Assembly: GCF_024637875.1 (NCBI RefSeq)
Contig: NZ_CP102451.1
Coordinates: 124,001 to 188,000 of the forward strand
Origin: Vagococcus luciliae
Lineage (GTDB): Bacteria > Bacillota > Bacilli > Lactobacillales > Vagococcaceae
Length of the DNA: 64,000 bases
Reading direction: 5' to 3'
In this document: positions 1 through 64,000 of the stretch, in pieces
Layout of the letters: the number at the start of each line of letters is the position of its first letter
How positions within the stretch are numbered: position 1 is the first letter of the stretch
Notes under the pieces: generated by a model
Told to the model about the DNA's origin: nothing
What the model saw: only the letters and a program-made list of their open reading frames with translations
The model's database searches: none
Made by a program: the position numbers and the translations under genes

Positions 1-2051
1 AGCTTGACTGGACTAGAAATAAATTTACTTTCAGCATTAGCATCACCCTTAAGATACTTCACTGCCTCCTCTAAATCAATGTCTTTCTCGCCTTTTCTAA
101 TGGCATTTGCTGCCTTTTGAACACCTTCTTTAACATTCGGCCAGTCTTCTTTAATCATAACTTCTGCTGCATTTAAGGCTGTTTCCAATTTAGGAGCCTT
201 TTCATTAACTTTGGACATGGTCTCTTTTACATCATTTTCAATTCCAGGTAAATCATTTTTAATAAATAATGTTGCCTTATTCATTTTACTTTGAACAACA
301 GGAAAATCATTTTTAAAAAAATCAGCACCTTGATTAATACCATTAATAATTAAATCCATATTGCCATTTAGCATAATGTTAGCTGTATGAATCTCATCTT
401 GAATAGCAGGCATTTCCTTTTGATAATCTTTTAAGAAATCAATTGCTTCGTTAATAATAGTTGTTGTATTTTTCAATAAACTATCCAATGTTTCCATAGT
501 CCCATCATTAATCACTGTTCCAGTAATATGTTTTGCTGAATTAAGCATACTTTCAACATTAGATAATGTTTGATTAACTTGAGACTCAATTTCTGAGGGA
601 TTAATAGAAACAACTAATTGATTTAAAGTATTACTTATTTCTGTTAGCCTTTGTTGTAATCTATCAGGGGCTGAAGCATAATCTTCCCAGTTATCTAATA
701 TAGACTGAACATTACTTTGAGCATGACTTACGTGATTTTCCAATGTATCTAATTGAGATAAAGCATTTGAAAAATCAGGAGCATTTGGCAAGCTCGCTAA
801 CTGATTGAGTGTTTCTTTTAATGATTGGATCAGCTGTAATTGTGTTGTTAACTGATTGTTTAATTTTTCAAGTTGGGCATGAATTTGTGCCGTGTGAGTC
901 TCCGTATCAAGTGCTGCAATATCTGCAGCTAATTTTGCCGAAACTTTTGACAAAGTATCTAATACTTCTATCCCCTGTGTCAATCCTTCTGTCACTGTTG
1001 GCAATACTTTTGCAATTTTTTCTAATTGCTTTTGTAAATCTGGAATCATTCCATCTGCTGTATTAATCAAATCTTTCACATCTGGCAACACCTTTTGTGC
1101 TGTGGCAATCACTTCTAATCCCTTAGTAGCCTCATTGATTGCTTCATTCATCATTTGAACGACTTTATCCATATCATTATCTGCTTTATTTAACTGCGTT
1201 CCAGCATTCTTAATTTTAGGGATGTTTCCCTGAACATCATAAACGATTTGACCATATTGGGCTATCTCAGGTAATTTTCCATTTAATGCCACAACTTTGT
1301 CAGTCGTTTTATTTAATTCAGGAATATAATCAACAAATTCATTAGCTAATGCTAGTTTCTGTTTAAATTCTGGCATTTTAGTTTGTAATTCAAGAACTTC
1401 TTTTGTATAACCATCTATCTCATCAAGATTTTCATCTACTTTGATAATTTTTGACGTAATTTTTTTAATAGAAGGTAAATTGGCATCAAGGTTAAATCCA
1501 ATCTCATTAAATACTTCTAATAATGTTTTACTAGCTGTTTCGATAAATTCTGTTGAAATCGTATCTTGAATAGTTCCAGCACCCTTATCAGATATTTTGG
1601 GAGCAATGGCATTGATTTTCTGATTCACTTGATATTCAATTTCTGGATAATCAATTTCTCCTTTAGTAAAACTTAAAAGATTCTCAGTAAAATCTTTTGG
1701 CATATATAACCCTGCATAATATTTTCCGGTCTTAACCTTATCATCTAATTCTTTCTTTGATGAAACAAATTGCCAACCAATTGATTTATTATCTTTTAAA
1801 TTTTTAACGATCTCATCACCAATATTGATTTTTTTTCCTTTTAAATCAACTGTTTGATCATCGGAATAAATTCCAATCTTGATACCACCAGTATTTGAAT
1901 AAGGATCCCATAACGCTGCAATGTTAAACCATGCATATAACGATGGGATAATCATCAATGCTATCATCAATACAAACGTGAGCTTGTTATGAAAAATCCT
2001 TTTCCAATCTAGTACAAATAAATCCCATACATTTTTTATTCTATTTAACAT
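1..2051 (-). CDS. YhgE/Pip-family membrane protein, 3' end outside window
   Basis: The minus strand is open from an ATG at 2051 to the window edge (about 683 codons). The N-terminus MLNRIKNVWDLFVLDWKRI followed by a hydrophobic segment and the signature IPSLYAWFNIAALWDPY is the start of YhgE/Pip (phage infection protein) relatives. After it comes a very long extracytoplasmic region rich in Leu, Ile, Asn, Asp and Lys with heptad-like spacing, as expected for the coiled-coil stalk. The C-terminal membrane bundle lies off the window. The start overlaps the stop of the upstream Rrf2-like gene by 7 bases and has an AGAGG eight bases upstream, so the two are translationally coupled. Family members are tied to phage entry and type VII-like export; the role here is unknown. 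Confidence 0.82.
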   Translation of the reverse strand, partial: MLNRIKNVWDLFVLDWKRIFHNKLTFVLMIALMIIPSLYAWFNIAALWDPYSNTGGIKIGIYSDDQTVDLKGKKINIGDEIVKNLKDNKSIGWQFVSSKKELDDKVKTGKYYAGLYMPKDFTENLLSFTKGEIDYPEIEYQVNQKINAIAPKISDKGAGTIQDTISTEFIETASKTLLEVFNEIGFNLDANLPSIKKITSKIIKVDENLDEIDGYTKEVLELQTKMPEFKQKLALANEFVDYIPELNKTTDKVVALNGKLPEIAQYGQIVYDVQGNIPKIKNAGTQLNKADNDMDKVVQMMNEAINEATKGLEVIATAQKVLPDVKDLINTADGMIPDLQKQLEKIAKVLPTVTEGLTQGIEVLDTLSKVSAKLAADIAALDTETHTAQIHAQLEKLNNQLTTQLQLIQSLKETLNQLASLPNAPDFSNALSQLDTLENHVSHAQSNVQSILDNWEDYASAPDRLQQRLTEISNTLNQLVVSINPSEIESQVNQTLSNVESMLNSAKHITGTVINDGTMETLDSLLKNTTTIINEAIDFLKDYQKEMPAIQDEIHTANIMLNGNMDLIINGINQGADFFKNDFPVVQSKMNKATLFIKNDLPGIENDVKETMSKVNEKAPKLETALNAAEVMIKEDWPNVKEGVQKAANAIRKGEKDIDLEEAVKYLKGDANAESKFISSPVK

Positions 2052-2542
2052 TGAATTGACCTCTCATCCTCTATAAAATCATTCCAATTTCTATGTGGTA
2101 TTTCACCATACTCACGAAAGACATCAGATAATATATCTTCTACTGTGATTCTTTCTAATTCTTTATTCCATTTTTTATCCGCTCGCGAAAAGCACTCGGC
2201 AATTTGTTCATCACCTGTTTGAGCAATTTTAGTAAAATCACTAAAAGCTCTCTCTAAAACACCCACTTTTGGGAATGAGTGAAACGGCTCTTCTATTGCT
2301 TCAACAATGTGTAATAGCGTAATATCAGATAAATCTTTTTTAATGTAAAATCCACCATTGTTTCCAGATACTCCTTCAATAATATTTGAAACCACTAACT
2401 TTCTTAGTAACTTTCTAATATAAGAAGAAGAAACAGACAGTTTTTGATAAATTGCGATTGATGACACAGGTACGTCTTTTTCCTGTGTCGATAATAATGC
2501 CATGATTGCCAACGCTTGTTCCGTTGCATTGGTTAACTTCAA
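2045..2542 (-). CDS. Rrf2-family transcriptional regulator
   Basis: 165 residues. The N-terminal 80 form an Rrf2-type winged helix: MKLTNATEQALAIMALL, a recognition segment around SVSSSYIRKLLRKL, and a wing with GVSGNNGGFYIKK. The three-cysteine iron-sulfur cluster of IscR/NsrR is absent; the only central Cys is in AECFSRAD, so an Fe-S sensor is unlikely. The C-terminus is longer than usual and acidic. The gene overlaps the YhgE/Pip gene and presumably controls it. YhgE genes more often sit beside TetR regulators, so an Rrf2 partner is slightly unusual. The inducing signal cannot be read from sequence. Confidence 0.8.
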   Translation of the reverse strand: MKLTNATEQALAIMALLSTQEKDVPVSSIAIYQKLSVSSSYIRKLLRKLVVSNIIEGVSGNNGGFYIKKDLSDITLLHIVEAIEEPFHSFPKVGVLERAFSDFTKIAQTGDEQIAECFSRADKKWNKELERITVEDILSDVFREYGEIPHRNWNDFIEDERSIQC

Positions 2543-2654
2543 GTGATATCACGTCCTCTCATTCTTACATTCGGCTATTATAGACTTTTTTTATCCACAA
2601 TGCAATAGAAAGGTTTCATTATTTTATCATTTTCAATACAACATGTTTTTGGAA

Positions 2655-2686
2655 TAAAAAAAGAACAGTTATATTCAGACTGTTCT
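2655..2686 (-). terminator. Rho-independent terminator after the UPF0173 hydrolase gene
   Basis: Inverted repeat AGAACAGT/ACTGTTCT (2662-2669 and 2679-2686) with a 9-base loop, followed on the minus strand by a run of seven T. It lies 11 bases past the stop of the hydrolase gene. Confidence 0.8.
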
Positions 2687-2696
2687 CATATGATTT

Positions 2697-3380
2697 TTAA
2701 ATACTAATGAACTCTCCTGGTTCTAATACTTTACCTGTATTTTCTGGTAATAAACCAATAAACTCATATGGATTTTGTTCTATAACAGGAAAGGTATTAT
2801 AATGAATCGGTATAGTCAATTTTGCTTGAATAACGTTTGATGCTTTTGCAGCGTCTTCTATCCCCATTGTAAAGTTGTCACCAATTGGTAAAAAAGCGAT
2901 ATCTAAATCAAAATCATCTCCCAGCAAAGATAAATCACTATAAAAAGCAGTATCTCCGGCATGATAAATTGACTTATTATCAATGGTAAAGATAAATCCA
3001 GCGGGTTCTCCCATATAAATCATCTCACCATCCAACTCATATCCTGAACTGTGTTGCGCAAAAACCATTTTAACTTGACCAAACGGAAAATCGAACTTTC
3101 CACCTATATTCATAGGATGAACATTCTTAATCCCTTGACTTGTTGCAAAATGACAAATTTCTGGAATAGCAACAACTTGAGCATTGTTTTTTTTAGCTAA
3201 ATAAACCAAATCCCCCACATGGTCACTATGTCCATGAGTAATAAAAATATAATCTATTTCCACTTTTTCTAGTGTTAGGTCTGTTAATTTATTTCCTGTA
3301 ATAAATGGATCAATTAAAATACGAGTATGATCATCTGTTTCTATAATAATGACTGAATGGCCATGATAACTAATTTTCAT
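2697..3380 (-). CDS. UPF0173 metal-dependent hydrolase (metallo-beta-lactamase fold, YtkL-like)
   Basis: About 227 residues from the chosen ATG (MKISYHGHS), preceded by AGGAAGAAG; the open frame continues 20 codons upstream without family similarity. The metallo-beta-lactamase motif THGHSDHVGD sits near residue 55, HAGDTAF and the late IPIHYNTFP supply further ligands. This matches UPF0173 L-UlaG-like hydrolases, soluble proteins of about 225 residues. The substrate is not known. It is a single gene with its own terminator. Confidence 0.85.
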   Translation of the reverse strand: MKISYHGHSVIIIETDDHTRILIDPFITGNKLTDLTLEKVEIDYIFITHGHSDHVGDLVYLAKKNNAQVVAIPEICHFATSQGIKNVHPMNIGGKFDFPFGQVKMVFAQHSSGYELDGEMIYMGEPAGFIFTIDNKSIYHAGDTAFYSDLSLLGDDFDLDIAFLPIGDNFTMGIEDAAKASNVIQAKLTIPIHYNTFPVIEQNPYEFIGLLPENTGKVLEPGEFISI

Positions 3381-3438
3381 ATAACTTCTTCCTAATTTAT
3401 TAGATAAATCAATTATACCTATTTCTATAACATAACTC

Positions 3439-3468
3439 AAAAAACTGAATGAAATAATACCATTCAGT
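3439..3468 (-). terminator. Hairpin with T-run upstream of the UPF0173 gene
   Basis: ACTGAATG/CATTCAGT (3444-3451, 3461-3468) with a 9-base loop, followed on the minus strand by TTTTTT. It is 250 bases past the stop of the M20 amidohydrolase and would stop read-through from the met operon into the hydrolase gene. Confidence 0.65.
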
Positions 3469-3472
3469 CATG

Positions 3473-3719
3473 CTTTAGACTTGTTTTTTTAGAAACATCT
3501 TAATAAAAAATAACTAGGGGGATAGCTTATTTCTATATAAGATAAACAAGTTATTTTCTTATTTTCAAGCCTAATTATTAACATAAAAAATTATAGTAGG
3601 GTCCAATCTCTATAAAGGCATGACCACTACATCTTTACTATACAATGTTAGTGTAAAAAACAGGGGGGCTTTTTGGTAATATCAATATAAAAATCTATTA
3701 TACTGATAAAGAATAACGA
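3473..3719. other. Intergenic stretch with a second long hairpin
   Basis: No coding sequence is apparent. A hairpin spans 3592-3643: outer arms TATAGTA/TACTATA and inner pairing GTAG-T-GGTC with GACC-CTAC. On the minus strand it is followed by ATTTTTTA, so it could be the true terminator of the metN-metI-metQ-amidohydrolase operon. A GGGGGG run at 3663-3668 has no partner that I see. Confidence 0.45.
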
Positions 3720-4925
3720 TTAATTCCCTTGTATTTTTTGTTTTTTATGTTCTTCTTTTATTTCGTTTAATAACTTATCATCTAAAAGTAAATCCAACGC
3801 TGTTTCTGCTAACAACTGGGCAGCAATTCCTATTGAATTTAAACCTTTCTCACTTTTAGCAGCTGCTTTAAATTCTTCTGAATGACCTGCAATGTATTCA
3901 TCAGAGATAGATACTGTTGGTTGAATGGTTGGAATCACTTGACTAACATTTCCAACATCGGAAGAACCGATATTTTGTCTTTCACCACTATATATTTCTT
4001 CTTCTGAAATACCGATTCTCTCAAAATGACTAACAAAAATATCATCAAATATTGGTGTCACAATAATATCATCTACCCCATTTTGAAATAACCCAAATTT
4101 GTAATCTGCTCCTGTCGCAATTGACGCACCTTTAACAATATTTTCAACTTTTTGATAGACATCGTCCAAGGTTTTTCTATTAGCTGCTCTCAAATAAAAA
4201 CGTCCAGACGCATATTCAGGAACAACGTTCGCAGCAACACCCCCATTAGTAATAATGCCATGAATATTCACATCTTTGGGTAAATGAAGCCTTAGTCCAT
4301 TAATACCATTAAATACTTGTATTAAAGCATCAAGCGCATTAACTCCCTTTTCAGGTGCTGCTGCAGCGTGAGAAGCCACACCAAAGAATTCAATATCTAC
4401 CGGATCGTTTGCTAATCCTAAAGCCGTCTTACCATACTTGTGTGCAGGATGAACGCAGAGGGCGGCATCAACATCATCAAAAAATCCCTCTCTTACAAAA
4501 CTACCTTTAGCTGATCCATTTTCCCCTCCTTCTTCTCCAGGTGTTCCATAAATGCGAATTTCACCACCAACTTCATCTATCACTTGTTTTAATGCACTAG
4601 CAGCTAAAACTGAATAGTTTCCAAATAAGTTATGTCCACATGCATGACCAATTCCAGGTAAGGCATCGTATTCAGCTAAAAATGCTAAAGTTGGTCCAGG
4701 CTTGTAAGATTTGTATCGTGCATCAAATCCTGTATGGTGACCGGCAACATTTTTTTTAACGTCAAAACCTTCTTTTTTCAATTGATTAATTAATACATCA
4801 GAAGAGTACACTTCATAATTACTAACTTCTGGATGATTATGAATGTCTAGTGCTAGTTCTTTATATACAGGTAATTGTTTTTCTATATAGTCTATAATAA
4901 TTGCAGATTTATTTTCTCTTGTCAT
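3720..4925 (-). CDS. M20-family amidohydrolase/peptidase (HipO/AbgA-like)
   Basis: 401 residues, the usual length for M20D amidohydrolases. Metal-site motifs are GHACGHNLFG near residue 95, PGEEGGENGSA near 130 and HPAHKYG near 160, with a late HSEEF. The dimerisation-type insert starts at ASHAAAAPEKG. It begins 26 bases after metQ and is the last gene of the methionine-uptake operon, so it probably releases a free amino acid, perhaps methionine, from an imported N-acyl or conjugated form. That substrate is inferred from context only. No signal peptide, so cytoplasmic. Start ATG is preceded by AAGGAG. Confidence 0.82.
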   Translation of the reverse strand: MTRENKSAIIIDYIEKQLPVYKELALDIHNHPEVSNYEVYSSDVLINQLKKEGFDVKKNVAGHHTGFDARYKSYKPGPTLAFLAEYDALPGIGHACGHNLFGNYSVLAASALKQVIDEVGGEIRIYGTPGEEGGENGSAKGSFVREGFFDDVDAALCVHPAHKYGKTALGLANDPVDIEFFGVASHAAAAPEKGVNALDALIQVFNGINGLRLHLPKDVNIHGIITNGGVAANVVPEYASGRFYLRAANRKTLDDVYQKVENIVKGASIATGADYKFGLFQNGVDDIIVTPIFDDIFVSHFERIGISEEEIYSGERQNIGSSDVGNVSQVIPTIQPTVSISDEYIAGHSEEFKAAAKSEKGLNSIGIAAQLLAETALDLLLDDKLLNEIKEEHKKQKIQGN

Positions 4926-4951
4926 ATATTCAATACTCCTTTAGATTAAAT

Positions 4952-5803
4952 TTATTTTTTACCAAATGTATCCCACGCTGGAATACTTGATCCTTTAGAG
5001 GTTTCTTCAATCACTTTTTTAGTTTCTTCTGTTTGATAAGCATCTACTATTTTTTTATATGTTTCATTCTCTTCATCTTCTTTTCTAACCACAATAATGT
5101 TTACATATGGTTTTGATGTCTCATTTACTGGTTCTAAGAATATTGCATCTTTCTCTGGAATATACCCCGCATCTACTGCAATCCCACTATTAATAATAGC
5201 TGCTGTCACATCTTGAAGTGAACGAGGTGTTTGTGCTGCATCCAATTCTTCAATTTTTAAATTCAACTTATTTTCTGTAATATCACTCACTGTTGGTGCT
5301 TGTTTTTTGGCTGGATCAACTTTGATTAACCCTGCTGTTTGAAGAAGTAATAATGCACGCCCACCATTTGTTACATCATTGGGAATAGAAATTGTATCCC
5401 CTTCTTTTAATTCTTTAACATCTTTAATTTTCTCAGAATAAATACCTAATGGTGCATTCACTGTATTCCCAATAGAAACTAAGTTAGTTCCATGTTCTTT
5501 GTTGAAATTATCTAAAAATATTTGATGTTGAAATGAATTTAAATCAATATCGCCATTATCTAAAGCTACATTTGGTTGACTATAATCTGTAAATTTAACA
5601 TATTCTAAATCAATGCCTTCATCTTTTAATCGTTTTTTTACATCATCCCATACATCTGTGTCTGATCCGACAAAACCTAATTTTACTGTCACTTCTTTTC
5701 CGTCTTTTGACTTAGATGTTGCCTCTTTATTTCCAGACCCACACCCTGTTACTAATAATAAAACTGCTATTATTGCTACAATATATCCAACAAATTTTTT
5801 CAT
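4952..5803 (-). CDS. metQ: Methionine ABC transporter substrate-binding lipoprotein
   Basis: 283 residues. Signal peptide with lipobox LLVTGC places the mature lipid-anchored Cys near residue 21. The mature part is an NLPA/MetQ-type binding protein (VKLGFVGSDTDVWDDV at the start, DNGDIDLNSFQHQIF in the middle). It captures methionine outside the membrane for MetNI. It lies 21 bases downstream of metI within the operon, and GGAGAATGAAAT precedes the ATG. Confidence 0.93.
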   Translation of the reverse strand: MKKFVGYIVAIIAVLLLVTGCGSGNKEATSKSKDGKEVTVKLGFVGSDTDVWDDVKKRLKDEGIDLEYVKFTDYSQPNVALDNGDIDLNSFQHQIFLDNFNKEHGTNLVSIGNTVNAPLGIYSEKIKDVKELKEGDTISIPNDVTNGGRALLLLQTAGLIKVDPAKKQAPTVSDITENKLNLKIEELDAAQTPRSLQDVTAAIINSGIAVDAGYIPEKDAIFLEPVNETSKPYVNIIVVRKEDEENETYKKIVDAYQTEETKKVIEETSKGSSIPAWDTFGKK

Positions 5804-5824
5804 ATTTCATTCTCCTTTTTATTG

Positions 5825-6505
5825 TTAATGACTAATTTTTTTTATAATAAAATTGCTGATTCCTTGGCAGATAAACACTATTAATAAGATAATAATTAAC
5901 GCTACCCAAGTTACATCACTTTGAAATCTATTATGACCTCTTGATATGGCTAAATTTCCTAATCCTCCTGCACCGACTGCCCCTGCCATAGCTGTTAAAC
6001 CAATCACGTTAATAATCGTTAAAGCTGAAACCCTCACAATACCAGGTAGTCCTTCTTTTAAATACACTCTAAAAATAATGCCTAAAGGACTGGTTCCCAT
6101 AGCCTCTGCTGCCTCAATCACTCCTGAATCAACTTCAAGTAAAGCTACTTCAATTTGTCTAGCAAAAAATGGGACAACTCCTGCTACAAGTGGAACAAGT
6201 GCTGCAGTTGCTCCAATTGTTGTTCCAGCAATCACACGTGTTACAACATTTAATAAAGCTAATAAAATAATAAATGGAATAGATCTAACTACATTCACAA
6301 TTTTATCTAAAATCTGATACACATATTTTTGTTCCAATAATCCTCCTGGTCTTGTTACAACCAATATGATCCCAAATATCAAACCAAATACGCCGGCAAT
6401 AATAGCTGTCCAAAATGACATGTATAATGTCTCAATGGTTGCCTGTTTAAATTCATCAGGAATTTGACTAGCGTTTGGCAAATATTTTTCAATAATTTCT
6501 TGCAT
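5825..6505 (-). CDS. metI: Methionine ABC transporter permease
   Basis: 226 residues with about five membrane segments and the EAA coupling motif ([19 protein letters not shown], around residues 130-148). The N-terminal short segment and length match MetI. It overlaps metN by 17 bases, which fits tight co-expression. MetI dimerises to form the membrane channel of the methionine importer. Confidence 0.93.
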
Positions 6506-7568
6506 AATGACTCACTCCTTCTATATCGATTGTTTCATTTGCCTGAATAATTGTAATGTTGACTCCCTCAGAGATTAAATATTGGATGGCTTCTTTACGC
6601 TTATCTAACTCACCAGTCAAACTCACAACTAAACTACCTAATGGAACATCCTGTATGATTTCAACATTCCCATATAAAATGTTAGCAGATACTTGGAAGC
6701 GACTATATAACTGTGAGATTAAGGCTTCATTTGTTTGACTGCCAATATAGGATAGTTCAATTAGCCAAACATTTTCAGATGAATCAATAAACGATTGACT
6801 CGATAAAATCGTTTCTAATGCTTGATCGATATGTGAAGCGGTTCGAATAAAGGTTTGTGTCAACTCTTGTTTTGCTTGACTAAATAGTGTCACGCTATCC
6901 CCTTTTTCTACAATCTCACCATTTTCCATTACAGCTACCTTATTACAAATCTCTTTGACCACTTGCATTTCATGTGTAATTAAGACAATCGTTAAATTTA
7001 GACGTTTATTTAACTCTTTTAATAAAGATAAAATTTGTAGCGTTGTCTTAGGATCTAAAGCACTGGTCGCTTCGTCACATAAAAGTATCTCCGGATCGTT
7101 TGCTAATGCTCTAGCAATAGCGACACGTTGTTTTTGTCCACCTGATAATTGACTTGGATACGCATCATGTTTATCCGACAAACCAACTAATTCTAATAAT
7201 TCTATTACTTTTTCTTTTCTCTCTTGTTTTGATTTTCCTGAATACTTTAGTGAAAAATCAACATTATCAAAAATAGTACGACTTGCCATTAGATTAAAAT
7301 GCTGAAAAATCATCCCAATGGACTGTCTCTTCCTTCTTAAATCTTTTCCCTTTAAATTCGTAATGTTTTCTCCTTTTATCAAGACATCTCCTGTAGTTGG
7401 TCGTTGTAATAAATTAATGACTCTTACTAATGTACTTTTCCCTGCTCCTGAAAAGCCCACTATGCCGTAAATATCTCCTTTTTCAATAATCAAATCAACA
7501 TCTCTCACCGCATAAACGTCACGGTCAGGTTGATGAAAAGTAACAGATATATCTTTTAATTCAATCAT
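6489..7568 (-). CDS. metN: Methionine ABC transporter ATPase with NIL domain
   Basis: 359 residues. ABC domain first: Walker [10 protein letters not shown], signature [15 protein letters not shown], Walker [15 protein letters not shown]-loop ITHEMQ. The last 90 residues (from [12 protein letters not shown]) form the NIL regulatory domain, which in MetN relatives binds methionine and trans-inhibits transport. It is the first structural gene after two T-box leaders, so expression should follow charging of a tRNA, most likely tRNA-Met. ATG preceded by AAAGGAG. Confidence 0.95.
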
Positions 7569-7592
7569 ATTTTTTCTCCTTTAATTATTAAT

Positions 7593-7868
7593 AAAAAAAA
7601 AACCTCAATAAAACAAACCCTGTCATTTGTTTTATTGAGGACGCTTATGCGTGTTACCACCTCTAATTCGACTAATTTTCACAAATTAGCCCTTATCGGG
7701 TACTATCATACCCTAGCAAGTTAACGGTTGCGCTCGTTATATTCTTACAATTATATGCTCGAATACAAATTACTCAATGGCCATTTTCAATTAGTTTATC
7801 TTTCCTCTTCTCAGCTTCATGAGGTTCTCTGTAAAAAATAAAGTCAATCTACTTACCATGTCAATGTA
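7593..7868 (-). ncRNA. T-box riboswitch leader, promoter-distal copy (metN)
   Basis: On the minus strand the leader holds a stem I region with AGAG and GAAAATGGCC elements, a CCGTTA element, the T-box GAGGTGGTAACACGC (complement of 7648-7662), and then a terminator with 15-base arms (7603-7617, 7626-7640) and a run of ten T, ending 24 bases before the metN start. This is the ordinary order of a transcription-attenuating T-box. I could not assign the specifier codon with confidence; methionine is expected from the genes controlled. Confidence 0.87.
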
Positions 7869-7875
7869 GGTCTAT

Positions 7876-8150
7876 AAAAATAAAAAAGCCCTTTTACATA
7901 GCGAACTATGTAAAAGGACGACTTATCGTGTTACCACCTTTTTTTAGAAGAATTTCTTCTTCCCTCATACCCGACAATGGATCTATCGGTGTTTCTTTTA
8001 ACGGTGAAACTTTTTCCGAGAGTACCTACCTATCGATACTCTTTCCTCATAGGCCATTTTCAACTTATCATCACTTAACTCTTTTCACCAACCAGAGTCT
8101 CTCTAAAAAGCATCAAAGCTTACTTTCCTAATCAAACAGAACATTATTTA
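7876..8150 (-). ncRNA. T-box riboswitch leader, promoter-proximal copy (metN)
   Basis: A second full T-box sits immediately upstream of the first, in the same orientation. It shows AGAGAGACTCTGGTTGGTG and GAAAATGGCC stem I elements, CACCGTTA, the T-box AAGGTGGTAACACG (complement of 7927-7940), and its own terminator (arms 7890-7901 and 7906-7917, then a T-rich tail). The GAAAATGGCC block is identical in the two copies while the rest has diverged, so this is an old duplication or two independent elements. An ATG after GGCCT is a possible Met specifier but unproven. Confidence 0.85.
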
Positions 8151-8162
8151 TATGTTGCCATT

Positions 8163-8191
8163 AATTTACACGATTTTTTTAATCCTGTCAA
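8163..8191 (-). promoter_or_regulatory. Sigma-A promoter of the tandem T-box/met operon
   Basis: Minus strand TTGACA (8186-8191) and TAAATT (8163-8168) separated by exactly 17 bases, placed just upstream of the first T-box. I see no convincing second promoter between the two T-boxes, so one transcript probably carries both. Confidence 0.7.
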
Positions 8192-8216
8192 CATTTTTTT
8201 AATCTTTATTTAATGT

Positions 8217-9230
8217 TCACTCTATTTTTGTGATCCATCCCTTTGGCGCCTCAATATCTCCAAATTGAATGCCTACTAATTCATTATATAATTTTTTAGT
8301 CACTGGACCTACTTCCGTTTCAGAATAAAACACATGAAAATCATCTCCTACTTGAATCCCTCCAATAGGAGAAATGACTGCTGCAGTACCGCATGCGCCA
8401 GCTTCTATAAATTCATCTATTTCATTTAAATAGACATCACCTTCTCGTGTCTTTAATCCTAGTCGTTCTTTTGCAAGATAAAGTAAAGAATATTTCGTTA
8501 TACTTGGTAAAATAGATGGTGAATAAGGTGTCACAAATTGGTTATCTTTTGTAATACCAAAGAAATTAGCAGAACCCACTTCTTCAATTTTTGTATGCGT
8601 TGCTGGATCAAGATAAATACAGTCCGAAAACTGTTTTTCTTTTGCTACTTTACCAGGATAAAGACTCGCAGCATAGTTTCCACCAACTTTTACAGCACCT
8701 GTCCCTTGTGGAGCTGCTCTGTCATATTCTGATACGATAAAATTAGTTGGCTTTAATCCACCTTTAAAATATGGACCTACAGGCGTACAAAAGACTGTAA
8801 ATAAATATTCAGGTGCTGGTCCAACACCAATGGCATCACCAACACCAATTAATAAAGGTCTTAAATAAAGTGTCGCCCCGCTATCATAAGGGGGACAAAA
8901 ATTTTCATTTGCTTTAACCACTTTTTTTACAGCGTCAATAAACATCTCTTCTGACACTTCTGGCATCATCAAACGATTTGCACTCACTTTCATTCGCTTA
9001 GCATTTTCATCTACTCTAAATAAATTAATTGAATCATCTTTACAACGATATGCTTTTAATCCTTCAAAGCACTGTTGTCCATAATGAAGTGCCATAGAGC
9101 CTTCACTAATATGTAATGTGTTATCTTCTGTTAACTCACCTTCTGACCATTTACCATCTTTATACCGTGCAATGTATCGATACGGAGTTTTGATATAATC
9201 AAAACCTAAATTATTCCAATCTAATGTCAT
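8217..9230 (-). CDS. ilvE: Branched-chain amino acid aminotransferase
   Basis: About 337 residues of fold-type IV PLP aminotransferase. The PLP lysine lies in the [15 protein letters not shown] block, with [10 protein letters not shown] and [14 protein letters not shown] following, as in Gram-positive IlvE. It interconverts Leu, Ile and Val with their 2-oxo acids using glutamate. The frame also offers an ATG three codons upstream, but AAGGGG lies 9 bases before the second ATG (9230), which I prefer. Apparently monocistronic. Confidence 0.92.
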
Positions 9231-9329
9231 TAAACCCATCCCCTTTTTCTAATCATTCTCATTTTTTTCTCATTTTACCACACATTCTTTCTTATCTCTA
9301 TCTTTTTCAAATTTTTCATAAACAAAATA

Positions 9330-9371
9330 AACATTAACAAGGTATAAAAATTTTTATACCTTGTTAATGTT
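9330..9371. terminator. Perfect 42-base palindrome at the end of the CynX-type gene
   Basis: Two 21-base arms (9330-9350 and 9351-9371) with no loop; arm 2 overlaps the stop codon of the MFS gene. As RNA it makes a strong AT-rich hairpin that can terminate on the minus strand, but the following T-run is broken. It could also be a protein-binding site. Confidence 0.6.
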
Positions 9372-10536
9372 AGATAACACGTTTTTTCGCTGAGTTAAGG
9401 CCAACGATTAATAAAATACTTGTCATCATTAATAAAATAATCAGAGATGACTGCCAAGTTTTTGTTACATCATGTAAAAAACCAAATAAAAAAGGACCTG
9501 TTGCTGCAAGTAAGTACCCAATAGATTGAGCCATTCCTGATAATTCAGCAGCTTGCTTTGCACTAGTTGTTCGTAAATTAAAAAACATCATGGATAAACT
9601 AAAAGCAATTCCTCCAGCTATACCTATTCCCATAATAGACAGAGACACTATCTTCATATTATTTCCCATTAATCCTAAAATACCAAAAGCAAACAATAAA
9701 AAAGAAACCCAAACAAAACTTTTTTGATTTGGTCGTTTTTCAGCAATAATTGGCACAATAAATGTGATAGGCAACAACGTCATTTGCAATAATGATAACA
9801 TACCACCTGCTTGTATTGTCGATAGCCCTTTGTCCACTAACATTTCTGGTAACCACGCAACTAATACATAAAAAATAAAGGACTGAATTCCCATAAATAA
9901 CGTGACTGACCAAGCAAGTGTTGACGTCCAAATAGATGAATTTTCTTGAGGTGTCATCTCTTGAACCTCTTTATCTTGACGTTTCAACTGAGGTAACCAA
10001 CAAACAAATGCTGTTAATGCTAAAATTGACCATAATCCCAAAGCAACATTCCAGTCCAATCCAATTTTTCTTACTAAAGGAATACTAATTCCAGATGCAA
10101 TTGCACCTGTTAAATTCATACTGACAGAATAAATTCCTGTTACCAATCCGCTTTGGTGAGGAAATTCTTTTTTTACAAGTCCTGGGATAAGAACATTACA
10201 AATCGCAATAGCTGCACCTAACAACGTTGTTCCTAAAAACAAAAAAGTTAGTTGTGGGATAGCTCGTAAAAACATACCTAGTACTAAGACAATTAAAGCA
10301 CCAAAAATTGTTTTTTCTATTGTCCATTTATTTGCTAGTTTAGGTGCAATTGGAGAAATAATAGCAAAAGACATCAATGGAATAGTAGTAATTAATCCCG
10401 CTTGCCCTCCTGAAAGTATTAAATCATCTGAGATAATCCCTATTAATGGTCCTACAGCAGTAATGGGCGATCGTAAATTCATCGCCACAAAAATAATTCC
10501 TAACAACAACACTTTATTTATTTTCTTTTCCATCAT
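9370..10536 (-). CDS. CynX/NimT-family MFS transporter
   Basis: 388 residues with about 12 membrane segments. The N-terminus (NLRSPITAVGPLIGIISDD) is the signature of the cyanate permease-like CynX/NimT/YycB subfamily, whose known members move cyanate or nitroimidazoles. It directly follows an XRE-cupin regulator gene on the same strand, separated by 59 bases that hold a long palindrome. The substrate is unknown; the regulator pairing suggests an inducible small-molecule efflux or uptake function. Confidence 0.82.
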   Translation of the reverse strand: MMEKKINKVLLLGIIFVAMNLRSPITAVGPLIGIISDDLILSGGQAGLITTIPLMSFAIISPIAPKLANKWTIEKTIFGALIVLVLGMFLRAIPQLTFLFLGTTLLGAAIAICNVLIPGLVKKEFPHQSGLVTGIYSVSMNLTGAIASGISIPLVRKIGLDWNVALGLWSILALTAFVCWLPQLKRQDKEVQEMTPQENSSIWTSTLAWSVTLFMGIQSFIFYVLVAWLPEMLVDKGLSTIQAGGMLSLLQMTLLPITFIVPIIAEKRPNQKSFVWVSFLLFAFGILGLMGNNMKIVSLSIMGIGIAGGIAFSLSMMFFNLRTTSAKQAAELSGMAQSIGYLLAATGPFLFGFLHDVTKTWQSSLIILLMMTSILLIVGLNSAKKRVI

Positions 10537-10551
10537 TAATCTCCTTAAACC

Positions 10552-10597
10552 AAAAAGTATATTATAATATATAAATATATATTATAATATACTTTTT
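10552..10597. promoter_or_regulatory. Near-perfect 46-base AT palindrome between regulator and MFS gene
   Basis: Arms 10552-10573 and 10576-10597 (22 bases each) around a 2-base centre, containing TATAAT-like cores in both directions. It overlaps the stop of the XRE-cupin gene and precedes the MFS start by 16 bases. It may be an operator over the MFS promoter, an attenuator, or both. Confidence 0.55.
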
Positions 10598-11159
10598 AAT
10601 ATTTAACAACAATACTTAAAAGAGCATCCTCATCAGTTTCATTAATGTATTCATGAATAGTTCCAGAATAAAAATTAATCGTATCATATGTTTCTAAGTG
10701 ATAAATGTTACCTTCGACTTTTATAGCAATTTTCCCCTTCATTACCGTTAATACTTCAACAGATTCCTTTGGCTGATATTGTGCGGTATTAATAGAATTA
10801 GCCTTTAAGCATACTCTAAACACTTCAATATTATCTTCCCGAAAAACAGGTTGCACCAGCCAGCCTTTTGTTAAATCACTCATAAAATAAGCCATGGTGC
10901 TGACTTTAGATACAGTATTTGATACATTAGAGTAACCAATTAATTGGGATAAGGTCATATTTAATGCTTGGGATAACTTCCATAAAATATTAATCGTTGG
11001 ATTGGTCCGACCATTTTCAATATTACCAATTGATAAAACACTCACGCCTGATTTTTTTGATAGTTGTTCCATCGTTAGTCCGGACTCTTTTCTTATCTTT
11101 CTAATATAGACACCTAACTGATGAACAACATCTTTTTCATTGCTTTCCACCATAAACAA
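10596..11159 (-). CDS. XRE-family regulator with C-terminal cupin domain
   Basis: 187 residues. Residues 10-70 form an XRE helix-turn-helix (LGVYIRKIRKESGLTMEQLS, then GVSVLSIGNIENGRTNP). Residues 115-185 form a small cupin barrel (VEVLTVMKGKIAIKVEG, then SGTIHEYINETDED) that would sense a ligand. This two-domain layout is common in regulators of small-molecule efflux and catabolism. It is the first gene of a two-gene unit with the CynX-type transporter and is divergent from the DHA2 exporter at 11356, so it might control either or both. Confidence 0.85.
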   Translation of the reverse strand: MFMVESNEKDVVHQLGVYIRKIRKESGLTMEQLSKKSGVSVLSIGNIENGRTNPTINILWKLSQALNMTLSQLIGYSNVSNTVSKVSTMAYFMSDLTKGWLVQPVFREDNIEVFRVCLKANSINTAQYQPKESVEVLTVMKGKIAIKVEGNIYHLETYDTINFYSGTIHEYINETDEDALLSIVVKY

Positions 11160-11355
11160 CCTGTCCTCCTAATCTATTCTTTCAATCTAGTTTATCATAA
11201 ATACAATAGTTTGTTTCTTATAAAAAATTCCCCTAAAAAATGAAAATTTGTAGTAAGATAATAAAGTAGTTTATTTACTACCCTTATTTCATTTCAATGA
11301 TTGTGACAATAAATGATTTAAAAAGATATATAAACATAGCGATGGAGGAAAATCA

Positions 11356-12762
11356 ATGGAAACAACAACTCAAAAAAATAGATGGCTTGTCTTAGTTGCG
11401 ATTGGATTATTTACTTTCATGTCTACACTAGATGGAAGTATTGTTAATATCGCTCTACCAGTAATGTCAAAAGACATGCATATTCCAATGAATCAAGCAG
11501 AATGGATTGTCTCAATTTATTTAATGACAGTTTGCGCTTGTTTACCACTTTTTGGTAAGATTGGCGACAGTATTGGAAAGATTAAAATATTTCGTATTGG
11601 AACGATAACATTTGTCTTAGGTTCGTTATTATGTGGTGTCTTTCATACATTTGAACTCATCCTACTTTCTCGTGTTATCCAGGCGATTGGTGCTAGTATG
11701 ACAATGTCAACAAACACAGGAATTATCACAGAAGTTTTTCCGTTAAGTGAACGTGGCCGAGCATTAGGGATGATTGGTGCTTTCGTTTCACTAGGATCGA
11801 TTATGGGTCCTGGACTTGGCGGTGTCATTCTTGCCCAATTTTCTTGGGAATATATTTTTTTAATCAATGTACCTATTGGCATATTAACTATCTTACTTGG
11901 TCAAAAAGTTTTACCAAAAGATTCAACAAAATCTGGGACTAAAATTGATTTTATCGGATTTATATTATTTGCCACAATTATTTTAACTTTATTTGGTGGC
12001 ATATTTATCGGTCAAGAAGTAGGTTATACACACACATTGCCTGTTTTATTAATTATTATTGCATTAATAACAATGGTGATTTTTTACCGAATTGAGACAA
12101 AAAAGAACAATCCTCTCATTCAATTTTCTTTATTTAAAAATAAAGTATTTACGTTAAGTTTGTTAACAGCTTCTATGATTTTTGTCACAAACTTTTTTAC
12201 AAATGTTGTGATTCCTTTTTATTTACAAAATACAAGAGGCTATTCTGCTAGTTTTTCAGGTATCTTAATGATGGTAGTTCCTTTTACTATGATAATTGGC
12301 TCTCCTGTTAGTGGGTATATCACTGATAAAGTTGGCGCAAAATTATTAACTTTTGTGGGATTGATTTTAATCACTATTTCTCAATTACTCTATTTAATTT
12401 TAGGCGAACAAACATCTCTTATCTTTTTTATATTTGCTTCTATTTTTGTCGGTCTTGGAAATGCCTTATTTCAAGCACCAAATAACACTCTAGTTATGAG
12501 CAATGTTGAGAAAAAGGATTTAGGTGTAGCAGGTAGTTTAAATTCTCTTGCACGAAATTTAGGGATGGTGGTAGGCATTTCTCTATCAACAACTATCTTG
12601 TACGCAGCAATGAGTTATCATTATGAACAAAGGGTTACAACTTACATAGCAGGTCGTCCAGATGTTTTCATTTATGGGATGCATGCTGTTTATATCACTT
12701 CATTTGTTATTTGCTTCATTGCCACAATTTTAACTGGTATCAGATTCTTCAAAAAAGATTAA
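11356..12762 (+). CDS. DHA2-family (14-TM) MFS drug exporter
   Basis: 468 residues. Motif A-like sequences (FGKIGDSIGKIKIFRIG) after helix 2 and motif C (GSIMGPGLGGVI) in helix 5 mark it as an EmrB/QacA-type proton antiporter, with 14 predicted membrane helices. It would export cationic or hydrophobic compounds. It is transcribed divergently from the XRE-cupin gene across about 200 bases and shares a bidirectional terminator with truA. Clear GGAGG before the ATG. Confidence 0.88.
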   Translation: METTTQKNRWLVLVAIGLFTFMSTLDGSIVNIALPVMSKDMHIPMNQAEWIVSIYLMTVCACLPLFGKIGDSIGKIKIFRIGTITFVLGSLLCGVFHTFELILLSRVIQAIGASMTMSTNTGIITEVFPLSERGRALGMIGAFVSLGSIMGPGLGGVILAQFSWEYIFLINVPIGILTILLGQKVLPKDSTKSGTKIDFIGFILFATIILTLFGGIFIGQEVGYTHTLPVLLIIIALITMVIFYRIETKKNNPLIQFSLFKNKVFTLSLLTASMIFVTNFFTNVVIPFYLQNTRGYSASFSGILMMVVPFTMIIGSPVSGYITDKVGAKLLTFVGLILITISQLLYLILGEQTSLIFFIFASIFVGLGNALFQAPNNTLVMSNVEKKDLGVAGSLNSLARNLGMVVGISLSTTILYAAMSYHYEQRVTTYIAGRPDVFIYGMHAVYITSFVICFIATILTGIRFFKKD

Positions 12763-12801
12763 AAAAGGAGGCAATGTCTTTAACACATTGCCTCCTTTTT
12801 T
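12761..12801. terminator. Bidirectional terminator between the exporter and truA
   Basis: Arms 12761-12777 and 12785-12801 (AAAAAAGGAGGCAATGT and its complement) with a 7-base loop. Both strands end in T-runs, serving the convergent genes on each side. Confidence 0.92.
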
Positions 12802-12802
12802 G

Positions 12803-13543
12803 TTACTTATAAAATACCTCATCTAAAAATAAACCTTGTGCTGGCACTGTATCACCTGCTTGGCTTCTAATACCAGTCTCAAAAACATTATCGATGTCTT
12901 CTACAGTTAAACGACCTACACCAATATCAAGTAATGTTCCCATCATAATGCGAACCATTTTATGCAAAAAGCCATCCCCTACAAAGGTAAATTGCAAAAT
13001 GTCACCATGACGTTGAATGGCTATATCTGATATAGTTCGAGTAGTTGATTTTTTCGTTTTTTTCAATGCAGAAAAACCTCGAAAATCATGCGTTCCTTTT
13101 AATTTTTTACATGCCTCTTCCATTTTTTCTATATTTAAGTCCTCTGGGACATACATGCTATAATTTTTATAAAAGGCTGAGGGAATACGATGATTCCAGA
13201 CATTATAGCTATATTTTTTTCCCTTGGCGTTATATCTAGAGTGAAATCGTTCTGGCATATCATCAAGTTGTTTCACCACAATATCTTGAGGTAAATATTG
13301 ATGAAAAAAGTCTAACATCTCATTCAAAGACATAGTTGATTCAGTTTTAAAATTGGCCACTTGTCCTTTTGCATGGGTTCCTGCATCGGTTCTGCCTGAG
13401 CCTATAATTTCTATTTTTTCACCAGTCATTTGATGAATAATATTTTCTATCTTACCTTGAATCGTTTTATCAGAATTACCTAAACGTTGCCATCCTTGAT
13501 ATCTTTTTCCATCGTATTCAATCGTCATTTTTATGTTTCTCAT
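12803..13543 (-). CDS. truA: tRNA pseudouridine(38-40) synthase
   Basis: 246 residues, the normal TruA length. The catalytic Asp is in GSGRTDAGTHAKGQ near residue 50; FHSRYNAKGKKYSY and FRGFSALKK-type segments follow. It isomerises uridines 38-40 in the anticodon arm of many tRNAs in the cytoplasm. The nearest Shine-Dalgarno (AAAGGAG) is rather far (about 12 bases) from the first ATG. In many Firmicutes truA follows ecfT and ribosomal genes; here it stands alone. Confidence 0.95.
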   Translation of the reverse strand: MRNIKMTIEYDGKRYQGWQRLGNSDKTIQGKIENIIHQMTGEKIEIIGSGRTDAGTHAKGQVANFKTESTMSLNEMLDFFHQYLPQDIVVKQLDDMPERFHSRYNAKGKKYSYNVWNHRIPSAFYKNYSMYVPEDLNIEKMEEACKKLKGTHDFRGFSALKKTKKSTTRTISDIAIQRHGDILQFTFVGDGFLHKMVRIMMGTLLDIGVGRLTVEDIDNVFETGIRSQAGDTVPAQGLFLDEVFYK

Positions 13544-13774
13544 ATTATCGTCAATCTCCTTTATGTTCTAACTGTCACCTTGTCTATCATGACATAATTT
13601 ATTAGATTATAAAAGAACAACCAGACTTGCTTCATCTTAATTTACACATATTGTTACGCAGAATTTATTTCAAATATTAAATTTAGCCATAACCATTAAC
13701 CTTAATTTATCAATAAATACATTTTACATGAATTAAATATAAGGAACTATAACTTTACTTCAATAGGTTATATC

Positions 13775-14770
13775 CTACTTATAGCTGTCTTTTTTTGATG
13801 TCTTTCCTCGCCAAATTTTTACTGGAAGGATATATTCTTTCTCTGTTTCTTTTTTATTTATTCGTTTCATTAAAATATCAATTGCTATCTCTGCCATCTC
13901 ATCTATCGGTTGAATAATCGTCGTTAAATCGGGTAAGATACTACGTGTCATCAGTGTCCCATCATAACCTACGAGTAATAAATCTTCTGGTACGCGTATA
14001 TGTTTTTCTTTTGCAACTTGTAAAATTAAGGCCGCATCCATATCATTTGATGCAAAAATTCCATCCACATCTGGGTATGTTTCAAACAAATCATAAAATA
14101 TTTTTTTCTTTTCTTGATAAGGAATATTAAAATCTAATGTTATTGTATTAGGTATCAAATCATGTTCCTTCATTGTTTCTTCATAAGCTATTCGACGACG
14201 TTTAGCTGGCGTTTCTAATTCACTAGGTCCATTCGTATGGATGATATTTTTTGCTCCTTGCTCAATCAATTCCTTAGTAGCAAATCTGCCACCTTGATAA
14301 TTATCTGACTCAATAACTGGAATATCTTCATTCATCACGCGATCAATAGCCACAATGGGTAGATTTTGATATTTATATTCCTGTATTCCTTGATTATGCG
14401 TTCCAACAATTAAACCATCTACTTGCTCCGATAATAATTGATTTAAATAATCTGATTCTTTTTTGGAATCATTCATTGAATTACCAATTAATACTTTATA
14501 ACCTTTTTCGTATAGTTTTTTTTCTAATGCTTCAGACAACTCACCAAAAAAAGGGTTTGCTATAGTCGGAAATAGCAAGCCGATAATATTTGTTTTCTTA
14601 TTATAAAGCTGTCTAGCCACAACATTCGGTTGATAATTAAGCTCCTCAATCGCCTGGTTAACCTTATCAATCGTTTTTTGACTTAAGTATCCTCGATTAT
14701 TTAATACCCGTGACACCGTTGTTTTTGATACATTGGCATGTTTGGCAACATCTTCTAACTTTGGTCTCAT
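13775..14770 (-). CDS. LacI-family repressor, probable sucrose regulator
   Basis: About 331 residues from MRPKLEDVAKHANVSKTTVS, which is the LacI helix-turn-helix and hinge; GAGGGGAAGG precedes that ATG, so the 13 upstream codons are not used. The rest is a periplasmic-binding-protein-like sensor domain. It lies directly downstream of the permease/hydrolase/fructokinase genes behind a terminator, and two LacI-type operators flank the promoter of that operon. Repression of the sucrose genes is therefore the likely role (inference). Confidence 0.87.
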   Translation of the reverse strand: MRPKLEDVAKHANVSKTTVSRVLNNRGYLSQKTIDKVNQAIEELNYQPNVVARQLYNKKTNIIGLLFPTIANPFFGELSEALEKKLYEKGYKVLIGNSMNDSKKESDYLNQLLSEQVDGLIVGTHNQGIQEYKYQNLPIVAIDRVMNEDIPVIESDNYQGGRFATKELIEQGAKNIIHTNGPSELETPAKRRRIAYEETMKEHDLIPNTITLDFNIPYQEKKKIFYDLFETYPDVDGIFASNDMDAALILQVAKEKHIRVPEDLLLVGYDGTLMTRSILPDLTTIIQPIDEMAEIAIDILMKRINKKETEKEYILPVKIWRGKTSKKDSYK

Positions 14771-14805
14771 ATGCCTTCCCCTCTTATTTTTATACATATA
14801 GAATA

Positions 14806-14848
14806 GCATAAAAAAGGCTTTTATAACACTTGATTATAAAAGCCTTTT
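14806..14848 (-). terminator. Terminator between fructokinase and LacI-family genes
   Basis: Arms 14812-14826 and 14834-14848 (15 bp) with a 7-base loop and a minus-strand T-run. It should separate most sucrose-operon transcripts from the repressor gene. Confidence 0.88.
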
Positions 14849-14852
14849 ACTA

Positions 14853-15725
14853 TTATTCTTGTAATTGATTTAATCCCAAAGCAAAGTTGCCCAATGTTGC
14901 TGAACCATTATTTTTAATTAATGGACGTGTAATATATTTATCTAGAGGTGGTAACTCAACATAATCATCTAATAGCTCATCAACTTGTTGACGTACTTTC
15001 TCTAGTAAGGTTTCATTAGCAACACTTCCACCAAAGACGATCTTGTCTGGTCGAATAATAAGAGTTGTTTGGATAACTGCCTGTGCTAAATAATAAGCCA
15101 TAATATCCCAAACAGGATCTGTTAAAGGAACCGTTTCACCTTTTTTGCCCAAACGAGCTTCAAAAGTTGGACCAGCAACTAATCCTTCTAAACAGTCACC
15201 ATGATACGGACAAATCCCTTCAAATTCTAAATCATCAGGATGACGCTTAACATATGTGTGTCCCATCTCAGGATGTCCCGCTTCACCTAGTAAGTCACCA
15301 TTAATAACTGCTCCACCACCAACACCTGTTCCAACAGTATAATAAACCAGTGAATCTATTTTTTCATTTGATAAAGTCGACATAATGTATTCACCATAAG
15401 CAGAACCATTAACGTCCGTTGTCCAAGACATTGGGACATTTAATTCTTCCCGTAAATAACCTAGAACATTAACATTTTTCCATCCTGGTTTTGGTGTTGT
15501 TGTAATATAACCAGATTTTGGTGAATGTTTTCTAATCTCAATTGGCCCAAAAGATGCCACACCTAGTGCGTCAATCTCAAATTGTTTAAAATAATCCACT
15601 GCTTTTTTTAATGTTTCTTCTGGTGTAGTAGTAGGAAAAGTAATTTGATCTTTCACACGGTAATCTTCATCCCCTACAGCACAGACAAATTTTGTTCCAC
15701 CTGCTTCAATACTACCAATTAACAC
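14853..15725 (-). CDS. scrK: ROK-family fructokinase
   Basis: 290 residues. ATP-binding EAGGTKFVCAVG at the N-terminus, ROK signature with a zinc site (GHTYVKRHPDD through CPYHGDC near residues 150-175), and GTGVGGGAVINGDLLGEAGHP. It phosphorylates fructose to fructose-6-phosphate. It begins with GTG behind AGGAGG, 12 bases after the GH32 gene. In this operon it would process the fructose released by sucrose hydrolysis. Confidence 0.9.
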   Translation of the reverse strand: MLIGSIEAGGTKFVCAVGDEDYRVKDQITFPTTTPEETLKKAVDYFKQFEIDALGVASFGPIEIRKHSPKSGYITTTPKPGWKNVNVLGYLREELNVPMSWTTDVNGSAYGEYIMSTLSNEKIDSLVYYTVGTGVGGGAVINGDLLGEAGHPEMGHTYVKRHPDDLEFEGICPYHGDCLEGLVAGPTFEARLGKKGETVPLTDPVWDIMAYYLAQAVIQTTLIIRPDKIVFGGSVANETLLEKVRQQVDELLDDYVELPPLDKYITRPLIKNNGSATLGNFALGLNQLQE

Positions 15726-15737
15726 AATAAAACCTCC

Positions 15738-17168
15738 TTAGTTATAAGAAACTGCATCGTTTTCAAGACGATAAACTGTATAAGAGATTGTTTGTTTTTC
15801 ACTAACTGAAAGACATACTTCAGGTTTTTCCTCAGTATAAAAACGCTCAGTGAACACAAGCTCTCCATCATTAATAAAAATTTCAATCGAACTTGTATCA
15901 ATAAATACTCGTAATGACAGTTTATCACATGACTGAATTGTACCATATCTTAAGTCGTCTTTGTCATTACGTTTTAAAATAAATTCATTCGTTTTATTAG
16001 AATATGTTAATAAAACCAAATCATTTTCAGACATTTTTAATGAAATAATGAGTTCTTGTTCTTCTGACTTATCTAGTGGAGCATCTATTAATAATTCATT
16101 AGATAAGGCATCTTTTATTAAACATAATTCTTTCATTACAGTTGTTGTATCATGCTTTAATTCTTCTGCGCGCAAAGTTTCTAATTCTTTAACAGGTGTC
16201 ATGTAAAGATGATTATTTTTTAATCTCAATTCACGTGGAATAGTTAAAGCTCCTGCCCAACCATCTTCTTGCTCAGGCATTGGACTTTCCCACATATCCA
16301 TCCACGCGATCACAATTCTTCTACCATCTGGTGCTAATGTTGTTTGTGTCGCATAAAAATCATGCCCTTTATCCAATTCATGGAACTCACCACGTGTGAA
16401 TGTTGCTGTTTTGTAGTCATAATCACCAATGAAATAACCTGTTTGGAATAGATTTAAATAATCTTTTCCTTGCGCATCGATTCCTTGTGGTGATAATAAT
16501 AAAATATCTTTGCCATCAAGATTGAAAAAGTCTGGACATTCCCACATAAAACCTTCAGTTTTTAAGCCATTTGCTTTAGAAATAGGTCCTTCATATTCCC
16601 ATTCTAATAAATCTTTAGATGAGTAGACAATTGCTCTACCTACCCCATCTTCACCTTGGCTGCCTAAAATCATATAATAAACGCCATCTTTTTCCCAAAC
16701 TTTAGGATCTCTAAAATGATGTGTATTATCCCCAGGTTCTTTTGCAATAATAGGATTGTTTTCATATTTTGTAAAATGAATACCATCTGTACTGTAAGCC
16801 ATATTTTGATTTTGCCAAAAATGATCTTTATCTCCATCATCGTAATAATGATGTCCAGTATAAAACAAATAGAGTACTCCATCTTTTTCAATTGCACTAC
16901 CTGAGAAGCAACCATCCTCGTCTTCTTTATCACCAGGTGTCAACGCAATTGGCAATTCTTCCCAATGAACTAAATCTTTACTTCTAGCGTGTCCCCAATG
17001 CATTGGTCCCCATTCAGCACTATGTGGATGGTGTTGGAAAAACACATGATAATAACCATCAAAGAAACAAAAGCCATTTGGATCATTAATCCATCCTGAT
17101 CGTGCAGATACATGATACCCTAGTCTATAGCGTGTGTTTGTTAATTCAATCGTATCTTTGTTTGTCAT
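15738..17168 (-). CDS. GH32 sucrose hydrolase (sucrose or sucrose-6-phosphate hydrolase)
   Basis: 476 residues. The GH32 five-bladed propeller carries the nucleophile in GWINDPNGF (around residue 26), the FRDPKVW motif, and the acid/base Glu in MWECPDFF. A beta-sandwich forms the last 130 residues. No signal peptide, so it acts inside the cell. Because the adjoining transporter is an MFS symporter rather than a PTS enzyme II, the substrate is more likely free sucrose (CscA-like) than sucrose-6-phosphate (ScrB-like). It yields glucose plus fructose. Confidence 0.9.
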   Translation of the reverse strand: MTNKDTIELTNTRYRLGYHVSARSGWINDPNGFCFFDGYYHVFFQHHPHSAEWGPMHWGHARSKDLVHWEELPIALTPGDKEDEDGCFSGSAIEKDGVLYLFYTGHHYYDDGDKDHFWQNQNMAYSTDGIHFTKYENNPIIAKEPGDNTHHFRDPKVWEKDGVYYMILGSQGEDGVGRAIVYSSKDLLEWEYEGPISKANGLKTEGFMWECPDFFNLDGKDILLLSPQGIDAQGKDYLNLFQTGYFIGDYDYKTATFTRGEFHELDKGHDFYATQTTLAPDGRRIVIAWMDMWESPMPEQEDGWAGALTIPRELRLKNNHLYMTPVKELETLRAEELKHDTTTVMKELCLIKDALSNELLIDAPLDKSEEQELIISLKMSENDLVLLTYSNKTNEFILKRNDKDDLRYGTIQSCDKLSLRVFIDTSSIEIFINDGELVFTERFYTEEKPEVCLSVSEKQTISYTVYRLENDAVSYN

Positions 17169-17217
17169 AATAAATCTCCTACTTTCTCGTTTTTATTTAT
17201 AGTCATTAATTTATTTA

Positions 17218-18495
17218 TTAACCTCTAATGAATGGATCTCCTTGAACATCTTGGTCATCTTTTTTAAGAATAAAGAAGGCATAAACCCCTGCCACTAAAA
17301 CAATCATTGAAATAATTCTAAATGTTGACTGGTAACCCACTTTATCTCTTAATATCCCTAATGGAGTAGATAAAATAACTTGACCTACTTGTGCTGCAAT
17401 TTGAAACCCAATCATATAAAGAGTAGCTGATAATTTAGTATCAAAATGCAAAGTAAAATAACGAAACATTGGTAAAATAAACATCGGTACTTCTAAGGCA
17501 TGTAGCATTTTAATACAAGAAACAGCTGTTGGTGATGAGGCAAAACCACATAGACCTATTCTCACGCACATTATAGTCACACCACATAATAGTGTGTTTC
17601 TTACACCAATTTTTCTCATGATGATTGGGACAACACCCAACATAATTGCTTCACAAAATACTTGAATCGCATTCAACGTACCATACATTTTTTCACCTGC
17701 TGCTGATGTTGAAAATAAACTAGTGTAAAAACCTGGAAACATTTGTTGATCAAATACATTATAAAATGTCCATGTAAAAACAATAAAAATAATAATTGCC
17801 CATAGTTGCGGTAATCTAAGTAATCCAAACATCTCTTTCAAAGACGGGACACTGCTTGATTCTGCCTGCTTATCTTCAAATTCTTTGCTAGCTATTTTCT
17901 CAGCTTTAGGTTTCCATAACAATAAATTAAGTAATAATAATAAGCCAAAAAATGATCCAGCCCAGAAATTTAAGTTAGGATTCTTCACAAAAAGGAAACC
18001 GGCTAATAACGCAACAATCGCATACCCAAATGATCCCCATGCTCTAGCTTGACCATACTCAAAATCAAACAAACGGCTAAATCTTTCGGTCACCGCTTCA
18101 AAAATTCCAACTGATGATAGAAAACCAGCAGATAAAACAACTGCTCCAACAAGTATTCCTAAATTAAAATTACTCTTTAATAATGGTCCATAAACCCATA
18201 TGAAAAATGGACCTACAAGTGTTGCTATACACGCTGAAAAGATTAATAGTGTTCGTTTGATGTACAACTTATCTTGTAGTGTACCGTAGACAAACATAAA
18301 AATTAATGTTACTAATGAATTGGCTGAAAAAATCGTTCCGACAGCGCTACCACTTAATCCCAAACCACTAGACTCAGATGTCAACCATAATTGGAAGAAT
18401 GACCACCATACTCCCCATGAAGCAAAAAATAGCAGTAATGTTAACGAACTTTGTAAATAAGATGGATTTTTAAATGATTCTTTGAATTTTGACAT
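17218..18495 (-). CDS. LacY/CscB-type oligosaccharide:H+ symporter, probable sucrose permease
   Basis: About 425 residues from MSKFKES, with GGGGGAAA before this ATG; the open frame runs 18 codons further upstream into the operator. Twelve membrane segments. FFASWGVWWSFFQLWLT at the start and an ARAWGSFGYA segment after helix 4 match the LacY/RafB/CscB subfamily, with the late LHALEVPMFILPMFRYF also characteristic. It would import sucrose with protons. It is the first gene of the sucrose operon. Confidence 0.86.
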   Translation of the reverse strand: MSKFKESFKNPSYLQSSLTLLLFFASWGVWWSFFQLWLTSESSGLGLSGSAVGTIFSANSLVTLIFMFVYGTLQDKLYIKRTLLIFSACIATLVGPFFIWVYGPLLKSNFNLGILVGAVVLSAGFLSSVGIFEAVTERFSRLFDFEYGQARAWGSFGYAIVALLAGFLFVKNPNLNFWAGSFFGLLLLLNLLLWKPKAEKIASKEFEDKQAESSSVPSLKEMFGLLRLPQLWAIIIFIVFTWTFYNVFDQQMFPGFYTSLFSTSAAGEKMYGTLNAIQVFCEAIMLGVVPIIMRKIGVRNTLLCGVTIMCVRIGLCGFASSPTAVSCIKMLHALEVPMFILPMFRYFTLHFDTKLSATLYMIGFQIAAQVGQVILSTPLGILRDKVGYQSTFRIISMIVLVAGVYAFFILKKDDQDVQGDPFIRG

Positions 18496-18534
18496 ATCAG
18501 TTTCCCCCGATGATAATATATTCTTCCAGTTATA

Positions 18535-18616
18535 GCAACCGGTTAACATTTTTTGAAAAGCGCTTTCTATATTTAAGAGTATAAATTAAATCCGCTTTCA
18601 TGTCAACCGGATAACA
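18535..18616 (-). promoter_or_regulatory. Sucrose operon promoter with two LacI-type operators and a cre-like site
   Basis: On the minus strand TTGACA (18601-18606) and TATACT (18578-18583) are spaced by exactly 17 bases. Two operator-like sequences share the core AACCGG-TAACA: 18603-18616 overlapping the -35 box, and 18535-18548 in the leader, centred 68 bases apart, which would allow looping. Between them, just past the -10, lies AGAAAGCGCTTTTC (18555-18568), close to the CcpA cre consensus. Negative control by the LacI protein and by carbon catabolite repression is inferred. Confidence 0.75.
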
Positions 18617-19099
18617 TGTTGTTTTTATGATTTTTTTGTAAAAAAATGAACAATAATTATAGTCTTCTATACTTGTTAGAAAGATATTCCTTCATATTAC
18701 AAAAAATATTAAATTATCTCTAATATCTATTTCATTAAAATCAACCTCTTCTGACCCAACTTCCTTCATTAATAGTTAGTTATTCATTAAATTTTGAATC
18801 ATTTGATATCCTTATTTTTAAAGCATTACAATCTATCTGATTACCTAACTGAATAGTAAATAATTTCTTATTATATTCATTAGATTTTTTATCAATAATT
18901 TAATGAAGTCCACTTTTGGTTTCAAGGTTAAATGTTTACTGAACATATCGTTCATTTAATTGTTTTTATATTCTACTAACTAAAAAACTATTATTGATTA
19001 AAGAAATTGATAATTATTCTGAAAATTTAAATTATGTTTTTCAATTATTAAACAAGTATGATAAAATAGTGAGAAATCATTGATTAGGAAGTGGATTAT
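18617..19099. other. AT-rich intergenic region between divergent sucrose and asnA units
   Basis: No gene or T-box seen. The last 30 bases hold a TATGATAAAAT segment that could serve as the asnA -10, and AGGAAGTGG as its ribosome binding site. The rest is very AT-rich without a repeat I can name. Confidence 0.5.
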
Positions 19100-20107
19100 A
19101 TGAAGCAAAAAACGATTGTACCAAAAGATTACCAATCCTCATTGTCAGTTTATGACACGCAAAAGGCAATTGGCTTAACAAAACATTGGTTTGAAGAAGC
19201 TCTAACAGGTAGTTTAAAACTAAAAAGAGTCTCTGCTCCTCTATTTGTAGATGCAACATCTGGATTGAATGACAATCTAAACGGTGTTGAAAGGCCTGTA
19301 CAATTTGACGTTCCTGCTTTAGATACTCCAGCAGAAGTAGTTCATTCTCTAGCAAAATGGAAACGTACAGCATTAAAACAGTATGATTTTCATGTAGGAA
19401 ATGGAATCTATACTGACATGAATGCCATTAGACGTGATGAAGAGTTAGACAATTTACACTCTATTTATGTGGATCAATGGGATTGGGAGCGAGTTATTTC
19501 TAGAGATCAACGTAATTTGGATTATTTAAAACAAACTGTTCAGCAAATTGTAAATGCCATTATTGAAACATCTAGTCGTTTGCACACTAAATATCCTGCT
19601 TTATCTATTGAACTGGATAGCAACATATCGTTTATCACAACACAAGAATTAGAAAACTTATATCCTGATTTCAATGATAAAGAACGCGAACAAGCTTATG
19701 TAAAAGAGCACCCAACAACATTTATTATGCAAATCGGAGATAAATTATTGAGCGGAAAACCGCATGATGGTCGTTCTCCTGACTACGATGATTGGCAATT
19801 AAATGGAGACTTACTATTTTGGCATGAACCACTACAAACTGCTGTGGAAATATCTAGTATGGGGATTCGTGTGGACGAAACTTCATTAAAAGAACAGTTA
19901 GAAAAAGCCAATGCAACTGATCGGCTGAAATACCCGTACCATCAACAAATTTTAGCAAATGAACTACCGTTAACTATTGGTGGTGGAATTGGTCAAAGTC
20001 GTTTATGCTTATTATTACTTGAAAAAGTACATATTGGTGAAGTTCAGGTATCATTATGGGATGAAGAGACAATTGAAGCATGCCGAGGAAAAATAAACTT
20101 ATTATAA
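19100..20107 (+). CDS. asnA: Aspartate-ammonia ligase
   Basis: 335 residues from ATG 19100 (a GTG three codons upstream lies inside the ribosome binding site). The sequence follows AsnA throughout: LSVYDTQKAIGLTKHWFE, RVSAPLFVDATSGLNDNLNG, AEVVHSLAKWKR, and the late GGGIGQSRLCLLLL. It makes asparagine from aspartate, ammonia and ATP, with a class II synthetase-like fold. Single gene, sharing a terminator with the convergent gene downstream. Confidence 0.96.
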   Translation: MKQKTIVPKDYQSSLSVYDTQKAIGLTKHWFEEALTGSLKLKRVSAPLFVDATSGLNDNLNGVERPVQFDVPALDTPAEVVHSLAKWKRTALKQYDFHVGNGIYTDMNAIRRDEELDNLHSIYVDQWDWERVISRDQRNLDYLKQTVQQIVNAIIETSSRLHTKYPALSIELDSNISFITTQELENLYPDFNDKEREQAYVKEHPTTFIMQIGDKLLSGKPHDGRSPDYDDWQLNGDLLFWHEPLQTAVEISSMGIRVDETSLKEQLEKANATDRLKYPYHQQILANELPLTIGGGIGQSRLCLLLLEKVHIGEVQVSLWDEETIEACRGKINLL

Positions 20108-20110
20108 CAA

Positions 20111-20146
20111 AAAAGCACTTTAGGAAATTTTTCCCAAAGTGCTTTT
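20111..20146. terminator. Bidirectional terminator after asnA
   Basis: Arms AAAAGCACTTT (20111-20121) and its complement (20136-20146), 14-base loop, T-rich on both strands; it overlaps the end of the convergent LURP-one gene. Confidence 0.82.
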
Positions 20147-20693
20147 ATTTTTTTCTAATTAATTCAATTGATTGATAAGAAGGTTTAGGATTAAGAAATG
20201 AATTAACAGTTTGCCAATTTTTTTCATTATTTTTTGCCCAATAATCCATCACAGCTCCTATACAAATACAAATTGGAGATACTTCTTTATTTATGATTGA
20301 TAGCTTATAGTAGTCCTCTTTAAATGATGTATATTTATTCATCCGCATCATTCGCTCTTTTAACGAATAAATTCGATAGGATTGTTTTCCAACATTAGCT
20401 AAAACTAACCAATTCAGCTGCTTGACTAAATAAATATCACGATTAAATGAAAATAATCTACCTAAAGAGCCAACTTTTTGTTGCCTATCATACAAATCAA
20501 AATGAGATGGAAAAGCATATGTCGTTTGTTTAACTGTTGCTAAAACATCCCCTTCCATACTATATACTGATAATACGTCTCCTTTCACACCCCAACGTCC
20601 AACCAAAATATACACTGGTTTATCTTTGGTATCCTTAATCACTGTCCGAACATTAGCGGAAAGAACATATTCTTTAATGTAGAATGTCTCCAT
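20145..20693 (-). CDS. LURP-one/tubby-like beta-barrel protein (YxjI-like)
   Basis: 182 residues from METFYIKEYV; AGGAAG lies 9 bases upstream, and a TTG three codons earlier is less well placed. Alternating strands such as VYILVGRWGVKGDVLSVYSM, EGDVLATVKQT and FSFNRDIYLVKQL resemble the LURP-one-related family (YxjI in Bacillus), which has the tubby-like barrel around a buried helix. Function in bacteria is unknown; phospholipid binding has been suggested for the fold. No signal peptide. Confidence 0.6.
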   Translation of the reverse strand: METFYIKEYVLSANVRTVIKDTKDKPVYILVGRWGVKGDVLSVYSMEGDVLATVKQTTYAFPSHFDLYDRQQKVGSLGRLFSFNRDIYLVKQLNWLVLANVGKQSYRIYSLKERMMRMNKYTSFKEDYYKLSIINKEVSPICICIGAVMDYWAKNNEKNWQTVNSFLNPKPSYQSIELIRKK

Positions 20694-20727
20694 TGCTATC
20701 AACTTCCTTTAATCAAAATCTTTTTTT

Positions 20728-21597
20728 CTAAAGATTTTCTTCAATTGCACGCAATATTGCTTTACCCACACCATCTTCAACATTTGTATCTGTTTGATAC
20801 TTAGCAACTTCTTTTACTTTATCTTCAGCATTTCCCATGGCAAAGCTCACTCCTGCTACTTCCAACATAGGTAAATCGTTAAAATTATCACCAATTGTAA
20901 AGACTTCATCCATAGAAATGCCACGTTTTTCAGCGATATATTTTACAGCATTTCCTTTTGTTGCATCAACATGATTAATTTCTAAATTATTCACACCAGA
21001 TGATGTCACATGAACATTCATTAATTTATGAAGTTTTTCTAAAGCTGGCTCAAATCTCTTAGCTCCCTCTTCATTAAACGCAATCACTTTTAAAATGTCT
21101 ACTTCAGGATCATCAACTAACGTATCGTAATGTTCTGTATAGTTAACAGGTAGCATTTTTAACTGCGTTGAAGCCATAGCAATCGCCATTTTAAACGTTA
21201 AATGAGGAATATTTTCAGATAAAAGAATCGCAAACTTTTCAATTCGTTGTGCTTCATTATTCGAATACACACCTTCTGTTGTCATTAACTCATAATATAG
21301 GTCTTCTTCTTCTAAAATTTTCATAGCCTCTTTAACTGTTTCTTTTTCTAAACTAACAGTATGTAAGACATTATCAAACTCATCAAAGATTTGTGCACCA
21401 TTACCAGTAATCATGCCACAATGAATACCTGCCTCATTTAAAACTGGCCGAGCTTCCGAATAACCTCTACCTGTTGCTACCATAAACTCAATACCATTTT
21501 CTGCAGCTGTTTTAATAGCTTGTTTATTTAATTCTGAAATGTCTAGATGAGATGATAAAAGCGTGCCATCCATATCAGATGCGATTAATTTAATCAT
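20728..21597 (-). CDS. Cof-type HAD phosphatase
   Basis: 289 residues from MIKLIASDMDGTLLSS, which contains the nucleophile Asp of HAD motif I; AGGAGG precedes this ATG, so the 71 upstream codons of open frame are not used. Motif II lies in FMVATGRGYSEA, and motifs III/IV in GDNFNDLPMLEVAG. The C2B cap puts it with YidA/YwpJ-type sugar-phosphate or cofactor phosphatases. Substrate not predictable. Divergent from ung. Confidence 0.9.
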   Translation of the reverse strand: MIKLIASDMDGTLLSSHLDISELNKQAIKTAAENGIEFMVATGRGYSEARPVLNEAGIHCGMITGNGAQIFDEFDNVLHTVSLEKETVKEAMKILEEEDLYYELMTTEGVYSNNEAQRIEKFAILLSENIPHLTFKMAIAMASTQLKMLPVNYTEHYDTLVDDPEVDILKVIAFNEEGAKRFEPALEKLHKLMNVHVTSSGVNNLEINHVDATKGNAVKYIAEKRGISMDEVFTIGDNFNDLPMLEVAGVSFAMGNAEDKVKEVAKYQTDTNVEDGVGKAILRAIEENL

Positions 21598-21701
21598 AAT
21601 ATACCTCCTAGTTTTTTTATTATTATTAGTGTACCATTTTTTTTTGAAAGATACATTTATAATAAAAAAATTATGATAAACTAAACAATAGAGGTGAAAA
21701 A

Positions 21702-22376
21702 ATGTTAAAAGACTTAATTCAAACAGACTGGCAAGATATATTGCATGATGAGTTACAAACCGACTATGTGAAAAATTTAGAACTTTTTTTAGAAAAAGAA
21801 TACCAATCAAAAACCATTTTTCCTGATAAAAAAAATATTTTTAGTGCTTTAAATTACACTCCATTCAGTAAAACAAAAGTCGTTATTTTAGGACAAGATC
21901 CCTATCATGGAGATAATCAAGCTCACGGACTTAGTTTTTCTGTACTACCAGGAACTAAGATACCGCCTTCTTTAGTGAACATTTTTAAAGAATTAGCTGA
22001 TGATTGTAAAATGGATATTCCTAGTAATGGTTACTTAGTTCCTTGGTCAAAACAAGGCGTTTTATTACTTAATACAGTCCTAACTGTTGAAAAAGGAAAA
22101 GCTCATTCGCATAAAAACAAAGGATGGGAAAACTTCACAAACTGTATAATAAAATCGTTGAACAAAAAAGAGAACCCTATCATTTTTGTCCTTTGGGGTA
22201 AACCCGCTCAACAAAAAAAACAGTTAATTGATCAAACAAAACACATCATTATCGAAGCTCCACACCCTAGTCCACTATCGGCATATAGGGGTTTCTTTGG
22301 CTCAAAGCCATTTTCTAAAATAAATAATAGTTTAAAAGAAACAAATCAACAACCGATAAATTGGACGTTATCCTAA
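21702..22376 (+). CDS. ung: Uracil-DNA glycosylase
   Basis: 224 residues. Family 1 UDG motifs: water-activating GQDPYHGDNQAHGLSFS near residue 62 and the DNA-intercalation loop HPSPLSAYRGFFG near residue 185. It removes uracil from DNA as the first step of base-excision repair. GAGGTG precedes the ATG. It is followed by pta after 173 bases. Confidence 0.96.
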   Translation: MLKDLIQTDWQDILHDELQTDYVKNLELFLEKEYQSKTIFPDKKNIFSALNYTPFSKTKVVILGQDPYHGDNQAHGLSFSVLPGTKIPPSLVNIFKELADDCKMDIPSNGYLVPWSKQGVLLLNTVLTVEKGKAHSHKNKGWENFTNCIIKSLNKKENPIIFVLWGKPAQQKKQLIDQTKHIIIEAPHPSPLSAYRGFFGSKPFSKINNSLKETNQQPINWTLS

Positions 22377-22549
22377 ACTGTACTAATAAAATAAAAAAAT
22401 CTGTTTTATTTTTATTAAAAATTTATTTGGTGTTATTATGTTTTACCTAAGTTTTTTCGAAAAAACAGAACAAAATACTGTTCTTTTTGTTCATAAACAT
22501 GATATGATAGACATGTGAAAAAAGTATAAGAAAATTGGAGGATGTTTTC

Positions 22550-23533
22550 GTGGAATTATTTGACCAACTTAAACATAAAATTATTAACAAAAATATACGT
22601 ATGGTTTTTCCTGAGCCAACAGATGAACGCGTTTTAGGTGCTGCTGTTCGTTTAAAATCAGATAACTTAATCGAGCCTGTCTTAATTGGTAAGCCTGAAG
22701 AAATCAAAGAATTGGCTGCTTCTCGTGGTTTAAGTGTTGATAACTTAGAAATTATTAACCCTGACACTTACGAAAAATTTGATGAGATGGTTGCTTCTTT
22801 CATTGAACGCCGTAAAGGTAAAGCAACAGAAGATCAAGCACGTACTATTTTAAAAGATGAAAACTACTTTGGAACAATGTTAGTTTATATGGACTTAGCT
22901 GATGGTTTAGTAAGTGGTGCTGTTCACTCTACTGGTGACACAATTCGCCCTGCTTTACAAATCGTTAAAACTAAACCAGGTGTTAGCCGTACAAGTGGTG
23001 CGTTCTTAATGTTAGGTAACCGTGACTCAGAAAAATATATTTTCTCTGATTGTGCTATTAACATCAATCCTGATGCTCAAGCATTAGCAGAAATCGCTGT
23101 TGAAAGTGCTAAAACAGCTGAATTATTTGATATTGATCCTAAAGTTGCTTTATTGAGCTTCTCAACAAAAGGATCTGCAAAATCTGAAGAAGTAACAAAA
23201 GTCGCTGAAGCAACTCGTATCGCTAAAGAATTAGCGCCTGAAATGGCTATTGATGGTGAATTACAGTTTGACGCTTCTTACGTTCCTTCTGTTGCGAAAC
23301 AAAAAGCACCTGATTCAGATGTAGCTGGACAAGCAAATGTCTTTATCTTCCCTGAAATCCAATCTGGAAATATTGGCTATAAAATTGCTCAACGTTTAGG
23401 TGGATTCCAAGCAATTGGTCCTATCTTGCAAGGGTTAAATAAACCAATTTCTGACTTATCTCGTGGATGTAATGAAGAAGATGTTTACAAATTATCCATC
23501 ATCACTGCTGGACAAGCAATAATGAATAAATAG
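22550..23533 (+). CDS. pta: Phosphate acetyltransferase
   Basis: 327 residues starting at GTG 22550, eight bases after GGAGG; the frame extends five codons upstream across the ribosome binding site. Typical Pta: RMVFPEPTDERVLGAAVRL at the start, SGAVHSTGDTIRPALQIV, and QFDASYVPSVAKQKAP. It interconverts acetyl-CoA and acetyl-phosphate in the cytoplasm, feeding acetate kinase. It is evolutionarily unrelated to PduL at 25314, which does the same reaction inside the microcompartment. Confidence 0.95.
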   Translation: MELFDQLKHKIINKNIRMVFPEPTDERVLGAAVRLKSDNLIEPVLIGKPEEIKELAASRGLSVDNLEIINPDTYEKFDEMVASFIERRKGKATEDQARTILKDENYFGTMLVYMDLADGLVSGAVHSTGDTIRPALQIVKTKPGVSRTSGAFLMLGNRDSEKYIFSDCAININPDAQALAEIAVESAKTAELFDIDPKVALLSFSTKGSAKSEEVTKVAEATRIAKELAPEMAIDGELQFDASYVPSVAKQKAPDSDVAGQANVFIFPEIQSGNIGYKIAQRLGGFQAIGPILQGLNKPISDLSRGCNEEDVYKLSIITAGQAIMNK

Positions 23534-23541
23534 TAAACATA

Positions 23542-23585
23542 AAAAACCAATGCCTTTTCTGAAATAGAAAATCGCATTGGTTTTT
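23542..23585. terminator. Bidirectional terminator between pta and the NADH oxidase gene
   Basis: Arms AAAAACCAATGC (23542-23553) and its complement (23574-23585), with T-runs on both strands and a further small pairing in the loop. Confidence 0.85.
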
Positions 23586-23587
23586 AT

Positions 23588-24916
23588 TTATTTGGCATTT
23601 AAAGCTGCCAATGTAATATAATTATACGGCTGATTAAAATGTGGTAAAAAGAATAAATCCAATAATTGTAATTCATCTATTGTCAATTTTTTATGAATCG
23701 CAAGAGAAAATAGGTGAGTCAGCATGGATACATCTTTTTCAGAACATATTTGTGCGCCTACAATTCGTCTTAAGTCAGTTTCATACACAATACGAAGTTT
23801 AACATTGTAATTATCAGCCATAAATGCTGGTTTTTGTAAATCTTCATAATCCGTATAAGATACTGCTAATCCTCTTTTAATAGCTGATTCAAAAGATAAA
23901 CCAGTTGATGACATATTAAATCCAAATATTGAAATAGCATTAGAGCCTTGCACTCCTAATGAAGCCACTTCTCCACCGCCTATACTATGTCCAGCAACTA
24001 TTCCACTTCTAACAGCATTTGTAGCTAATGCTATGTAATCCATTTTTTGTAAAGCGTTAGAAAATATGGTCGCGCAATCTCCCACTGCATAAACTGAAGG
24101 GTTGCTTGTTTGTTGGTGTTCATCGACAACATAGGCACCATTACGAAACAATTCTAACTCCTGTTTGCCTAAATCATTGTTTGGTAAAAAACCAACAGCA
24201 TTGATAATCATATCAACTGCATAGTTTCCTTTATCTGTTATAAGTCGCTCTACTGATTGTTTACCTTGATATTCCGTCACTCTTTCTCCAAAGTGAAGCT
24301 CTATTCCATTATTGGACAATGTTTCATCCATCTTACTTGAAAATTCCTGGTCATAATAACCCGATAGCGAACGATTTTCTCCATCAAAAAGCAATACTTT
24401 TTTCCCTCTTCTTTTTAACGCTTCAGCTATTTCAACTCCAATATAACCTGCTCCAATTACCGCCACTCGTTGAATAGTTTCTTTTTCAGCAAATTCATTG
24501 ACCTTTTTTCCGTCATTAAATGTTTTTAAACAAAAAATATTATCCAATTCTTTGCCAGGGACATTTAATAAGATGGGTTTAGAACCTGTCGCTAATATTA
24601 AGTTATTATATTCTTCAGTAAATGTTTCATGATTTAAATTCGTACAAGTAACGATTTTTTTACGAAAATCAACACGTATAACTTCTGTGCTTGTATAGAT
24701 TTTAGCACCTTTCTTCTTGAAATCCGACTCATTTAAATAAAATAATCCTTCATATGAATCAATTTGTTGTCCAACCCAAAGTGCTGTTCCGCAACCTAAA
24801 TAACTAAACTCTGCATTCTTTTCTATAATCACCACCTCATGATGATAATGATTTAATAAAACATTAGCAGCAGCTATTCCTGCATGATTAGAGCCTATAA
24901 TGACTGTTTTTTTCAT
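23588..24916 (-). CDS. NADH oxidase-like FAD flavoprotein with redox Cys
   Basis: 442 residues of the pyridine nucleotide-disulfide oxidoreductase fold. FAD site IIGSNHAGIAAANVLL, NAD site VAVIGAGYIGVEIAEAL near 155, second FAD motif VYAVGDCATI near 275. A single redox Cys in FSYLGCGTALWVG near residue 42 matches water-forming NADH oxidase and CoA-disulfide reductase. NADH oxidase is favoured in lactic acid bacteria. It lies after the BMC operon terminator on the same strand, so any part in choline redox balance is speculative. Confidence 0.82.
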   Translation of the reverse strand: MKKTVIIGSNHAGIAAANVLLNHYHHEVVIIEKNAEFSYLGCGTALWVGQQIDSYEGLFYLNESDFKKKGAKIYTSTEVIRVDFRKKIVTCTNLNHETFTEEYNNLILATGSKPILLNVPGKELDNIFCLKTFNDGKKVNEFAEKETIQRVAVIGAGYIGVEIAEALKRRGKKVLLFDGENRSLSGYYDQEFSSKMDETLSNNGIELHFGERVTEYQGKQSVERLITDKGNYAVDMIINAVGFLPNNDLGKQELELFRNGAYVVDEHQQTSNPSVYAVGDCATIFSNALQKMDYIALATNAVRSGIVAGHSIGGGEVASLGVQGSNAISIFGFNMSSTGLSFESAIKRGLAVSYTDYEDLQKPAFMADNYNVKLRIVYETDLRRIVGAQICSEKDVSMLTHLFSLAIHKKLTIDELQLLDLFFLPHFNQPYNYITLAALNAK

Positions 24917-24934
24917 CGCTTTCTCCTTTAATAT

Positions 24935-24982
24935 AAAAAGCGGAACATCTCATCTCTTTAAAAGGACAATTTGCACCGCTTT
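24935..24982 (-). terminator. Probable terminator of the BMC operon
   Basis: Minus strand AAAGCGG (24976-24982) pairs with CCGCTTTTT (24935-24943) across a long 32-base loop, ending in T. It falls between the last shell gene and the NADH oxidase gene. Confidence 0.6.
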
Positions 24983-25006
24983 ATAGATTATTTCATCATT
25001 AATTGA

Positions 25007-25285
25007 TTAGATTTCTGTTGGTAAAATATTTTCTACTTCTGAATGTGGTCTTGGAATAACATGAACAGATAATAATTCTCCAACACGTTGAGCTGCTGCT
25101 GCTCCAGCATCTGTTGCTGCTTTAACTGCGCCAACATCACCACGCACCATAACTGTAACAATTCCTCCACCAACTAATTCTTTTCCTACTAAAGATACAT
25201 TAGCTGCTTTAACCATTGCATCAGCAGCCTCTATTGAACCAATTAGTCCTTTTGTTTCGATCATTCCTAAAGCATCAGATTTCAT
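25007..25285 (-). CDS. BMC-H hexameric shell protein (PduA/PduJ-like), operon-end copy
   Basis: 92 residues, a single BMC domain: [20 protein letters not shown] at the start, [20 protein letters not shown] in the centre, and SVHVIPRPH at the end. Such proteins tile the flat facets of the microcompartment as hexamers with a central pore. It is the last gene of the operon. It differs from the first gene of the operon (39559-39843) at only 7 of the first 89 aligned positions, while the DNA differs at many third positions, so the duplication is old. Confidence 0.96.
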
Positions 25286-25313
25286 TATAATTTCCTCCTA
25301 AATTTTCTTTATA

Positions 25314-25952
25314 TTAATTTTTTTGAATCACAATAGTTGTGTTAGAACCTACTCCAAGTGCGTTAGCTTCTTCAACGTCAATATGACACTCTAGACCAGC
25401 ATGGTCGTCTACTCGCACGGTGACTTCATTTAGTACGCCACCTCTGTCTCCATCAAAAGCAATTGAGACATTCTCGCCATCTATCACATCAAATCTTGTC
25501 GCATCTTTTGATGGCATATGAATATGTCGTTTAGCAACAATCGCTCCATTGACTATCATTTTAGACCCTTTTGGACCAATCAATGTCACAGATCCTGAAT
25601 CTTGTAATTCTCCCGATAATCTTAATGGTGCTTTAATTCCTAATTTAAAACAATCACTTTTTAATACTTCTACTTGTGTTTGCTTTCTTTCAGGACCTAA
25701 AATTCTAACATTTTCTATCATCCCTTTAGGTCCACAAATCATCACGGTTTCTTTACAAGCATATTGACCAGGTTGAGATAAATCTTTTAATTTCGTCAGC
25801 TCATAACCTTTACCAAATAAACACTCTACGTCTTCTCTTGACAAATGAATGTGTCGATTCGATATCCCTACTGGAATACTCAGATCTGTTTGTTTGGATT
25901 CTTGTGCGATTTTTTTTAATATTTCTATTAAAAGTTCTTCATAATTTTCCAT
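25314..25952 (-). CDS. pduL: PduL-type phosphotransacylase
   Basis: 212 residues. Zinc-site motifs PVGISNRHIHLS near residue 27 and VAKRHIHM near residue 140 are diagnostic of PduL. The N-terminus ELLIEILKKIAQE is an amphipathic helix of the encapsulation-peptide type. It converts acetyl-CoA and phosphate to acetyl-phosphate, recycling CoA inside the shell and conserving energy through acetate kinase. It lies between the CoA-acylating aldehyde dehydrogenase and the last shell gene. Confidence 0.95.
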   Translation of the reverse strand: MENYEELLIEILKKIAQESKQTDLSIPVGISNRHIHLSREDVECLFGKGYELTKLKDLSQPGQYACKETVMICGPKGMIENVRILGPERKQTQVEVLKSDCFKLGIKAPLRLSGELQDSGSVTLIGPKGSKMIVNGAIVAKRHIHMPSKDATRFDVIDGENVSIAFDGDRGGVLNEVTVRVDDHAGLECHIDVEEANALGVGSNTTIVIQKN

Positions 25953-25972
25953 TCTATCAACTCATCTCTTGA

Positions 25973-27496
25973 TTAATTCATCGTAGATAATATCTGACGA
26001 ACAACTTTCGTTAGTGTCTCTAAGTCATTTTCTGATACATCCGTTACGTTTTTAGATGCCTCACTCATTTGGCAAACTCTTTCTTCCCCAATACAGAAAT
26101 TCTCGCCATCTGGATGGAATGTTTTATCATCCTTTACCAGTGTTCGAACATCTTTCAATCCATACGCTACTTTTTTAATGTTTAATAAATGTTTTGGTCC
26201 AACATTTTCAGAAACTGAACTTCCACCAAATGTTCCACAGCCTAATGTAAATGAAATTGGTAACCCTGTTGAGATACCTGTTCCACCTTGGCTTCCTCCA
26301 GTATTAACTAAAATTCTTGAAGCTGGTTTAGCCGCAAACTTCATCACCATATCTTTATCATTGGTATGAATACTCATCGTATGTCCGATACCATTTTGTA
26401 ATAACTCAATACTTAAATGACAGGCTTCTTCCCAATTATTTACCACATAAAAACCTAATACCGTTGTTAATTTTTCAAATGATAATGGGTAACCTTTTCC
26501 AACACCTTCTTGTCGACCAATCAATACTTTTGTATCGCTTGGTACAGTGATACCTGCTGCTTCTGCAATCACTGTGGCTTCTCGTCCAACAAAACCAGCA
26601 TTCATCACATAACCATTTTTAAATAGTAAAGCACATACTTTTTCTGTTTCTTCTGGTGTCATGAAATAACCACCTTGTGCTTTAAATTCACGAACAACTT
26701 CTTCTTCATTTCCTTTTTCACAGATGATGGATTGTTCTGACGCACAGATAGTTCCATTATCAAATGTTTTAGATGCAATGATTTTTTCCACTGCTGTTTT
26801 AACATTAGCTGTTTTTTCAATATAGGCTGGTGAATTTCCTGCCCCAACACCTAATGCTGGTTTTCCTGAACTATAAGCAGCTTTTACCATACCAGGACCA
26901 CCTGTTGCAATAATTAAACTCACTTCAGGTGCATGTAATAACTCGTTTGTTCCTGCCATAGTTGGTATAGTTGAACAACTAATAATACCATCAGGTGCCC
27001 CTGCTGATACTGCAGCGCGATTTAACATCTCAGCTGTTTTTTTCGTGCAATCTAGAGCTGATGGATGTGGTGAAAAGACAATAGCATTTCTTGATTTAAT
27101 GGCTATCATTGCTTTAAAAATAACTGTAGAAGTAGGGTTAGTTGATGGAATAATCCCTAATACTAATCCCACTGGTTCTGCAACATCAAACGTTCCTTTT
27201 AATTCATCTTCTGAAACAATCCCGATTGTTTTTTCATTCTTTATTTCATCATATAAAAGAGTTGAAGCAGCATGATTCTTATACATCTTATCCATCACTT
27301 TTCCAAATCCTGTTTCTTCAACAGCTCTTTGTGCTAAATTAGATGATTGTTGACTAACCACTTGAACCATTTTTTGCAAGATATGATCGATTTGCTCTTG
27401 TGAAAAAGTCGAAATCTCATTAGCTGCTACTTTACCTTTACGCGCTAAATCTCTTGCTTCTTGTATGGATTTTAAATCTTTATCAAATATTTCCAT
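25973..27496 (-). CDS. cutF: CoA-acylating acetaldehyde dehydrogenase (BMC, CutF-type)
   Basis: 507 residues, EutE/PduP-like. Catalytic Cys251 in FDNGTICASEQS, NAD-binding region GLVLGIIPSTNPTS near 110, and GVGAGNSPAYIEKTA before the active site. The C-terminus (DLETLTKVVRQILSTMN) is an amphipathic helix likely to act as an encapsulation peptide. It oxidises the acetaldehyde released by CutC to acetyl-CoA with NAD+ and CoA. The symbol follows the choline-cluster nomenclature as I recall it. A catalytically broken paralogue lies at 36152. Confidence 0.92.
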   Translation of the reverse strand: MEIFDKDLKSIQEARDLARKGKVAANEISTFSQEQIDHILQKMVQVVSQQSSNLAQRAVEETGFGKVMDKMYKNHAASTLLYDEIKNEKTIGIVSEDELKGTFDVAEPVGLVLGIIPSTNPTSTVIFKAMIAIKSRNAIVFSPHPSALDCTKKTAEMLNRAAVSAGAPDGIISCSTIPTMAGTNELLHAPEVSLIIATGGPGMVKAAYSSGKPALGVGAGNSPAYIEKTANVKTAVEKIIASKTFDNGTICASEQSIICEKGNEEEVVREFKAQGGYFMTPEETEKVCALLFKNGYVMNAGFVGREATVIAEAAGITVPSDTKVLIGRQEGVGKGYPLSFEKLTTVLGFYVVNNWEEACHLSIELLQNGIGHTMSIHTNDKDMVMKFAAKPASRILVNTGGSQGGTGISTGLPISFTLGCGTFGGSSVSENVGPKHLLNIKKVAYGLKDVRTLVKDDKTFHPDGENFCIGEERVCQMSEASKNVTDVSENDLETLTKVVRQILSTMN

Positions 27497-27506
27497 TCAA
27501 ACTCCT

Positions 27507-28100
27507 CTATTCATTGTTTATTAAAAACTCACTTAATGTTTCTACTAATTTTTCTTTACTTGTTTTATAAAGATCTTTTCTAACAATACTAAAATTTGTT
27601 TGATGTTTAGCTATTTTTCTCAAATCAACGACTTTCATTTGAGTCAAATGTTGCATCAATTCTTCTTTATCATGATAGGTTAAATTATTTAATTCTAAAA
27701 AATCTAAATCTAATGTTTTTTTAGTATCTTCAATTATTAAGGAATTCACCGGCTCTTCTTCTAAAGTGACTGTTTCCTTAACTTCAAGTTCTTCTATTAC
27801 ATCAATACTTTTTTCTATAGACTCTGTTTTATCTATAAAAAGACTGGAATCAACTGCTGGTCTTGCTATCACATGTGATGACACAACTGTATCAAAGGAT
27901 AGATAAGAAAGGTTCGATTCAGCAGTACTCACAGCTGTGGTTACTGCCGAAACATCGCCTGTAATTAAAATAGAAGTTAATCCTCCACCTACTTTAGTAA
28001 CACCAAGTAGATGAACGTCAGCTGACTTTAACATGGTATCTGAAGCCGCAATGGTTGCCAAAAGTCCTTTTGTTTCAATCATTCCTAGAGACTCATTCAT
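27507..28100 (-). CDS. BMC-H shell protein with long C-terminal extension (EutK/PduK-like layout)
   Basis: 197 residues. Residues 1-90 are a BMC domain ([44 protein letters not shown]). Residues 95-140 are an acidic linker. The final 50 residues (HLTQMKVVDLRKIAKHQ to SKEKLVETLSEFLINN) look like a Rho_N or SAP-like small helical domain. EutK also carries a helix-turn-helix-like tail, PduK a different one. The tail may bind nucleic acid or organise cargo; this is inference. It overlaps the EutQ-like stop by one base (TGATG). Confidence 0.88.
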   Translation of the reverse strand: MNESLGMIETKGLLATIAASDTMLKSADVHLLGVTKVGGGLTSILITGDVSAVTTAVSTAESNLSYLSFDTVVSSHVIARPAVDSSLFIDKTESIEKSIDVIEELEVKETVTLEEEPVNSLIIEDTKKTLDLDFLELNNLTYHDKEELMQHLTQMKVVDLRKIAKHQTNFSIVRKDLYKTSKEKLVETLSEFLINNE

Positions 28101-28696
28101 CAGCTAACACAACCTTTCATCTTCACTTTAATTACTTTTGTTTGCTTGGTGACATCCCAATCAATTACTTCATCTTTAGGCACATATATGATATCTCCAT
28201 CTGCTAAACATGTTGTACTCTCTTTTAATGTTGCCTTTAATTCTCCCTCAATGATATAAAAGAAAGTATCATCGACTTGTTGTTCAATAAAATGCATTGG
28301 ATTGATAGAGACATATTCTAAACAACCTTCTCCGTTAGATGAGTGCATTAATTCTTGAGCAAAAACCCCTCGTTCTCTTTGTGGAAAACCCTTTAATTGT
28401 ATCGTGTGATGTTTTATTATTTCCACACCACTCAAATCTCTTTCGAGAATAAAAGGAGATAACGCGTTATCCATTATTAAATTTTTTAGTAACGTCACTA
28501 AAGATTCTTTACTCCATTCCTGTGTTATCATTTCGGATACATTTAACTTGCCTTTTTCAACTTTAAACGTCATATCATATTCTTCAGCTAAATCATTTGC
28601 TGAAGGGGTTACAATTGTGTTTTCTGTGATAGGAATGACTCGTTTATTCTCTTCATGGAGTGACTCCACATCACTAGCACAAATCAATTTTTTCAT
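28100..28696 (-). CDS. EutQ-like cupin protein
   Basis: 198 residues. N-terminal half of low complexity with ASDVESLHEENKRVIPI, then a cupin barrel in the last 90 residues (EYVSINPMHFIEQQVDDTFF, YIIEGELKATLKES, LADGDIIYVPKDE). EutQ of Salmonella has acetate kinase activity and helps microcompartment assembly; whether that holds here is untested. It is inside the BMC operon between the EutN vertex gene and the tailed shell gene. Confidence 0.85.
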   Translation of the reverse strand: MKKLICASDVESLHEENKRVIPITENTIVTPSANDLAEEYDMTFKVEKGKLNVSEMITQEWSKESLVTLLKNLIMDNALSPFILERDLSGVEIIKHHTIQLKGFPQRERGVFAQELMHSSNGEGCLEYVSINPMHFIEQQVDDTFFYIIEGELKATLKESTTCLADGDIIYVPKDEVIDWDVTKQTKVIKVKMKGCVS

Positions 28697-28711
28697 TTTG
28701 TCACACTCTCT

Positions 28712-28975
28712 TTACACTGACTCACAACTTTCATCAATAATACCTATTACAGCAGCATCAATAGGAATAAGATCGTCTTCCAGCATTCGTCTTGCTGCGC
28801 TTCCTGTGGCAATAATGACCCGATCACCAATACCTGCCCCAATCACGTCACAGACAACTATAACCTCACCATCTTTTGTACCACCATTAATTTTGGCAAG
28901 CATTAACTTCAACCCATTCAATTTATCAGATTTTCGTGTTGCCCAAATATTATCTATTAACGTCGCAGTTACCAT
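28712..28975 (-). CDS. eutN: BMC-P pentameric vertex protein (EutN/CcmL)
   Basis: 87 residues, the standard EutN/CcmL/PduN length: MVTATLIDNIWATRK, VIVVCDVIGAGIGDRVIIAT at the centre, GSAARRML. Pentamers cap the twelve vertices of the icosahedral shell. It is the only pentamer gene in the operon. It overlaps the upstream shell gene by 7 bases. Confidence 0.95.
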   Translation of the reverse strand: MVTATLIDNIWATRKSDKLNGLKLMLAKINGGTKDGEVIVVCDVIGAGIGDRVIIATGSAARRMLEDDLIPIDAAVIGIIDESCESV

Positions 28976-29262
28976 TCGTTATTCTTCTCTCTTCGCTTGA
29001 TTTCTTCAATCGCTGCAACTACTGAGGCTGTATCCCCAAAAATTGCTAGTAAAATCATATTTTGTGGACAACTTCCTCGAATATCTTCAATTGTCACACC
29101 AACAGCCTTTTCTGCAACATCTGTGGCACAAATCATCTCTATTAATTTCCCTTGAACTAAGCCAATTGCATCTGGTTTATCTAACTTTTCTTTTGAACTT
29201 TTTCGTCTATTTAAAATAGCCATCGTATTTTCACCGGGTGATTTAATAATTCGACAATCCAT
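28969..29262 (-). CDS. Divergent BMC-domain shell protein (GrpU/CutR-like) with conserved Cys
   Basis: 97 residues. An N-terminal extension (RIIKSPGENTMAILNRR) precedes a short BMC domain (DAIGLVQGKLIEMICATDVAE and ILLAIFGDTASVVAAIEEI). The pore-side segment RGSCPQNM resembles the Cys motif of the glycyl-radical shell protein GrpU, which binds a [4Fe-4S] cluster, and of choline CutR. Metal binding here is inferred from that Cys only. It lies between EutJ-like and EutN genes. Confidence 0.82.
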   Translation of the reverse strand: MDCRIIKSPGENTMAILNRRKSSKEKLDKPDAIGLVQGKLIEMICATDVAEKAVGVTIEDIRGSCPQNMILLAIFGDTASVVAAIEEIKRREKNNEW

Positions 29263-29274
29263 TTTTTAGCCTCC

Positions 29275-30111
29275 TTACATTACTTGATTGGTACAACTTA
29301 AAGCAATTCCTATTGGTGTGACAAACATTGGATTAATTGGTTTAATCGTTTTTATCCCTGTCTCTTTTTCGATAATTGTTTCAATCCCTTTCAAGCAAGC
29401 TGTACCACCAACAAGATAAATATCATTTACCTTATATCCTTTAACTTGATTTGAAATAATTGAAGATATTTTTTGAATCACTGGCTTAACCACGAGTAAT
29501 AATTCATCATGATGTTTTACATTACGTTTATATTTTTCTGCTTGTTCAAAATTAAATTTATAATTTCCAGCAATAACTAATGATAAGTGAGTACCCCCTG
29601 TTGCTTCATCTGCAACTTTCACTACTTTTCCATTTTCTAAAATAGCAATCCCTGTTGTTCCTCCACCAATATCAACCACAGCGCCATCAGTTAATCCTAA
29701 TAACTGATTGGCTGCTGTTGGTTCATCTAATACATTAGTCAACTCAAACCCTGCACTTTGTACGACATTTTTTATAGCCCCACCATCTAAACCATCTGTT
29801 CCAGGTGGTAAAGAGGCTGCTGCATAAACAAGTGTAGTGCCTAATTTTTTTTCTAACTCTTCTTTTAATTCTCTAACAATATCAACGGCCCCTACATAGT
29901 CAACTACCATTCCATCTCTGACAACATTGGCGTATTGATAAGCACCTGCAACAGGTTGATAATCGCTACCTAAAACAACTAAAACAATACAAGCTGTTCC
30001 TAAATCAACTCCTGTATAAAACACGTCAGATTTACTTTTTTTAGGTGTTTTAATAACCGTTTCAAATGTTTGAATAAACTTATTACAGTGTAACGTCATC
30101 TCGTTTGTCAT
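29275..30111 (-). CDS. eutJ: EutJ-like ASKHA-fold protein
   Basis: 278 residues with actin/Hsp70-type nucleotide motifs: YTGVDLGTACIVLVVL (phosphate 1, near 32), GAVVDIGGGTTGIAIL (phosphate 2, near 145) and IYLVGGTACLKGIE (adenosine, near 240). EutJ is presumed to be a chaperone or reactivase of ethanolamine-type microcompartments. In a glycyl-radical, B12-free pathway its client is unclear. The start overlaps the EutT-like gene by 29 bases, behind GGAGG. Confidence 0.9.
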   Translation of the reverse strand: MTNEMTLHCNKFIQTFETVIKTPKKSKSDVFYTGVDLGTACIVLVVLGSDYQPVAGAYQYANVVRDGMVVDYVGAVDIVRELKEELEKKLGTTLVYAAASLPPGTDGLDGGAIKNVVQSAGFELTNVLDEPTAANQLLGLTDGAVVDIGGGTTGIAILENGKVVKVADEATGGTHLSLVIAGNYKFNFEQAEKYKRNVKHHDELLLVVKPVIQKISSIISNQVKGYKVNDIYLVGGTACLKGIETIIEKETGIKTIKPINPMFVTPIGIALSCTNQVM

Positions 30112-30643
30112 CTATACCTCCAACTATCGTTTCCACAATGTCAACTAACTCTGTCACTATCTTCCTAAATCCATGACAAAATTCAGGAAATTGATGAGTC
30201 ATTAAACAAAGTAAACCATAGACTTTTTGTAATTTTACTAGTAGTGGTCCTTCTAAGTACGTCACATATGGGTAAATATCCACAAATAGTGGTAAATTTT
30301 CATCATTCAGATCTTTTGGTTGCTCTAAAGTTTCTCTCATAAATGATTCCAATAACAGAATTCGTTTAGAAACACGATGTTTAATCGTTTCACTCAGAAA
30401 ATAAGCTTCCAATATTTCTGATGAGAGAATCTCTTTATACCCCATCCATTCGGTCAATTGCTTTTCCTTTTGTAACGTCTTTTCTTGTGTCTTTTTATAT
30501 TTATGTGTTGTCACATCAATTTTTCTGTCTAATAAAAACTGCCTTGCTTCTGGTGTTAATTTTTGGTTTTTTTCTAACACAAACTGATTAAATGCCTTTT
30601 TTTTATACATCATTCTTAATTCTTTTTCTGTAAAAAAATACAT
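30083..30643 (-). CDS. EutT-like protein without the metal motif
   Basis: 186 residues. The N-terminus (FFTEKELRMMYKKKAF, then KLTPEARQFLLDRKIDV) matches the start of EutT cobalamin adenosyltransferase. The HX11CCX2C metal motif of EutT is missing: the Cys present are in GLLCLMTHQFPEFCHGF and not paired. No B12 enzyme is encoded in the operon. It is likely a repurposed structural or assembly protein rather than an adenosyltransferase. Starts one base before the stop codon of the upstream alcohol dehydrogenase. Confidence 0.65.
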   Translation of the reverse strand: MYFFTEKELRMMYKKKAFNQFVLEKNQKLTPEARQFLLDRKIDVTTHKYKKTQEKTLQKEKQLTEWMGYKEILSSEILEAYFLSETIKHRVSKRILLLESFMRETLEQPKDLNDENLPLFVDIYPYVTYLEGPLLVKLQKVYGLLCLMTHQFPEFCHGFRKIVTELVDIVETIVGGIDDKRDDVTL

Positions 30644-31786
30644 TTAATACCCACCTCTCAACAACTTACGATAAATCATTTCTAAGTCTGCTTGCTGAGG
30701 TTTTCGAGGATTTGTCAACGTGCATTTATCTTGCATTGCTTTTTCAGCCATTTCTGGAATAGCTTCTAGAAATGCTTGGTGATCAATTCCAAATTCTTCA
30801 ATCGATTGAGGTAAATCTAATTGTTTCATCAAACGTTTTAATTTAGAAATAAACGCATAAACAGTTGATTTAGCCGTTCCTGATTGTATACCTAGAACAC
30901 CTGCAATACGTCGATATTTTTCTAAATTGTCTGTTTCTCTATCATTTTCTAATTCCGCATTATAAGAGATAACATGAGGAAGTAATAATGCATTTACTCT
31001 TCCATGAGGTAAATGGAAACGTCCTCCTAGCGCATGTGATAAGCTATGACAAATCCCCAACGATGCCTCGTTAAACGCTATTCCAGCTAAACAAGAAGCG
31101 TTATGAATACTTTCTCTAATATCTATGTTTTCACCATCGTTATAAGCTGTTACTAGTTTATCCCAGATAATCGTGATTGCTTTTTCACCATTTGCATCTG
31201 TAAAATCATTAGCTTTTGTTGAAGCTAATGCCTCAATACAATGTGTGAAAACATCTATCCCAGTATCTGCTGTAATATTTTTAGGAACAGTTAAAACCAA
31301 TTTAGGATCTAATATTGCCACATCTGGAATCATTTTCTTATCAACCAATGCATATTTGCTATCAGATATTGGATCTGAAATAACTGAAAATGATGTCACT
31401 TCACTGCCTGTTCCACTTGTAGTTGGAATGCAAATAAGAGAAATAGAGATATCTTGATGCACTATTTGATAAATATAACGAATTGCCTTTGCCGCATCCA
31501 TTGCCGATCCACCACCAAGAGCGATGATGCTATCTGGTTCAACCGATAAAGCAGAAACAAGTCCTTTTGTTACAATCTCAATGGTTGGATCAGGTGTGAT
31601 CTCAGAAAAAATAGTACATTCAATCTCACTTTTAGCTAATAAATTCACCAACTCATCTGCTCTTCCACATTGAACCATGTATGGATCACAAACTAACAAC
31701 ACTTTTTTTAATGTTAATTGACTTAATTCTTCTAAAGAATCTTTTCCTGAAAAAATTTCAGTCGCCATTTGAAATTCATTTAACAA
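30644..31786 (-). CDS. cutO: Iron-containing alcohol dehydrogenase (CutO/PduQ/EutG-type)
   Basis: 380 residues, group III Fe-ADH. NAD site ALGGGSAMDAAKAIRYI near residue 90, TTSGTGSEVTSFS near 135, and metal His in HSLSHALGGRFHLPHGRVNALL near 245-265. It reduces acetaldehyde to ethanol and regenerates NAD+ for the acylating dehydrogenase inside the compartment. Start is TTG with GAGGAGG seven bases upstream; the next in-frame ATG is codon 7. The symbol is from choline-cluster usage. Confidence 0.9.
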   Translation of the reverse strand: MLNEFQMATEIFSGKDSLEELSQLTLKKVLLVCDPYMVQCGRADELVNLLAKSEIECTIFSEITPDPTIEIVTKGLVSALSVEPDSIIALGGGSAMDAAKAIRYIYQIVHQDISISLICIPTTSGTGSEVTSFSVISDPISDSKYALVDKKMIPDVAILDPKLVLTVPKNITADTGIDVFTHCIEALASTKANDFTDANGEKAITIIWDKLVTAYNDGENIDIRESIHNASCLAGIAFNEASLGICHSLSHALGGRFHLPHGRVNALLLPHVISYNAELENDRETDNLEKYRRIAGVLGIQSGTAKSTVYAFISKLKRLMKQLDLPQSIEEFGIDHQAFLEAIPEMAEKAMQDKCTLTNPRKPQQADLEMIYRKLLRGGY

Positions 31787-31815
31787 AATAACACCTCCTC
31801 TCTAACATTATGTTT

Positions 31816-32253
31816 TTACCACTTCAAAGTATTTATTAAATACTCTACGTCTGTTTCTTTTTCTAAATCTACTTGATACCACGTTTTAGATAATCCTATC
31901 TTTTCAATAACATTTAGTGCTTGTTTTTGATCTTTTTCCGTATATGATTTTCCATGACTCGTTATCATTCCCACAACTGGTACACGAAAAATTTTTGAAA
32001 AATTTGGTGGATAACTTACTTTAGAGGACTTAATAGGGACTAAAAATAACGCACAACTAGCTGTTTGTTGTAATGCAATAATATGTTTATGCATCCATGG
32101 ACTCTCTAAATAAGTATCAGGAACAATCATTGTTTTTTCTGTATATAATACATTTGCTACTTTTCTTATTTCTGTTTGAGATTGCTCAATATATTGAGCA
32201 ATCTCCCTTTTTCCACTTTGTTTAGGTCCAATGATCAGCACACGTTTTTTCAT
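31816..32253 (-). CDS. EutP/PduV-like protein with degenerate GTPase motifs
   Basis: 145 residues, the length of EutP. Walker A reads GPKQSGKRE, with Arg in place of the Ser/Thr that binds Mg-phosphate. The switch II motif DTPGEY of EutP is DTYLES, and the NKxD/TKxD base-recognition motif is replaced (MITSHGK). It is therefore probably a pseudo-GTPase. In Pdu systems PduV affects compartment movement through its contact with PduU, whose homologue is the next gene upstream with a 4-base overlap. Confidence 0.75.
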   Translation of the reverse strand: MKKRVLIIGPKQSGKREIAQYIEQSQTEIRKVANVLYTEKTMIVPDTYLESPWMHKHIIALQQTASCALFLVPIKSSKVSYPPNFSKIFRVPVVGMITSHGKSYTEKDQKQALNVIEKIGLSKTWYQVDLEKETDVEYLINTLKW

Positions 32254-32603
32254 GTACGTGTCACCTTAACAACCTCGTAATTCAATGTCTGTTTTAACAC
32301 ATTGACAACTGTTTGAAGAGATTCTTCCACACTTTGAACATCTCCTGAAATCAATACAGAACCTGTAAATCGATCAAGAAAACCAACCTGTACATCAGCA
32401 CTTTTCCCTGCAATATCCGCGGCAATAATAGCTGTTTCAAATGGAGAAATGGTTAAAATACCGATTGCACCTTCATTTTCAATACCTAGAGAGTCATAAA
32501 TTTCTTCAATTGGAGAAGCAATAACATGAGCTAACGTTACTTGCTTTCCTGGAACTGACTCTTCTATTACTCGTTTAACAGTATCATCTAACAGTTTAAC
32601 CAC
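32250..32603 (-). CDS. EutS/PduU-type circularly permuted BMC shell protein
   Basis: 117 residues. ESVPGKQVTLAHVIASP, IGILTISPFETAIIAADIA and VGFLDRFTGSVLISGDV are the hallmarks of EutS/PduU, in which the BMC fold is circularly permuted and an N-terminal beta-barrel plugs the pore. The only plausible start is GTG 32603, which overlaps its ribosome binding site (AGAGGTGG), so initiation may be inefficient. Between cutD and the EutP-like gene. Confidence 0.92.
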   Translation of the reverse strand: MVKLLDDTVKRVIEESVPGKQVTLAHVIASPIEEIYDSLGIENEGAIGILTISPFETAIIAADIAGKSADVQVGFLDRFTGSVLISGDVQSVEESLQTVVNVLKQTLNYEVVKVTRT

Positions 32604-32618
32604 CTCTTTTTCACTATT

Positions 32619-33569
32619 TTAATGTCGCACCACTTTTACAAAGAAATCATATTCTTTAATCCAACTTTCAATCTGATCTAACTCTTCATCAGATAATGAT
32701 GGGTCACCATCTACTGGATATTCCATACCTAATTGCCCATATTTATTCACACCCAATTTATGATAAGGCAGTAAATCAATCCCTTTAAAATTAGGGTAAT
32801 CTTTATAAGGCAATAAGAAATTAACAATTTGTTCTATTTCTGGTTTGCTATCATTAATCATTTTTAACATTGGCATTCTGATGTGAACATCGTGTCCATC
32901 TTCTAGTAGTTGTTTTAGATTCTCTAAAATCCGTTCATTACTAATCCCAGTTAATTGATTATGTTTCACTGGATCCATATGTTTTAAATCATATAAGAAT
33001 AAATCCACATACTCAGCGATTGCCATCAAGCGATCCATTCGTGAGTGACCACATGTTTCAATAGCTGTGTTAATACCATCTGCTTTACATGCTTGCAATA
33101 AGGCAAGAGCTGCTTCAGGTTGTGCGGTGCATTCACCACCACTTAGTGTCACCCCTCCACCAGATTGTTCATAAAACTCATCATCTTCATGAATAATCTC
33201 CATCACTTCTGAAATAGATCGTATTTCTCCTGTAATGTTTAAAGCTGACATTGGGCAAACAGCCACACATTCTTGACATCCTGTACAAGCAATATCACGA
33301 TTCACTTGATGATTACCTTTTTCATCAATGTAATGAATTCCAACTGGGCAAGCATCCACACAAGCATGGCAATCACTGCAAATACTTTCTTTATACATGA
33401 CTTGAAATTTTCGTTCTAACCCCTCCGGATTAGCACACCATTGGCATCTTAAGGGACAGCCTTTAAAAAATACAATCGTCCGGATACCAGGTCCATCATA
33501 AAGACTATATTTTTGGATATTAAAAACCATCACCTGTCTTTCGACTGAATCTATCAATTGATTCACCAC
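32619..33569 (-). CDS. cutD: Choline TMA-lyase activating enzyme (radical SAM)
   Basis: 316 residues. Radical SAM CX3CX2C in FKGCPLRCQWCANPEG near residue 32, then two ferredoxin-type clusters, CSDCHACVDACPVG and CTGCQECVAVCPMS, as in CutD and other glycyl-radical activases. SGGGVTLSGGECTAQP is the SAM-binding motif. It installs the glycyl radical on Gly821 of CutC. Start is uncertain: GTG 33569 has a weak ribosome site, and ATG at codon 14 (MVFNIQKYS) is an alternative. It follows cutC by 15 bases. Confidence 0.95.
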   Translation of the reverse strand: MVNQLIDSVERQVMVFNIQKYSLYDGPGIRTIVFFKGCPLRCQWCANPEGLERKFQVMYKESICSDCHACVDACPVGIHYIDEKGNHQVNRDIACTGCQECVAVCPMSALNITGEIRSISEVMEIIHEDDEFYEQSGGGVTLSGGECTAQPEAALALLQACKADGINTAIETCGHSRMDRLMAIAEYVDLFLYDLKHMDPVKHNQLTGISNERILENLKQLLEDGHDVHIRMPMLKMINDSKPEIEQIVNFLLPYKDYPNFKGIDLLPYHKLGVNKYGQLGMEYPVDGDPSLSDEELDQIESWIKEYDFFVKVVRH

Positions 33570-33584
33570 TTTTCTAACTTATTG

Positions 33585-36125
33585 CTAAAATTTTGTTATC
33601 ATTGTACGGCTGATAATCTCATCTTGAACGTCTTGACATAATTCAACAAAGAAAGCACTATATCCTGCAACACGAACAATCAAATCACGATATTGTTCCG
33701 GATGTTTTTGCGCATCTAAGAGTGTTTCGTTATCAAGGTAGTTAAATTGCATTTCACCATTTCCTAGTACACTAGCTGTTTTAAGTAATGTAATTAAGCT
33801 GTTTTCTCCCTCTTCTGTATCCAACATACCTGACATAATTTTAAAGTTATGAACCATTCCCATATTCATCGTATCATTAGCCATTTTAGAAACAGATTTA
33901 ATAATCGCTGTAGGGCCTTTAAAATCTGCACCTTGTGTTGGACTGATACCATCTGACAACGGAATCCATGCTTTACGACCATTAGCAGATGCTCCTGTCA
34001 ATTGTCCTAAAGGTGTATTGTTTGAAATAGATAACGTTCCATGACATAATTCTGAGAATAACGTTTTGTGTTTACGATGTTCTTTTTCTGTAAAGTGAAT
34101 AAGATCTGCTGCAATTAAATCTGCATAGTCATCATCATTTCCATATTTTGGTGCATTTAAGCAATCTGTTCTGACTTGTTCATAGCCAACAAAGTCTGCT
34201 TTTAATGCTGTATTAAGTTCTTCAAGTGTGTATTTGTTCTCTTCAAAGACTAATTTTTTAATAGCTGCCATTGAATCTGTATACGTTGCCAATCCTGACC
34301 AAACCACACCAGGACCAAAGTTATACATCGCTCCACCACTTGATACATCTTTTCCATTTTCCATACAACCTTCATACATGATTGACATTAATGGTTTTGG
34401 TGCTAAATCTCGGTGAACACGTTGAGTGATAACCGTTGCGATGGATGATAATTCTGTCACATATTTGATTTGCTCTTTAACAGCTTCTTCAAATTGTTCA
34501 TATGTTTTATATTGTGATACATCACCTAAATCTGGACAAACTTGTTTGCCATACCATAAAGGAACCCCTCTGTTTAACACTAATTCGATACAAATTGGCC
34601 ATTGTGTGTAGGCTGTAGATGTCCATTGATAAAGTCTTCCTGATTTTTGTGGTTCAACACAACCCATTAAACAATAATCACGTGCATCTTCAATCGACAC
34701 ACCTTTAGCTAACATCATCTTGATATGTGTGTCATCAAAATGACAGGCAGGGAATCCAATTCCAGCACGAACAACATCCACAATTTTTTTCAAGTATTCA
34801 CGTGGGGAACGATTATGAATTCGACAAGCTAATGATGGTTGGTACACTTTTACATGTCTCACAGCATCCATTAATAAATAAGTTAAATCATTGGTTGCGT
34901 CATAGCCTTCACGAGTTACTCCGCCCACGCACATATTGACAAATGGTTGATAACCAGCAAAGAATTTAGAACCACCTTCACTTGTTATCCACATCATTTC
35001 TGACATTTTGATTAACATACAACCCGCTAATTCAAATGCTTCAAACTCACTCATCCGACCAGTTTCGATATCATTCTTAAAGAATGGATACATGTATTGG
35101 TCGACACGACCAATTGACATACCTGTTTGATTTTCTTCAACAACAAGTAAAGATTCAATTGTCCAAACTGCTTGAATCGCTTCCCAAAATGTTTCAGGTT
35201 TATTAGCTGGTACTTTAGCATTAATTTCTGAAATCTTTTGTAATTCTTTTTTACGTTGTGGATTAGTCTCTTTTGCTGCAAGTTGAGCGGCATATTCTGA
35301 CATACGACGAGCGTAAATCATCACACCTTCAGCTGTTTCGATAATTGATTTGTAGAAATAAATTTTTTCAATATCTTCAGGATTGTCATAGCTTAATTTA
35401 TCTAATTGTTCTTGTGCTTCTTTTTGGACATCTAGCATGCCTTTTTTCATTAAAATGACATCATAACCAGGATTCGAATCTCCCCCACCATTTACTGCAT
35501 GGTAAGAACAATCTGATACAAATGATTCACCAGAAATTTCCCAAACGCCAGCTTCTCTAAATTGATCTTCACAGTATTCATCAATTGATTTACCTTTCCA
35601 AAATGGGAATAATTCTTCTCTCATGATACGTTTGTCTTCATCAGAAATATAAAATGGATCCTGTGGTCTACTAGAAATCGTATCAATTTCTTCTTCCATC
35701 CAACGCCATGCAATATCTGGTGAAAAAGATCCAGCTCTTGGCGCGCCATTTGGAGCCCCAACAATTAATTCATTCTCTTGAATAACTAAAGGTGCTGTTT
35801 CACAACTTTTCTTAAATGATTTTGATCGTAAAATATTTTTAGGCATTCCAGGATTTTCTCTGGCTATTTCTGTCATCACCCGTGCTTTATGAGTCGTGAT
35901 AGTTGGTTTTTGTTTTAAGTAATTTTCTTTCAAAGCTTCCAATCTAGGTGTTATACCATTTGGCACGCCTGATTGATTACCGCTTACAAAAGTTAAATCA
36001 ACTGAATCTGTTTTTGTAATATCATCTGATACTGAAGCAAACATTTTCATCAATGCTTGTTGTTCTTCTGTACTTAACTCTTTTGTCGCTTCAGCTAATT
36101 TAGCTGAGAATTCTTTAATATCCAT
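33585..36125 (-). CDS. cutC: Choline trimethylamine-lyase (glycyl radical enzyme)
   Basis: 846 residues, identical in length to the short Desulfovibrio CutC. All active-site residues I know from that enzyme appear at the same numbers: Tyr208, Asp216, Phe395, Cys489 and Glu491 in GCVEP, Thr502, Tyr506, and the radical Gly821 in RVAGYSAFF. Glycerol, diol and pyruvate-formate enzymes differ at several of these. It cleaves choline to trimethylamine and acetaldehyde. The N-terminal 30 residues ([19 protein letters not shown]) could be an amphipathic encapsulation helix. ATG behind GAGG. Confidence 0.97.
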
Positions 36126-36151
36126 CTTAATTCCTCACTTTACATAATGTT

Positions 36152-37573
36152 TTAAGCTAAAATTTTTCGTAAAATCTCTTCTAACATTTTTTCATGAGAT
36201 TCTTCATCAACATTATTAACGTGTTCAATACACTGCGTTGAATGACTAATTTCTCTAATATACGTTAAATCTGATGCTGTTATATTTTTCGCGCTTATTC
36301 CTTTACCAGTTGTTAAACCACCTAACAGACATGAAGTTGCTAGCGTTGAGTTTATCCCCATACTAGCTAAAGAAGACGGTGAATTAACTATCATTCTTCC
36401 TACCGGTTTTTTTAAGGCAAATTGATTTAATACTTCTAAATTATTTGAATGTATCGCTATTGTATGACCATTATTTTTTTCCTTTAATAACCGAATTGAT
36501 TTTTCACACGCATGCATCCAATCAGGTTCTAAATAAAAAGCAATGACTGGGCATTTCATTTCATTAACAAAAGGATCTAGTTCATGCACGTAATGTTTTT
36601 CCGATACTAAAACACTGGTATTATCTTCAATAGAAAAATGAGCCAATTCAGCTAGTTCATAAGCATTTTTTCCAACACATATAGGATTAATGCCATTATC
36701 TTTAGGCTGTAACAAATTAAGTAGCTGATGCTCTTCTTCCTCAGATAAAAAGTGCGCCCCTTTTTGTTGTAGCTGTTGTTTCACTTCACTAGCGATACTT
36801 TGTTCAACTATTAAATATTGTTCTGATCCTGGCAACATCCCATTATCTAATGAGCGACTGTCTATCACTGACTGTACGGCATCTGACACATTAGCAGTGT
36901 GCTCGATAAAAGCTGGTGTCCCTCCTGTTCCTCCATAAATTATCGGCTTTTGAGTATTGGTTGTGTTGTTTATTTTTCCAGCCGAAATAATCATTGAAGT
37001 ATTTTTATGTGTCACTATTTCTAATATGCCACTTTCAGAAATACTCTCAAGACATGTGATACAACCTACTGGTAACCCATATTTTTCACAAATATTTTTC
37101 ACACTATTTACGACATGAATTGTTGTATGATAGGCTTCATTATCAGGGATAACAATGATACTATTACCTGATTTGATGCCGATAACGATACTATATAATG
37201 TGTTTAAAATGACATTATTTTCTGATGGAAAGACTACTATCACACCTAAAGGCACGCCCACTTTTAAAATATTCCCCGCAGAATCTTTTAAAAGCTCTCC
37301 GATACACTGTTGATTAGATAATTCTTTTTCTAGCTGTGATAAGAAATGTGTTAATAACCATTCTTTGTCTTTTATAGAACCACGTTTTGTTTCATTTACT
37401 TCCATATCTATAAAGTGTGCTAATTCCATTGTGATATTTTCTAATAATTGATTAATTATTTTATCTAAGTAACTTTGCTTATAGTCTTTAACTAAAAATT
37501 GAGCATTTCTTGCGTTTTCAACAAGAATTCTGGCTTCTTGGATTGATAACAGATCTTTATCTGCTCTACTCAT
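36152..37573 (-). CDS. Aldehyde dehydrogenase-like pseudoenzyme of the BMC operon
   Basis: 473 residues aligning along its length with the acylating aldehyde dehydrogenase at 25973, but the catalytic Cys is lost: FDNGTICASEQ there is SLDNGMLPGSEQ here, with Pro248 at the Cys position. The nucleotide-loop and GVGAGNSP regions are also altered (IYGGTGGTP). The C-terminus ESHEKMLEEILRKILA still looks like an encapsulation helix. It is thus a probable inactive, encapsulated scaffold or regulatory subunit. Located between the shell genes and cutC. Confidence 0.88.
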   Translation of the reverse strand: MSRADKDLLSIQEARILVENARNAQFLVKDYKQSYLDKIINQLLENITMELAHFIDMEVNETKRGSIKDKEWLLTHFLSQLEKELSNQQCIGELLKDSAGNILKVGVPLGVIVVFPSENNVILNTLYSIVIGIKSGNSIIVIPDNEAYHTTIHVVNSVKNICEKYGLPVGCITCLESISESGILEIVTHKNTSMIISAGKINNTTNTQKPIIYGGTGGTPAFIEHTANVSDAVQSVIDSRSLDNGMLPGSEQYLIVEQSIASEVKQQLQQKGAHFLSEEEEHQLLNLLQPKDNGINPICVGKNAYELAELAHFSIEDNTSVLVSEKHYVHELDPFVNEMKCPVIAFYLEPDWMHACEKSIRLLKEKNNGHTIAIHSNNLEVLNQFALKKPVGRMIVNSPSSLASMGINSTLATSCLLGGLTTGKGISAKNITASDLTYIREISHSTQCIEHVNNVDEESHEKMLEEILRKILA

Positions 37574-37900
37574 CTAAACAGCAGCTCCCTCCTCTTGAAG
37601 CGGTTCATCAAGCAATTGATAATACTGAATGATTTTATTTAAATCCATATGTGGTCCAGCAATTACTACTGAGCTATAAATTTCTGCTCCTAGTTTTTCA
37701 ACTGCTGATGTTCCAGCTTCTACTGCTGCTTTACATGCAGCAACGTCACCTTTTACAATGACTGAAATATACCCTGATGCAACATTTTCATAGCCGACTA
37801 ACTCAACATCTGCTGCTTTGCACATTGCATCGCATGCTTCTAGCACAAATACCAAACCGAATGTTTCGATTGCGCCGATTGCTTCAAAACTTTGCATACG
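37574..37900 (-). CDS. BMC-H shell protein (108 aa)
   Basis: About 108 residues from MQSFEAIGAIETFG. AGGAGGG lies eight bases before this ATG (37900); the open frame extends further into the preceding gene. Single BMC domain (VLEACDAMCKAADVELVGYE, GYISVIVKGDVAACKAAVEA), with a short C-terminal tail ending in EEGAAV. It carries Cys in the helix after the first strand, unlike the PduA-like copies. Adjacent to another BMC-H gene with a 13-base gap. Confidence 0.92.
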   Translation of the reverse strand, partial: RMQSFEAIGAIETFGLVFVLEACDAMCKAADVELVGYENVASGYISVIVKGDVAACKAAVEAGTSAVEKLGAEIYSSVVIAGPHMDLNKIIQYYQLLDEPLQEEGAAV

Positions 37901-37913
37901 CATACCCTCCTCT

Positions 37914-38210
37914 TTATCCATCAATACTGTGAACCGATACAATTTTTCCGATTTCTTCAATAGGTCTTGGCATGACGTTATGCGCTGTTAATGTCCCGAT
38001 TTCTTTTGCCGCTCTTGCTCCAGCTTCTACCGCACTTTCAACCGCTGCCACATCACCTTTCACCATAATGGTAACTAATGTCGATCCTATATTTTCATAT
38101 GAAATTAATTCAACGTTTGCTGCCTTTAGCATTTCATCACATGCTTTTAATGCAGGTACTAATCCGATTGTTTCGACTAAACCTAATGCTTCTTGACCTC
38201 TGTATACCAA
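37914..38210 (-). CDS. BMC-H shell protein (98 aa)
   Basis: About 98 residues. Two in-frame TTG codons exist; the second (38210) is seven bases from AAGGGGG and is preferred, the first (38216) is too close. BMC domain: EALGLVETIGLVPALKACDEM, STLVTIMVKGDVAAVESAVEAG, HNVMPRP. It is paired with the next shell gene, and the two may form hexamers with different pores. Confidence 0.92.
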   Translation of the reverse strand: MVYRGQEALGLVETIGLVPALKACDEMLKAANVELISYENIGSTLVTIMVKGDVAAVESAVEAGARAAKEIGTLTAHNVMPRPIEEIGKIVSVHSIDG

Positions 38211-38256
38211 GTTCAATCCCCCTTATTATTCAATTCACAAGTTGTTAGAAAAAAGT

Positions 38257-38535
38257 TTATCTATAAGCCTTATCAACATATTTATCCACTGTTTTTCTTC
38301 CTTCTTCGGTAATGATGTAGTACATTAATAACTCATCATTTTCATCTAGATTATAGCTATCTAACTCAACTAAACCGTTGGCTTCAAGCGCCATAAGATG
38401 TTCTGAAAATAATCTTTGGTTAAATTGTTTTTCTTCACCATATTGTGATTTCAGTTGTACCATCACTTCTTGGACATTATATTTTTTTCTGCCATACATT
38501 TGATTTAAAACAGCTGTTCTTGCAGGTAAAAGCAT
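38257..38535 (-). CDS. Small winged-helix protein embedded in the BMC operon
   Basis: About 92 residues from MLLPARTAVLNQMYG; AAAGGGGG lies upstream and the ATG follows the stop of the EamA gene by one base. The pattern of helices, HLMALEANGLVELDSYNLDE and a wing-like YYIITEEGRKTVDKYV, resembles PadR/MarR-type winged-helix proteins. I do not recognise the exact family. A transcriptional role in the operon is plausible; a protein-protein role is equally possible. Confidence 0.6.
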   Translation of the reverse strand: MLLPARTAVLNQMYGRKKYNVQEVMVQLKSQYGEEKQFNQRLFSEHLMALEANGLVELDSYNLDENDELLMYYIITEEGRKTVDKYVDKAYR

Positions 38536-38536
38536 A

Positions 38537-39541
38537 TTACGCTTCCCCCTTTCTGAATAAATCAAATGGGTTCATTGTTACTAGAATGGCTCCCATAACA
38601 ATCAATATTGATCCAATAATCATAGTTGGTGTAATTGTGTCTCCTAAAAATAAAACACTGAATATAACACCCCAAAAAGCATAAGTAACATTTAACGACA
38701 TTCCAACGGCTGTTCCAACCATTGCATTTGCTTTATACCATGTTAAAAATGAAATTCCTGCACTTAGTCCTGAGAAAATCAACCAAATAACTGGTGTAAC
38801 AGCTGATAATGTATTAAATAATAAGTCTACACCACCAATAACCGGTAAAATAAAAATAATTACAACAAGTCCTGAAACTAATTCACGTAAATTAACCGCT
38901 ACATCTGTATCAATCATGGCACCACCAAAACTTGAAAACACACCTTCTAATCCCCAACATACTGCTGCAACTAATGCACAAATGATACCTAGTGTGAAGT
39001 TTGGTGCGCCTTCTGGAGCGACCATGTTAATTGTAATAGCACCTAATACACAAATAATCATGCCAATAACAATTCTTAATGTTGGTTTTTGTTTTAAAAA
39101 GATCCATGAGAACAAAGCACCAAACAAACTACAAGTAGCTGAAATTGGAATAGCATATGCACCCGCTAAAGCTAGTCCAACAAGATATGCACCATTTGCA
39201 ATAGGCCCTCCTAATAAAAATCCAACAACCAACATTTTTCCGGGTTTGGTTTTAACCATACGAATAATTTCTTTAAGTCTGCCTTCTTTAGCGTTATAAA
39301 ATAATAAAAATATTCCAGCAAAAAAATCATTTAATCCCGAACAAACGAAAGGAGCTGCTAAAATACCAACTGCACTTGTTAAAGGATCATACCCACTGGC
39401 TACTACCACAAGTGTGGAATAAATAGCATAAGTAATACCAGATATTAGTCCATTAGTAATCCCTTTCATTCTAAATTTTTTATTTACTAAGCTCATCTTT
39501 GTATCTGCGGATGAACATACCATGTTTTTTTGAGTTTCCAT
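38537..39541 (-). CDS. EamA/DMT-family transporter of the choline BMC operon
   Basis: 334 residues, ten membrane segments in two EamA repeats (GLISGITYAIYSTLVVVAS onward, then ALVAAVCWGLEGVFSSFGG). The short hydrophilic N-terminus is unusual. It is the second gene of the operon, between two shell genes, so import of choline or export of trimethylamine or another product is likely. Choline clusters in other bacteria often carry small SMR-type transporters; this 10-TM type would be an alternative. Substrate is inferred. Confidence 0.82.
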   Translation of the reverse strand: METQKNMVCSSADTKMSLVNKKFRMKGITNGLISGITYAIYSTLVVVASGYDPLTSAVGILAAPFVCSGLNDFFAGIFLLFYNAKEGRLKEIIRMVKTKPGKMLVVGFLLGGPIANGAYLVGLALAGAYAIPISATCSLFGALFSWIFLKQKPTLRIVIGMIICVLGAITINMVAPEGAPNFTLGIICALVAAVCWGLEGVFSSFGGAMIDTDVAVNLRELVSGLVVIIFILPVIGGVDLLFNTLSAVTPVIWLIFSGLSAGISFLTWYKANAMVGTAVGMSLNVTYAFWGVIFSVLFLGDTITPTMIIGSILIVMGAILVTMNPFDLFRKGEA

Positions 39542-39558
39542 TAATGTTCCCCCTTAAT

Positions 39559-39843
39559 TTAGTTGTTGTTTCTTAATGGTAAAATATTTTCCACTTCACC
39601 ATGTGGTCTAGGGATTACATGTACAGAAAGAAGTTCTCCTACACGCTCTGCAGCACTTGCTCCTGCATCTGTTGCTGCTTTAACTGCTCCTACGTCACCT
39701 CTTACCATTACTGTTACAATACCGCCTCCAACAAATTCACGACCGACTAATGACACGTTTGCTGCCTTCACCATAGCATCTGCTGCCTCGATTGAACCTA
39801 TTAATCCTTTTGTTTCCACCATTCCTAATGCATCGTACTTCAT
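39559..39843 (-). CDS. BMC-H hexameric shell protein (PduA/PduJ-like), first gene of operon
   Basis: 94 residues: [56 protein letters not shown]. Near twin of the last gene of the operon (25007-25285). As first gene behind the promoter it should be the most abundant shell protein. TAGGAGG lies nine bases before the ATG. Confidence 0.96.
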
Positions 39844-39858
39844 CTTTTTTTCCTCCTA

Positions 39859-39924
39859 TTATAAAGCGTTTTCTTTTTTTGTTTATAGTTATAATCTAGA
39901 ACATCCCCTTAAGGTGAGAGTCAA
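39859..39924 (-). promoter_or_regulatory. MerR-type promoter/operator and cre-like site of the BMC operon
   Basis: Minus strand: TTGACT (39919-39924), then 19 bases to a CTAGAT/TAGATT -10 (39893-39899). The long spacer contains an imperfect dyad CTCACCTTAAGGGGATGTTC, typical of promoters activated by MerR proteins that twist an over-long spacer. Downstream AGAAAACGCTTTAT (about 39860-39873) is two mismatches from the CcpA cre consensus and lies in the leader, where it would act as a roadblock. Start site is about 40 bases before the first gene. Confidence 0.72.
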
Positions 39925-40364
39925 ACACATTTTTATGACTGATACACCAAACTCCCTGTACTACTGAAATCTACTTTTTCAGTTAACTAGAGTAATTGAG
40001 AATACTCAATTAATTCACACACACATAAGATGATTTATATGCTTTTCTATTTTTAATCATTATTATTTATTTTTAAATAAAAAAATAAAAAACAACACAG
40101 ATAATTGTGTTGTTTTTCACATTAAAAAAATAAATAACTATTTTAATTTTCTTTTATATTATTTTTCACTACAAATATTTTTATTTTTTTTTTGATGCAT
40201 AACAATTTAAAATTAAAAAAATGGTCATAAACCCTTATATTACAACATATATATATTTTTATAATACATAATTTTTTAAAAATTAAACACACGATTTAAA
40301 ACATTTCCCTTAGGACAACTTATGCTCAGTAACACACTAATCGATATTCATCATCATATACTAC
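39925..40364. other. Extremely AT-rich intergenic region with an orphan terminator
   Basis: No coding sequence is visible. It holds small hairpins (ACTGAAA/TTTCAGT near 39963-39983 and AATTGAG/CTCAATT near 39993-40011). It also has a strong hairpin at 40088-40117 (AAAAACAACACA and complement, 6-base loop) followed on the minus strand by TTATTTTTTTATTT. That terminator does not follow any gene, because the MerR gene already has its own. Confidence 0.55.
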
Positions 40365-40366
40365 GA

Positions 40367-40422
40367 CAAAAAAAGAAGCAATTTTTAAGCTCAAGATAAT
40401 GACCTTGCGCCAAAATTGCTCC
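40367..40422 (-). terminator. Terminator of the MerR-family gene
   Basis: Arms AGCAATTTT (complement of 40412-40420) and AAAAATTGCT (complement of 40378-40387) with an inner CAAGGTCATTATCTTG stem-loop; followed on the minus strand by CTTTTTTT. Confidence 0.82.
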
Positions 40423-40431
40423 TTAAAGATG

Positions 40432-41280
40432 TTACTTCTTCTTGGTTACGGGTACTAATAATTCTACAACAAATGTATCCGTATTCATTGTTGACCAATA
40501 ATCAATCACAAAACGCTCATATAATTCATTGGAGCATTCATAGTTATTTTCTTTTGCCCAATCTAACATTTTATTATATTGGTTACTAATCTGAGTCAAA
40601 TCTCCTATATGATAGCTTGATAAAAAGAGCTTTCCTCCAAACGACATCGTGGGAACATTCGCAGATAAATTATTAACTGGTTTCTGTAACACTCGCATAT
40701 TACATCTATCCTGAGACATTTTTTCTTGACCATCTTCATAGTGTAAAATCACAGGTCCACTAATTTGACAGTCAATCTTCTCTAAATAATTTACCCATGG
40801 GATATTAATCACCGCATCCATATAATTATGATGAAATTCTTGTTCTAGATAGACATAATCAAATGAATCAAAATATTTTACGTTAACATTTTGAATATTA
40901 TTTTCAATTGCGATTGATCCTTCTCTTAGCAAGTCTACCCACTCTGTAATCGCTATATAACTATTTTTTATGCGTTGTTCTTCTTCTTTTAATTCTGATT
41001 GTTTCGTTAAAAATTTTGGTTCTTTATAAAAACTATCTAATGTTTTTTGTACGTTACCCATTTCTTGTAATTTAAAACCCATTTGCTTGTAATATTTAAT
41101 AATAGGGATTAAATTCATCGTTTCTTCTTTGTAATACCTGTAACCATTTTTCTCGCTGACATAATCGGGAATAATTAATCCTAACTTTTCATAAAAGCGT
41201 AATGTTTTGCGGGAAACATTACACATTTTTGCTACCTCTCCAATCGAGTACATCCCCTTACAATCCCTTACATCACCCAT
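40432..41280 (-). CDS. MerR-family regulator with effector-binding domain
   Basis: About 282 residues from ATG 41280 (six bases after GGAG); a second ATG nine codons later is also usable. Residues 10-80 are the MerR helix-turn-helix (YSIGEVAKMCNVSRKTLRFYE), then a coiled-coil, then a GyrI/BmrR-like ligand domain (residues 135-280). It is the obvious candidate regulator of the choline BMC operon, lying directly upstream on the same strand, with a MerR-type promoter in front of the first shell gene. The ligand (choline, TMA or aldehyde) is not known. Confidence 0.86.
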   Translation of the reverse strand: MGDVRDCKGMYSIGEVAKMCNVSRKTLRFYEKLGLIIPDYVSEKNGYRYYKEETMNLIPIIKYYKQMGFKLQEMGNVQKTLDSFYKEPKFLTKQSELKEEEQRIKNSYIAITEWVDLLREGSIAIENNIQNVNVKYFDSFDYVYLEQEFHHNYMDAVINIPWVNYLEKIDCQISGPVILHYEDGQEKMSQDRCNMRVLQKPVNNLSANVPTMSFGGKLFLSSYHIGDLTQISNQYNKMLDWAKENNYECSNELYERFVIDYWSTMNTDTFVVELLVPVTKKK

Positions 41281-41437
41281 TAAAATCTCCATTCCACACA
41301 ACCAACTCTCTATAAATTTAATATACCACAAGACATTAAAAAAAGGGCATCTATTTTTAATTATGCCATATACTTTCTTTTTTATTTTTCAACTCTACGA
41401 TATACTTACAGATAAAGACTATCAAAGGAGCATTCAT

Positions 41438-41917
41438 ATGACGTTTTATTTAAAAAATGATACAGATACACAATCTTTTGGAAAATTGCTATCAGAATTA
41501 GCCCAACCGGGAGATATTTTTATTTTGACTGGAGAGTTAGGTGCAGGTAAAACAACCTTTTCTAAAGGTTTTGCAAAAGGATTGGGGATTACACAAATCA
41601 TAAAAAGTCCAACTTATACATTAATACGTGAATATGACAGTGGCAGAATTCCTCTATATCACATGGATGTCTATCGCCTTGAAGGCTCCAGCGATGATCT
41701 AGGTTTAGAAGAGTATCTAGATGGGGATGGTGTCTGTTTAATTGAGTGGGGAGAATTAATTAAAGACACAATGGATAACGATTTTATTGAAATTATTCTC
41801 CATAAAACGCCTGAAAACACAAGATTTGTAACCATTGAAAATTACGGAGCAGATAAACGCTATAATCAAATTAATACATTGATAACTAAACTAGAAGAGG
41901 AACAAAAAAATGACTGA
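41438..41917 (+). CDS. tsaE: tRNA threonylcarbamoyladenosine biosynthesis ATPase TsaE
   Basis: 159 residues from MTFYLKNDTDTQSFG with AAAGGAG eight bases upstream; the open frame reaches further upstream but without similarity. Walker A GELGAGKTTFSKGFA near residue 35, then SPTYTLIREYDSGR and LIEWGELI. With TsaB and TsaD it makes the t6A37 modification of ANN-decoding tRNAs. Overlaps the next gene by 8 bases. Confidence 0.94.
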   Translation: MTFYLKNDTDTQSFGKLLSELAQPGDIFILTGELGAGKTTFSKGFAKGLGITQIIKSPTYTLIREYDSGRIPLYHMDVYRLEGSSDDLGLEEYLDGDGVCLIEWGELIKDTMDNDFIEIILHKTPENTRFVTIENYGADKRYNQINTLITKLEEEQKND

Positions 41918-42431
41918 ATTTAATATCACTCTTCGCCAAGCCATTCCTAGTGATGCAACCCATTTAATCAATGCAATTAGCCTTCTTAATCAAGAGACAC
42001 CCTATCTAGTTGTCAGTCCACATGCTTTGAACATGTCACCAGATACAATGGCTCATGAAATAGACTATATTTACAACGCGCCAAATCAATTTATCCTATT
42101 AGCATTAAATCATGATGATATTATAGGAGTGGCTACTATTGTAAGTGATGATGATTCTGCTTTTCAACATGTTGGAGAATTAGGAATTACTATAAAAAAA
42201 GAATTTTGGGGACTGGGGCTAGGAACTGCTATGATTGAAGAATTGATTCAATTATGTTTGGATTACGAAGTGACTAAACGCATCGAAATAAATGTTCAAA
42301 CCCGTAATCATAGAGCCCTCCATTTATATAATAAAATGGGGTTTTACTTAGAAGGAATTAAAAGAAAGGCCTTTTTATCTGAAAATAATCAGTTTATTGA
42401 TATTGCAATATTAAGCTATCTACTAATTTAA
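41910..42431 (+). CDS. GNAT-family N-acetyltransferase
   Basis: 173 residues with the GNAT core: VGELGITIKKEFWGLGLGTAMIE (acetyl-CoA pyrophosphate loop near 85-105) and ALHLYNKMGFYLEGI near 140. Closest in layout to small-molecule or aminoglycoside-like acetyltransferases; the substrate is not predictable. It overlaps tsaE, an arrangement seen in several Lactobacillales. Confidence 0.88.
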   Translation: MTEFNITLRQAIPSDATHLINAISLLNQETPYLVVSPHALNMSPDTMAHEIDYIYNAPNQFILLALNHDDIIGVATIVSDDDSAFQHVGELGITIKKEFWGLGLGTAMIEELIQLCLDYEVTKRIEINVQTRNHRALHLYNKMGFYLEGIKRKAFLSENNQFIDIAILSYLLI

Positions 42432-42473
42432 AAAAGATTCAACGACCTTACCTTTTAGTCGTTGAATCTTTTT
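42431..42473. terminator. Bidirectional terminator after the GNAT gene
   Basis: Arms AAAAAGATTCAACGAC (42431-42446) and complement (42458-42473), 11-base loop, T-runs on both sides; it overlaps the stop of the convergent surface-protein gene. Confidence 0.92.
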
Positions 42474-43344
42474 ATTTTTTAGATGATTTCTTCTTTTTAC
42501 GTTTTGGCTGATTTTTTTTCTTATCATTTGATACTTTTTTTGAGGCGGAATGATGTGTTTGTTTCCTACCGTGTGTTGAATTTTTTTTAGATTGGGAACG
42601 ATTTGAAGACTTCTTCTTAGAATTTTTTTTCCCTGATTTTTTTTGACTTTTGTTACTAGAATCTTTCGATGATTTTTTTTCACGTGAATGTTTCGCTTGT
42701 GATTTGTTTGATGCCTGTTTTTTCTTCCATAAAAACCACACGGCGCCTCCTGTAGCAATGACTGCTACAATAGCCAGTATCCACTTTAAAATAGAAGGTG
42801 CTTGTTTTGTCTTTGTTTTTGTACTTTTTTCAGTACTTTCTTTTTCTTTCTTGTTAGAAGAAGCTGTATTAGACGCCGCTTGTGATTGACTATCACTTTC
42901 ACTCGTACTTGTTTCTTCGGTATTAGAGCTGCTTACTTTACCAGAGTCTTCTGTACTTTCTTTGGTCTTATCTTCAGACTCTTTCTTTTGTTCAGACTCT
43001 TTAGTTTCCTCTGCAGCAATGACTTTACCCTTATCAAAGTCATACCGAACATCAGTTGATTTATCTCCTTCAGCATCTAACATTCCTACCATTGCTTCTT
43101 TTGTTCCTTTAGGAATCGGTACCTCAAACTCTCCTTTATCGTTTGCTACAATAGATCCAGCAAGATTTGTCAGAAAAATATTGGCATTTGGTGTTGTTTT
43201 TCCTGTTAGAACATTTCTTTCTTTATCATAAGTTAAATCATAAAGAAGCTTATCTGAACCAGATGAATAAGCTACTGTAGAAAAACCTATGAATCCAAAT
43301 ACCAAGAATCCCATTATAACTAATTTTTTCCAATTTTTTAACAT
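42472..43344 (-). CDS. Secreted/membrane protein with central TM and polybasic cytoplasmic tail
   Basis: 290 residues with five segments. A signal peptide (residues 1-28, KKLVIMGFLVFGFIGFSTVA); a small Ig-like domain (to about 105, with VLTGKTTPNANIFLTN and GEFEVPIPKG); an acidic Ser/Glu/Thr-rich linker (105-185); a TM helix (about 186-206, ILKWILAIVAVIATGGAVWF); and an 80-residue Lys/Ser-rich tail ending KRKKKKSSKK. By topology the tail is cytoplasmic. No LPXTG motif. I do not recognise a named family; the tail could bind RNA, DNA or acidic lipids. Confidence 0.72.
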   Translation of the reverse strand: MLKNWKKLVIMGFLVFGFIGFSTVAYSSGSDKLLYDLTYDKERNVLTGKTTPNANIFLTNLAGSIVANDKGEFEVPIPKGTKEAMVGMLDAEGDKSTDVRYDFDKGKVIAAEETKESEQKKESEDKTKESTEDSGKVSSSNTEETSTSESDSQSQAASNTASSNKKEKESTEKSTKTKTKQAPSILKWILAIVAVIATGGAVWFLWKKKQASNKSQAKHSREKKSSKDSSNKSQKKSGKKNSKKKSSNRSQSKKNSTHGRKQTHHSASKKVSNDKKKNQPKRKKKKSSKK

Positions 43345-43356
43345 ATTTTTTCCTTT

Positions 43357-44115
43357 CTAGTTCATATCAACTAATAGTTCAACTGGACAATGATCGCTTC
43401 CAAATATTGTTGATAGAATATCTGCATTTTTCAATTTATTTTTTAATTTGTTTGACACACAAAAATAGTCAATACGCCACCCTGCATTATTTTTTCGTGC
43501 ATTAAAGCGATAGCTCCACCAACTATAAGCACCCTCTTTATTAGGATAAAAATAACGATAAGTATCAATAAATCCTGCATCTAATAATTGTGTAAAAGCA
43601 TCTCTTTCTTGATCGGAAAAGCCAGGGTTTTTACGATTATTCTTCCAATTTTTCAAATCGATGTTTTCATGGGCAACATTTAAATCTCCACATAAAATGA
43701 CCGGTTTTTCTTCATCCAGCTTTACTAAATATTTTCTAAAATGCTCCTCCCAATCCAAACGAAAATCCAATCGTTTTAATTCTGGTTGTGCATTTGGTGT
43801 ATAGCAATTCACTAAGTAAAAAGTATCAAATTCAAGCGTTAATAACCGGCCCTCTGTATCAAACTCCTTAATACCCATACCTTTCTTCACAGAAATAGGT
43901 TCAATTTTAGTAAAAACAGCCACACCAGAATAACCTTTTTTTTCTGCATAATTCCAATACTGATAATAACCAGGTAACGCCATTTCAATTTGCCCTTCTT
44001 GTAATTTCGTTTCTTGCAGTGAAATAATATCTGCATCTATTTGTTTTATGTCTTCATAAAAATTCTTTTTCACCGCTGCACGTAATCCATTGACATTCCA
44101 AGAAATAAGCTTCAT
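43357..44115 (-). CDS. exoA: Exodeoxyribonuclease III (AP endonuclease)
   Basis: 252 residues of the EEP nuclease fold. MKLISWNVNGLRAAV at the start, SLQETKLQEGQ with the metal Glu near 35, VILCGDLNVAHENIDL, and the terminal GSDHCPVELLVDM with catalytic Asp-His. It incises at abasic sites and has 3' exonuclease activity. AGGAGG precedes the ATG. Confidence 0.95.
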   Translation of the reverse strand: MKLISWNVNGLRAAVKKNFYEDIKQIDADIISLQETKLQEGQIEMALPGYYQYWNYAEKKGYSGVAVFTKIEPISVKKGMGIKEFDTEGRLLTLEFDTFYLVNCYTPNAQPELKRLDFRLDWEEHFRKYLVKLDEEKPVILCGDLNVAHENIDLKNWKNNRKNPGFSDQERDAFTQLLDAGFIDTYRYFYPNKEGAYSWWSYRFNARKNNAGWRIDYFCVSNKLKNKLKNADILSTIFGSDHCPVELLVDMN

Positions 44116-44286
44116 AGTCTTCCTCCTAAAATTATCTATAATTGTATTTTATCATAATTGTACTGAATATTGTGCTTTTTATCCGATTTATAAACAGAAC
44201 GATATGATGAGCAATCATACTTTTTCAATAGATTTTATGTTAAAATGAAACCACTATAATTATTCTAACTAAGAGAGGGTATTAGC

Positions 44287-45186
44287 GTGACAACACAAAC
44301 TATTGTTCAACAATTTCCAAATATAACTATTTTAACAAATGAGCCTTTATCACATTATACATATACTAAAACCGGTGGTCCTGCTGATTTTTTAGCATTT
44401 CCTACATCCAAAGAAGAGGTTCAATCTTTAATTAATTTTTGCCAAAAAAGTGGACTAGAATGGATTTGTCTAGGGAATGCCAGTAATTTAATCGTTCGAG
44501 ACGGTGGCATTAAAGATGTTGTAATCATGTTAACTCAAATGAAACAAGTCATTGTTCAAGATACAACAATTATTGCTGAATCTGGAGCTAAACTTATTGA
44601 TGTGACTTATGATGCTTTAAAACATGACTTAACTGGATTAGAATTTGCTTGTGGAATTCCTGGAAGCATTGGGGGAGCAGCATATATGAATGCTGGTGCT
44701 TATGGTGGTGAATTGGCAGATATCTTTTATTCAGCTGATGTTATATTAGAAGATGGGTCAATAAAGACCTTTTATAAAGAAGACATGGCATTTTCTTATC
44801 GTCATAGCATCATTCAAACTCTAAAAGGTATTGTTTTATCCGTGACCTTCCATTTAGAAAAAGGGAAACACACAGCAATAAAAGAAAAAATGGATGAACT
44901 AACCTATTTACGTGAATCAAAACAACCTCTTGAATACCCATCGTGCGGTAGTGTTTTTAAACGACCAGAAGGTTATTTTACTGGAAAACTAATACAAGAT
45001 GCCGGTTTACAAGGACATATGATAGGTGGAGCACAAATTTCGGAAAAACATGCAGGTTTTATTGTTAATATAAATAAAGCAACAGCAACAGATTATATTA
45101 CACTAATTCAATACATCCAGGACGTTATTCTAGACAAATTCAATGTTTCTCTTGAAACTGAAGTAAGAATTATTGGTAGAAAATAA
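44287..45186 (+). CDS. murB: UDP-N-acetylenolpyruvoylglucosamine reductase
   Basis: 299 residues, type II MurB. TYTKTGGPADFLAFP and GNASNLIVRDGGIKDVV bind FAD; GIPGSIGGAAYMNAGAYGGE near 125 and YPSCGSVFKRP with the catalytic Ser/Cys region near 220 follow. It completes UDP-MurNAc synthesis for peptidoglycan. GTG start with AGAGAGGG upstream. Confidence 0.95.
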   Translation: MTTQTIVQQFPNITILTNEPLSHYTYTKTGGPADFLAFPTSKEEVQSLINFCQKSGLEWICLGNASNLIVRDGGIKDVVIMLTQMKQVIVQDTTIIAESGAKLIDVTYDALKHDLTGLEFACGIPGSIGGAAYMNAGAYGGELADIFYSADVILEDGSIKTFYKEDMAFSYRHSIIQTLKGIVLSVTFHLEKGKHTAIKEKMDELTYLRESKQPLEYPSCGSVFKRPEGYFTGKLIQDAGLQGHMIGGAQISEKHAGFIVNINKATATDYITLIQYIQDVILDKFNVSLETEVRIIGRK

Positions 45187-45224
45187 AAAGTGTGACATTG
45201 TTATATAACAATGTCACACTTTTT
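45185..45224. terminator. Perfect 40-base palindromic terminator after murB
   Basis: Two 20-base arms (45185-45204, 45205-45224) without a loop, AAAAAGTG at one end and CACTTTTT at the other; bidirectional for the convergent CLC gene. Confidence 0.9.
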
Positions 45225-46416
45225 GATTAGGGTAAATCGAGTCGTTATTATTCATTAAATAAGAAGCAATAATAACAAAAAATGCATATGGTAATAATTC
45301 AAAACCAAATATTTCTCCTGCAATAAATAATGGAGCAACTAATGTATTGGTCGCACTGGCAAAAACTGAGGCGAAACCTAATGATGCGACAAATTCAACA
45401 GGCAACCCACATAAGTGTGCCAAAAGAACACCACACGTTGCACCAATCGAAAATAGAGGTGTCACTTCCCCGCCTTGAAAACCAATAGATAAGGTAAAAA
45501 CAGTAAAGATTAATTTTAACAAAAAATCATATGAATAAACTGTCCCTTGGTAAAATGCTGCTTCAACCAAATTGTTGCCAAGCCCTGAATATCTCCCCTT
45601 TCCTGCAATAATCAACCCCACCATTAAAATAACTGAAAAGAAAAACATTTTTTTATAAATGGGCCATTGTATCGATTGAATGAATAATTTTGTTTTTTCT
45701 AAACTAATTGAAAATAACCGTCCCACTAAACCAAAGATACATCCCAATAAACATAACACTAAAATCAATCTGATAGTTAATTCAGGATACGTTCTTATTG
45801 TTGTAGAAAAAGCTGTTAAACCAAGAAATTGTGATATATAGCTTGACGTAACTGCTGCAACACTGGCTGAAAGAAGAGATTCAATTGATAAATAACCTAC
45901 AGCTAAAAGTTCCATTGAAAAAAAAGTTGCTGCAATCGGCGTGTGAAATAATCCTGCAAATCCTGCCGCCATTCCTGTTACTATTATCATTTGTTGTTTT
46001 TTTTCATGGCTTGGTATAAATTTTTTCCAAACGTGTCTAGAAAACCAATTAGTAAAGGTTCCACCAATCTGAATTGCCACGCCTTCCCTACCAGCACTCC
46101 CACCGACTAAATGAGTCAGCCATGTACTAAGTGTAATAATTGGTATCAATCTAACTGGTATTACATCACGATTATTCTGCCCTACTTCAAACAATAAGGT
46201 CATTCCTTTACTACTTTCTTTACCATAAAATTGATATAGCCATTTAATAAATAAACCTATAATCGGTAAAAAAAATATAAAAACCATAAAATATTGTACT
46301 CTAATATTTGTAACAAATAACAATACTTTACCAAAAATACATTCAAGTATACCTACAAAGATTCCGATAATCAATCCAAAAATCATCCACAAAATATGTC
46401 TTTTAACTTTCCCCAT
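45214..46416 (-). CDS. CLC-family anion transporter, probably fluoride type (CLC-F)
   Basis: About 400 residues from MGKVKRHILW. The gating Glu is in HLVGGSAGREGVAIQIGG near residue 110, followed by FHTPIAATFFSMELLAVG. The first anion-coordinating motif of chloride CLCs (GSGIP) is replaced by a segment with SSKGMTLLFE, as in the fluoride/proton CLC-F branch, which has Met or Asn there. That would make it a fluoride exporter. The classification is from memory of the motif, not an alignment. Divergent from the Dcu-like gene. Confidence 0.68.
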   Translation of the reverse strand: MGKVKRHILWMIFGLIIGIFVGILECIFGKVLLFVTNIRVQYFMVFIFFLPIIGLFIKWLYQFYGKESSKGMTLLFEVGQNNRDVIPVRLIPIITLSTWLTHLVGGSAGREGVAIQIGGTFTNWFSRHVWKKFIPSHEKKQQMIIVTGMAAGFAGLFHTPIAATFFSMELLAVGYLSIESLLSASVAAVTSSYISQFLGLTAFSTTIRTYPELTIRLILVLCLLGCIFGLVGRLFSISLEKTKLFIQSIQWPIYKKMFFFSVILMVGLIIAGKGRYSGLGNNLVEAAFYQGTVYSYDFLLKLIFTVFTLSIGFQGGEVTPLFSIGATCGVLLAHLCGLPVEFVASLGFASVFASATNTLVAPLFIAGEIFGFELLPYAFFVIIASYLMNNNDSIYPNQKV

Positions 46417-46776
46417 CTTCTCACCCTTCTTTTTACACAAAAAAAGCCACACACCAAAAATAGTATGCAGACATCACTAGCTAAACATGAATTTAGTTAA
46501 TAATTCTTCAAGGAAACTATCATTTCCGCTGAACTTAACCTTATTTTAAGCATTTAAATGGAAAATATCAATAGGATATTCTTTATATGAAGAAAGCAGG
46601 TATAATACTTATAGTTTTTTAATGTTTAAAAAGTCTAATAAAATTCATATAAAATAAATAATTAAAACACATTTAATTGATAATATCCAAATGTATTCGA
46701 TTTTATAATTTTTTAAGTAGGTTTAATAAATTATTCATTTTCGGTACGTTATATTCTATGTATTAGGAGGGTTCAA
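46417..46776. other. Intergenic region between CLC and Dcu-like genes
   Basis: About 360 bases, AT-rich. On the minus strand (46440-46560) GGAAATGATAGTTTCC plus GTGATGTCTGCATAC recall parts of the fluoride riboswitch, but the pseudoknot complementarity is missing. On the plus strand GGTATAAT near 46600 could be an extended -10. Nothing else is recognised. Confidence 0.4.
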
Positions 46777-48063
46777 ATGGCTTTATTATTAATCGAAATT
46801 GCTATCATGATAGCAACTATTATTTATGGTTTGATGAAAGGTGGCGCATTAGGATCTGGTGTTTCTGCAATTGTTGCCCTATTTATCATGCTGTTTATTT
46901 TTAAACTTCCACCATCTTCTCCACCTGTTACAGCTGTTTTAATCATTATGTCTATTGGTATAGCAAGTGGTGCATTACAAGCATCTGGCGGAATGGACTA
47001 CATGATTCGCGTTGCAACTAAAATTATCCAGCGTTTCCCGAAAGCGATTACAATAGTTGCACCTCTTGTTTGTTTCTTATTTGTTTTCGGCATGGGAACA
47101 GCAATGATTGCTTTATCCCTTGAACCTATTATTTCTGAAACAGCTTTAAAGTCTAAGGTAAACCCAAAAGGAGCTTTAATTTCATCAGTTCTAGCATCTA
47201 ATATGGCTTTACTCTGTAGCCCAGCATCATCATCCACTGCTTATGTAGTAACATTATTAGCTGCATATGGTATATCTTTAGGTACCTATTTATCCATTGC
47301 TCTACCTGCTACATTATTATCCATTATTATTTTAAGCATATTACTTACTATTGTTAATAAAAAATTGCCGTTTGATGAATCAATTCTAGAAGATATAATT
47401 ATTGAAGATGAAGAAAAAGAGTTAAGTCCTGCCGCAAAAAAATCCACATTAGTATTCTTACTCTGTGTTTTAGCCATTATTATTTTGGGACTATTTCCAA
47501 GTCTCTTACCAGAGTATAATATAGATGGAGAACCAATAAAAATTGCAACAGCCGATTTAGTTCAAATGTTCATGTATTTATCTGCAGCGATTAATATTAT
47601 GTTATTTAAAGTAAAATCTAAAGATATTCTTCATGCTCCTGCAACTGCTAACGCTCTTGGTGCCACTCTTATTGTATTAGGTTTAGGTTGGGTTGGATCA
47701 ACTATCTTCGGTGCTCCAAAAAACCAAGCTGTTTTAGTATCTAGTGTAGGACAAGTTCTAGCAGACCATCCGTGGGTCATCATCTTTATCTGTGCATTTG
47801 TTGCTATGATTATTGGGGCTCAAACAGCTGTTGCAGCAATTATTTTTCCACTCGCCTTAACACTTGGTATTTCACCAATGCTGTTAATTGTTATTGTTCA
47901 GTGTTTAAATGTTAACTTTGTTATACCAGCCCAACCGACTTTACTATTAGCAGTTGAATTAGATCGAACTGGACGAACGAAGGTCTTTAGTTTCATCATA
48001 CCAGGAATAATTGTAACAGCTCTTTCTATTGCACTCTCTTATGGTATGACACTATTTATCTAA
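46777..48063 (+). CDS. DcuA/DcuB-type anaerobic carrier
   Basis: 428 residues with 10-12 membrane segments. ALLLIEIAIMIATIIYG, SIGIASGALQASGGMDYM and the GMGTAMIALSLEPIIS region match the Dcu anaerobic C4-dicarboxylate carriers (fumarate, aspartate, succinate). It is followed 27 bases later by an AbgB-like amidohydrolase, suggesting that it imports an N-acylated or amide-linked dicarboxylate amino acid. Substrate is inferred from that pairing. Confidence 0.82.
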   Translation: MALLLIEIAIMIATIIYGLMKGGALGSGVSAIVALFIMLFIFKLPPSSPPVTAVLIIMSIGIASGALQASGGMDYMIRVATKIIQRFPKAITIVAPLVCFLFVFGMGTAMIALSLEPIISETALKSKVNPKGALISSVLASNMALLCSPASSSTAYVVTLLAAYGISLGTYLSIALPATLLSIIILSILLTIVNKKLPFDESILEDIIIEDEEKELSPAAKKSTLVFLLCVLAIIILGLFPSLLPEYNIDGEPIKIATADLVQMFMYLSAAINIMLFKVKSKDILHAPATANALGATLIVLGLGWVGSTIFGAPKNQAVLVSSVGQVLADHPWVIIFICAFVAMIIGAQTAVAAIIFPLALTLGISPMLLIVIVQCLNVNFVIPAQPTLLLAVELDRTGRTKVFSFIIPGIIVTALSIALSYGMTLFI

Positions 48064-48090
48064 ATATTCAATATTAGGAGGATATATATT

Positions 48091-49533
48091 ATGTATAAAC
48101 AAATCGAAGAATTAATCAATCAAAAAAAAGAAAAATATTTTAACACAAGTGATAAAATTTGGGATATTGCCGAAACAAAATTCCATGAAAAAGAATCAGC
48201 AGACGTGTTGATTAATGTATTAAAAGAAGAAGGCTTTGATATTGAAACAAATATTGGAGATATTGATACAGCATTTGTTGCAAGTTTTGGAAATGAAGGT
48301 CCTGTCATTGGATTTTTAGGGGAATACGATGCACTACCTAGCATGTCTCAAAAAGCTGGCTCTACACAAAAAGAAGTAAATCCTGATACAGAAAACACAA
48401 ATGGACATGGCTGTGGACATAATTTACTCGGTACAGCTTCACTTGCTGCAGCAATTGCGACAAAAGATTATATTACAGAGCACAACATACCAGCTCAAAT
48501 AAAGTACTTTGGTTGTCCTGCTGAAGAAGGTGGATCCGGAAAAACATTTATGGCAAGAGCAGGAGCTTTTGATGGATTAGATATGGCTATTTGTTGGCAT
48601 CCAGGAACAGACAATGCGATTTGGGGTGTAAAAACACTTGCTAATATCCAAGCAGCTTTTGAGTTCAAAGGAAAATCAGCGCATGCTGCAAATGCTCCAG
48701 ATATGGGACGTAGTGCATTAGATGCATGTGAGTTAATGAATGTCGGTGGAAATTATTTACGCGAACATGTTACTCCTGAAGCGCGCTATCACTATGCCTA
48801 TCTTGATGCTGGTGGATTAGCCCCAAGTGTCGTACAAGACCATGCAAAACTTTTATATTTAATTCGTGCTCCTAAAGGAAGTCAAGCAAAAGAAATTTAT
48901 GACCGTTTGTGTAAAATCGCTGAAGGTGCTGCATTAATGACTGAAACTGAAGTAACAGTACATTTTGATAAAGCTTGTTCAAACTATATTCCTAACGTTA
49001 TTTATTCACGAATCATGGGAGATGTGATGATGAATTATGGTGCTCCTGAATTTGATGAAGAAGATCAAGTATTTGCTAAAGCCATTCACGATACGTTAAC
49101 TGAAGAAGAAAAACAATTTAGAATGGTCCCTCCAGCTACTCCTGTTGAACAAAAAGTTCTAGCTGAAAATCCAGGAAAAGTATTAGCTGATTATGTTTAT
49201 CCTTTTAATGAAGTCTTAACAAACGTAACCTTACCTGGCTCGTCTGATGTTGGAGACGTTAGTTGGATTGTCCCAACTGTTCAATGTATTGTGGCAACAG
49301 AAGTACAAAATACTGCAATGCACACTTGGCAATGGGTAACAAATGGAAAAAGTGGAATTGCTAAAAAAGGGATGATACAAGCGGCTAAGATCATGGCTGC
49401 AACTGCTGTGAAAGTCATTGAAGAACCTGAGTACATTGACCAAGCAAAAGCAGAATTAAAAGCCATAACAGATATTACACCTTATGTTAATCCTATCCCT
49501 AAAGAAGTAAAACCAAATAGCTTGAAGTTTTAA
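48091..49533 (+). CDS. AbgB-like M20 amidohydrolase (aminobenzoyl-glutamate hydrolase family)
   Basis: 480 residues, matching AbgB (about 480) in length and nearly block by block: GFLGEYDALPSMSQKAG, NGHGCGHNLLGTASLAAAIA with metal His, FGCPAEEGGSGKTFM, ICWHPGTDNA, SAHAANAPDMGRSALDACEL and VGDVSWIVPTVQC. AbgB acts with AbgA on p-aminobenzoyl-glutamate; no AbgA gene is adjacent. With the Dcu-type carrier it probably hydrolyses an imported N-acyl glutamate or aspartate. Cytoplasmic. Confidence 0.87.
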   Translation: MYKQIEELINQKKEKYFNTSDKIWDIAETKFHEKESADVLINVLKEEGFDIETNIGDIDTAFVASFGNEGPVIGFLGEYDALPSMSQKAGSTQKEVNPDTENTNGHGCGHNLLGTASLAAAIATKDYITEHNIPAQIKYFGCPAEEGGSGKTFMARAGAFDGLDMAICWHPGTDNAIWGVKTLANIQAAFEFKGKSAHAANAPDMGRSALDACELMNVGGNYLREHVTPEARYHYAYLDAGGLAPSVVQDHAKLLYLIRAPKGSQAKEIYDRLCKIAEGAALMTETEVTVHFDKACSNYIPNVIYSRIMGDVMMNYGAPEFDEEDQVFAKAIHDTLTEEEKQFRMVPPATPVEQKVLAENPGKVLADYVYPFNEVLTNVTLPGSSDVGDVSWIVPTVQCIVATEVQNTAMHTWQWVTNGKSGIAKKGMIQAAKIMAATAVKVIEEPEYIDQAKAELKAITDITPYVNPIPKEVKPNSLKF

Positions 49534-49536
49534 AGT

Positions 49537-49575
49537 AAAACAAGGTTGAAGCATTAATTGCCTCAACCTTGTTTT
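49537..49575. terminator. Bidirectional terminator after the AbgB-like gene
   Basis: Arms AAAACAAGGTTGA (49537-49549) and complement (49563-49575), 13-base loop, T-run on the plus strand; overlaps the edge of the convergent oxidoreductase gene. Confidence 0.87.
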
Positions 49576-50574
49576 TTATTTTATACTCACAATGGTGCGA
49601 CCACTATGAGTTCCCTCCAATAGCTGTTTTGTTACTGGAAGAATGCCTTCTAAAGACACGTCATTTGAAATTGTTGATTCAACCATCTCTTTTGTTATTG
49701 ATTGATTAATCGTTTGCCATAACTCTTTTTTCTCATCTGAGGTTAACTGAACGGAATCAATCCCAAACATCGTGACACCTCTTAAAATAAATGGTAATAC
49801 TGTTGTATTAAATTTAATGCCACTTGCATTTCCACATAAAGCAATACCGCCACCATAAGAAATTTTAGGTAAAATAGCTTCTAGCGTTGCTCCACCAATC
49901 GTATCAATCACATAATCAAATTCTTGTTTTTGAAGCGGACGAGTATTTTCTAACATTTCATCTGTGCTAATAATATGTTGAACCCCTAATTTTTCTAAGT
50001 AATCTGTTGATTTTTTACGTGTTAATGCCGTAATATTAGTAAATCCTTGTGCTTTTAATAAATTAATTGCCATACTACCAACACCACCTGTAGCACCTGT
50101 AATTAAAATACTTGCACCTTTGTCATTGTTTAACCCAATAGATTCTAAACGATGGATTGCTTGTGCTGCCGTAATCCCTGCTGTTCCAACAAATGCTGCT
50201 ACTTTTAAATCCATCTCTTGTGGCACAACTTGAATCCATTCACCCGGAACACGCGCTATTTCACTAAATCCTCCTGTATGGCTAACCCCTGTTCCTTGGC
50301 CAGTTACAACCACTTTATCGCCCACTTTTAATCCATCATGTGTTGTTTCAATAATGGTTCCTGAAAAATCGATTCCTGGAATCATAGGATAAGAACGAAT
50401 GACTCCACCATTTTTTACCGTTGCTAATGCATCTTTATAATTTATCGCAGAATAATCCACTTCAACAAGTGTGTCACCTTCTGATAATTTATCAACTGAC
50501 CATTCTTTTACACTTGAGATAACGCTATCATCTTGTTCATCTACAATTAACGCTTTGAATATTTTATCTGACAT
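49576..50574 (-). CDS. YhdH/YhfP-family quinone oxidoreductase (MDR, AcuI-like)
   Basis: 332 residues of the zinc-independent medium-chain dehydrogenase/reductase family. YSAINYKDALATVKNGG and IPGIDFSGTIIET at the start, then the NADPH Rossmann motif ILITGATGGVGSMAINLL near residue 155. This is the YhdH/AcuI group, which reduces acryloyl-CoA and quinones. Single gene, divergent from the pot operon. Confidence 0.85.
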   Translation of the reverse strand: MSDKIFKALIVDEQDDSVISSVKEWSVDKLSEGDTLVEVDYSAINYKDALATVKNGGVIRSYPMIPGIDFSGTIIETTHDGLKVGDKVVVTGQGTGVSHTGGFSEIARVPGEWIQVVPQEMDLKVAAFVGTAGITAAQAIHRLESIGLNNDKGASILITGATGGVGSMAINLLKAQGFTNITALTRKKSTDYLEKLGVQHIISTDEMLENTRPLQKQEFDYVIDTIGGATLEAILPKISYGGGIALCGNASGIKFNTTVLPFILRGVTMFGIDSVQLTSDEKKELWQTINQSITKEMVESTISNDVSLEGILPVTKQLLEGTHSGRTIVSIK

Positions 50575-50768
50575 ATTACTTATCTCCTTTATCTCTTTGA
50601 TACCCTTATTTTATCACAAATAATTTAACAATGTTTGCGTAAAAAATGAATTGATTTGTTGAAAATCATCTTGTATACTACCTTGAGAAAGTAAACATAA
50701 TGTTTAATATAAGAAAACTTCTGTCTTTTTAAGTTTAGTATATATAAACATTTTTGGAGGTGGTTATT

Positions 50769-51311
50769 ATTCTAATTGGTCAAAAAATCAAAAACCTAAG
50801 ATTACAAAAAAATTTAACACAAGAAGAGCTTGGTGAACGCACAGATTTAACCAAAGGATACATTTCTCAACTTGAACGGGATTTAAGTTCCCCTTCACTT
50901 GAAACATTTTTTTCCATTCTTGAAGTATTAGGTGTCTCACCTAAGCAATTCTTTGATGACAAAAATCAAAAACAACAGGTTGTTTACCCAAAAGAAGAAC
51001 AGACACTTCATATAGATGAAGACAAAGGGTATGAAATTAATTGGTTGGTTGCTGATTCTAATGAAAACGATATGGAACCTATTCTTCTAACATTAGAAAA
51101 AAAAGGAGAGTACAAAGAATTTGAACCATCACAATCTGAAACCTTTGGATATGTGTTAATAGGAAAAATCTGTGTTACCATTGGTGAAGATACTTACATT
51201 GCTGAGCAAGGAGAAAGTATCTATTATCAAGCATTAAGCACACATAATATTTCCAACGCACATAATGGAACAAGCCAATTATTAATTGTTGCAACAAATT
51301 CTTATTTATAG
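50769..51311 (+). CDS. XRE-cupin regulator of the polyamine operon, apparent ATT start
   Basis: About 180 residues: XRE helix-turn-helix (IKNLRLQKNLTQEELGERTD, then GYISQLERDLSSPSLETF) and a C-terminal cupin (FGYVLIGKICVTIGED). It precedes potA by 15 bases, a PotR/PuuR-like arrangement. A strong TTTGGAGGTGG site (50753-50763) is followed by no ATG, GTG or TTG at a useful distance. The in-frame codons are GTT ATT ATT CTA ATT GGT, so ATT 50766 or 50769 is the likely start; GTG 50760 and TTG 50754 overlap the site itself. The start is therefore uncertain. Confidence 0.82.
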   Translation: MLIGQKIKNLRLQKNLTQEELGERTDLTKGYISQLERDLSSPSLETFFSILEVLGVSPKQFFDDKNQKQQVVYPKEEQTLHIDEDKGYEINWLVADSNENDMEPILLTLEKKGEYKEFEPSQSETFGYVLIGKICVTIGEDTYIAEQGESIYYQALSTHNISNAHNGTSQLLIVATNSYL

Positions 51312-51326
51312 TAAAGGTGGGAAAAT

Positions 51327-52412
51327 ATGAGTCATACAATTATTGAATTTAAAGATGTTGTAAAAGAATACGATGACACAACTGTGTTAAAAAGCGTGAG
51401 TTTTGAAATTGAGCAAGGAAAATTTTACACCTTGCTTGGCCCATCAGGTTGTGGGAAAACAACGATTTTACGTTTGATTGCTGGTTTTAGCGAACCAACT
51501 TCAGGAGAGATTTTATTTGATGGAAAAGTCATTAACAAAGTTCCCGCAAATAAACGTAAAGTAAATACCGTTTTTCAAGATTATGCTCTTTTTCCTCACA
51601 TGGATGTCTATGAAAATGTCGCATTTGGTTTAAAAATCAAAAAATTACCAAAAGAACAAATTGATGTAAAAGTACGTGAAGCTCTACGTTTAGTGCAATT
51701 ATCTGGCTTAGAAGAAAGACAAATTAGTGACATGTCAGGTGGACAAAGACAACGCGTGGCAATCGCTCGTGCGCTTGTAAATGAACCTGAAATTTTACTA
51801 TTGGATGAACCTTTATCTGCTCTTGACTTAAAATTGCGAACAGCCATGCAATCAGAGTTACGTGAACTACAAAAACGTTTAGGCATTACCTTTATTTTTG
51901 TTACTCATGATCAAGAAGAAGCTTTAGCTATGAGTGATGAAATTTTTGTTATGCATGATGGGAAAATCGAACAAAGTGGCTCTCCTTCTGATATTTATGA
52001 TGAACCAATTAACCGATTTGTTGCTGATTTTATTGGAGAAAGTAATATTGTAAAAGGGGTTATGATTGAGGATAACTTAGTTGAATTTGTCGGAAAACAA
52101 TTTGAATGTGTCGACAGTGGTATGAGGGAAAATGAGCCCGTTGATGTAGTAATGCGTCCTGAAGATATTTCCCTAGTACCTGTCGAACAAGGAAAATTAA
52201 AAGCGACAGTTGATACCTTATTATTCAGAGGGGTTCATTATGAAATTTTCTGTATTGACTCTGAAGGAAATGAATGGATGGTTCATTCAACTAAGAAACC
52301 ACTTGAAGGACAAGCTGTTGGGTTATTTTTCGAACCAGAAGATATTCACGTCATGCGTTTTAATGAGTCAGAAGAAGATTTTGATGCTAGATTAGAAAGC
52401 TATGACGATTAA
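51327..52412 (+). CDS. potA: Spermidine/putrescine ABC transporter ATPase
   Basis: 361 residues. Walker [14 protein letters not shown], signature [15 protein letters not shown], Walker [13 protein letters not shown], and switch His in [11 protein letters not shown]. The last 120 residues are the TOBE domain. The first transporter gene of potABCD; it powers polyamine import. AAAGGTGGG precedes the ATG. Confidence 0.95.
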
Positions 52413-52426
52413 AGGAGGCGCGACAA

Positions 52427-53239
52427 GTGACACAATCAAAACGATTCTATACCATTCCATATTTTTTATGGATAGCTCTATTTGTTATCGCACCAGTAAT
52501 TTTAATTATTTACCAATCATTTTTTGATATTAATGGTCAATTTACTTTAAGTAATTACCAACAATATTTAACAAGTGGAACTTACCTTAGTATGACCTTT
52601 AATTCATTATTCTACGCTTTACTTATTACCTTATTTACGTTAGTCATTAGCTATCCAACGGCCTATTTTTTAACTAAGTTAAAACACAAACAACTTTGGC
52701 TAATGTTAATCATCTTACCGACATGGATTAATTTATTACTAAAGGCTTATGCATTTATTGGTATTTTTAGTATTCATGGTGGAATCAATAATTTTCTAGA
52801 TACAGTCGGGATAGGAACACAACAGTTACTTTTTACAAATTTTAGCTTTTTAACTGTTGCGACCTATATTGAAATTCCATTTATGATTTTGCCTATTTTT
52901 AATGCCTTAGAAGAAATTAATCCCTCTCTTGTGTTTGCTAGTCGTGATTTAGGAGCAAGTAATTTTGAAACATTTAGACGAGTGATTTTCCCATTATCTT
53001 TAAATGGGGTAAAAAGTGGCGTTCAAGCAGTCTTTATCCCATCACTCAGCTTGTTCATGTTAACGCGATTAATCGGTGGTAACCGTGTCATCACGTTAGG
53101 GACAGCTATTGAACAGCATTTCCTTGTCACACAAAACTGGGGAATGGGATCAACCATTGGTGTTGTTCTGATTATTGCCATGTTTGTCATTATGATGTTA
53201 ACAGGTGAGAAGAAAAAGAAAGGAGCGAAGAAAAAATGA
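52427..53239 (+). CDS. potB: Spermidine/putrescine ABC transporter permease PotB
   Basis: 270 residues, about six membrane segments, with the EAA-type loop NPSLVFASRDLGASNFETF near residue 165. Starts at GTG 52427 behind AAAGGAGG. It overlaps potC by 4 bases. PotB and PotC form the channel. Confidence 0.93.
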   Translation: MTQSKRFYTIPYFLWIALFVIAPVILIIYQSFFDINGQFTLSNYQQYLTSGTYLSMTFNSLFYALLITLFTLVISYPTAYFLTKLKHKQLWLMLIILPTWINLLLKAYAFIGIFSIHGGINNFLDTVGIGTQQLLFTNFSFLTVATYIEIPFMILPIFNALEEINPSLVFASRDLGASNFETFRRVIFPLSLNGVKSGVQAVFIPSLSLFMLTRLIGGNRVITLGTAIEQHFLVTQNWGMGSTIGVVLIIAMFVIMMLTGEKKKKGAKKK

Positions 53240-54069
53240 GCCAACGTAAATTTAATTGGAGTCATCTCTATTTAATTTTAGTTTTCATTATTCTCTATGC
53301 CCCAATCTTTTATTTGATTTATTATTCATTCAATGCTGGTGGATCTATGACATCTTTCACTGGATTTACTTTAGAGCATTACCAAGCTGTATTTAAAGAT
53401 ACAAGATTGATAGGGATTGTGGTTGATACCTTTCTACTCGCTTTTCTCTCTGCATTAATAGCCACGATTATTGGAACCTTTGGCGCAATGGGAATTCATT
53501 ACACCAAACAACGTGGTCTACGAAATACGCTCCTTAGTTTAAACAATATTTTAATGGTGTCTCCTGATGTTATTATTGGGGCTAGCTTTTTAATTTTATT
53601 TACTTTCTTAGGAACTTTGTTTGGTTTTCAACTAGGTTTTATATCTGTATTGTTAGCACATATTGCCTTTAGTATCCCGATTGTTGTGTTAATGGTTCTA
53701 CCCAAAATGCAAGAGATGAACCCATCACTCATTGATGCTGCGAGAGATTTAGGAGCAAACAACTGGCAAGTATTAAAGCAGATTATCTTACCTTACTTGA
53801 CTCCTGGTATCATTGCTGGCTATTTTATGGCGTTTACCTATTCACTAGATGATTTTGCTGTGACCTTTTTCGTAACAGGTAATGGTTTTAGTACTTTATC
53901 AGTGGAAATCTATTCTCGTGCTAGACAAGGAATTAGTTTAGAAATCAATGCTTTGAGTGCTCTTTTATTCTTATTTTCTATTTTATTAGTAACTGGTTAT
54001 TACTTTATCAGTAAAGACAATAAACCAAAGTATAAAAAGAAAAAAGCACAAAAGATAGGAGGAAAATAA
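53236..54069 (+). CDS. potC: Spermidine/putrescine ABC transporter permease PotC
   Basis: 277 residues. Six membrane segments; the EAA loop MNPSLIDAARDLGANNWQVL lies near residue 165 and the segment YSLDDFAVTFFVTG is typical of PotC. Spaced one base from potD. Confidence 0.93.
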   Translation: MSQRKFNWSHLYLILVFIILYAPIFYLIYYSFNAGGSMTSFTGFTLEHYQAVFKDTRLIGIVVDTFLLAFLSALIATIIGTFGAMGIHYTKQRGLRNTLLSLNNILMVSPDVIIGASFLILFTFLGTLFGFQLGFISVLLAHIAFSIPIVVLMVLPKMQEMNPSLIDAARDLGANNWQVLKQIILPYLTPGIIAGYFMAFTYSLDDFAVTFFVTGNGFSTLSVEIYSRARQGISLEINALSALLFLFSILLVTGYYFISKDNKPKYKKKKAQKIGGK

Positions 54070-54070
54070 T

Positions 54071-55141
54071 ATGAAGAAACTTAACGCTCTTTTTTCAGGT
54101 ATTCTTCTTATCATTGTCCTTTTAGCTGTTACTTCTTTTAATCTTGCAAAAACAAGTGGTGCTTCTGGAAGCCGCGTTTTGACGATTTATAATTGGGGAG
54201 ACTATATAGAGCCTTCATTAATCAAACAATTTGAAAAAGAATACAACTACAAAGTGATTTATGAAACCTTTGATTCAAACGAAAGTATGATGACAAAAAT
54301 CAAACAAGGTGGAACAGCCTATGATTTGACCATCCCTAGTGAATACATGATTCAAAAAATGGTCAAACAAGACATGCTCATCCCTCTTGATCATTCAAAA
54401 ATAAAAGGCTTAGAAAATATCGATAGTCGCTTTTTAAATATACCGTTTGATCCTAAAAACAAATTTTCTATCCCCTATTTTTGGGGAACATTGGGAATTA
54501 TATACAATGATGAATTCGTTAAAGAAGGTCAGATTAAACATTGGGATGATTTATGGAATCCCTCACTAAAAAACAATGTGATGTTAATTGATGGAGCTAG
54601 AGAAGTCATGGGATTAGCTTTAAATAGTGATGGGCATTCTCTCAATAGTAAAAATAATAAGCAATTAGAAAATGCCTCTACTAAGTTAGATAATTTAAGT
54701 CCTAATGTCAAAGCCATTGTAGCTGATGAAATCAAAATGTATATGATCAACGGCGAAAGTGCTGCGGCTGTGACGTTTTCTGGTGAAGCTGCTAGTATGT
54801 TAGAAGAAAATGAACACTTGCATTATGTGATTCCTGAAGAAGGATCTAATCTTTGGTTTGACAACTTCGTCATTCCAAAAACAGCTAAAAATATTGATGG
54901 GGCTTATGATTTTATTAATTTTATGTTGAAACCTGAAATAGCCGCTCAAAACGCGGAATACATTGGGTACTCTACACCTAATAAAAAAGCATTAGAAATT
55001 TTACCAAAAGAAATTACAAACGACCCTCAATTTTATCCGAGTGACAAAATCATTGAACATTTAGAGGTTTATGAGGATTTAGGTCAAACTTATTTAGAAC
55101 TTTACAATGATTTATTTTTAAAATTTAAAATGTATCGTTAA
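54071..55141 (+). CDS. potD: Spermidine/putrescine-binding protein
   Basis: 356 residues. N-terminal hydrophobic segment (signal or anchor) without a clear lipobox Cys: SGILLIIVLLAVTSFNLA. The mature part starts LTIYNWGDYIEPSLIKQFEKE, as in PotD/PotF, with YDLTIPSEYMIQ and NLWFDNFVIPK lining the polyamine site. Extracytoplasmic. Most Gram-positive PotD are lipoproteins, so the missing Cys is notable; the segment may act as an uncleaved anchor. Confidence 0.92.
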   Translation: MKKLNALFSGILLIIVLLAVTSFNLAKTSGASGSRVLTIYNWGDYIEPSLIKQFEKEYNYKVIYETFDSNESMMTKIKQGGTAYDLTIPSEYMIQKMVKQDMLIPLDHSKIKGLENIDSRFLNIPFDPKNKFSIPYFWGTLGIIYNDEFVKEGQIKHWDDLWNPSLKNNVMLIDGAREVMGLALNSDGHSLNSKNNKQLENASTKLDNLSPNVKAIVADEIKMYMINGESAAAVTFSGEAASMLEENEHLHYVIPEEGSNLWFDNFVIPKTAKNIDGAYDFINFMLKPEIAAQNAEYIGYSTPNKKALEILPKEITNDPQFYPSDKIIEHLEVYEDLGQTYLELYNDLFLKFKMYR

Positions 55142-55170
55142 AGATAGGAATCGTTCCTATCTTTTTTTAT
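55141..55170 (+). terminator. Terminator of the pot operon
   Basis: AAGATAGGAA/TTCCTATCTT (55141-55150, 55154-55163), 3-base loop, then TTTTTAT. Confidence 0.9.
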
Positions 55171-55272
55171 CATTAAATAAATCTAACGAAATAGTCATCT
55201 AAAATGTTTTATATTCGCTCTTTTTTCATGTATAATCAAACAAACGGCAATTTTTAGAAGTGGAGGTAGTCA

Positions 55273-56130
55273 ATGGAAATCATCGAAAAAGCCCCAGCAA
55301 AAATAAATTTGGGACTTGATGTCCTTTATAAACGTGATGATGGATATCATGAACTTGAAATGATTATGGCTAGTGTCGATTTATCTGATCGTTTAATTTT
55401 TACGCCAACTAATACAAATGATATCATCATTAAAACTGATAATGGCTTCCTACCAGTAGACCGTAAAAACAATATCTATCAAGCAATTGACGTCATGAAA
55501 AAAACGTATGGATTGACTCAAGGTGTTGAAGTAAATTTAAAGAAAAACCTACCCGTTGCAGCTGGTTTAGGTGGAGGTAGCAGTGATGCTGCTGCTGCGT
55601 TTAGAGGGGTCAATCGCTTGTTTAATCTTGGTGCGACATTGGAAGAAATGGCAGAATTATCCGTTCCCATTGGCACAGATATTCCATATTGTCTTTATGG
55701 GCAAACAGCTCTTGTGACGGGCGTTGGTGATTGTGTGAAACCACTATCTCATCCAATGCCACAGTGTTGGATTGTTCTAGTCAAACCCAAAATCAGTGTA
55801 TCCACTCCTCGCGTATTTTCAAAAATCCAAGTTGACTCACTTTCTCACCCAAATATAAAAGCGATATACGAAGCGATAGAGAATCAAGACTATCAAGAGA
55901 TGATTCAGCACTTAGGTAACTCCCTTGAATCATACACAATGGACGTTTTTCCCATTGTCAAATATGTCAAAGAAAAAATGTTAGAATTTGGAGCTGATGC
56001 TGCCGTTATGAGCGGTAGTGGTCCTACTGTTTTAGCTCTTTGTAAAAAGCGCTCACGGGCTATACACGTAGCAAATGCTTTAAAGGGATTTTGTGATGAG
56101 GTTTATTTAGTCAGAACATTAAACAGATAA
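55273..56130 (+). CDS. ispE: 4-diphosphocytidyl-2-C-methyl-D-erythritol kinase
   Basis: 285 residues of the GHMP kinase family. APAKINLGLDVLYKRDDGYH at the start, ATP loop PVAAGLGGGSSDAAAAF near residue 95, and VMSGSGPTVLAL at the end. It is the third-step kinase (ATP-dependent) of the MEP route to isoprenoids. Many enterococci use mevalonate and keep an orphan ispE; no other MEP gene is in this window. GGAGG before the ATG. Confidence 0.93.
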   Translation: MEIIEKAPAKINLGLDVLYKRDDGYHELEMIMASVDLSDRLIFTPTNTNDIIIKTDNGFLPVDRKNNIYQAIDVMKKTYGLTQGVEVNLKKNLPVAAGLGGGSSDAAAAFRGVNRLFNLGATLEEMAELSVPIGTDIPYCLYGQTALVTGVGDCVKPLSHPMPQCWIVLVKPKISVSTPRVFSKIQVDSLSHPNIKAIYEAIENQDYQEMIQHLGNSLESYTMDVFPIVKYVKEKMLEFGADAAVMSGSGPTVLALCKKRSRAIHVANALKGFCDEVYLVRTLNR

Positions 56131-56161
56131 AAAGTAAGTTTAAGCTGCTTTTTATCTGTTT
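56121..56161 (+). terminator. Terminator after ispE
   Basis: AAACAGATAAAAAG and complement (56121-56134, 56148-56161), 13-base loop, followed by TATC; T-rich arm. Confidence 0.75.
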
Positions 56162-56229
56162 TATCTTACACCTTAACCAACTATCCTTGCTTTAATTCAA
56201 CACACATGCTATGATTCTTTTTGTTCAAA

Positions 56230-56244
56230 ACGTAACGCTTACGA
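56230..56244 (+). promoter_or_regulatory. Zur-like operator upstream of the zinc transporter
   Basis: ACGTAACGCTTACGA contains the inverted repeat CGTAA-NNN-TTACG, which fits the Bacillus Zur box (TCGTAATNATTACGA) in both half-sites and spacing. It lies 22 bases before the AdcC/ZnuC-like start. Confidence 0.65.
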
Positions 56245-56265
56245 TTACGATTAAAGGAGGTTACC

Positions 56266-56946
56266 ATGAATTATATTGATGTCCAGCATCTCACTTTCTA
56301 TTATGATGATGAACCCGTACTAGAAGACGTTTCTTATACTGTTAGTCCGGGAGAATTTGTTATTTTAACTGGTGAAAACGGTGCGGCAAAATCAACTCTT
56401 ATTCGAAATACATTAGGTTTATTAAAGCCTGATGAAGGAGACGTCTATCTCTCTCCTACTAATATAAATGGCGATAAATTAACAATTGGTTATATTCCCC
56501 AACAAATTGCTTCTTTCAATGCTGGATTTCCTAGCACTGTTTTAGAATTTGTTCAATCAGGTCGTTTTCAACGTGGAAAGTGGTTTAAACGGTTAGATAC
56601 TATTGACCATCAACATGTTGAAAAAGCCTTAAATTCTGTTGGTATGTGGGATATGAGAAAAAAACGAATTGGTGATTTATCTGGTGGACAAAAGCAACGT
56701 GTCTGTTTAGCACGCGTGTTTGCAACTGATCCTGATTTGTTTGTCCTAGATGAACCTACTACTGGTATGGATGAATCTTCCCGTAATGATTTTTATAAAT
56801 TATTGCAGCATAGTGTCAAAGAGCATAATAAAGCGATTTTAATGGTGACACATGATCATGAAGAAATCAAAGAATACATGGACAGACATATCCACCTTGT
56901 TAGAAAGGAGGAAACGGAATGGAGATGTTTTCATATGAGTTCATGA
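56266..56946 (+). CDS. adcC: Zinc ABC transporter ATPase (AdcC/ZnuC-type)
   Basis: 226 residues. Walker A is [13 protein letters not shown] (Ala where Gly is usual before Lys), signature [15 protein letters not shown], Walker [13 protein letters not shown], and MVTHDHEE. Overlaps adcB by 28 bases. With the Zur-like box this is zinc rather than manganese uptake. The lipoprotein AdcA is not in the window. Confidence 0.88.
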
Positions 56947-57743
56947 GACGCGCGTTAATCGCTGCTTCTATGATGGCAGTGATTGCTCCTTCTCTAGGAG
57001 TCTTTTTGGTACTGCGTAGACAGTCCCTCTTAGCGGATACTTTATCTCACGTATCACTAGCGGGTATTGCTTTAGGATTTTTTATTAATGTTAATCCAAC
57101 TGTTACTACATTAATTGTCGTGATTGCTTCAGCTTTTGTTTTGGAATACATCAAAAATTTATATAAATCTTATTCAGAAGTATCAACAGCTATTTTAATG
57201 TCTGGTGGATTAGCTGTTGCTTTAGTTTTAATGAATTTAACTAAAGGAAAAAATTCCATGAATATCCAACAATACCTATTCGGTTCAATTGTGACAATTA
57301 ATTGGCAACAAGTCAAAATACTCGCTATTTTACTTGTTATCATAGTCTTTTTATTTTTCGTTTTAAGAAAACCAATGTATGTTTTAACGTTTGATGAAGA
57401 TACTGCTCATGTAGATGGATTACCTGTTCACCTACTTTCTATGATGTTCAATGTGATTACAGGAGTAGCCATCACAGTAATGATTCCTATTGCAGGAGCA
57501 TTACTTGTGTCAGCTATTATGATTTTACCAGCCACCATCTCGATGAAGATTGGGAAAACTTTTTCCACTGTTATTTTAAGTAGCATTGTGGTTGGATTTA
57601 TTGGGATGACTTCTGGTCTTGTTACATCGTATCAATTAGATACTCCACCAGGAGCAACTATCACGTTAATCTTCATTGCGATGTTCATTCTAATTAATTT
57701 ACTAACTAATGTTCGTAAAAAAAACAAACAGGTTTCCAAATAA
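56919..57743 (+). CDS. adcB: Zinc ABC transporter permease (AdcB/ZnuB-type)
   Basis: 274 residues with about eight membrane segments of the ABC-3 permease family: [46 protein letters not shown]. It forms the zinc channel with AdcC. Confidence 0.9.
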
Positions 57744-57744
57744 T

Positions 57745-57770
57745 CTGTTCGTTTTTACGAACATTTTTTA
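57745..57770 (+). terminator. Terminator after adcB
   Basis: TGTTCGT/ACGAACA (57745-57751, 57756-57762), TTTT loop, then TTTTTT. Confidence 0.85.
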
Positions 57771-57857
57771 TTTATTTTTAAAAATACTTTGCTTTTTTGG
57801 AATTTCATACTATAATAGTTTATATTACTTAAATTTAACTTTAAAAGGAGTATTTTA

Positions 57858-58694
57858 ATGAAAATAAAACGAAGTGAACGATTGATTGATATGACTGCTT
57901 ATATCTTAAATCATCCCCATACATTGACTCCTCTGACTTATTTTGTTAAAAAATATGAATCAGCTAAATCTTCAATTAGTGAAGATTTAACGATTATAAA
58001 AAAAACATTTAAAGAGCGTGGCTTTGGTGTACTTGAAACTGTTGCAGGAGCAGCTGGTGGGGTTATCTTTACGCCGTCTATCCCGTTTAGTGAATCAAAA
58101 ACGATGATTGATTCTTTATGTGAACGCTTATCTGAACAAGATCGCTTACTTCCTGGTGGGTACGTTTATTTATCAGATTTACTCGGAGAACCTCAACTAC
58201 TTAAACAAATTGGACAAATCATTGCAACACAGTATGCTAATAAAAATATCGATGCTGTTATGACGGTGGCAACAAAAGGTGTGCCAATCGCTCAAGCGGT
58301 ATCATATTACCTAAATGTTCCATTTGTTATCGTGCGTCGTGATTCTAAAATCACAGAAGGCTCTACTGTAAGTGTCAATTATGTATCAGGGTCATCTGAG
58401 AGAATTGAAAAAATGGAATTATCAAAACGTAGTTTGAAACGTGGCTCTCGAGTATTGGTCGTGGATGATTTCATGAAAGGTGGCGGGACTGTTAATGGTA
58501 TGAAGGCTTTGATTGAAGAATTTGAAGCGGAACTTGTTGGTATTACTGTTTTTGCGGAATCTACTTTTAGTGGTCGTCGTATGGTAGAAGATTATACTTC
58601 ACTGATTTGTGTAAAAGAAGTTGACACAAAAACTAAAAATATCACCGTTGTACCTGGAAATTACTTTTCAGTTATGGAAAAAAAGACTAGATAA
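57858..58694 (+). CDS. purR: Purine operon repressor
   Basis: 278 residues. N-terminal winged helix (RSERLIDMTAYILNHPHTLT, KSSISEDLTIIKKTF) followed by a phosphoribosyltransferase-like domain with the PRPP loop VLVVDDFMKGGGTVNGM near residue 205. Represses purine genes, with PRPP as inducer. It precedes glmU and prs, the PRPP maker. Confidence 0.95.
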   Translation: MKIKRSERLIDMTAYILNHPHTLTPLTYFVKKYESAKSSISEDLTIIKKTFKERGFGVLETVAGAAGGVIFTPSIPFSESKTMIDSLCERLSEQDRLLPGGYVYLSDLLGEPQLLKQIGQIIATQYANKNIDAVMTVATKGVPIAQAVSYYLNVPFVIVRRDSKITEGSTVSVNYVSGSSERIEKMELSKRSLKRGSRVLVVDDFMKGGGTVNGMKALIEEFEAELVGITVFAESTFSGRRMVEDYTSLICVKEVDTKTKNITVVPGNYFSVMEKKTR

Positions 58695-58699
58695 AATTA

Positions 58700-58727
58700 A
58701 GGGCTTGAATATCAAGCTCTTTTTTTG
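58700..58727 (+). terminator. Terminator between purR and glmU
   Basis: GGGCTTGA/TCAAGCTC (58701-58708, 58712-58719, one G-U pair) and a run of seven T. Its position suggests that glmU also has its own promoter. Confidence 0.75.
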
Positions 58728-58771
58728 TTAGAATAAAGTGTTTAAAACTACACTTAAGGAGTGTCAATAAC

Positions 58772-60145
58772 GTGAAAAATAGATATGCTATTATTTTAGC
58801 AGCAGGAAAAGGCTCTCGTATGAAGTCATCATTATATAAAGTATTACATCCTGTTGCTGGAAAGCCCATGGTTGAACACGTCTTCGAACAAATTGAACCA
58901 TTAAATACAACAGATATTGTAACGGTTGTAGGCTATGGTGCTGAAAAAGTGCAAGAACAATTAGGTGATCGCTCAAAATATGCCTTACAAACAGAACAAT
59001 TAGGAACAGGTCATGCCGTTTTGGCAACAGCTGATTTATTGAAAGATAAAGAAGGGACTACCTTGGTAATTTGTGGTGATACTCCTCTACTAACAAAGGA
59101 AACATTAACAAAATTAGTAAATCATCATGAACAACTAAATGCAAAAGCAACAATCCTCTCTGCAGTTGCAGAAGACGCAACTGGATATGGGCGTATCATT
59201 CGAAATGACGAAAATTTAGTCGAGAAAATTGTTGAACAAAAAGACGCTTCAGAATCAGAACTTGCTATAAAAGAATTTAATACGGGTACTTACTGTTTTG
59301 ATAACCAATTTTTATTTGATGCTTTAACAAAAGTTGGAAATGATAATGCTCAAGGAGAATATTATCTACCTGATGTCATTAGTATTTTAAAGCAACAAGG
59401 TGAAGTCGTGACTGCCTACACGATGGGATCAGAAGAAGAGTCTATGGGTGTAAATGATCGTGTTGCCTTAGCTAAAGCAAACCAATTAATGAAACAGCGA
59501 ATTAATGAACATCATATGAAACAAGGCGTGTCATTTATTGATCCGGACAATACGTACATTGAATCAGATGTAGTTATTGGTGTAGATACTGTCATTGAAC
59601 CTGGTGTCATGATCAAAGGTAACACTATTATTGGTAACAATTGTGTTATTCATTCAAATTCAACCATCATTGATAGTGTCATAGGTAACCATGTAGAAAT
59701 TAAATCTTCAACCATCCAACAATCTAATATTGGTGATTATTCTGATGTAGGTCCATATGCTCACCTAAGACCTCATACTGACTTAAAAGAACATGTTCAC
59801 ATTGGAAATTTTGTTGAAATAAAAAATGCTTCCATTGATAATGGATCAAAGGTTGGCCATCTAACTTATGTGGGTGATGCCACTTTAGGAAAAGATATTA
59901 ATATCGGTTGTGGAACTGTTTTTGCTAATTATGATGGTAAAAATAAACATCATATTACAGTTGGAAATCACGTTTTCATCGGTAGTGGGACTATTTTAGT
60001 TGCCCCACTAACTGTTGAGGACAATAGTATGACAGCCGCTGGCTCTACTATTACTAAAGATATAAGTGAAAATGACTTAGGAATTGCTCGTTCTCGCCAA
60101 GAAAATCTGAAGAATTATGCTAAAAAATTACCATATAATAAATAA
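58772..60145 (+). CDS. glmU: Bifunctional GlmU (uridyltransferase/acetyltransferase)
   Basis: 457 residues. N-terminal uridyltransferase ([19 protein letters not shown] near 9), C-terminal left-handed beta-helix with hexapeptide repeats ([40 protein letters not shown]). Makes UDP-GlcNAc. GTG start behind AAGGAG. Confidence 0.97.
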
Positions 60146-60236
60146 TTATTAATCAAACACTTGATTTATTAGTAGAAAATGTCTACTATTTGTATGTAAG
60201 TGTATACTCAGTTAAAACAAGAAAGTGGAGGTTCTC

Positions 60237-61208
60237 ATGTCTAATCATTACTTTGATCCAAAGTTAAAAATCTTTTCGTTAAATTCAAACAAACCTTTAG
60301 CACAAAAAATTGCAGATGCAGTTGGTGTGGAACTTGGTAAGTCTGAAGTAAGAAAGTTTAGTGATGGTGAAATTCAAATCAATATCGAGCAAAGTATCCG
60401 CGGTAGTCACGTATACTTAATCCAATCTACAAGTAACCCAGTAAATGACCATTTAATGGAATTACTTATTATGATTGATGCTCTTAAACGTGCTAGTGCA
60501 CAAACTATTAATATCGTTATGCCTTATTACGGCTATGCAAGACAAGATAGAAAAGCACGCTCTCGTGAGCCAATTACATCTAAACTTGTTGCGGATATGC
60601 TTGAAACAGCTGGAGCAACTCGTTTATTAACACTAGACTTACATGCTGCTCAAATTCAAGGATTTTTCGACATTCCGGTGGATCATTTAATGGCTGCACC
60701 ATTACTTGCAAATTATTTCAGCGAACATGGTTACGAAGGTGATGATGTCGTTGTTGTATCACCTGATCATGGTGGTGTCACACGTGCTCGTAAATTAGCA
60801 GAACATTTAAAATCACCAATTGCGATTATTGACAAACGTCGTCCAAAAGCTAACGTTGCTGAAGTAATGAATATCATTGGTGAAGTTAAAGGGAAAAAAT
60901 GTGTTATTATCGATGACATGATTGACACAGCCGGAACAATCACTTTAGCTGCGGAAGCTCTTAAAGAAAAAGGTGCTACAGAAGTTGTTGCTTGTTGTAC
61001 ACACCCTGTTTTATCAGGACCAGCAATTGATCGTATAAATAACTCTGCAATTGAAAAATTGATCATTACTGACTCTATCCTTTTACCAGAAGAGAAAAAA
61101 TCTGATAAAATCGAAACAGTTAGTGTTGGTGAATTGATGGGTGATGCAATTAAACGTATCCATGAGAACAAACCAGTTAGCCCATTATTTGAAAAAAAAC
61201 GTAAATAG
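60237..61208 (+). CDS. prs: Ribose-phosphate pyrophosphokinase
   Basis: 323 residues from [26 protein letters not shown] precedes the ATG (an upstream GTG lies in the site). Motifs include [20 protein letters not shown] and the PRPP loop [19 protein letters not shown]. Makes PRPP, the PurR ligand. Confidence 0.97.
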
Positions 61209-61209
61209 A

Positions 61210-61241
61210 AAACCATGAGGAGTTTAAACTCCTCATGGTTT
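61210..61241. terminator. Bidirectional terminator between prs and mscL
   Basis: Perfect 32-base palindrome (AAACCATGAGGAGTTT and complement, 61210-61225 and 61226-61241), with a T-run on the plus strand. Confidence 0.92.
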
Positions 61242-61698
61242 ATTTTTTATCTTCAGTTTTTTCATCTTTGGTATCAGTTGCTACTTGGTTTGCTAATAAC
61301 TGGCGAATATCTTTTAAAACATCCTCAGTTGTTTCAACTTGCTCTTCTTCTTTTTGTTCTTCCTCTTCTTCTGGTTTACTCATTAGAGTCTCTGCTTTAT
61401 TAACAGATTTAACAATAATAAACAAAACAAAAGCTGTAATCAAAAATGTAATAATTGCTGAGATAAGTTTACCATAATCGAATGTGACACCGTTAACTAT
61501 AAATGTCAAACCTTTTGTTGCATCTTCTACTGTTTCTGCACCTGGAAATAAAAAACTGATAATTAAACCAATAATCGGTGTAATCATTCCATCAACTAAT
61601 GCATTAACAACACTTGTGAATGCACCACCAATGATAATACCTACCGCCATATCTATCACACTTCCACGTGCAATAAATTCCTTAAATTCTTTTACCAT
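61240..61698 (-). CDS. mscL: Large-conductance mechanosensitive channel
   Basis: 152 residues. N-terminal helix and TM1 (FKEFIARGSVIDMAVGIIIG) with the pore constriction, TM2 (LISAIITFLITAFVLFIIV), and a longer than usual acidic tail (PEEEEEQKEEEQVETTED) before the bundle helix. Opens under membrane tension to release solutes. Confidence 0.95.
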   Translation of the reverse strand: MVKEFKEFIARGSVIDMAVGIIIGGAFTSVVNALVDGMITPIIGLIISFLFPGAETVEDATKGLTFIVNGVTFDYGKLISAIITFLITAFVLFIIVKSVNKAETLMSKPEEEEEQKEEEQVETTEDVLKDIRQLLANQVATDTKDEKTEDKK

Positions 61699-61965
61699 CT
61701 ATACCCCTCCAATCAATTTCATATTATATCAAATTTTTTTCAAAAAATCATTTATTATAAATTGACATGTAACACTGTTGTAATATATGATAATATATTG
61801 TAATCATGCATATTTATTGTTAGCATTACAATTTTGTTAAATTTTAATCAAAAATATAAAATTCAATGTGTTTTCCTATCTTACCATGCTCATTTTTGGT
61901 AATCTAGAGAGTGTATCGTCATGTTAGAAACACACTATTTGACGGTAATTAAAGGAGTTTTTTTT

Positions 61966-63228
61966 ATGACAATTAAATTAAATAACCAGGTAAATTTACA
62001 TATTATTCCTACCAATAAATATAAAACTGTCCGTATTGTCGTTCGTTTCGCTACACCTCTTGATGCGATAACAAGTAGTAAACGTTCTTTACTTGCCAGT
62101 TTAATGGAAACAAATAGTTTAAACTTTCCTGATCAAGTAGCACTTAGTAAAAAATTAGCTGAATTATACGGTGCAGGGTTTTATGTCAGTGTGAATCGTA
62201 CAGGAAATCAACATTATTTAAGCATTGGTTTGAATGTGATAAATGATAACATCGCACCAAATGGCGTGTCTATTTTAGAAGATTCTGTTGAATTTTTAAA
62301 GGAAATTATTTTTAACCCAAATATTAAAAATAATGCCTTTGATACTGAAACCTTTGCTCGTGAAAAAGAAAACTTAATAGTTGATATTGAATCAATTTTT
62401 GATGATAAGCAAACTTATGCTGCCATGTCTTTACAAAATCTTTTCTTTTCTGATAATAAAAATCAAAAAACACCTAGTTTTGGTGATATTAATCAAATTA
62501 AACAAGAAACCCCAGAATCAATTGCTGAGTATTACACTCATATGATTGCGCATGATAAAATTGATATTTTAGTGAGTGGTAATGTTGAAGAAGGCTATGT
62601 TGAACGCTGTTTTAAAAATTTTGGGTTTGTAGATAGAGAAGAAATGGAAACTGATTTATTTTATAAGCAACCTTTTAAAAATATTATCCAACAAAAAAGT
62701 GAAGTATTACCAGTTGTTCAATCTAAATTAAATATTGGCTATCACTGCGATGTTTATTATCATGATGATATGTATTTTCCATTAATGGTTTTTAACGGAT
62801 TATTTGGTGGATTTCCACATTCTAAATTGTTCTTAAATGTTCGTGAAAAACATAGTCTTGCTTACTATGCAAGTAGTTCCATTGACCCTTTTCGTGGATT
62901 TATCAGTGTACAAACTGGGATAGATAGTTCAAACCGTGAACGTGTTTTACGTTTGGTTAATGAGCAATTAAAAAACATGACTGCTGGTGAATTTTCAGAT
63001 GAATTACTTGAGCAAACAAAGAAAATGTTAATCAATCAATACTTACTATCATCTGATAATCAACGTTCTGTCGTTGAACAATATTATTTATTCTCAAATA
63101 TCCCATATGCTGATTTGCCTCAAGAAGAATGGATGAGCAAAATGAATGCTGTCACAAAAGAAGATGTACAGGATGTAGCAACAGGAATTAATCTACAAGC
63201 AGTTTACTTCATGGAAGGAGGAAAATAA
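61966..63228 (+). CDS. yfmF: M16-family protein YfmF (non-catalytic partner)
   Basis: About 420 residues from MTIKLNNQVNLHII; AAAGGAG is 10 bases upstream and the first ATG (61921) is not used. M16 two-domain fold, but HXXEH is replaced (LLASLMETNS), so no zinc site. Partner of the next gene. Annotated in databases as EF-P 5-aminopentanol modification-associated; the mechanism is unclear. Confidence 0.88.
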   Translation: MTIKLNNQVNLHIIPTNKYKTVRIVVRFATPLDAITSSKRSLLASLMETNSLNFPDQVALSKKLAELYGAGFYVSVNRTGNQHYLSIGLNVINDNIAPNGVSILEDSVEFLKEIIFNPNIKNNAFDTETFAREKENLIVDIESIFDDKQTYAAMSLQNLFFSDNKNQKTPSFGDINQIKQETPESIAEYYTHMIAHDKIDILVSGNVEEGYVERCFKNFGFVDREEMETDLFYKQPFKNIIQQKSEVLPVVQSKLNIGYHCDVYYHDDMYFPLMVFNGLFGGFPHSKLFLNVREKHSLAYYASSSIDPFRGFISVQTGIDSSNRERVLRLVNEQLKNMTAGEFSDELLEQTKKMLINQYLLSSDNQRSVVEQYYLFSNIPYADLPQEEWMSKMNAVTKEDVQDVATGINLQAVYFMEGGK

Positions 63229-63229
63229 C

Positions 63230-64000
63230 ATGGAAAAAAACTATTATCCTTCTATTAATGAAACACTTTATACTGAAGTTTTACCAAATGGTTTAGAAGT
63301 TATGTTATTACCAAAAGAAGATTTCCATAAAACATATGGATTATTTACAACAAACTATGGCTCAATTGACAGTGAATTTGTGCCCATTGGACAAAAAGAA
63401 TTCATAACTGTCCCCGATGGCATTGCTCATTTTTTGGAGCATAAATTATTTGAAAAAGAAGACGAAGATGTTTTCCAAAAGTTTGGACGACAAGGGGCTG
63501 CGTCAAATGCTTTTACAAGTTTTACTCGTACAAGCTACCTATTCTCCAGTACTGATAATGTGATGCAAAATGTCGAAACATTAATTGACTTTGTTCAAAC
63601 ACCTTATTTCACTGAAGAATCTGTCCAAAAAGAAAAAGGGATTATTGGTCAAGAAATCCAAATGTATCAAGATGAACCAAATTGGCGATTGTTTTTTGGT
63701 ATTTTAAATAATATGTACCCAAAACACCCATTACATATTGATATTGCTGGAACCATTGAAAGTATTGAACCTATCACAGCAGAAGATTTATATACTTGCT
63801 ACAATACATTTTATCATCCAAGTAATATGAACCTCTTTATTGTTGGTAAAATGAATCCTGAAGAAATGATGACTTTTATTAAAGAAAATCAAGATGCAAA
63901 AGAATTTCCAAAAGCAACCGAAATCAAACGCCATTTTCCGAAAGAAACAGCGGATGATATTATCAAAGAAGATGGTATCACCCTATCTGTTAATCGACCT
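63230..64000 (+). CDS. yfmH: M16-family metallopeptidase YfmH, truncated by window end
   Basis: 257 residues in the window, beginning one base after the yfmF stop behind GGAGGAAAAT. Zinc motif HFLEHKLFE (HXXEH) near residue 70, with QGAASNAFTSFTRTSY following, so this is the catalytic partner. Likely a processing peptidase linked to EF-P modification; the C-terminal half lies past 64000. Confidence 0.9.
   Translation, partial: MEKNYYPSINETLYTEVLPNGLEVMLLPKEDFHKTYGLFTTNYGSIDSEFVPIGQKEFITVPDGIAHFLEHKLFEKEDEDVFQKFGRQGAASNAFTSFTRTSYLFSSTDNVMQNVETLIDFVQTPYFTEESVQKEKGIIGQEIQMYQDEPNWRLFFGILNNMYPKHPLHIDIAGTIESIEPITAEDLYTCYNTFYHPSNMNLFIVGKMNPEEMMTFIKENQDAKEFPKATEIKRHFPKETADDIIKEDGITLSVNRP

Follow-up and report, generated by a model that had tools for sequence, protein, structure and literature searches.

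The window analysed here, a 64,000-nucleotide stretch of the Vagococcus luciliae genome, carries a choline compartment cluster whose genes listed below all lie on the minus strand. At its head stands a gene for a BMC-domain shell protein (39559–39843, PF00936), and the BMC-H gene at its tail (25007–25285, PF00936) is closely similar to it. Next comes 38257–38565, which encodes a 102-residue protein that neither Pfam nor NCBIfam matches at E 0.001; the gene adjoins a DMT-type transporter, holds its place upstream of the shell genes in numerous loci, and might encode a PadR protein. Two further BMC-domain shell genes (37914–38216 and 37574–37960, both PF00936) lead to the aldehyde dehydrogenase (ALDH)-like gene at 36152–37573, the subject of this study, which is followed by cutC, encoding the 846-residue choline trimethylamine-lyase (33585–36125; TIGR04394, 1641.8 bits, cut-off 1050), and cutD, encoding the CutC activating enzyme (32619–33569; TIGR04395, 510.2 bits, cut-off 360). 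Downstream of cutD lie another shell gene (32250–32603, PF00936), a gene for an EutP/PduV-like protein (31816–32253; TIGR02528, 49.9 bits, below the curated cut-off of 138.35), an alcohol dehydrogenase (ADH)-like gene (30644–31786) over which no NCBIfam model exceeds its cut-off, and 30083–30643, whose 186-residue product likewise matches no Pfam or NCBIfam model at E 0.001; a relative of this product occupies the same slot in genomes G382, G495 and G533, which makes it an unnamed protein of GRM1 clusters. The remainder comprises genes for EutJ (29275–30111; NF011660, 398.7 bits, cut-off 182), a divergent BMC-domain protein that might be GrpU (28969–29262; PF00936, 25 bits, cut-off 24.5), an EutN/CcmL vertex protein (28712–28975, PF03319), an EutQ-like cupin protein (28100–28696), a BMC-domain protein with a C-terminal extension (27507–28100), the active acetylating aldehyde dehydrogenase P0002 (25973–27496; 507 residues, Cys251; TIGR02518, 729.5 bits, cut-off 620.1) and a PduL-type phosphotransacylase (25314–25952; NF011652, 267.7 bits, cut-off 209).

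The first-pass annotation had placed the second ALDH-like gene correctly at 36152–37573 and omitted its strand, which is minus. Its frame is intact, as had been claimed: it is open for 473 residues from an ATG at 37573, with AGGAGG 14 nt upstream, and it begins directly behind a BMC-domain gene and ends 26 nt before cutC. In alignment to P0002, with which the protein (P0001) shares 29% identity, Pro248 falls in the column of the catalytic Cys251, so that the substitution noticed at first pass is upheld; its codon is CCA, at 36830–36832 as computed from the ATG. The same holds for the altered nucleotide-binding loops, where ATGGPGMV of the active enzyme has become SAGK---I and GVGAGNSP has become YGGTGGTP, and the SPHP motif reads IPDN. 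Against solved acetylating enzymes, LDNGMLPGSEQ stands opposite FDNGTICASEQ of the Listeria protein 3k9d. The nearest named relative, the protein of Vagococcus bubulae L016, is 89% identical over its whole length, and that of G012 is 88% identical; both were sequenced separately and carry the same proline, which rules out a sequencing slip as its source.

Neither the catalytic Cys nor the NAD loop of the TIGR02518 acetylating acetaldehyde dehydrogenases is retained in the protein, which scores 322.7 bits on that model, under the curated cut-off of 620.1. The AlphaFold2 monomer model has an ALDH fold (mean pLDDT 89), and its top PDB matches are acetylating ALDHs, the best being 5j78 (TM 0.88/0.92). 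With EUT2-type acetylating acetaldehyde dehydrogenases (TIGR02518; 5j78, 3k9d) the protein thus has the fold, the base His and the adjacent Thr in common, whereas the catalytic Cys, the NAD loop and the GVGxGN loop are changed. In the same model, an amphipathic, encapsulation-type C-terminal helix is predicted at residues 458–472, behind a low-confidence linker (about residues 458–473 as a feature, 36155–36202 on the minus strand), in agreement with the helix proposed at first pass.

A compartment locus with cutC, cutD and a second AldDH in which Cys is replaced by Pro corresponds to what has been described for GRM1. The consulted part of Axen et al. 2014 (PMC4207490) reports that, wherever a GRM1 choline locus has two AldDHs, one of the pair carries Ser or Pro in place of the Cys, suggests scaffolding or regulation for the inactive copy, and omits the defunct copies from the AldDH tree; in Fig. 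5 of Sutter et al. 2021 (part of PMC8217296), the second copy of GRM1A and GRM1B is marked as putatively inactive. Since these studies report the inactive second copy, the central observation of the first-pass annotation was already known. The window protein belongs to this group by locus type, position beside the choline lyase and replacement of Cys (Ser or Pro in the group), with no difference in kind. What is new here is the single origin of the sampled copies, the variants with Thr or Ala, the loci without the gene, the tie to compartments and the evidence that the gene belongs to the CutF line. Within the text (figures aside) of the consulted parts of PMC4207490, PMC8217296, PMC6325248 and PMC6971018 we found no statement that the dead copies are CutF orthologs, and the literature searched yielded neither an account of the origin of the dead enzyme nor a test of its role.

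To tabulate homologs beside cutC at the Cys position, a check proposed at first pass, genome contigs were scanned with an alignment of 11 relatives. The best 80 of 159 relatives were kept and joined by four further sequences (L001, which is the window gene itself, L003, L007 and L011). Cys occurs at the catalytic column in none of these 84 sequences, the window's copy included; the residue is Ser in 54, Pro in 26, Thr in 2 and Ala in 2. Because Cys is absent from all 84, its loss is not a matter of chance. Replacement of Cys by Ser or Ala has been reported to abolish activity in related enzymes (part of PMC5311937; C269A in the consulted part of PMC4762007).

Functional positions, named from Cphy1178 (part of PMC4762007) and the R. 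palustris enzyme (part of PMC5311937), were tabulated for the 84 dead and 8 active rows. Among the dead rows (the best 80 of 159 relatives plus the four), the base His is kept in 82/84, and the residue after it is Thr or Ser in all 84. Of the 26 Pro-type rows of this set, 22 have the oxyanion Asn, whereas 57 of the 58 Ser-, Thr- or Ala-type rows have Ser there; Asn is also kept in 9 of 10 basal dead copies. The cofactor His shows the reverse distribution (57/58 Ser-, Thr- or Ala-type rows versus 8/26 of the Pro type). A joint alignment, in which near-copies were retained, sets 119 dead rows beside 44 with Cys. All of the latter have Gly200 in the NAD loop, whereas none of the dead rows does, 88 of them having Val instead; rows were added with --keeplength, by which insertions can drop out. 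With Cys absent, the NAD loop changed and the gene under purifying selection (see below), the sequence evidence supports well the earlier proposal of a pseudoenzyme.

The C-terminal tail varies. When the 80 tails of the named loci (best 80 of 159) were compared with shuffled versions, 58 supported an amphipathic helix at p ≤ 0.05, among them 7 of 21 Lactobacillales tails; the window's own tail lies outside this set, and that of its nearest relative, L016, gives p = 0.115. In L135, L136 and L076 the dead protein stops around residue 450 and has no C-terminal helix. Such helices bind between shell tiles according to the consulted part of PMC11157265.

To place the dead copies, we used a tree of 53 rows, hand-chosen across groups and rooted on AdhE, in which GRM2 is sampled by three gammaproteobacterial CutFs (E. 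coli, Klebsiella, a partial sequence, and Proteus); six long-branch rows were left out at one stage of the comparison. The 24 dead rows form one clade (support 100/100) whose sisters are the three GRM2 CutF rows (100/99), and the GRM1 active enzymes form a separate clade (100/100). When the dead and GRM1-active rows are forced together, a constraint named after earlier trees had been viewed, the log-likelihood falls by 95 units (p-AU 0.00027). This rejects a duplication of the active enzyme within the operon, so that the view of the gene as a paralog born inside its own operon finds no support.

Other lines of evidence are consistent with this placement. A search with E. coli CutF through 398 genomes from the phylum of the window gave, among its ten best matches, nine dead copies with Ser or Ala (57–60% identity); the tenth was left unread, and rank 11 is the Cys enzyme of G031, also at 57%. 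At loop position 217, 114/119 dead rows and all three CutFs have Gly, whereas the remaining 41 of the 44 Cys rows have Val; the loop reads YGGTGG in the window protein, SGGPGN in the CutFs and GVG in those 41 rows. Gene order points the same way. The E. coli GRM2 locus runs BMC (three genes), CutF, EutN, ADH, CutC, CutD, and the GRM1 loci run BMC, BMC, dead copy, cutC, with cutC directly after the dead copy in the window. Eight loci found by starting from cutC have an ADH between the dead copy and cutC, like GRM2, and one of these, L156, branches near the base of the dead clade. The gene order of L159 was misread, its ALDH ORF overlapping the cutC ORF.

GRM2 CutF (Klebsiella, E. coli and Proteus; part of PMC6971018) thus has in common with the dead copies a sister-clade relationship, a Gly-Gly loop, a putative C-terminal tail like an encapsulation peptide, and the slot between BMC-H genes and ADH or cutC. 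It differs in keeping Cys, the oxyanion Asn and the NAD loop, and its CutC has an extra N-terminal domain; in the E. coli record, no ALDH other than CutF is annotated within 12 kb of cutC. Taken together, the comparisons suggest that the dead line descends from the CutF line and is kin to CutF by descent, without being a CutF enzyme, its Cys being gone. Catalysis has apparently passed to another ALDH, with the CutF line staying under purifying selection. Since the active ALDHs of the Desulfovibrio/Desulfobacterales loci L064, L074 and L092 sit on another branch than the Bacillota GRM1 enzymes, the active partner would have been recruited more than once.

The history of the catalytic site was followed on a quick tree of 65 rows (51 dead, dereplicated to below 80% identity, and 14 with Cys) with the Cys column left out. 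All Cys rows fall on one side of a branch with SH-aLRT 100, and the label Pro requires five changes (at least four of these forced by supported branches), Ala three and Thr one. At the codon level, the 80 named loci (best 80 of 159) have Ser in 53, always as TCN, Pro as CCN in 24, Thr as ACN in 2 and Ala as GCN in 1. TCN is one first-position step from the codons for Pro, Ala and Thr, and TGY for Cys is two steps from CCN. A single change from Cys to Ser, followed by changes from Ser to Pro, Ala and Thr, is the simplest reading; because one basal row (L143) has Ala, the priority of Ser is likely, not certain. Given that the Ser codons TCN sit one step from those for Pro, the window's Pro probably arose by way of Ser.

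Selection on the gene was assessed in three Vagococcus pairs (Nei-Gojobori), which gave dN/dS of 0.110, 0.105 and 0.179, compared with 0.041–0.068 for the active enzyme and 0.017–0.048 for cutC. In a neutral simulation at 0.25 changes per site, none of 1000 runs remained without a stop. By these sequence-based measures the gene is under purifying selection, and open frames, a dN/dS of about 0.1 and the neutral simulation rule out a pseudogene for the family. In Clostridium ljungdahlii, CLJU_RS19625, assigned to the same place by position only, is raised by choline by log2 7.2, as is the lyase by 7.9 (part of PMC12016505).

As to which choline loci carry the gene, cutC lies downstream of the dead copy in 80/80 named loci (the best 80 of 159 relatives), with an ADH between them in two (L044 and L068), and at least one shell-type ORF is present in all 80. 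Because this first scan had started from the dead copies, the survey was repeated starting at cutC. Hits were obtained in 6/398 class genomes, 14/398 phylum genomes (over cut-off), 9/113 genomes in the class of G637 and 5/297 (over cut-off) in the phylum of a Desulfovibrio genome, sets that overlap one another and the first survey; 31 cutC-like places were compared, one of them (G1079) under the CutC cut-off. An ALDH-like gene lies upstream at 24 of the 31 (Ser 14, Pro 8, Ala 2, Cys 0) and is absent at seven; one of the 14 Ser copies (L158 in G873, an assembly 72% complete) is broken into pieces. Shell ORFs are present at 27 of the 31 places, among them all 24 with the dead gene, which therefore occurs at 24/27 places with shell genes and at 0/4 without, where L157 and L164 have less than 1.6 kb upstream to the contig end and L163 less than 1 kb downstream. 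On this distribution the dead gene goes with compartments.

At L162, L163, L164 and L157, where the stretches compared contain no shell-type genes, the cutC-like ORFs are shorter, at 809–826 codons. A CutD-like gene adjoins those of L162 and L164, whereas L157 and L163 each represent an additional cutC-like copy, their genomes (G878 and G824) holding a dead ALDH elsewhere.

Three genomes (G382, G495 and G533) have complete GRM1 clusters with the active enzyme and no dead gene among the genome's matches, which rules out the presence of the gene in every GRM1 locus. The dead gene accompanies compartments, yet is not kept by every GRM1 cluster. The clusters concerned are L138 with L182 in G382, L141 with L181 in G495 and L142 with L183 in G533; cutC directly follows two BMC genes in G495 and G533, and in G382 an ADH-like sequence in two overlapping ORFs lies between. 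In Enterococcus raffinosus, cutC is found at 84.5–84.6% identity on plasmids of 0.98–1.19 Mb in five records (H1–H5), and in the one cluster read (H2, L188) the dead copy has Pro and the active enzyme Cys.

A scaffolding or regulatory role, as put forward at first pass, is plausible for the dead protein, and several alternatives to a structural function deserve weighing. The protein could be a regulatory subunit that mixes into tetramers with the active ALDH and tunes its activity or stability, as an inactive ALDH2 variant does in human tetramers (part of PMC10211241), and the common fold, with acetylating ALDHs as best PDB matches (TM 0.88/0.92), would permit this. It is, however, only 29% identical to the active enzyme and not its sister, and in G382, G495 and G533 the active enzyme occurs without it. 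Further, because dead copies are found alongside active enzymes of two lineages (that of Bacillota GRM1 and that of L064, L074 and L092), a single conserved interface is less likely, and we consider this role unlikely overall. We are equally doubtful of a sensor or carrier, in which the Ser type would bind CoA, NAD(H) or an acyl ligand without turnover and hold or report it. In its favor is the conservation of the cleft, measured as entropy over 34 positions picked by motif, not from a structure. Mean cleft entropy (all positions in parentheses) is 0.25 (1.14) in 14 active rows and 0.50 (1.00) in 41 dereplicated Ser-type rows, for which 0 of 2000 random sets were as low; GGxGN, Glu and His-Thr are invariant or nearly so in the Ser type, and SPHP is kept in most. 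In the 20 rows of the window's clade the cleft stands at 1.23 against 1.61, with 24/2000 random sets as low, the cofactor His is retained in just 8 of the 26 Pro-type rows (84-row set, best 80 of 159 plus four), and Gly200 is lost in both types. From these patterns, the Ser type may still hold a ligand and the window's clade probably no longer does, so the sensor reading could be true of the Ser type but not of the window. Since the window's clade probably holds no ligand, a role common to both is more likely to be structural.

It is very unlikely that the protein is still an enzyme, acting by another residue or in another reaction. The base His (82/84) and the Thr or Ser after it (84/84; best 80 of 159 plus four), as well as the oxyanion Asn in 9/10 basal copies, would fit such an activity, but the site itself has changed repeatedly between Pro, Ala, Ser and Thr, the Asn is Ser in 57/58 Ser-, Thr- or Ala-type rows of the same set, and the NAD loop is altered. 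Hardly credible for the family as a whole, though it could hold for single lineages, is a dying gene on its way to loss. The gene does evolve faster than its neighbors, is absent from three complete loci and is in pieces in 1 of 24 copies of the cutC-first survey (L158, in the 72% complete assembly G873); against this, the dN/dS of about 0.1 and the 0/1000 stop-free neutral runs largely refute decay.

Structural cross-linking is our preferred, though hypothetical, function. Recombinant GRM2 CutF has been reported to cross-link CutC (Kalnins et al. 2020, part of PMC6971018), an effect that, according to the same part of that paper, needed an N-terminal CutC domain of about 335 residues. In the GRM1 line, the catalytic Cys would have been lost once, most simply to Ser (a TCN codon), together with Gly200 of the NAD loop, and Ser would have given way to Pro, Ala or Thr in later lineages, an order that we infer. 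The catalytic job would have been taken by a different aldehyde dehydrogenase (25973–27496 in the window). The dead protein, for its part, may keep the ALDH tetramer and a CutF-type cross-linking contact with CutC itself, perhaps bind other cargo, and use its C-terminal helices to dock to shell tiles; in combination, the tetramer, the contact with CutC and the docking would make it a multivalent cross-linker of the compartment core. With moderate confidence, then, we read the GRM1 second AldDH as a pseudoenzyme of the CutF line in which another ALDH performs catalysis and the body serves as such a cross-linker, the gene probably being kept to hold the compartment core together.

Several findings count against a cross-linker. 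The dead gene is absent from the complete GRM1 loci G382, G495 and G533, the tail helix is not universal (only 7/21 Lactobacillales tails pass), and the base His, kept in 82/84 sequences (best 80 of 159 plus four), would be needless for a pure scaffold, although Gln replaces it in three of five Desulfobacterota rows of the Pro type. In the named loci, CutC ORFs that are complete from stop to stop span 846–892 codons in 76 cases and 937 in one other (G1094), and E. coli CutC has 1128 residues; because GRM1 CutC is without the GRM2 N-terminal domain, the GRM1 contact cannot be identical to that of GRM2.

ALDH16A1 is an animal ALDH pseudoenzyme, and we know of no animal ALDH pseudoenzyme with a microcompartment. 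Like the dead protein, the inactive ALDH2 variant combines an ALDH fold with lost activity (part of PMC10211241).

Combined, the two systems allow a wider reading, which we offer tentatively and rate slightly short of probable. The GRM1 dead enzyme would be the decayed counterpart of the live GRM2 CutF, its catalysis handed to a recruited ALDH that came from at least two lineages and its CutF body serving as core cross-linker, and GRM2 would be the mirror image, with a live CutF and a degenerate extra domain on CutC. Each system would then have one CutC–CutF partner that is a non-catalytic copy kept for assembly. The CutF link yields a concrete hypothesis, the cross-linking of CutC, and the family provides natural controls for it in its Ser-type and Pro-type copies, the loci without the gene and the cutC genes outside compartments. 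Tracing the dead enzyme to an active CutF line separates two jobs of these proteins, of which the chemistry is replaceable and something else apparently is not.
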